Virus record (IMG/VR): IMGVR_UViG_3300013372_002913
Location: 1-22,308 of that record
Source of the DNA: a virus
DNA length: 22,308 bases
Strand: one strand, 5' to 3'
In this document: positions 1 to 22,308 of the stretch, one piece after another
Layout: each line of letters starts with the position of its first letter
Numbering within the stretch: the stretch's first letter is position 1
The notes under the pieces: generated by a model
What the model saw: the letters and a program-made list of their open reading frames with translations, nothing else
Told to the model about the DNA's origin: nothing
Database searches by the model: none
Program-made: the position numbers and the translations under genes

Positions 1-501
1 CCTTATGAAGAAAAGTATATAACAATTGCAACCAACTCGACCGCAGGATGTAAGTTTTGGACTAAAGAAGGTTGGCAAGAACTTATTAATTATCTTCATT
101 CATTAGGATATAAAGTTATCAATGTTTCCAAAGAAGATAATAAATTCAATAACTGTCAAAAAATAAAAAACACTGAAATGGATTACACAATGAATGTCAT
201 TCATCACAGTGAATTCTTTGTAGGATTATCAAGTGGTTTGTCTTGGTTATCTTGGGCAATGGGTAAACACGTTGTGATGATTAGTAACTTTACAGAATCA
301 AACCACGAATTTACTTCCAATTGTACAAGAATTACAAACCCAAATGTTTGTAATGGATGCTGGAACAGTCCTATTCATAGATTCGATAAAGGGGATTGGA
401 ATTGGTGTCCTGTTCATAAAGGAACTTCCCGACAGTTTGAATGTCATACATCAATAACTTCGGAAATGGTAATAAATCAAATTAAACACTTATTAAAATG
501 A
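1..501 (+). CDS. Iron-finger heptosyltransferase-like protein (TibC/BAHT type), 5' end missing
   Basis: The reading frame is open from base 1, so only the C-terminal 166 residues are visible. The fragment looks like the GT-B nucleotide-sugar half of the autotransporter (strand-loop-strand) O-heptosyltransferases. It has GLSSGLSWLSWAMGKHVVMI (the donor-site helix of GT9-like enzymes), then N-x-CNGCWN, a W-x-WCP and a final FEC. The four cysteines lie at fragment residues 117, 120, 136 and 148. From recall, TibC binds iron through four cysteines with very similar spacing (3, 16, then about 20). The family transfers ADP-heptose to serines of adhesins; here the acceptor is unknown and could be a phage protein or a glycan. 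The next gene starts inside its stop codon (ATGA at 498-501), so the two are translationally coupled. The family call is fairly safe; the sugar and acceptor are inferred. Confidence 0.75.
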   Translation, partial: PYEEKYITIATNSTAGCKFWTKEGWQELINYLHSLGYKVINVSKEDNKFNNCQKIKNTEMDYTMNVIHHSEFFVGLSSGLSWLSWAMGKHVVMISNFTESNHEFTSNCTRITNPNVCNGCWNSPIHRFDKGDWNWCPVHKGTSRQFECHTSITSEMVINQIKHLLK

Positions 502-1172
502 ACTTAGAAAATTTTGTTTGGGAACCAAAATGTTATGATGGTTTCAAAGAAACTGTTGAAAGAGAAATTTTCATAGATAAAATTTACGAAAGATTTGTTC
601 AAGTAGAAGAAAGAGACGTAGTATTTGATATCGGAGCAAGTTTGGGCCCATTCACATACTCTATTTTAGATAAAAATCCATCACAAGTTTTCTCATTTGA
701 ACCAAGTTATGAGGAATTTAAAACGCTAGTCCTTAATACAAGACACGGAAATGTTACTCATATAAACAAAGGTATTGGTAATACAGTAGGTGAGTTTGAG
801 TTTGATACTGTGTTTGACGTATCGGGCGGTCATAAGCTATATTCGACAACTTTTAACAAAGTAATAAATGATTATAATATTAAAAAAATTGATTTTTTAA
901 AAACTGATTGTGAAAGTGGCGAATATGATATTTTTACCTTGGAAAATTTGTTTTGGATAAAAAACAATGTTAAAAAAATTTCAGGAGAGTGGCATTTAAG
1001 TACACCCGAATTGAAAGAAAAATTTAGATTATTTAGAGACGTTTATTTACGAGTATTTCCAAATTTTAAAATATTTTCTTTTGATGGTGTCGATATAACT
1101 TGGTCAATATGGAATGAAGACTTCATCCCATATTACAAAGAAGTCATGATATACATTGATAATAGAGATTAG
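498..1172 (+). CDS. FkbM-family SAM-dependent methyltransferase
   Basis: This 224-residue protein has the class I methyltransferase signature VFDIGASLGPF (about residues 42-52), an acidic ribose-binding glutamate in FSFEPS (E68), and IDFLKTDCESGEYDIF (131-146), the hallmark of the FkbM family (usually xDxIKxDxEGxE). FkbM enzymes O-methylate sugars or polyketides, and the family is common in phage and bacterial surface-glycan loci. The start ATG overlaps the stop of the upstream heptosyltransferase-like gene by four bases, which suggests the two act on the same product. Downstream it converges with the minus-strand SGNH gene: the two stop codons interlock within 1169-1172 and no hairpin terminator is visible. 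The exact substrate cannot be read from sequence. Confidence 0.85.
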   Translation: MNLENFVWEPKCYDGFKETVEREIFIDKIYERFVQVEERDVVFDIGASLGPFTYSILDKNPSQVFSFEPSYEEFKTLVLNTRHGNVTHINKGIGNTVGEFEFDTVFDVSGGHKLYSTTFNKVINDYNIKKIDFLKTDCESGEYDIFTLENLFWIKNNVKKISGEWHLSTPELKEKFRLFRDVYLRVFPNFKIFSFDGVDITWSIWNEDFIPYYKEVMIYIDNRD

Positions 1173-1954
1173 ATTAAACTACTTGGTAAGTAACCTCTAA
1201 AATTGGTACGAATATGATTCAATAATGTATTAGCATAAGTTTTGTTATGAATAGGCCCTGTGTGAATATCATCTACGGCACGATCCAAAAAATTATCATA
1301 TAATCCATCAAACCTATTGAATTCTTCATATTTAGGAGGGATTCCGAACCATCCATTCCACAACCAATTACATTTTTTTGACTCCAAAAAATATTTGATT
1401 AAAAGATGATTCTTATACCAATTCATAAAATCTTCATAATCATTTTGTATTACAGTTAAATTATTTTGTAATTCCCGACCGTCTTCAGTCTCCTTAGTAT
1501 ATCCCCATTGACAATGAGGTATAAATGGTTCAATTCCTCCATCTTTGGTATAGAGTTCTCTTCTCTGAGGTGAAGTATACATAATTAAAACTAAATCAGG
1601 TTTTATTAAGTTATAATAAGTTATTAGGCACCTTGTAATAAAATCATTACTTCTACCTCCCATACCAAAGTTATGGTCAACTCCATTTGTAATTAATTTA
1701 GAAAATTGTGCAGACCATGTTTCATCATTATTAACTCCAACACCTTCAGTATTAGAGTCTCCAATAGACATTATCTTAAATCCTTCCTTGTGAATTGAGT
1801 CTCCCCTAAATCCTATTTCATTATAGGTGTAAATACATTTTCCTGTATTATCACTACCAGATGTTGTATAGAAAGAATTTTTTCTTTTTGAAATCCCCCA
1901 CCTATAACTTGATATTTCAAAATTTTCAGGTGTCCAATATTTTAATGAGGTCAT
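1169..1954 (-). CDS. SGNH/GDSL-hydrolase-like protein
   Basis: This 261-residue protein carries SGNH block I in IMSIGDSNTEGVGV (nucleophile Ser67), a block II/III-like GMGGRSND with Asn103, and a C-terminal DDIH (Asp228 to His231) matching the catalytic DxxH. These enzymes usually remove or transfer acyl groups on sugars. In a glycan-modification array an acetyl-transfer or deacetylation role is plausible but not shown. No signal peptide is visible. The ATG is preceded by AAATTAAT rather than a purine-rich Shine-Dalgarno sequence. It is the last gene of the long minus-strand array, and its stop codon overlaps that of the convergent FkbM gene. It is one of three SGNH-type proteins in the window and is the longest of them. 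Confidence 0.7.
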   Translation of the reverse strand: MTSLKYWTPENFEISSYRWGISKRKNSFYTTSGSDNTGKCIYTYNEIGFRGDSIHKEGFKIMSIGDSNTEGVGVNNDETWSAQFSKLITNGVDHNFGMGGRSNDFITRCLITYYNLIKPDLVLIMYTSPQRRELYTKDGGIEPFIPHCQWGYTKETEDGRELQNNLTVIQNDYEDFMNWYKNHLLIKYFLESKKCNWLWNGWFGIPPKYEEFNRFDGLYDNFLDRAVDDIHTGPIHNKTYANTLLNHIRTNFRGYLPSSLI

Positions 1955-1962
1955 ATTAATTT
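1951..1962 (-). promoter_or_regulatory. AT-rich translation start element AAATTAATATGA
   Basis: This 12-base string surrounds the ATG of the SGNH gene 1169-1954 and is identical to the one at 8410-8421. Here it is intergenic, so its conservation is not explained by an overlapping stop codon. No purine-rich Shine-Dalgarno sequence is present. Confidence 0.5.
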
Positions 1963-1970
1963 AGTTATAT

Positions 1971-2447
1971 TTAATTTACAATTCTTAACCTATTCGACGA
2001 ATTTACATCAAAAATATCTTCATAATAAATAATATTGGTATTTATCATTTTAGATAGTTCCAATAACTTTTTGTCGAATTTTTTAATTAATTCAATATTA
2101 TACTTAATATTTGGGGTATTAACCCACACATAATGGCTATCAAAATTTTTAAAATGATTGGCGTAAGATAAACTTTCCGCGCAAGCAATTAAATCTTTTC
2201 TAGATAATAAAATCACGTCATCAAAAAATTTAACAAAATCTAAATAAAATGGTATTTCCCTATGGTTTATATGAGTTTTAACACATATATTATTTGTAAA
2301 TTCCCAATCAAATTTTTTATATTTTTCTATATTATTATTAACTTCATTAAATGGTTCACTAATTGAATTCAACCCTCTTTCAGTTGATATTTGTTTTAAC
2401 AAGGAAGTTGAACCAGTTCTAGGTAGAGTAATTAATAAAATTTTCAT
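1971..2447 (-). CDS. Short sulfotransferase-like P-loop protein
   Basis: This 158-residue protein begins with a beta strand and the 5'-phosphosulfate loop LPRTGSTSL (residues 8-16). It also has LSRKDLIACAESL (81-93), whose Arg83 and Ser92 match the 3'-phosphate-binding Arg/Ser pair of PAPS sulfotransferases. Known family members move sulfate from PAPS to a hydroxyl or amine of sugars or proteins. The protein is shorter than usual (about 250 or more residues): it ends soon after IIYYEDIFD and lacks the usual C-terminal PAPS loop, so it may be a minimal phage form or a truncated one. No frame-shifted continuation was obvious in the 16 bases before the next gene. The start overlaps the stop of the upstream radical-SAM gene as TAATG. 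Confidence 0.65.
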   Translation of the reverse strand: MKILLITLPRTGSTSLLKQISTERGLNSISEPFNEVNNNIEKYKKFDWEFTNNICVKTHINHREIPFYLDFVKFFDDVILLSRKDLIACAESLSYANHFKNFDSHYVWVNTPNIKYNIELIKKFDKKLLELSKMINTNIIYYEDIFDVNSSNRLRIVN

Positions 2448-3544
2448 TATATTAAAGTTTTAACAATAAATTCTTGTAGATTACTCCAAGTATGATTATT
2501 TGGTAAAAAAGAATTAACTTCTTTAACAAATTCGTTGTATTCCGAATGAGACTCATTCCAAATTTGTTCTGATAAAAAATCCTCATCAGTAAATGTCCCC
2601 CAATTAGTTATTTTACCAAAAAATACATTTACCTTCTTACCAAAAATAGAATACATTAAATCATAAAATAACTTCATTTCTTTATAGTTTTTTTGTTGAA
2701 CCACAAATGAGGTTTTTATGCTACTTAAAGTTGGTATTGTGGAGATAAATTTTAAGTTATCTAACAATACATCCCAATTACCATTTATTCTTGTTTTTGT
2801 TTCATAAGTCTCTTTAGTTCCAGCGTCAACACTAATTTCACAACTTTTGACATATGGATGTACGTTTGGCATTGATTCCCACATTTCTTTGTTCCAACGT
2901 GTCGCATTAGTATGTAAGTGAATTGATTTTAAATTTGGCCATTTAGATTTATTAAAATTTCTTAAAAAATCTCTAAAGCCAACTGACACGAATGGGTCTC
3001 CACTACCCGTTATATATAGTGTATTCACCTCATTCCCATATGAGTCTTCAATATCTTGTATGTCTTGTTTTACTTTTTTTATTTTATTACTGTCCGCAAT
3101 AATCATACTTAATCGACATGAAGGACATTCAAGATTGCAACTCCTGTCCATTGAAAATTGAACTACCTGTGGTGAAGTTAATTTTCCTTCCTTATGTTTT
3201 TTTATTTTTAGTTCTAAATTAGAACTTAATTTATCTTTGTGGTAAAGAGGATGGACTCTACCAACATCACCAAAGGTTTTCAATTGATGTATAAATGGAC
3301 AATGGTTATCATCACAATATCTATATGATCCATCTAATATACTATCTCGAATATCATTGGCCTCTGTTGAATTCCATGCGTCATATGGTTTAGTATCTTG
3401 AGGTAAAAATTTAGTTAACCATGACGCACAACATAAAAATCTTTGATGGTCATGAATTTCTAATGAAGTAAACGGAACCGCGCAAATGTAATTTTTTAAA
3501 TCTATCTTAGACTCCACATTAATAATATTTTCATTTATTACCAT
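2447..3544 (-). CDS. Radical SAM protein with N-terminal cysteine-rich (SPASM/twitch-like) region
   Basis: This is a 365-residue protein. The radical-SAM Fe4S4 motif is CNLECPSC (Cys136, 140, 143), followed by GSGDPF (180-185, the GGEP equivalent) and HLHTNAT (209-215), all standard for the TIM-barrel core. Unusually, a second cysteine group lies before the core: Cys21, Cys38, Cys39, Cys77 and Cys82 in a context (ICAVPF...FLCC...W...CP) that resembles the SPASM/twitch region normally found after the core. This suggests auxiliary cluster binding and a peptide or sugar substrate. The C-terminus ends TLI, with its stop sharing one base with the next start. The gene follows the oxygenase/glycosyltransferase cassette. 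The reaction cannot be assigned; sugar or protein side-chain modification is most likely given the neighbours. Confidence 0.8.
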   Translation of the reverse strand: MVINENIINVESKIDLKNYICAVPFTSLEIHDHQRFLCCASWLTKFLPQDTKPYDAWNSTEANDIRDSILDGSYRYCDDNHCPFIHQLKTFGDVGRVHPLYHKDKLSSNLELKIKKHKEGKLTSPQVVQFSMDRSCNLECPSCRLSMIIADSNKIKKVKQDIQDIEDSYGNEVNTLYITGSGDPFVSVGFRDFLRNFNKSKWPNLKSIHLHTNATRWNKEMWESMPNVHPYVKSCEISVDAGTKETYETKTRINGNWDVLLDNLKFISTIPTLSSIKTSFVVQQKNYKEMKLFYDLMYSIFGKKVNVFFGKITNWGTFTDEDFLSEQIWNESHSEYNEFVKEVNSFLPNNHTWSNLQEFIVKTLI

Positions 3545-3562
3545 ATAATCAAATGTTTTTTT

Positions 3563-3667
3563 TTAAATTAAAGTATTTTTCAATAAAACACTTTTTTTCT
3601 CTGTTTTTTGTATCCACTCATAATATTTTTTAGAGGTAGTATTTTCTTCTTTTGTAAAATTTATCAT
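3563..3667 (-). pseudogene. 34-codon remnant of the glycosyltransferase C-terminus
   Basis: A short open frame starts with ATG at 3667, inside the stop (ATGA) of the oxygenase gene 3664-4197, and stops at 3563. Its last 26 residues, beginning NTTSKKYYEWIQKTEKK, match the last 26 residues of the full glycosyltransferase 4243-5184 (NTVSKKYYEWVQKTEKK...) at 22 positions. The first eight residues do not match. The catalytic DxD region is absent, so it cannot be a glycosyltransferase. The simplest reading is tandem duplication of an oxygenase-glycosyltransferase unit followed by an in-frame deletion of most of the second glycosyltransferase, leaving its tail. It still has a start, a stop and coupling to the upstream gene, so expression as a 34-residue peptide cannot be excluded. 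Confidence 0.75.
3581..3662. repeat. Direct repeat copy 1 (glycosyltransferase 3' end)
   Basis: This stretch aligns without gaps to 4261-4342, 680 bases away in the same orientation. In the first 60 bases I count seven differences, and identity falls in the last 20. It contains the coding DNA of the 34-codon remnant. Confidence 0.85.
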
Positions 3668-4197
3668 ATCAAAGATTTATTTAATCCAAAATTATCAATT
3701 GATAACCAAAAAACCATACTATATCTAATACCTTCTTGGATTTTGTTAGCGCAGTGTTCTATGGATGAATCGAACATTATAACATTTCCAATTTCTTTTG
3801 AAGATACTAGTGTTTCACCATTTTGAAAAATACATAATTCACCACCATCATATTCGGTTTTATCTGAAAGTTGTATTATTAAGGTTTTATATCTGTTTGA
3901 ATATATACCTCCAGAATCGTTATGTTTTTTGAACTCCTGATTTATATCGTACTTCAAAATTATAAAAAAATCTGGTAAACTTTTTATTCCAAATTCTTTT
4001 ACTTTTTCTAATATTATATCTGATAAATTAGTATCCAACTCCATACGTACTTCACACGAAGTTCTATATTCCGATATAGTAACAAGTTTATTATTATCTA
4101 CTATCGTACTACGTTTGAATAATTTATCATCAGGTAATGATTTAAAATAATCACACTCATATTTATTAAATAATTTTTTTTGAATAACGGTCTTCAT
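3664..4197 (-). CDS. 2OG-Fe(II) oxygenase, prolyl-4-hydroxylase-like (copy B)
   Basis: This is a 177-residue double-stranded beta-helix oxygenase. The iron ligands are visible as KHND (His92, Asp94) and EHCANKI (His148), and the 2-oxoglutarate-binding arginine is Arg158 in GIRYSMVFWL. This matches the P4H/2OG-FeII_Oxy family, which hydroxylates unactivated carbons, often of proline or other protein side chains. It shares RYKTLIIQLS, the GG-x-L turn, the GN-x(2)-FDS stretch and GIRYS-x-VFWL with the oxygenase at 5181-5657, so the two are recent paralogues. It sits between the intact glycosyltransferase and a broken copy of that gene's tail, inside the apparent duplication. The leader is AT-rich with no Shine-Dalgarno sequence. 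The substrate is unknown; a phage or host protein or a glycan are all possible. Confidence 0.88.
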   Translation of the reverse strand: MKTVIQKKLFNKYECDYFKSLPDDKLFKRSTIVDNNKLVTISEYRTSCEVRMELDTNLSDIILEKVKEFGIKSLPDFFIILKYDINQEFKKHNDSGGIYSNRYKTLIIQLSDKTEYDGGELCIFQNGETLVSSKEIGNVIMFDSSIEHCANKIQEGIRYSMVFWLSIDNFGLNKSLI

Positions 4198-4242
4198 TTT
4201 AAGTTTTAGTTATTTTTATACAATCGGTTTGTGTAAATTTAA

Positions 4243-5184
4243 TCATAATAAACTATTTTTTAATAAAACACTTTTCTTTTCTGTTTTTTGTACCCACTCA
4301 TAATATTTTTTAGATACAGTATTTTCTTTTATGTTTAAATTTAAGTTGTATGGTAACTTTTTTGTATATTTTGATTTATGAAAAAAATTTATATGAGAAT
4401 CAGTTATACCTGCATTATGCATTATATTAAATTCAAAATATTTAGATTCTTCGTGTGGAGCCCAACTGAATTCTAATTCTTTATGATATTGTGTTTCATA
4501 TCCTAACTTCCAAGCATTCCAAAGTACAGCCCACATATCCGCACACCATATTTGTAAAGGCAGATACTCTTTATTTTTAATTTTCTTTTTACGATTTAAA
4601 TGAGTGATTTGTTTAAATAATCGTTCACTATCTTTCTCCACATTTTCCCAATAAATTTCATCAATTCCTTTCATTACATATTGAGCCCCTATTGAATTAT
4701 TATTATTATCGATTATTAGTTTAGGATTAATATCTACAATAGATACCATTTCGTTAAATATATCTTGTCCTTTTGTTATTATATAATCATACGAAATATA
4801 TGATTTGGTATTTGAACCATACCATACATTATCGTTTTCAAATTGTTCCCAATTTATAGGTTTAGTAAAAATAATATCACAATCGTGGTAAAATATAGTT
4901 TCATTTTTTAAATACGGATGTAATTTAAAATGTTGCTTTAATATATTAGGCCTTATAGATGATTTATAATGTTTGGTTATTCTAGTATCATCATAAAAGA
5001 AAAATCTAGCATCATATCCATTTGATAATTTTTTCCATACTTCTGGTATTTTATTATTTTCTTTTGTACAAACTATATCAACATATTTAAGGTCCACTCC
5101 CATTTCCATAAAATTATTAAGCATGACTTCCACTTGCCATGCAAAATATAAATTAGAAGTTTGAGCAGAAATGAATCGTATCAT
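4243..5184 (-). CDS. GT-A glycosyltransferase, hydroxyproline/serine glycosyltransferase-like
   Basis: This 313-residue protein has an N-terminal RFISAQTSNLYFAWQVEVML, a central metal-binding DxD in FYHDCDIIF (Asp101-Asp103), and late histidines (His256 in IMHNAGI, His269 in FFHKSKY) suited to metal or donor binding. The overall pattern resembles the plant and algal peptidyl-serine galactosyltransferase/hydroxyproline arabinosyltransferase type of GT-A enzyme; that placement is from recall and is tentative. It lies between two prolyl-4-hydroxylase-like oxygenases, so hydroxylation followed by glycosylation of the same site is an attractive inference. The start overlaps the upstream oxygenase stop (ATGA at 5181-5184). 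The last 26 codons are duplicated at 3563-3667. I see no membrane segment or signal peptide, so it should act in the cytoplasm. Confidence 0.75.
   Translation of the reverse strand: MIRFISAQTSNLYFAWQVEVMLNNFMEMGVDLKYVDIVCTKENNKIPEVWKKLSNGYDARFFFYDDTRITKHYKSSIRPNILKQHFKLHPYLKNETIFYHDCDIIFTKPINWEQFENDNVWYGSNTKSYISYDYIITKGQDIFNEMVSIVDINPKLIIDNNNNSIGAQYVMKGIDEIYWENVEKDSERLFKQITHLNRKKKIKNKEYLPLQIWCADMWAVLWNAWKLGYETQYHKELEFSWAPHEESKYFEFNIMHNAGITDSHINFFHKSKYTKKLPYNLNLNIKENTVSKKYYEWVQKTEKKSVLLKNSLL
4261..4342. repeat. Direct repeat copy 2 (inside the intact glycosyltransferase gene)
   Basis: This is the partner of 3581-3662 and encodes the C-terminal part of the intact glycosyltransferase. The two copies bracket the oxygenase gene 3664-4197, so recombination between them would delete or amplify that oxygenase. 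Confidence 0.85.
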
Positions 5185-5657
5185 ATTAAAATCATTTCTT
5201 TTTTATCAAAATGAATTTTTTCTAACCAAAAAACAAGTGAATATCGAATACCTTGAGTTATAGCAGATACAGAGTGCCAATCATTTGAATCAAATAAAGT
5301 ACAATTTCCAATTGATTTATCGATTATGGTATCATTAACCACTAACACCCCACCATTATAATTATTTGATAGTTGAATAATTAATGTTTTATATCTTTCA
5401 GGATGACCCGCGTATCTATCTTTGTGTATAGTAAAATAATTACCGATATTATAACGAATTATTCTTCCATCGGGTAATGATTTTATTTTAAATTCCAATT
5501 TAAGATTTTTCAATAAAAAATTAAATTTACTAGAATCTATTAACCATTCTTCGTAATCTCTATCATCGCGAAGAATTTGTGAATATCCTTTGTATTTATC
5601 ATTAAGAGATATCATCATCTCACATTCTTCTTGTGTAAACAATTTAGATTGAATCAT
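5181..5657 (-). CDS. 2OG-Fe(II) oxygenase, prolyl-4-hydroxylase-like (copy A)
   Basis: This 158-residue protein opens with the FTQEECEMMISL helix typical of small P4H-like proteins. The iron site is complete: His78 and Asp80 in IHKD, and His128 in DWHSV; Arg138 in GIRYSLVFWL should bind 2-oxoglutarate. It is paralogous to the oxygenase at 3664-4197, and together with the adjacent glycosyltransferase it appears to be the parent unit of the local duplication. The C-terminus ends ILI because the ATA-TGA end carries the ATG of the glycosyltransferase, so translation of the two should be coupled. The leader is AT-rich without a Shine-Dalgarno sequence. It probably hydroxylates a protein or glycan substrate; which one is not visible. 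Confidence 0.88.
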   Translation of the reverse strand: MIQSKLFTQEECEMMISLNDKYKGYSQILRDDRDYEEWLIDSSKFNFLLKNLKLEFKIKSLPDGRIIRYNIGNYFTIHKDRYAGHPERYKTLIIQLSNNYNGGVLVVNDTIIDKSIGNCTLFDSNDWHSVSAITQGIRYSLVFWLEKIHFDKKEMILI

Positions 5658-5666
5658 AATTTATAC

Positions 5667-6695
5667 TTATTCAAAAATAGCAAAAACACATTCTCTACAA
5701 ATAGTTTGGTATGATTCTTCTATTTTTTTTATATGTTCATCATTTCCCCAAAAATCTTTTAATTCTTGAGTTTTAAAATCACCAAACTGAATTTCCATAT
5801 CATAATCATTGCAGCAAAGAAATACCGTACCTGTGGCATTTATATGAATCCATCCGAACGGTCTGCCACCAACTTCTTTACCATTACCACATCCTATAAC
5901 TTTCTTATTTTTATTTCCGTTTTGAAGATTTCTTTTTATTGAACCTTTATTAGTCATTACATTATCTAATAATCCTGCTCTATCAACTAAATATGGAACA
6001 CCAAATATTTGAACTCCCTCAAATAGTTCTTTTGCCTTTTTAACCTGAGTCATCAATTCACCATCTATTGGGTCTAAATTCATATCAGATGGAAAATCTG
6101 GCCCTTTATCTAACCATCCACCCATACCGGTGAATGAATATTTAGTTATACCATTTACTTGAATTGAGAATGATTTATTTGTAACCATATCAGGTAGGGT
6201 TTCCATAGTATAGTTAATGTTGGATATTAACTTATCAAATTGTTTTATGTTTATTCCACTTCGTAAACTCCAAACTTCAGGTTCAAATGCTGGAATATTC
6301 AAACATATACCAGAGATAACACCTTTATATTTTTGAATCAAATCAACTTTATCAGGTGTCAATGGAATTCCATTTGATAAAATCATAAAATTTAGTTCAT
6401 ACTCTTGACAGATTTTTAATAGTTCTTCAAAATGTGGATATAATAGTATTTCATTATAATGAGCAGTATAAAACCCTTGAAACTTTTTATCAACTAATCC
6501 GTTTTCTTTATCTCTCTCATGAATTAAATTCTTAATAATTTTTCTTAGAAGTTCAATGCTCATAATTTCCTTACCATGAACGGGATTTCCTTTATACTTG
6601 ACAGGACAAAACCAACATCTAGCATTACAAATACCAAATGGGTCTAATTGTAATTCTTTTATTTTGTATACTTCAAATTGTTGTTTTATGTTCAT
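5667..6695 (-). CDS. Radical SAM protein with C-terminal SPASM domain
   Basis: This 342-residue protein has the radical-SAM motif CNARCWFC (Cys23, 27, 30) close to the N-terminus and an LSNG motif (MILSNGIPL) in the barrel. A C-terminal SPASM region holds Cys269, Cys294/Cys295, Cys333 and Cys336 in the contexts GCGNG, FLCCND and ICRECV, enough for at least one auxiliary Fe-S cluster. SPASM proteins usually modify peptides, but some act on sugars or small molecules. With oxygenases and a glycosyltransferase on either side, protein or glycan modification is the best guess. It differs from the other radical-SAM protein (2447-3544), whose extra cysteines precede the core. The stop lies 9 bases before the next start. 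Confidence 0.87.
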   Translation of the reverse strand: MNIKQQFEVYKIKELQLDPFGICNARCWFCPVKYKGNPVHGKEIMSIELLRKIIKNLIHERDKENGLVDKKFQGFYTAHYNEILLYPHFEELLKICQEYELNFMILSNGIPLTPDKVDLIQKYKGVISGICLNIPAFEPEVWSLRSGINIKQFDKLISNINYTMETLPDMVTNKSFSIQVNGITKYSFTGMGGWLDKGPDFPSDMNLDPIDGELMTQVKKAKELFEGVQIFGVPYLVDRAGLLDNVMTNKGSIKRNLQNGNKNKKVIGCGNGKEVGGRPFGWIHINATGTVFLCCNDYDMEIQFGDFKTQELKDFWGNDEHIKKIEESYQTICRECVFAIFE

Positions 6696-6717
6696 ATCAA
6701 GTTTAATATAAATTATT

Positions 6718-7188
6718 TTATATTAATTTTTTAATTCGCTCATATCCTAAATACATTCCAAGTATCCAATCAGATATTAATGGTTCTCGTTCGTGATATA
6801 TTTTACTTCCTTCAAATATTACACCATCTCCTTGTTCTAAAATTACTTCAATTTTTTCACCATCAATATAGATATATAAAGGATTTACATTTATATCGGA
6901 TTGTTTGATTGAGACACACATAACCAATTCAGTTACATCTTTATGTTTAGTTAGTGTTTGTCCTTTAAAGGATTTTCTAGTATACCCTAAAACTGTATTT
7001 AATTTTGTTGAATAAAAATCTTCAACAAGGGGTTTAAACTTTTCACAAAATTTGTCAGATATTTCCCAACTAAATAATATATCGGATTCTTTGACTTGAT
7101 GGTCTTTTTCTTTTTCCACTTTTTCAAATTCAGAAAAGATAAATTCACATTCATATGAAGATAAAATATTTTTAATTATTTTATACAT
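6718..7188 (-). CDS. 2OG-Fe(II) oxygenase-like protein (KHKD type)
   Basis: This 156-residue protein has an N-terminal SSYECEFIFSEFEK helix like the other small oxygenases here. The iron site is TKHKD (His82, Asp84) plus YHEREPL (His132). The stretch EVILEQGDGVIFEGSKIYHERE resembles the phage oxygenase subgroup whose core ends pGD-xx-iYrG-x-e-xx-HwRe, and the C-terminal LGMYLGYE strand also fits that group. The usual GxRY arginine is not present in its normal place; Arg134, two residues after the distal histidine, may take over 2-oxoglutarate binding. It probably hydroxylates a macromolecular substrate. The leader is AT-rich, and the gene ends AAATTAATATAA, almost the same string as several start sites in the window. 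Confidence 0.78.
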   Translation of the reverse strand: MYKIIKNILSSYECEFIFSEFEKVEKEKDHQVKESDILFSWEISDKFCEKFKPLVEDFYSTKLNTVLGYTRKSFKGQTLTKHKDVTELVMCVSIKQSDINVNPLYIYIDGEKIEVILEQGDGVIFEGSKIYHEREPLISDWILGMYLGYERIKKLI

Positions 7189-7195
7189 AATTGTA

Positions 7196-7735
7196 TTATA
7201 TTATTTTTTTTAGATTTTTATCTTTTTCAATTAACCACACTATTAGAACCTCACGTGTTCCTTTCTCTACTTTAGTAACTTCGTGATAAGTTTTCTGGCC
7301 ATCAAATATAATATAATCACCGGAATTGTTTAATTCAATATCAATTCCATTTAAAAAAAGTAGTCCTCCTATTTCAGCTGGATTAATTAAAAAAATTAAA
7401 GTGATGGCATTTAATTTGTTATTCGAGTTTACCAATCTTTCATCTATATGGTTTTCTAAAAAATCACCCTCTTCATATTTTCCAATATGGATACTTGTAA
7501 TATCACTTACTGAACACTCAGTTTTTTCTTTGATAAAATTAGTCAATTCATCATTTTTTAAAATAGGAAGATACACATATGTCGCAGACCCATTAGAATA
7601 TCTTTCTTTTGTATTTCTACCAGCAGGATATTTCCATATAATTAGATTATTTTTATGTAGGGTATATACATCATTTATATACTTTTTTAAAAATAATAAT
7701 TCGGAATCAGTTATTGTATTTTTTTTATTTATCAT
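7196..7735 (-). CDS. 2OG-Fe(II) oxygenase, prolyl-4-hydroxylase-like
   Basis: This 179-residue protein has a complete double-stranded beta-helix signature: NHID (His96, Asp98), then IGGLLFLNG, GDYIIFDGQKTYHEVTKV (distal His151), and Arg161 in GTREVLIVWL for 2-oxoglutarate. Such enzymes hydroxylate proline or other residues. Sequence outside the core differs clearly from the oxygenases at 5181 and 3664, so it is an older relative or came separately. It is packed 10 bases after the SGNH gene and 8 bases before the oxygenase at 6718-7188. The N-terminus (MINKKNTITDSELLFLKKY) is lysine-rich. No export signal is seen. Confidence 0.85.
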   Translation of the reverse strand: MINKKNTITDSELLFLKKYINDVYTLHKNNLIIWKYPAGRNTKERYSNGSATYVYLPILKNDELTNFIKEKTECSVSDITSIHIGKYEEGDFLENHIDERLVNSNNKLNAITLIFLINPAEIGGLLFLNGIDIELNNSGDYIIFDGQKTYHEVTKVEKGTREVLIVWLIEKDKNLKKII

Positions 7736-7744
7736 TTTAGAAAA

Positions 7745-8413
7745 TTAAATAAGTTTATTTACATTTACTTCAAATAAATTGTTATAGATATAATTTGCAA
7801 ACTGAATATGCCCGATAAAACTAAAATGAGAATCATTAAATTCATAATTACTATGCTGGAATATTGTATGTATTGATTTTATTTCTGAATCATCAACATC
7901 CCAAATATAAATTTTATCAGTTTTATTTAATAATTGTTTTTTTAAAAAATTAAATCTTTTATCTTGTCTTTGTTTATATAAATTACTATTAGAAAAGTAA
8001 ATCGCAAAATTAATAGCAGTTTCTATCTCTGATTTTTGTTTATTATTTTTTGAAAAAAGATATGCTTTCGATCCATCGATAAATTGTTTATGTTGTGTTT
8101 TAAAATTATTTTCATCTGACCAAGGGATATCAAATCTTTCGTAATAAGTTTTTTGAATAATAACAACATCGTTTTGCCTTACAAAATCAAATGAATCTAT
8201 TACACTATCCAATATCATATCATTAGAACAACCACTCTTTCCTAAATTTTTGATTTCATATCCTAATATGTTGCCCAACAAGTTTGGCCAAATATCATAC
8301 GAATCTTGATAGTATTTTTTATAGTATAAATCACCACCAGAGTGAATACCTTGGTCTATTCTACAGCCATCTCCAAATGTAAATGAATCGCCAAATGTCC
8401 AAACGGTATTCAT
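7745..8413 (-). CDS. SGNH/GDSL-hydrolase-like protein
   Basis: This 222-residue protein starts VWTFGDSFTFGDG, block I of SGNH hydrolases with Ser10 as nucleophile, followed by NLGKSGCSNDMI (a block II glycine and Asn64) and a C-terminal FNDSHFSFIGHIQFANYI around His196. The usual DxxH spacing is changed: the residue three before His196 is Asn193, and Asp194 is only two before. Catalysis may therefore use a Ser-His dyad or Asp194. The S-x(2)-GH-x(3)-A pattern after the histidine is typical of the short phage and cyanobacterial SGNH proteins found in glycan clusters. The start overlaps the preceding stop (AAATTAATATGA). Likely sugar O-acyl esterase or transferase chemistry, not proven. Confidence 0.75.
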   Translation of the reverse strand: MNTVWTFGDSFTFGDGCRIDQGIHSGGDLYYKKYYQDSYDIWPNLLGNILGYEIKNLGKSGCSNDMILDSVIDSFDFVRQNDVVIIQKTYYERFDIPWSDENNFKTQHKQFIDGSKAYLFSKNNKQKSEIETAINFAIYFSNSNLYKQRQDKRFNFLKKQLLNKTDKIYIWDVDDSEIKSIHTIFQHSNYEFNDSHFSFIGHIQFANYIYNNLFEVNVNKLI

Positions 8414-8421
8414 ATTAATTT
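8410..8421 (-). promoter_or_regulatory. AT-rich translation start element AAATTAATATGA
   Basis: This is the same 12 bases as at 1951-1962. Here it also forms the ATA-TGA end of the upstream gene, so the preceding protein ends KLI and translation is likely coupled. Confidence 0.5.
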
Positions 8422-8868
8422 ATTAGGAATAATTGTATTAAAATGAGCAAATAACAAATAACAATCGTTTTCTTCAATTTCTTTTATTCTTTGTGTGGAA
8501 TCTAAATTATGAATTACCCCAAATCCTTTGATTATATTGGTAAGATGATTATTAAAATAATAGTTACCACCTTTAAAATTATCATTTAGAAAACAAACCG
8601 TAGTAAATGTAATATCACTATTTTTAAATCGTTGTACGTGGGTTGGTAAACAATTTGTAGGCTTTAATTTTATTACTTTGGTAATTGGATAGTTTAAAAA
8701 ACTAATTTTTTTTTCTTTTTCTGAAATTTTTTTAATTTTGGAAGAAATCCAATCTTCATAAAAAAAAGTTTGATAATACTTAAAATTTTCATTACAATAT
8801 TCCCATTCTAAATTAGAAACTAAATTTATAATATTATCACACTCTTCTTCATTAAAAAAATGTATCAT
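8410..8868 (-). CDS. Degenerate 2OG-oxygenase-fold protein (metal site lost)
   Basis: I place the start at the ATG at 8868 (152 residues); an in-frame TTG at 8877 would add three residues but is less likely. The N-terminus MIHFFNEEECDNIINLV and the core VCFLNDNFKGGNYYFNN clearly belong to the small P4H-like oxygenases, and CLNDDYVGGDF in the paralogue at 13023 is nearly parallel. All key positions seem lost, however. HxD has become His77-Val-Gln79, the distal histidine aligns with Gln126 in DSTQRIKEI, and the 2-oxoglutarate arginine aligns with Cys136 in NDCYLLF. The fold is kept and the frame is open, so it is more likely a non-catalytic partner or binding protein than a decaying gene. The alignment is by eye. 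Confidence 0.7.
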   Translation of the reverse strand: MIHFFNEEECDNIINLVSNLEWEYCNENFKYYQTFFYEDWISSKIKKISEKEKKISFLNYPITKVIKLKPTNCLPTHVQRFKNSDITFTTVCFLNDNFKGGNYYFNNHLTNIIKGFGVIHNLDSTQRIKEIEENDCYLLFAHFNTIIPNKLI

Positions 8869-8873
8869 TACTA

Positions 8874-9473
8874 TCAAATAGGATTAGTTGTATAATTAAC
8901 TTGATTTTCAACATCTAAGCATAAATTACCAGCATAAACTATTCTATCTATTTCAGAATTAGGTGTTGGTACTGCGGTATGTCTAATATCTGCTGGGAAA
9001 ATAAAAAAATCACCTTCTTGAGGTAAAAATTTATGTCTAACTTTATCCTCAGTTTCAAATATTATATGACCTTCGTCTCCTTGTATATCAGTTGGAGTTT
9101 GTAAATAATAAGTAAAAGTATAATCAGTTTTTATTGAAGTACTTCCGGGTGGGTGTACTAATAGATGTTGATGCATCCATTCTAAATTAAAACCTTTTGT
9201 TTGAGTATAAACCCAATAATGTTCTGCATAATTAATAAAGCTTCTATTAGATATTTCTTCTATATATTTTTTTACTTTATCATTAATATAATTAAAACAT
9301 TTTGATTTTATTTCCATCCAAATAGTGTTTTGTTTAACTTCCATCTTTGAAAGTAAACTCATTTCATTATTTAGTTTTACAAATTTCAAACATTCTTGTT
9401 TTATATTTTGAAAATTATCATCGTATGATTTGTATATTGTATATTTTTTCGATAGTTTTATATTAGATTTCAC
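8874..9473 (-). CDS. Putative 2OG-Fe(II) oxygenase/cupin (HQH type)
   Basis: This 199-residue protein looks like the PF13759-type putative 2OG oxygenases. It has WMHQHLLVHPPGS (candidate metal ligands His101/His103), TYYLQTP, then FLPQEGDFFIFPADIRHTAVP (distal His165) and Arg177 in IDRIVYAGN for the cosubstrate. The second ligand is a histidine rather than the usual Asp/Glu, which would be a cupin-like three-histidine site if His101, His103 and His165 all bind. The start appears to be GTG at 9473, overlapping the upstream TGA as GTGA. The first in-frame ATG is at codon 38, too far into the conserved region. The target is unknown. Confidence 0.75.
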   Translation of the reverse strand: MKSNIKLSKKYTIYKSYDDNFQNIKQECLKFVKLNNEMSLLSKMEVKQNTIWMEIKSKCFNYINDKVKKYIEEISNRSFINYAEHYWVYTQTKGFNLEWMHQHLLVHPPGSTSIKTDYTFTYYLQTPTDIQGDEGHIIFETEDKVRHKFLPQEGDFFIFPADIRHTAVPTPNSEIDRIVYAGNLCLDVENQVNYTTNPI

Positions 9474-9904
9474 AACAACTTTTTGTTTATTTTTTCGTAT
9501 CGTTTGTAATTACTTAAAAGTTCTTCTCCTTTTCTAATAAATCTAATAGATTTTATAGTATCTCTGTCCACATTAGATTTTTTTTCATAGTACCCACTAT
9601 TAATAAAATAGTAAGGATTCGTGTATATCCAATGACATCCATTTGTAAGTTTGACATAAATATTAGTATCGTTTGGAAACTCATTCGTATATTCAAACAT
9701 ATCCAAAATATGAGTTTTTAATTCAGAATCTAATTCATTTAGTTCTACTTGTGATATTGGATAAAATCCAGTTTCACCTTTCCATTCTTCAAATAAAAAA
9801 GTATCATTAGGAATATCTTTTAAAGAAAATACTCCTATTCCTGAAATTGGACTTGGTTTTAATCTAACAAAAACATGATTCTTAACGTAACTAAATGCAT
9901 CCAT
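9470..9904 (-). CDS. SET-domain protein
   Basis: This 144-residue protein shows the SET pattern from end to end: VRLKPSPISGIGVFSLKDI (residues 13-31), the pseudoknot-like YFINSGYYEKKSNVD (99-113), and IRFIRKGEELLSNY (120-133) with the closing GEEL-x-x-Y. SET proteins transfer methyl from SAM to protein lysines; short phage and bacterial versions often have unknown targets. The classic NHS/NHxCxPN motif is reduced to INSGYYEKKSN, so activity is uncertain. The gene begins within the stop of a 50-codon ORF (TAATG) and ends within the GTG of the next oxygenase. It therefore belongs to the same translational chain as the Hint gene upstream and the oxygenases downstream. Confidence 0.75.
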   Translation of the reverse strand: MDAFSYVKNHVFVRLKPSPISGIGVFSLKDIPNDTFLFEEWKGETGFYPISQVELNELDSELKTHILDMFEYTNEFPNDTNIYVKLTNGCHWIYTNPYYFINSGYYEKKSNVDRDTIKSIRFIRKGEELLSNYKRYEKINKKLL

Positions 9905-10056
9905 TACAAATGTTTATTCATGAATAATTCAAAAAATTTACCAATTACAGTTTGAACTCTTTGTTTTTCATCAATTGTTAATTGAGATGTATTTCTATTT
10001 TTAACATCTTGTAATGATTTCTTTTTATATAATGGTGGGTGATTAGATATATCCAT
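9904..10056 (-). CDS. 50-residue protein of unknown function
   Basis: A short ORF fills the gap between the Hint-protein gene and the SET gene. It starts ATG at 10056, 12 bases after the Hint stop, and its TAA shares a base with the next ATG (TAATG at 9906-9902). The product starts MDISNHPPLYKKKSLQDVKN, continues with TIDEKQRVQTVIGKFFELF and ends NKHL. It is hydrophilic at the N-terminus, with a likely amphipathic helix in the second half. I recognise no family. Tight junctions on both sides and a residue composition like that of the neighbours support a real gene. Confidence 0.7.
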   Translation of the reverse strand: MDISNHPPLYKKKSLQDVKNRNTSQLTIDEKQRVQTVIGKFFELFMNKHL

Positions 10057-10067
10057 GATTTATTGAT

Positions 10068-12401
10068 TTATTTGTTATGAACTAATATTTGATTTGCGTA
10101 AAAGTTTCTATTATCTTCTACTGAAATAATATATGTTTGTGTATTAATTCTATCTAATTCTACAATTGATATAATTTCCACAGTTTTTTTATTTGATAAG
10201 TTAACAAAATCTCCAACTTGTATTTTACCAACTTGACTCGGTAAATCATATCTTTCATTTGTCCAATTTGGATGATAAGATGCAAGATATAACCCATTTA
10301 CATAATATGGGTGGTCAAAAGTTGAAGTTATCTTAATTCCATTTGATAAAGTATACTCTACCAAATCATCATGAATCGGAGAGTTTAATTTAATTACTTT
10401 TTTAGATTCAATAATTCCTGTCTCTTCATTATAAGATAATACTTCTTCACCGATAACAACATCTTCAATATTTTTTTCAATCCCATCTGCCATTAAAACT
10501 TGTGTACCTGCAATGAAACAAAGAGGAAGAACTGTAGTTGTGGTTGTTCCTCTATTATGAGCCAAAACTCCATTTACAAAATAATTGTGAAACGTATCAA
10601 TTTCAGATAAATTATAAACTACATTTTCTTCATCTAACAGTGTTATGTTTACTAATTCACTTTCTTGATTATTAAATTTTACAATATCATTTAATTCGAT
10701 TTTTTGAATTGGACTTTCAAGTTTATACAAATTGTTAGATAATTCATATGAATATGAACTCCATCCTTTATCAACTACATATATTGGGTGGTCTAAGGTT
10801 GCCTTCAATTTAACACCATTCAAAAATTCATATTCCACTACTTTATCAACTTTTCTTGAAAATACTTTTAATACTTTACTTGGAACAAGTTGATTGGTTT
10901 TAAAGTCAAATGACACCACATATTCCCCTTCTTTCACGTCTTCAATATTTTTAGTGTTTCCATTTTCTAAAAGAATTTGTGTACCGGCGACAAAACAAGG
11001 TGAGTTGTGAGAAACAACAGAATTAATTGGAGTTGAACCATTAATAATATAAGTATCAGAATCTTCAACATCTAATTCTACATAACTCAAATTATTATCA
11101 GAAGACACATAAAAATTTAATTCATCGATATCAATTAGGTTCCCGTCTAAATTAAATAAGTAATCAGTTTCATGATTAATCGATGAGATAGGTTTAAATG
11201 AACTTTTATTTTCTTCTGGATTAAAAACAATATATCTTTTAGCTACACCTGAAAAAAATGAATCACTGTCAACTTTTAATTCAAACATACTATTATATCT
11301 CAAGTTTTCAATATTTTTATACACAACAACTGAAGACGTTAAAGAAGAACCACTTGGAAACTCGTTTCCTTCAAAACTCCACAAAAATGGAGAAGGGTTT
11401 GATTCAGTTTCGTCGTAACGAGATAAATAATATGATTTTACAGATTCACCGACTTCATATTCACCAATTGGTTTCCACACATCATCACTACTTAATACTT
11501 GATGTGTTGATAATATTCCATTTGAATCACCTTTTATATAATTTGTGGTAAATTCATAGTAGTGATAATCAGGAATTTTATTAGTGTATTGATTTAAATT
11601 TACCTCAGAAGATAAATCAGTTGGTAAATCAAATATTGAACTAATCTTATAACTATTTAATGGAATTACTTCTAAATCAGGGCCATAAACTATACCAAAA
11701 AATCTGGCAGAGGTTATATGATTATTTTCATCTAAACTAGATGAGTGAAAATGATATTGTTCGATTAACTTATCTTCGGAAACATTTTCACTTATAAATT
11801 TATCCCATCTATCTTCAATAGATTCATTTTCAAGAGTTGAACCAATCTTAAAAAAATCAATAGGATTATGATATTCGTTTATATCCTTTATAGTTGCATC
11901 TGGTAAATTATTTTGATTCAACTCTTTGGTAAGTGTATTAAACTCACCGATTGATGATGAATGATAATATGAAACGCAATAATCGGTTATTGAATTTTGA
12001 GTAAATAAATTAAATACATTCAATCTATTCTTACAATATTCACTATCAAATAAGGCAGATTCATCATAAGCTAATCTAAAAATAAATTTATTACTTGAAT
12101 CTTGTATAGATATTGGATATATAGAATTAGAATCTTCCTCATGTAAATTTATTGATGTTACACTTGGCACATTCAATGATACTGATGATGAAAACTCATT
12201 AACAAAATTTATATGAACTCCATATTTATATATAATGTCTAGTTCAGAAATATTATTATCGACTAAAACTTGATTAATACCACTAAAATCAAAATTAACC
12301 AATTCTTGGTCAAGAATTCCAGTATCTGTATTTAATTCTAATAATCTTAAATTACCATTTGAGTCTTTAACAAAATCAGCGGAAAATAATGTTCCTTTCA
12401 T
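10068..12401 (-). CDS. Hint-domain protein with two tandem C-terminal Hint (intein-like) domains
   Basis: This is a 777-residue protein. Residues 1-27 (FSADFVKDSNG..LLELNTDTG) and patches such as FIFRLAYDESALFDSEYCKNR resemble ATP-grasp strands, but no full ATP-grasp domain is recognisable. Residues to about 460 are beta-rich, Ser/Asn-rich and virion-like. Hint 1 spans Cys469-Asn616: CFVAGTQILLENG, TLDH (TxxH block B), NYFVNGVLAHN. A linker, Arg617-Gly followed by five threonines and VLPL, leads to Hint 2, Cys628-Asn776: CFIAGTQVLMADG, TFDH, NFYANQILVHN, then a single Lys and the stop. Both domains keep the nucleophilic Cys1, block B Thr/His and the terminal His-Asn, so self-cleavage looks possible. 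The +1 residues (Arg, Lys) are not Cys/Ser/Thr, so standard splicing is unlikely and a bacterial-intein-like B-type behaviour is expected. It is the only gene preceded by a clear 82-base gap. Confidence 0.88.
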   Translation of the reverse strand: MKGTLFSADFVKDSNGNLRLLELNTDTGILDQELVNFDFSGINQVLVDNNISELDIIYKYGVHINFVNEFSSSVSLNVPSVTSINLHEEDSNSIYPISIQDSSNKFIFRLAYDESALFDSEYCKNRLNVFNLFTQNSITDYCVSYYHSSSIGEFNTLTKELNQNNLPDATIKDINEYHNPIDFFKIGSTLENESIEDRWDKFISENVSEDKLIEQYHFHSSSLDENNHITSARFFGIVYGPDLEVIPLNSYKISSIFDLPTDLSSEVNLNQYTNKIPDYHYYEFTTNYIKGDSNGILSTHQVLSSDDVWKPIGEYEVGESVKSYYLSRYDETESNPSPFLWSFEGNEFPSGSSLTSSVVVYKNIENLRYNSMFELKVDSDSFFSGVAKRYIVFNPEENKSSFKPISSINHETDYLFNLDGNLIDIDELNFYVSSDNNLSYVELDVEDSDTYIINGSTPINSVVSHNSPCFVAGTQILLENGNTKNIEDVKEGEYVVSFDFKTNQLVPSKVLKVFSRKVDKVVEYEFLNGVKLKATLDHPIYVVDKGWSSYSYELSNNLYKLESPIQKIELNDIVKFNNQESELVNITLLDEENVVYNLSEIDTFHNYFVNGVLAHNRGTTTTTVLPLCFIAGTQVLMADGIEKNIEDVVIGEEVLSYNEETGIIESKKVIKLNSPIHDDLVEYTLSNGIKITSTFDHPYYVNGLYLASYHPNWTNERYDLPSQVGKIQVGDFVNLSNKKTVEIISIVELDRINTQTYIISVEDNRNFYANQILVHNK

Positions 12402-12483
12402 AATTTTTTTAGTTATGTATTTAATATCTTATAAATATCAAATTTTATTTTATTTTATAACCTCTGTAATCAAAATTCAGATT
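12402..12483. other. 82-base non-coding gap upstream of the Hint gene
   Basis: This is the longest stretch without a gene in the minus-strand array. It is almost entirely A/T, with no convincing hairpin terminator and no Shine-Dalgarno sequence. It is the most likely place for an internal promoter for the Hint gene, but I found no match to a known promoter consensus that I would trust. Confidence 0.35.
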
Positions 12484-13026
12484 TTATAAAAGAGATTTAG
12501 GGTTTGAAATAGTTGTTCTTGAAATACAAATATGTGTAAGTTCTAAGCTTTGTGGTAAATTTAGTTGAAATTCAATTATTTCATATACTTCAGAAAAATT
12601 AATTTTATTAAATGGAACTCTTCTATTATGTTCTAAAGTATTCGGGTATAAATTAATCATTCTCACTTTTTTATCAAGATTCGAATTAATTAACTCGAGT
12701 GAAGATTTTTGTAAACTTAATTTATTTTCTCTATAATCATCAAAACTACCATTATTGAAGATGGCCGAAGTTAGAACATTAAAAATAGTTTTATCCTGAT
12801 ATTTCCACAAGTCGAAAAGTTCTTCAAATATTTTTTGTTGGTAAATCGGATAATATGTATTATTAATAAACACATCTAAATCTACAACATCTGTTAAAAT
12901 TTTTTTGTAATTTTTCAAGTCATATCCATTGCTTCTTGAAAATCCAATAACTTCATGGTTTTTTTTTAAAAAATCGTAAAGTCCTTTACCCAAATAATCA
13001 CTGTGTCCCGTTATTCCTATCTTCAT
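12484..13026 (-). CDS. Short SDR/NAD(P)-dependent epimerase-like protein
   Basis: This 180-residue Rossmann-fold protein begins KIGITGHSDYLGKGL, a variant of the SDR TGxxxxLG nucleotide loop. It has GFSRSNGYDL (residues 28-37), which may select NADP through the Arg, then VFINN (52-56), a catalytic-type serine in VLTSAIF (Ser87) and Y-x(3)-K in DYRENK (Tyr98, Lys102). It is shorter than full SDRs (about 250 residues) and stops soon after a substrate-side region, like the compact SDR proteins seen in marine phages. It probably reduces or epimerises a sugar nucleotide or a small carbonyl substrate. It overlaps the oxygenase gene upstream (ATGA) and is the last gene before the gap that precedes the Hint gene. 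Confidence 0.72.
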   Translation of the reverse strand: MKIGITGHSDYLGKGLYDFLKKNHEVIGFSRSNGYDLKNYKKILTDVVDLDVFINNTYYPIYQQKIFEELFDLWKYQDKTIFNVLTSAIFNNGSFDDYRENKLSLQKSSLELINSNLDKKVRMINLYPNTLEHNRRVPFNKINFSEVYEIIEFQLNLPQSLELTHICISRTTISNPKSLL

Positions 13027-13535
13027 ATTAAACTAATACCACGTTTTATGTTTTCTTTATATAAAAATATTATTAACGAATACCGAACACCACTTTCAAT
13101 TTTTGTGACCTCATGTTCTCTCGTATTTTTAAAAGAATAAATAGTTCCAGCTTTTTTGGGTATAATTTGTTTTGGTTCATGCAAAATAAAATCCCCTCCC
13201 ACATAGTCATCATTCAAACAAACTCCAACATTCAATGTTTGATTAGGATAGTATATGTCACTATGTCTTTCAAATTCATTTCCGGCTATGTATTTGTGTA
13301 AATGTATTACTTCAAAGGGTTTGGTTATTTCGATATTTTGGTCTATTAACAAATACTCAGTAATTTTATCAAAAATCCATTTTACCGACTCATTTCGATA
13401 AATATTATAATAAGTATACGATATTTTTTCCCTCGGCCTTTCAACGGTTTTACTATTCACATCTCTGTGAGTACCCTCAATTTCCAAGGTTAAATTTATT
13501 ATCTTATTACACTCTTCTTTAGAAAAACAAACCAT
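13023..13535 (-). CDS. 2OG-Fe(II) oxygenase, prolyl-4-hydroxylase-like
   Basis: This 170-residue protein starts MVCFSKEECNKIINL like the other small P4H-type proteins. The catalytic set is complete: FERHSD (His91, Asp93), GVCLNDDYVGGDFILHEP, TREHEVTKI (His141), and Arg151 in GVRYSLIIFL for 2-oxoglutarate. The HLHKYIAGNEFERHSD stretch is the common h-x-Y-x-x-G-x-x-x-x-H-x-D pattern. It is the best reference for the degenerate homologue at 8410-8868, which lines up with its C-terminal core. It lies between a 38-residue basic peptide gene (4-base gap) and the SDR gene (ATGA overlap), so it is co-transcribed with the carbamoyltransferase. It could hydroxylate a sugar, amino acid or protein. Confidence 0.88.
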   Translation of the reverse strand: MVCFSKEECNKIINLTLEIEGTHRDVNSKTVERPREKISYTYYNIYRNESVKWIFDKITEYLLIDQNIEITKPFEVIHLHKYIAGNEFERHSDIYYPNQTLNVGVCLNDDYVGGDFILHEPKQIIPKKAGTIYSFKNTREHEVTKIESGVRYSLIIFLYKENIKRGISLI

Positions 13536-13539
13536 TTGT

Positions 13540-13656
13540 TTAATGATTATAAATAAAAGGGTCTCTTTTTTTTAACTCCTCAATTTTTTTCTTTAATTCT
13601 TTTTTTCTTTTTCTGTCTTTTAGTTTTTTTAAAAACCAATCAATAATTTTTTTCAT
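13540..13656 (-). CDS. 38-residue basic peptide linked to the carbamoyltransferase
   Basis: The ATG at 13656 lies inside the carbamoyltransferase stop (ATGA) and the TAA at 13540 is four bases before the next gene. The product starts MKKIIDWFLKKLKDRKRKKE, has a long Lys/Arg/Glu-rich helix (possible short coiled coil) and ends RDPFIYNH. From recall, many bacterial NodU/CmcH carbamoyltransferase genes are followed by a small membrane protein (DUF5989) with a W-x-FL-x(n)-RKK start and a C-terminus near PFIY. The resemblance of WFLKKLKDRKR and PFIY is suggestive, but the hydrophobic middle of DUF5989 is replaced by a charged helix. This is a real but unassigned accessory protein in my reading. 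Confidence 0.7.
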   Translation of the reverse strand: MKKIIDWFLKKLKDRKRKKELKKKIEELKKRDPFIYNH

Positions 13657-15320
13657 AGTGTTTTGTATATTAAATAATTATCTATTACCAATAAATCCAA
13701 ATCTGTATTCTTGAAAGTTTCAATTGCATCCATTGGGGTAAGTACCATTGTTTTATCTTTTATGTTAAAGGATGTATTCAGTATTATAGGGAACCCACTC
13801 AATTTTTCGAATTCTAATAATAAATCATGAATCACTGTACCTTTATATACCGTCTGAATCCTTGAAGTTCCATCTACGTGAACAACTGCAGATAATTTAT
13901 CAGCATATTCTTCTTTAACTTTTACAATTTGATTCATATAAGGGACATCATCGATTACATGAAAAAAATCATTTTGTTTTTCTTTGGTAACCATTGGTGC
14001 GAATGGCCTAAATCCCTCTCTCTTTTTAATTAATTTGTTAATTCTTGACTTCATACCAGGTATAGTTGGATTTGCCAAAATAGATCGGTGACCCAATGCT
14101 CTTGCCCCAAACTCAATCCTGTCTCGATACCAACCAACAACTTTACCTTGATTAATTTTTTCCGCGACTGATTTTAACAAATATTCTTGGTTCGTAACTT
14201 CTATAATGTTCAAATTCCCAAGATTTCTCAAGTAATTTTCAATATCATACTTTGGGCCCAAAAAAGGATTCTTCGTTACCCTTTTTTGCAGTTTTTTATT
14301 TTTTACAAGATAATGAATACAAGCACCAACACATGAACCAGCATCTGATGGTGCGACTGGTATCCATATTTTTTCAAAATCAGAATTGGACACTATTTTT
14401 CCATTTGCAGTTCCATTGTAAGCCGAACCACCTCCCAAGCATAGATTAGTACTACCGATATTATTTAAAATAGAAATAATATAAAATAATACTTCTTCAT
14501 ATCTCAGTTGAACCGCTGCCGCCAAATTTTGATGTTGAGAGGTTATTTCCTCTTCAGTCAATCTTGGTTCTATCCCCAACAGTTCAGATAATTTTTCATC
14601 AAACATAAGTCTATTTGACCTATCCCAACAAAAAATACTCATATCACACAATAATTTACCGTCTTTGAAATCTATTAGTTGTCTAACCTTTTCAATATAT
14701 TCAGTAGGGTCTCCATATGATGCCAGTCCCATTAACTTATATTCCCCTTCGTTTGGTTTGAATCCTAAAAACGAAGTCATCGTAGAATAGTAAAGTCCTA
14801 AAGAATGAGGATAGTTTCCCAAATCGTGGTACTCTATTCCCTCGTCATTAGCTAACCCAATAGACAGAGTATCAATTTCTCCTACACCATCAATAGATAA
14901 ACAAATCGCAGTTTCAAAGTCTGAAGTAAAAAATGAATAATATTGATGAGCCAAATGATGTTCAGAATAAAACACTCTTCCGTTAAATGGTCTCAAATGT
15001 TTTTTGACCTCATATATATTTTTTAATATTTTGAATAAGGAGGTAATTGAATATTTTGGTGATGTGATGAAATGTTTCTTTATATTATTTAAGACTCTTT
15101 TTAATTTCAAATTCAAATCTTCGTAGTAACAAACCATATGAATGTCATCGTAAGTAATGTTATAATGTTCGAAGATATATTCAATCGTTCTACAAGGGAA
15201 AGAACTATCGTGTTTAATGCCAGTAAATTTTTCTTCTTCGCAAGCAAACACTAATTCTCCGTCTTTGAATAAACATGCTGAAGAATCGTGGTAAAACGAT
15301 GAAATTCCGAGTATGTACAT
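13653..15320 (-). CDS. O-carbamoyltransferase, NodU/CmcH/TobZ family
   Basis: This 555-residue protein matches the family over its full length. The N-terminal ASKHA/Kae1-like half has GISSFYHDSSACLF (His11), SEHHLAHQYYSFF (His121, 122, 125) and SIDGVGE (Asp144), the metal- and ATP-binding set that makes carbamoyl-adenylate. Later come LCLGGGSAYNGTANGK (about 294-308) and the C-terminal GARALGHRSILANP (405-418), the YrdC-like/carbamoyltransferase signature. The family uses carbamoyl phosphate and ATP to carbamoylate hydroxyls of sugars (NodU, TobZ) or other small molecules. Here a surface sugar made by the neighbouring epimerases is a likely acceptor. The start overlaps the stop of the E1beta-fusion gene (TAATG), and a basic 38-residue peptide gene follows directly. 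The reading is complete, with no missing key residue. Confidence 0.93.
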   Translation of the reverse strand: MYILGISSFYHDSSACLFKDGELVFACEEEKFTGIKHDSSFPCRTIEYIFEHYNITYDDIHMVCYYEDLNLKLKRVLNNIKKHFITSPKYSITSLFKILKNIYEVKKHLRPFNGRVFYSEHHLAHQYYSFFTSDFETAICLSIDGVGEIDTLSIGLANDEGIEYHDLGNYPHSLGLYYSTMTSFLGFKPNEGEYKLMGLASYGDPTEYIEKVRQLIDFKDGKLLCDMSIFCWDRSNRLMFDEKLSELLGIEPRLTEEEITSQHQNLAAAVQLRYEEVLFYIISILNNIGSTNLCLGGGSAYNGTANGKIVSNSDFEKIWIPVAPSDAGSCVGACIHYLVKNKKLQKRVTKNPFLGPKYDIENYLRNLGNLNIIEVTNQEYLLKSVAEKINQGKVVGWYRDRIEFGARALGHRSILANPTIPGMKSRINKLIKKREGFRPFAPMVTKEKQNDFFHVIDDVPYMNQIVKVKEEYADKLSAVVHVDGTSRIQTVYKGTVIHDLLLEFEKLSGFPIILNTSFNIKDKTMVLTPMDAIETFKNTDLDLLVIDNYLIYKTL

Positions 15321-17095
15321 TACTGAAAATTTATTAAACTTTGAAAAAAGTTATAGTCTGTTTTATCATCATATAAACTTGTCACTATATCTTTATTATG
15401 TTTGAGCCTTTTTTTTGCACTTTGATAAAATCCCTGTAATTGGTTTTTTTTCGTACTAACTCTAACAATTTCATCAATAATCATTCTCATTCTTTTTTGT
15501 GAATTTGGTTCATTATCATAACTTAAATCAAAGAAATCTTCAAAAAAATCGAATCCATAGAGTTCTTTTGTCTTTTTAATGTGTTGATGGGTCGCGACAA
15601 TTAATGGAAACTGAGAATAATAAAAAGGAATCAATGTCTTCTCAGTAATATGAATTAAATTATTTTGTTCAAACTGAGACTCATTGACAATATTAATGTA
15701 TGAATGTTTGTATGGATTATTTTCAAACATTGAATTCCAATCTTGACCTCCACCAGGAGTATCCACGTCATAATCCTCAAACTCACTTTTTTTAATATCA
15801 ATATTTTTAAAAAAGTTTAAACTACTTTGTGTTTCATTGATTAAATCTTGGTCAAATACGGTCAATAAAATATTAGAATCGATATCACCATTTTCTAATT
15901 TCATTGCGGACAATCTATTTCCTCTTAGAAAAGACCAATCGGTGTCATCTAGTAAATTATGGTGTTTAAGTGCGGTTAAAATACCTAATCTATGCATAGT
16001 TAGATTCCTATTATAACACGTAAACGTTTTTTCTTTATTGATTTTAAACGGATATCCATCACACAAATTCACAATATTTCTTGTAATCACCAATGGAAGT
16101 CTGTTTGACACATGAACATTTATTTTAGAATTTATCTCGTTTTTTAATTGCGGTAACAACTGATTACCATTTATAATAAAAACTTGGTTTGCCGGTATTC
16201 CAATAATTCTAAGTAATAAATCCGTGATTTTTATAACATTTCCCAAGTCACATTCATGCTCTGTTACAAAAATAACTTTGAAGTTTTGATTTTTCTTTAG
16301 TAAAATTTTAATTTCTTCTGAGATTGGTAAATCTTGATGTTCTAAACTATATAGAGATAAATAATAATTTACATGTACCAAATGGTAAAAATTTTCGTCT
16401 TTTCTTTCTGATATTTCACTAACATCGCATATTTTATAATTTTCAATTTCATACCAACCTGGCCTCATAAAATCTTGAACCATGAGTATGTTAGTGTTCT
16501 CACTTGATTCATCGGTTATAAGATTTAAAATTGTTTTATTATGATATAATTCCGGATACTCATTTATGATATACACCCCAACATTATCTTTAGCGAATTG
16601 ATAATATATTTTTAAATCTTCAATAGTTTTACAATCAAAAATTTTAACATTTTTACACAAAGATTTGAATTCTTCTATGTAGTTTGCTTTATGTTGATGT
16701 CCTGGATCTAATGGTGACTCAGACCCTTTACCAACCCTAATTATGATGTGAACTTTTTCACCTGTCATCAATTCATATTTGTCCACATGGTTTACTAATT
16801 GATTTGACGCAGATATTAAAAAGTCCCATCTTGGATAAAATGTAACAACTCTTTTACCTGTCATTGCCAAACCCAAACTCATCCCCATTTGTGTTTCTTC
16901 CATTACTGGAACCTCAATCATCTTTTCTTTAGGCACATCATCAAGTGTCGTACTCATCGGATTACCCCTATAAACTATTTGTTGACCAATAAAAACGGTA
17001 TTATCATCATTAGATAAATCGGTCATAATTTGAGAAAGTGTTTCTTTATATGTTATATTTTTTAAATTAAAACGCAACCCATTTACCACTTCCAT
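15320..17095 (-). CDS. Thiamine-diphosphate E1 beta/transketolase Pyr domain fused to a glycosyltransferase-like region
   Basis: This is a 591-residue two-part protein. Residues 1-185 are a clear E1-beta Pyr domain: VFIGQQI, EVPVMEETQMGMSLGLAMTG with the thiamine-activating Glu66 (or Glu67), FYPRWDFLISASNQLVNH, IIIRVGKGSESP and VYIINEYPELY. The usual E1-beta C-terminal (transketolase_C) domain is absent. From about 200 to 591 the protein instead looks like a phage or bacterial glycosyltransferase of the exostosin/fucosyltransferase-like type: FTCYNRNLTMHRLGILTAL (about 358-376), HITEKTLIPFYYSQFPLIV (482-500), then GFDFFEDFFDLSYDNE (514-529) and a basic helical tail. The preceding E1-alpha gene overlaps it by 29 bases, so the subunits probably pair. 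I know of no characterised protein with this fusion. The domain calls are good; the joint function is inferred. Confidence 0.8.
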   Translation of the reverse strand: MEVVNGLRFNLKNITYKETLSQIMTDLSNDDNTVFIGQQIVYRGNPMSTTLDDVPKEKMIEVPVMEETQMGMSLGLAMTGKRVVTFYPRWDFLISASNQLVNHVDKYELMTGEKVHIIIRVGKGSESPLDPGHQHKANYIEEFKSLCKNVKIFDCKTIEDLKIYYQFAKDNVGVYIINEYPELYHNKTILNLITDESSENTNILMVQDFMRPGWYEIENYKICDVSEISERKDENFYHLVHVNYYLSLYSLEHQDLPISEEIKILLKKNQNFKVIFVTEHECDLGNVIKITDLLLRIIGIPANQVFIINGNQLLPQLKNEINSKINVHVSNRLPLVITRNIVNLCDGYPFKINKEKTFTCYNRNLTMHRLGILTALKHHNLLDDTDWSFLRGNRLSAMKLENGDIDSNILLTVFDQDLINETQSSLNFFKNIDIKKSEFEDYDVDTPGGGQDWNSMFENNPYKHSYINIVNESQFEQNNLIHITEKTLIPFYYSQFPLIVATHQHIKKTKELYGFDFFEDFFDLSYDNEPNSQKRMRMIIDEIVRVSTKKNQLQGFYQSAKKRLKHNKDIVTSLYDDKTDYNFFQSLINFQ

Positions 17096-17699
17096 AATGA
17101 GGATATTTGGATTTGTATTGATACCAAATTACATCGTTTGGTATATCTCTTTTTATGTTATTCCATGTTGCCTCTGTCGGGGTGTAGGTTGAAACTCCAT
17201 TATCTTCCACAACAAAATAAAGTGGTAAATCGAAGTTTCTTGCATACTTATGTATTTCATAAAATATTCCACTTTCAAAACTCATGTCCCCAACAAATAC
17301 CCACACTTTTTCATCACCACCATTTTGTTTGATACTCATTGCAACACCTAAGGCGATTGATAGTGTTCCTCCAACAATTGCTGAAGAGTAAAACTTATCT
17401 TTTGGATTACAAATTGTAATCGATTTACCTTTTAAAATTTGGTCTTCAATCCAATCGGGACAAATACCTTTCACTAAAGCATGATAATGTGATCTCCACG
17501 TAGAAAAAACCCAATCAGATGGACCTATTCTTTTAGAGATTTCTATCAACTCTTCTTCATTACCATTTGATAAATGTACTGGACCCCTAATTTTACCTCC
17601 TTCCCAATGACTAACAATTAAATCTTCAAAATTTATTAAATCTTGTGAAGTCAATTTTTGTTCTCTAACTATTGGATATTGTTCTAAATTTTTAATCAT
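17067..17699 (-). CDS. Thiamine-diphosphate-dependent E1 alpha-type subunit (compact)
   Basis: This 210-residue protein carries the PP domain of E1-alpha enzymes. It has TWRSHYHALVKG (67-78), then SSAIVGGTLSIALGVAMS (105-122), the diphosphate/metal motif VFVGDMSFESG (134-144) and LPLYFVVEDNGVST (158-171), the GDG-x(n)-N equivalent. It is shorter than dehydrogenase E1-alpha (about 330 residues) but ends with a coherent YPHYGSGKWVAF, so it is probably a naturally compact form rather than a truncation. With the E1-beta domain encoded next, it should form an active site at the subunit interface for decarboxylation or two-carbon transfer. No E2/E3 genes are nearby, so carboligation for sugar building is more likely than a dehydrogenase complex. 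Its start overlaps the RmlC-like stop. Confidence 0.83.
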   Translation of the reverse strand: MIKNLEQYPIVREQKLTSQDLINFEDLIVSHWEGGKIRGPVHLSNGNEEELIEISKRIGPSDWVFSTWRSHYHALVKGICPDWIEDQILKGKSITICNPKDKFYSSAIVGGTLSIALGVAMSIKQNGGDEKVWVFVGDMSFESGIFYEIHKYARNFDLPLYFVVEDNGVSTYTPTEATWNNIKRDIPNDVIWYQYKSKYPHYGSGKWVAF

Positions 17700-18268
17700 T
17701 TGTCTTTCATTTGAAGTATTGGGTTATTTGACGGCCACTCTATATTCCATTTTGGGTCGTTCCATTTTGCCACTTCGTGATTTATTGAATCGACATACTC
17801 TCCTTTATAAAACATATTGTAATGAAACACACAATCAGTTAATGCGTAGTGTCCGTTTGCAAAACCTGGAGGAACTAAAACTTGGTCTCTATTTTTTTCT
17901 GAAATTAAAAACCAATCCCATTTTCCATAATTAGGTGAATTCTCTCTTATGTCCAGCACAACTAAATATATGTCACCAACTAACGCTTGTACTAGTTTCC
18001 ATGTTTTATCATCGTAATGTAAACCCCTTAAAACTCCTTTATATGATTTAGAGAATCTCCCATGAATTGAGAGTTCGTTTTTATCGTAGTGAATTTTACT
18101 CATCACAGGATGGTCCTCAGAATGATAAGTTGTAAAAATTTCACCCCTGAATTCTCTGAATATAGATGGAGTATAGACAGGAACTTCATATCCAAAAATT
18201 TTAGATGGTCTTACGTCAAAATCGTTCCATTTTTTTTCATTCATAAATTCTATTTTTTTCTCATTCAT
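17696..18268 (-). CDS. dTDP-4-dehydrorhamnose 3,5-epimerase-like cupin (RmlC family)
   Basis: This is a 190-residue RmlC-type cupin. It shows KGVLRGLHYDD (77-87, active-site His84), KLVQALVGDIYLVVLDIRENSPNYGKW (91-117, including Lys91), LVPPGFANGHYAL (131-143) and a C-terminal WNDPKWNIEWP (169-179). The family epimerises C3/C5 of 4-keto-6-deoxy sugar nucleotides. RmlA, RmlB and RmlD are not in this window, so the substrate may come from the Gmd-like enzyme, other phage genes or the host. The ATG at 18268 overlaps the upstream TGA. A second ATG 24 bases on (18244) sits in a near-repeat of the same sequence, and either could be used. An in-frame TTG upstream at 18277 is less likely. Confidence 0.88.
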   Translation of the reverse strand: MNEKKIEFMNEKKWNDFDVRPSKIFGYEVPVYTPSIFREFRGEIFTTYHSEDHPVMSKIHYDKNELSIHGRFSKSYKGVLRGLHYDDKTWKLVQALVGDIYLVVLDIRENSPNYGKWDWFLISEKNRDQVLVPPGFANGHYALTDCVFHYNMFYKGEYVDSINHEVAKWNDPKWNIEWPSNNPILQMKDK

Positions 18269-18274
18269 AAATTC
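18227..18274. repeat. 24-base tandem duplication across the RmlC-like start
   Basis: Positions 18227-18250 and 18251-18274 match at 20 of 24 bases, with 14 identical in a row. Each copy contains GAATTTATGAATGA on the minus strand. It duplicates the start codon and gives the protein two MNEKK segments in tandem. Confidence 0.8.
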
Positions 18275-19008
18275 CAATATTTTTTTCTAATTTCATAGAC
18301 ATCAAATGGCTCTCTTTTCATTTGTCCACCCTGTCTTAGGTTTGACCCAATTGTTTTATAACTCATAACAATTGACCTTCTATAATTTTTACTATTATTA
18401 TCTTCGGAACCGTGAACTAAATAATCGTGAGTGAATAAAACATCACCATATTTACATTCATGATATATTTTTTTAAAATTATGATTTTGTGGCATCACAC
18501 ATCCCTTGCCTCTTTCGTTTTTCCAAAATGTTGGGTTTGTCTTTGTTCTTTCCTCATCAATTTCAATGGGTAGTATAGGTAAAAAGTGTGATGATTCATA
18601 TGACCACAAACACCCGTTTGACTGGTCGCTATCATCTAAACAAAAAATTACATTTATTGAATTTCCCCAACCAGATTCAGTATAAAAACTATCTTGATGC
18701 GCGTCTCTACCAAGTTCACCAGGTGGTTTAAAATACGCCTGACTTTGTATTCCTTCAATTTTATTGTTTAATATATTCTCAAGAATTTCAATCACTTTAG
18801 GATGCCCAAAATATTTTAAAATTAATTCAGATTCTTTATGCGGGTGTGAATATATTCCATATTCACCCCATGAGGAGTCTTTTTTATTCCTTTGAATTCT
18901 TAGAATATTTAATTCGTTATTAATCTCATCAACATCATTTTGTGATAAGATATTATTTACTAAATAACCCTTATATTTCCAATCAAAAATTTCTTTTTCG
19001 CTTAACAT
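18265..19008 (-). CDS. Phytanoyl-CoA dioxygenase (PhyH)-family 2OG oxygenase
   Basis: This 247-residue protein has the PhyH layout: an N-terminal FDWKYKGYLVNNILSQNDVDEIN, the iron motif DAHQDSFY (His104, Asp106), INVIFCLDDSDQSNGCLWSYESSH (118-141), then GDVLFTHDYLVHGSEDN (distal His199) and RRSIVMSY (Arg210 or Arg211 for 2-oxoglutarate). The iron site is complete. PhyH proteins hydroxylate small molecules or lipids and occur in many sugar and natural-product clusters; here a sugar nucleotide or glycan is a likely substrate. The stop overlaps the RmlC-like start, and the conserved unknown gene lies 10 bases upstream. It is the only PhyH-type member among the eight oxygenase-fold proteins in the window. 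Confidence 0.9.
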   Translation of the reverse strand: MLSEKEIFDWKYKGYLVNNILSQNDVDEINNELNILRIQRNKKDSSWGEYGIYSHPHKESELILKYFGHPKVIEILENILNNKIEGIQSQAYFKPPGELGRDAHQDSFYTESGWGNSINVIFCLDDSDQSNGCLWSYESSHFLPILPIEIDEERTKTNPTFWKNERGKGCVMPQNHNFKKIYHECKYGDVLFTHDYLVHGSEDNNSKNYRRSIVMSYKTIGSNLRQGGQMKREPFDVYEIRKKYWNL

Positions 19009-19018
19009 AAGATATTTT

Positions 19019-19429
19019 TTATTCCCAACTAATACCCCAATCTTTAAATTCTGAGGCTAAACAATCTGTTTTATAATCTTTTCTACCACCAACGATTTCT
19101 TGTATTTTGTTTTTGGCAGTATTTCTAACACCGTTTAATCCGTGCGTTAATTCCAAATTAATATTCTCAGTCTTACCATATTTTCTATAGTTGGACTCGT
19201 TGTGCCAAATGTGTAAGTTTGTTTGTGCCAAAACAACAATCGAACGAATCGTCTCAGCATCAACAATTCCTTTATTTTCTTGAAGTATCAAATCAATATC
19301 ATGTTTAATATCTCTAATTTCTTGAGCATATTCCTCTTTGTGTTCAGGAATAAAAACTTCTTTTAGTTGCGAAATGCTCATTCTATCAATTAACTCCGCT
19401 AGTGTGGGCAAGTATTTTCTTTTATCCAT
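19019..19429 (-). CDS. Conserved protein of unknown function
   Basis: This 136-residue protein is mostly helical and hydrophilic. Its most distinctive stretches are YLPTLAELIDRMSISQLKEV near the N-terminus, then FIPEHKEEYAQEIRDIKHDI, IVVLAQTNLHIWHNES and LTHGLNGVRNTAKNKI. From recall, similar proteins occur beside sugar-nucleotide genes in marine phages, but I know of no assigned function. No catalytic motif, membrane segment or signal peptide is visible. It sits one base after the Gmd-like stop and 10 bases before the PhyH gene, so it is co-expressed with sugar-nucleotide enzymes and may be a binding or scaffold protein. The role is left open. Confidence 0.75.
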   Translation of the reverse strand: MDKRKYLPTLAELIDRMSISQLKEVFIPEHKEEYAQEIRDIKHDIDLILQENKGIVDAETIRSIVVLAQTNLHIWHNESNYRKYGKTENINLELTHGLNGVRNTAKNKIQEIVGGRKDYKTDCLASEFKDWGISWE

Positions 19430-19430
19430 T

Positions 19431-20441
19431 TTATCTATTTAAAAATTTACGACCTTTATTTATTCTATCTCTCCAATAATCCAACAGGTCGTCCATTGTT
19501 TTATTAAAAGGAATCTTCGGTTCCCATCCAGTTAATTCTCTGAATTTTGTTGTGTCAGGTATTTGTAAATCCGCATCTATTAGTCTTAACCTGTTCGGGT
19601 CAACAACAATTTCAATTTCATTTTTCATAAATGATTTGGATATAAGATATTTCAAAGTGTCTTCAACTTTACAAGTATAATCTCCTCCAATATTATAATA
19701 TGCACCAGATGATGGATTGATAGTCAATAACATCCAATATGCTCTGACAGCATCTCTTACATCGGCATATGTTCTAAGTGAATTCAAATTACCAACAAAT
19801 ATTTTTGGTTCCTGTAATCCATATTCTATCATTGCGATTTGTTTCGCGAATGTAGATTCATGAAACACATCCCCTCTTCTTGGTCCTGTATGTGTAAACA
19901 TTCTGGTTGTCATTACATTCATTTTATACGCCTCTCCATAGTATCTACCAATTAAATCAGTTCCGACTTTAGAAATCGCATATGGAGATGCTGGATGTAA
20001 TGAACATTCTTCGTTTATCGGAAGTTTATCTTTACTAACTCTTCCGAATATTTCACTCGACGCACACACATGTATCATCGCATTCTTATATGGTGATTTT
20101 CTAAGTGCTTCTAATAAATTAGCAGTACCGATGATATTTGTTTGTAATGTTTCGATTGGAGAATCAAAACTTGTTTGAGGATAAGATTGTGCCCCGAGAT
20201 GAAAAACATAGTCGGGTTTAGATATATCAATCGCGTTAACAATAGAACTAAAATCATTCAAATCTCCATAGATTAATTTAATTCTATTACCAGTATTAAT
20301 AATATCTGTCAAATGTTCTATGTTATCCATAGAGTCATTCCATCTACAAAAACCATAAATTTTTACATTCGGTTTCTCCAAAAGAAAATCAACCATATGG
20401 GAACCAACCATACCTAAAACACCCGTTATTAATATATTCAT
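19431..20441 (-). CDS. GDP-mannose 4,6-dehydratase-like extended SDR
   Basis: This 336-residue extended SDR has ITGVLGMVGSHMVDFLL (nucleotide loop, 5-21), YGDLNDF (58-64), DYVFHLGAQSYPQTSFDSP (77-95), VCASSEIFG (125-133) and YAISK (Tyr154, Lys158). It also has MFTHTGPRRGDVF and FVGNLNSLRTYADVRDAV, all typical of GDP-mannose 4,6-dehydratases and close relatives. It should make a 4-keto-6-deoxy hexose nucleotide, the entry point to fucose, rhamnose or perosamine-type sugars. Two more epimerase/dehydratase genes lie upstream, which fits a GDP-fucose-like route, although the exact sugar is not determined. Its start overlaps the SGNH stop as ATGA. The nucleotide loop GxxGxxG is intact. Confidence 0.88.
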   Translation of the reverse strand: MNILITGVLGMVGSHMVDFLLEKPNVKIYGFCRWNDSMDNIEHLTDIINTGNRIKLIYGDLNDFSSIVNAIDISKPDYVFHLGAQSYPQTSFDSPIETLQTNIIGTANLLEALRKSPYKNAMIHVCASSEIFGRVSKDKLPINEECSLHPASPYAISKVGTDLIGRYYGEAYKMNVMTTRMFTHTGPRRGDVFHESTFAKQIAMIEYGLQEPKIFVGNLNSLRTYADVRDAVRAYWMLLTINPSSGAYYNIGGDYTCKVEDTLKYLISKSFMKNEIEIVVDPNRLRLIDADLQIPDTTKFRELTGWEPKIPFNKTMDDLLDYWRDRINKGRKFLNR

Positions 20442-21145
20442 ATCATAAATTTTTTATACAAATATTCAGAAAACAACTCATTCATTCTATAACTCCAATG
20501 TATGTCATTCTCTAAACCATATTCACCATTGGATTGATAAAACACGTCCCTATGTGTTTCCCATTCACCAATTTTTTTTGTTAATATATCTTTGTCTTCT
20601 ATAACATAAGATTTAAAATCCATATTATCCCAAGAAAATATGAATTTTTTTCCATTAGTCAACGTATACAGTGATTCAATTATTTCGATTTGATTTAATT
20701 GGTTTGCTTTAGAACCATTTATTATTTCTTGTGTCCTTAACTCTTTTTCAAATTTTTTCCAATTATACTCTTTACCAAAAATTTCAATTTCAGTATCTAT
20801 ATTATTATAAGACGCGGTTCCGACAAATCTATTCACATAGTTTACCTCATTCCTTTCAAAAAATTGATAATCTTTTTCAGATAGTGGTAATCTAGTTCTA
20901 TTAAAAAAGGGAATACAAATAACTAAATAGTCTTCGGGTTCAATCAATGATAATATCTTAATCCAATTATCTATAATAGTCTGTGCATCTCGGCTTGGCT
21001 CTCCATCGCATATTAAGTTTGTGTTCAATTTGTCTGAAAGGTCTTCCCCCCAAAAACATTTGTTTTGATTTGATGGAGCGTTAACATAAAAACTATCTCG
21101 ACAAAAACTATCTCCAATTATGAATAGATTATTCTTTATTTTCAT
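20438..21145 (-). CDS. SGNH-hydrolase-like protein
   Basis: I start this at the ATG at 21145 (235 residues), because the longer reading begins with TTG. The N-terminus KIKNNLFIIGDSFCRDSF contains block I with Ser13. A later DGEPSRDAQTIIDNW could supply block II (Gly48), YLVICIPFFNRTRL is a central strand with a block-III-like Asn82, and NDIHWSYRMNELFSEYLY places His216 with Asp214 two before it, again a changed DxxH. It resembles the phage SGNH proteins found next to sugar genes, possibly acyl esterases or transferases. The gene overlaps the epimerase upstream by 17 bases and the Gmd-like gene downstream by four. Sequence identity to the other two SGNH proteins is low by eye. Confidence 0.7.
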   Translation of the reverse strand: MKIKNNLFIIGDSFCRDSFYVNAPSNQNKCFWGEDLSDKLNTNLICDGEPSRDAQTIIDNWIKILSLIEPEDYLVICIPFFNRTRLPLSEKDYQFFERNEVNYVNRFVGTASYNNIDTEIEIFGKEYNWKKFEKELRTQEIINGSKANQLNQIEIIESLYTLTNGKKFIFSWDNMDFKSYVIEDKDILTKKIGEWETHRDVFYQSNGEYGLENDIHWSYRMNELFSEYLYKKFMI

Positions 21146-22085
21146 TATACCATTCAATAGTTTCTTTAATACCCTCTTCAAAAGTATATTTTGGATTAAA
21201 TCCTAATTCATTTTTTATTCTATCTACACTAACCGCTCTAAAAGGTATTGTTGTAGGTTTGGATTCATCCCATATAACCTTAGGATTTTTACCCGTAACT
21301 GTTAGTATGGTATTCAATATTTCACCAATTGTGACTCCGTTTCCATATCCCAAATTGTACGGTTTCATAGATTCTCCCTTTTCTAAAATCAATAACGCAC
21401 CATTAACTACATCTTTCACATATAAAAAATCCCGTACAACATCAGGATTACCCCAAGCAGTAAATGGATTTTCTCCACTGAGGACTCTTTTGATTAATGC
21501 TGGAACAACATGACAAGTTTTTAAATTAAAATTATCATGTGGACCAAATATTGCGGTACATCTTGCTAATGCAATTTCTAATCCAGAGAATTTTGATACG
21601 TGTTCCATTAACTTTTCACGATATCTTCTCATCCACCCATACCCATAATAAGATTTATATGGTTCATCAACCCAAAATTCATCTTCAGTTATTGGTCTTC
21701 TAATATCGGGATATCCTGTTGAACTATTTAAGTCTAAAAATCTTTTTACTTTATTTTTTACACAGGCATCTAATACATTACCAATTAGATTTAATTGTTT
21801 AAGTGATATTTGTATATCGGTTGGCACTGAAGATGGGTGAGCGACTTCTCCCGCACAGTGAATCACATAATCCGCACCTTCAGTTAATTTAACACAATCT
21901 TCTAATTTCATTAAATCAATATCATGAAAAACTTGAATGTTGTTATGTTCATATTGTAATGGATTTTTATGTACATGTGTTCTCACATCTACTCCCATTT
22001 CCGCTAATTTCATTAAAAAATGTGTCCCAATAAACCCAGACCCACCAGTGACTACAACTTTTTTATCTTTCCAAAATTCACTCAT
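21129..22085 (-). CDS. NAD-dependent epimerase/dehydratase (GDP-L-fucose-synthase-like)
   Basis: With the ATG at 22085 the protein has 318 residues; a TTG at 22100 is less likely. It has the nucleotide loop VVTGGSGFIGTHFL (11-24), ADYVIHCAGEVAHPS (71-85), LNSSTGYP (119-126), and YYGYGWMRRYREKLME in the catalytic-helix position, then ARCTAIFGPHDNFN and VVRDFLYVKDVVNGALL. The overall pattern is closest to GDP-L-fucose synthase/4-ketohexose reductases. The catalytic Y-x(3)-K appears as Tyr149-x(3)-Arg153, so the usual lysine is replaced. The stop of the partial epimerase upstream lies two bases before its start, and the leader ends ATTAATATG. It probably acts on the product of the Gmd-like enzyme. 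Confidence 0.85.
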   Translation of the reverse strand: MSEFWKDKKVVVTGGSGFIGTHFLMKLAEMGVDVRTHVHKNPLQYEHNNIQVFHDIDLMKLEDCVKLTEGADYVIHCAGEVAHPSSVPTDIQISLKQLNLIGNVLDACVKNKVKRFLDLNSSTGYPDIRRPITEDEFWVDEPYKSYYGYGWMRRYREKLMEHVSKFSGLEIALARCTAIFGPHDNFNLKTCHVVPALIKRVLSGENPFTAWGNPDVVRDFLYVKDVVNGALLILEKGESMKPYNLGYGNGVTIGEILNTILTVTGKNPKVIWDESKPTTIPFRAVSVDRIKNELGFNPKYTFEEGIKETIEWYNENKE

Positions 22086-22086
22086 A

Positions 22087-22308
22087 TTAATGGTTAACAA
22101 AAGGATTATATCGTTTATCTAAAATATCTTTATTATTCAAAAACCAATCAGTTGTTAACTTAATACCTTCTTCTAATGAAGTATGACTTTTGAATCCATA
22201 TTTATTCATCTTATTCATACTCATCAATCTTTTTTTATCTCCACTCGGTACGTCTGTTAACCACTTAACATCAATATCTTTTCCTGAATGTTTGATAACT
22301 AATTCAAC
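22087..22308 (-). CDS. C-terminal end of an NAD-dependent epimerase (partial)
   Basis: The minus-strand frame is open from the window edge to TAA at 22087, giving the last 73 residues of a protein that continues to the right. The sequence contains IDVKWLTDVPSGDKKRLMSM, then YGFKSHTSLEEGIKLTTDWF and a final NPFVNH. The W-x(4)-P-x-G-x(3)-R pattern and the late GF-x(4)-SLEEGI-x(2)-T-x-x-WF are typical of the C-terminal substrate domain of GDP-L-fucose synthase and related epimerases. With the neighbouring full epimerase and the Gmd-like enzyme it suggests a three-step deoxyhexose pathway. The nucleotide-binding half lies outside the window. Confidence 0.82.
   Translation of the reverse strand, partial: VELVIKHSGKDIDVKWLTDVPSGDKKRLMSMNKMNKYGFKSHTSLEEGIKLTTDWFLNNKDILDKRYNPFVNH

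Follow-up and report, generated by a model that had tools for sequence, protein, structure and literature searches.

Two tandem Hint domains at the C-terminus of a phage protein

What might a phage protein do that carries two apparently complete self-processing Hint (intein-like) domains in series and ends almost immediately after the second? This question is raised by a 22-kb virus record (IMG/VR record IMGVR_UViG_3300013372_002913, 22,308 nucleotides; this whole analyzed stretch is hereafter called the window), in which a single ORF (12401..10068, minus strand; all features given below lie on this strand) encodes a protein of 777 residues, here termed the Hint-array protein. Its translation contains canonical Hint 1 (C469-N616, 148 residues; 10554..10997), with the TxxH block T535-L-D-H538 and the terminal pair H615-N616, and canonical Hint 2 (C628-N776, 149 residues; 10074..10520), with T694-F-D-H697 and H775-N776. 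An 11-residue linker with five threonines (R617-GTTTTTVLP-L627; 10521..10553) separates the two domains, and Hint 2 is followed by a single residue, K777, and the stop codon (10068..10073); the same C-terminus, VHNK, is found in 27 of 49 family proteins. A sequence-only reading of this DNA had described the two domains with their Cys1, TxxH and His-Asn residues, the linker, the one-residue tail and the end of Hint 2 at the stop codon, and all of these coordinates and residues were confirmed.

Pfam searches with the 777-residue protein gave matches to Intein_splicing (2.3e-17), Hint (4e-14), and PT-HINT (4.6e-10), each far beyond its own cut-off. Hint 1 and Hint 2 share 38% identity over 149 residues. 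When an AlphaFold model of the complete protein was compared with known structures using Foldseek, the two top matches were BIL2 of Tetrahymena thermophila BUBL1 (2.7e-12) and the BIL domain of C. thermocellum (1.2e-9), followed in the same listing by inteins and Hedgehog; a profile built from 17 family Hints again retrieved the same two BIL domains as its top PDB matches. The Pfam scores, the mutual identity and the Foldseek results exclude a chance origin of the two-Hint observation. In the alignment of these 17 canonical family Hints, C1, T67, H70, H147, and N148 are invariant.

In 62 of 72 family cases, Lys or Arg follows the terminal His-Asn at +1 (R617 and K777 in the window), so that classical splicing is not expected and cleavage by the window Hints is plausibly predicted instead, which supports what the sequence-only reading had expected from the non-nucleophilic Arg and Lys. 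In 26 of 44 family members, the window protein among them, the residue just ahead of Cys1 in the first Hint is Pro. A proline at this position is unfavorable for the N-S acyl shift of inteins, and N-cleavage may therefore be slow or suppressed, and thioester formation disfavored, at the first Hint. As a whole, the earlier observation was correct yet incomplete, because the protein contains a third, degenerate Hint, a 50-residue ORF lies downstream of its gene, and a C-terminal tail is common to neighboring proteins.

A side observation concerns the Hint fold itself. The phage Hint profile (alignment A5), when compared with the PDB, matched the AXH domains of human ataxin-1 (E-value 1.8e-10) and HBP1 (3.7e-7) over Hint positions 2-107; these matches outscore many inteins, and the Pfam AXH model matched the window protein with 1.3e-24. 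These results suggest that AXH and Hint domains are homologous, and no paper stating this was found in the literature searched.

A degenerate third Hint and a conserved front domain

Upstream of Hint 1 in the protein, a third Hint was identified at about residues 293-466 (11004..11525). It is degenerate: Cys1 is absent, the late blocks are kept, and the domain ends at Asn466, which is invariant in 22 proteins (alignment A2). In hhalign comparisons, the profile of this degenerate family matched Hint 1 with an E-value of 7e-6 and the last Hint with 1e-7, and the homologous region of the relative L003 matched PT-HINT when searched alone (E-value 1.9e-4).

The remaining N-terminal part (residues 1-290; 11532..12401) forms a conserved front domain, for which we obtained no accepted Pfam match, nothing consistent in PHROGs and no significant Foldseek match among viral models. 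Nine residues (D9, E22, N24, K59, R109, D113, E114, K172, and K185) are invariant among 27 diverse members, and these invariant polar residues form an enzyme-like set. Three weak but concordant lines of homology suggest that the domain is probably a divergent, permuted ATP-grasp domain resembling GSP_synth and YgiC, and not a member of GSP_synth. First, YgiC, YjfC, and YgiC-ADP appeared at ranks 2, 4, and 5 of a Foldseek search, with E-values of about 0.05-0.1 that are not significant and TM-scores of 0.29-0.33 for the YgiC/YjfC matches (the front model has a pLDDT of 76.8 and its first residues are poor). Second, when PF03738 was searched over ten large contigs, its single match was exactly the front-domain ORF of contig G006; the best E-value, 0.0023, comes from a one-genome search and is 0.055 in Pfam, so that the curated cut-off for GSP_synth membership was not reached. 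Third, the front family aligned with GSP_synth in hhalign with an E-value of 3.9e-4 (probability 36%; reversed controls, E-value 0.57) at a D...E-x-N-x-D-T motif. D9, E22, N24, and K172 of the front domain are invariant and may correspond to the metal-binding D...E-x-N and the ATP-binding Lys of permuted ATP-grasp enzymes, and the alignment to GSP_synth is uncertain beyond the first motif; in our reading of it, the front domain has neither a Gly-rich loop nor the Arg that precedes the motif in E. coli Gss.

Distribution of the family and exchange of Hint cassettes

When viral contigs were searched with the front part, 34 and then 68 loci were obtained; the two sets overlap, and we retained 50 distinct proteins. 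Cellular genomes and prophages (two scans, 84,980 genomes) yielded no relative of this part, nor did isolate phages by tblastn, and a profile search of Flavobacterium phage immuto, Microcystis phage Mel-JY01 and a 484-kb uncultured phage was also negative. A gene for a Gp23-type capsid protein is present in three of the largest contigs and in one 94-kb contig, and one of these capsid proteins shares 54% identity with its counterpart in Flavobacterium phage immuto; the carriers are thus most simply viewed, from their sequences, as large uncultivated aquatic phages of T4 type, perhaps infecting Bacteroidota. The arrangement had been called unusual for a phage-like protein, which holds in so far as no isolate phage record has the front part, and does not hold within the family itself, where it is typical.

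The number of canonical Hints per protein is zero in five members (L036, L037, L132, L137, and L141) and one truncated record, one in 15, two in 24, and three in five, two being the commonest. Since members with zero canonical Hints exist, the core function must be something other than cleavage by such Hints. Across 12 contigs, PT-HINT matches were found only in the Hint-array gene. The linkers between family Hints are 1-11 residues long and unrelated in sequence (R, RA, KF, RR, RQPVVS, KVTTTTS, and RGTTTTTVLPL). In seven relatives (L005, L006, L018, L019, L020, L029, and L038), the last Hint is of another type, which lacks a terminal His-Asn, ending in VVSGLGDN instead, and which in the L003/L038 protein matches Vint. 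The family thus consists of a conserved front and zero to three exchangeable intein-like domains.

Sequence comparisons indicate that the last Hint is a cassette that is swapped whole between phages. The window protein and its relative L033 share 43% amino acid identity in the front, 28% in the degenerate Hint, and 31% in the first Hint, as opposed to 82% in the last Hint, and a block of 87%-identical DNA (nucleotides 1881-2334 of the window gene and 1794-2247 of that of L033) spans exactly the region from the Cys1 codon to the stop. A similar pattern was observed for L029/L032 versus L006 (last Hint 86%, front 49%). Between L033 and L006, the flanks of the locus are 87% and 93% identical, and divergence starts inside the Hint gene and extends through several downstream genes; such closely similar flanks around a divergent middle mark the locus as a replaceable island. 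Separately, a terminase-like protein of another phage (L004:1047-3443) was seen to contain a Hint holding an out-of-frame HNH-like ORF, by eye an intein-like arrangement that appears unrelated to the Hint-array family.

An invariant small partner and a candidate late promoter

Immediately downstream of the Hint-array gene lies an ORF of 50 residues (MDISNHPPLYKKK...FFELFMNKHL; 9904..10056). Its counterparts (43-53 residues) were found in all 49 judgeable loci, including those with zero canonical Hints, beginning 1-99 nt past the Hint gene and mostly ending in KH[SLTM], with a pN/pS of 0.13 among closer members. Besides the Hint gene and this partner ORF, no member of the locus is invariant; the enzyme genes come and go.

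A T4-like TATAAATA promoter was not found; instead, the motif ATATTTAT lies 30-37 nt 5' of the start codon of the Hint gene (12431..12438). In its general form, ATATTTA[TA], it stands no more than 60 nt ahead of this gene in 41 of 49 loci, as compared with 44 of 666 other genes. In three contigs (G001, G004, and G005), ATATTTAT also precedes genes assigned by PHROGs as tail sheath, tail tube, tail fibre/baseplate, head-tail adaptor and baseplate wedge, as well as many unassigned genes; in the two loci examined (L040 and L042), the capsid gene does not have it immediately in front. Because the motif is common to the Hint gene and tail genes, it may represent a late promoter, and the Hint-array protein is probably made late in infection.

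A common C-terminal tail on unrelated neighboring enzymes

Of the 27 ORFs in the window, 11 have a polar residue and then two residues of Leu/Ile at their C-terminus. Downstream of the Hint gene, these include a SET-domain protein ending in KKLL (9470..9904; PF00856, 1.2e-5), a small protein ending in NKLI that is 2OG-oxygenase-like by eye and has no Pfam match (8410..8868), a GDSL-esterase-like protein also ending in NKLI (7745..8413) and a 2OG oxygenase-family protein ending in KKII (7196..7735), both assigned by cluster, the former with no Pfam match of its own, and an unassigned protein ending in KKLI (6718..7188). Farther away are a phrog_4417 protein ending in NSLL (4243..5184), a 2OG-Fe(II) oxygenase ending in KSLI (3664..4197; PF13640), a radical SAM protein ending in KTLI (2447..3544; PF04055 at 8.6e-6, below the curated cut-off; 16 of 19 relatives tagged) and a GDSL-like protein ending in SSLI (1169..1954; PF13472 at 0.001, below the curated cut-off). 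Upstream of the Hint gene are a protein of cluster c13 ending in KSLL, epimerase-like by eye (12484..13026), and a 2OG-Fe(II) oxygenase ending in ISLI (13023..13535; PF13640, 5.6e-9).

The pattern was picked after being noticed in the window, which is thus not independent evidence, and the tail K-[KSTN]-[LI]-[LI] was counted in six large related contigs. Up to 20 kb from the Hint gene, 40 of 205 genes carry it, versus 26 of 944 elsewhere (Fisher p 1e-15, an overstated value given the dependence among related contigs and among homologous genes; p is 0.03 or better in each contig separately). Usually, the Hint gene is followed by a run of such tailed, mutually unrelated modifying enzymes. Tailed families near the Hint gene are non-homologous (2OG oxygenases, SET, radical SAM, GDSL, and sulfotransferase-like proteins); in total, at least nine gene clusters without homology to each other carry the tail, and others, such as PhoH and Hsp20, do not (names partly by eye), and sugar-nucleotide genes are mostly without it. 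Its frequency reaches 54% among genes 2.2-4 kb downstream of the Hint gene and is 7% at 4-8 kb upstream. In contig G015, which has a Hint-type gene at 6124, the downstream stretch (L236) is tailed on most of a long gene run. Eight 2OG oxygenases of other phages that are homologous to that at 3664..4197 end differently, and a distant radical SAM homologue (L243), whose record has no platform gene, is also without the tail.

We considered whether the tail is a by-product of overlapping start codons, which was rejected since codons and stops vary and the majority of tagged genes end before the following gene begins. The idea that the tail strictly marks a platform gene nearby is weakened by tagged enzymes of the same families far away (6 of 23 distant members are tagged), and tailed GDSL-like, sulfotransferase-like and transketolase-like genes were seen far from the Hint gene in contig G004 (at about 217-248 kb and 3-5 kb). 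Judged from the sequences, the tail is likely a sorting or docking signal of one enzyme group and is treated here as a candidate for such a signal; it may mark an enzyme class rather than a partnership with the Hint-array protein, and it may matter more than the Hints. In four loci (L132, L137, L141, and L098), GroEL-like, GroES-like and Hsp20-like genes (by eye) lie together 2-4.5 kb upstream of the Hint gene.

A possible self-processing platform and alternative explanations

We tentatively propose that the Hint-array protein is a self-processing platform protein of T4-type phages that works with the 50-residue partner and the tailed enzymes, a reading whose chances we place somewhat below even and for which we infer the cleavage, docking and modification roles. 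The conserved front, composed of the ATP-grasp-like domain and the catalytically dead Hint, would bear zero to three A-type BIL Hints at its C-terminus. Each intact Hint would most likely break the bond after its own terminal Asn by Asn cyclization, with the penultimate His helping, and would form a thioester at its own Cys1; both cleavage after the terminal Asn and a possible thioester at Cys1 belong to known BIL chemistry (PMC7765530, PMC8616854). The net product would be the front part freed from its Hints, either by hydrolysis or, with less certainty, by transfer to an amine. The enzymes would dock by their K-[KSTN]-[LI]-[LI] tail on a common conserved receptor, for which the platform and the 50-residue protein are the candidates because they are the only invariant products of the locus, and the system would modify a component of the virion or of the cell surface. 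It is conceivable, if rather doubtful, that all of this amounts to a new late phage modification system, in which the platform and the 50-residue protein form a docking hub, enzymes are recruited by their tails, and the Hints release or transfer the product, thereby diversifying a virion or cell-surface component; the enzyme set would comprise hydroxylases, SET methyltransferases, radical SAM, sulfotransferase-like enzymes and esterases, unrelated to each other and changing between loci.

An alternative that we consider unlikely is that the locus is a cluster for modifying surface polysaccharides or small molecules, whose enzymes act on sugars and in which the Hint-array protein is an incidental late neighbor. 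Carbamoyltransferase, dTDP-sugar epimerase and transketolase-like proteins are encoded in the window, together with NAD-dependent epimerases recognized by eye, and clusters of carbamoyl transferases and 2OG oxygenases in cyanophages have been predicted to serve capsule decoration or a secondary metabolite (Iyer et al., PMC7824862). However, the Hint gene and its small partner alone are invariant in a locus whose enzymes vary, and the tailed enzymes are mainly downstream, the sugar-nucleotide genes being mostly untailed.

The self-processing platform could also work by conjugation, its Cys1 thioesters passing the front part to amines, e.g., those of the 50-residue partner or lysines of virion or host proteins. 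The closest solved relative of the phage Hints, BIL2, is reported to join its N-extein to the epsilon-amine of lysine with no need for ATP (PMC8616854), and Lys/Arg at +1 is strongly conserved. Attachment through an activated C-terminus, as suggested in the sequence-only reading, would have a precedent in BIL2. We nevertheless regard conjugation as improbable, because Arg at +1 is not an equivalent acyl acceptor, Pro stands at -1 of the first Hint, and no ubiquitin-like domain was recognized in the protein.

It is similarly improbable that the Hints are relics or selfish passengers, i.e., mini-intein-like cassettes hopping at the 3' end of one gene with no need for a phage function. Exchange boundaries that coincide exactly with the Hint, a number that varies from zero to three, and a dead degenerate copy are what such passengers could leave behind, but the catalytic residues are invariant among Hints that are just about 30-40% identical, the window Hints (148-149 residues) have no homing endonuclease domain, and insertion is always at the C-terminus of a single gene, the only one with PT-HINT matches in the 12 contigs.

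A device that frees a small peptide or toxin by tandem C-terminal cleavage, like polymorphic toxins with a pretoxin Hint, is brought to mind by the PT-HINT match and is highly improbable, being disfavored by sequences in which the last Hint, both here and in most relatives, has nothing but one lysine behind it and the inter-Hint linkers are short and not conserved. Cleavage after Hint 2 of the window protein would set free just this lysine. For the same reasons, toxin release was rejected, nothing being present after the last Hint, and the small peptide that the sequence-only reading had envisaged found no support, it being unlikely that the Thr5 linker is set free to act as a peptide, since neither its length nor its sequence is conserved. 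The two-step timer suggested there is not specially favored either, given members with zero, one, two and three canonical Hints.

Comparison with known systems

BUBL genes encode several BILs per polypeptide. BIL2 of Tetrahymena BUBL1 (PDB 6Y75, 6TMM) is the best profile and structure match of the phage Hints, which differ from it in being phage-borne and linked by so few residues; no match to the ubiquitin-like domains that flank BILs in BUBL proteins was obtained in Pfam scans of Hint-array proteins. A-type BIL domains were described by Amitai, Dassa and Pietrokovski in variable regions of non-conserved proteins (reviewed in PMC7765530). The phage Hints occur in a comparable setting, and both window Hints have Cys1, the TxxH of block B, the terminal His-Asn and the lack of Ser/Thr/Cys at +1 in common with them; in contrast, the phage protein has up to three canonical tandem copies and a dead copy at its C-terminus, exchange of whole cassettes and practically no C-extein. 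Classical splicing inteins have Cys/Ser/Thr at +1 and lie between two exteins of a host protein, whereas the window Hints have Arg or Lys at +1 and no C-extein beyond one residue. A sterol- or adduct-recognition region as in Hedgehog-type Hints is absent, only one residue following Hint 2, and polymorphic toxins with PT-HINT (PF07591) belong to the same Hint family, whereas the phage protein stops after K777 without a toxin domain.

The front domain may resemble Gss, YgiC, and YjfC (PF03738) in the D...E-x-N-x-D-T motif and its order relative to later lysines, with weak profile and fold similarity, and differs from them in starting at D...E-x-N, in lacking the Gly-rich loop and the Arg that Gss has ahead of this motif, and in remaining below all cut-offs. 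With regard to the neighborhood, the modification clusters of cyanophages (Iyer et al. 2021, PMC7824862) likewise combine 2OG oxygenases, carbamoyltransferases and small modifying enzymes in a T4-type phage, but were described without a Hint protein, a 50-residue partner or a common C-terminal tail. By their sequence, the phage Hints are ordinary A-type BIL domains; for their arrangement, the swapping of cassettes, the constant small partner and the group of tailed enzymes, no description was found in the literature searched, of which coverage was partial.

Implications

The chemistry of BIL and other Hint domains is known, and few biological jobs are known for them. Tandem, exchangeable Hints on a protein family that occurs across dozens of large aquatic phage contigs together with a fixed partner make such a role testable. 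If the common tail is a docking signal, it would be the phage equivalent of PTS1 and similar sorting tripeptides, and it would explain how fast-changing sets of phage enzymes stay one system.
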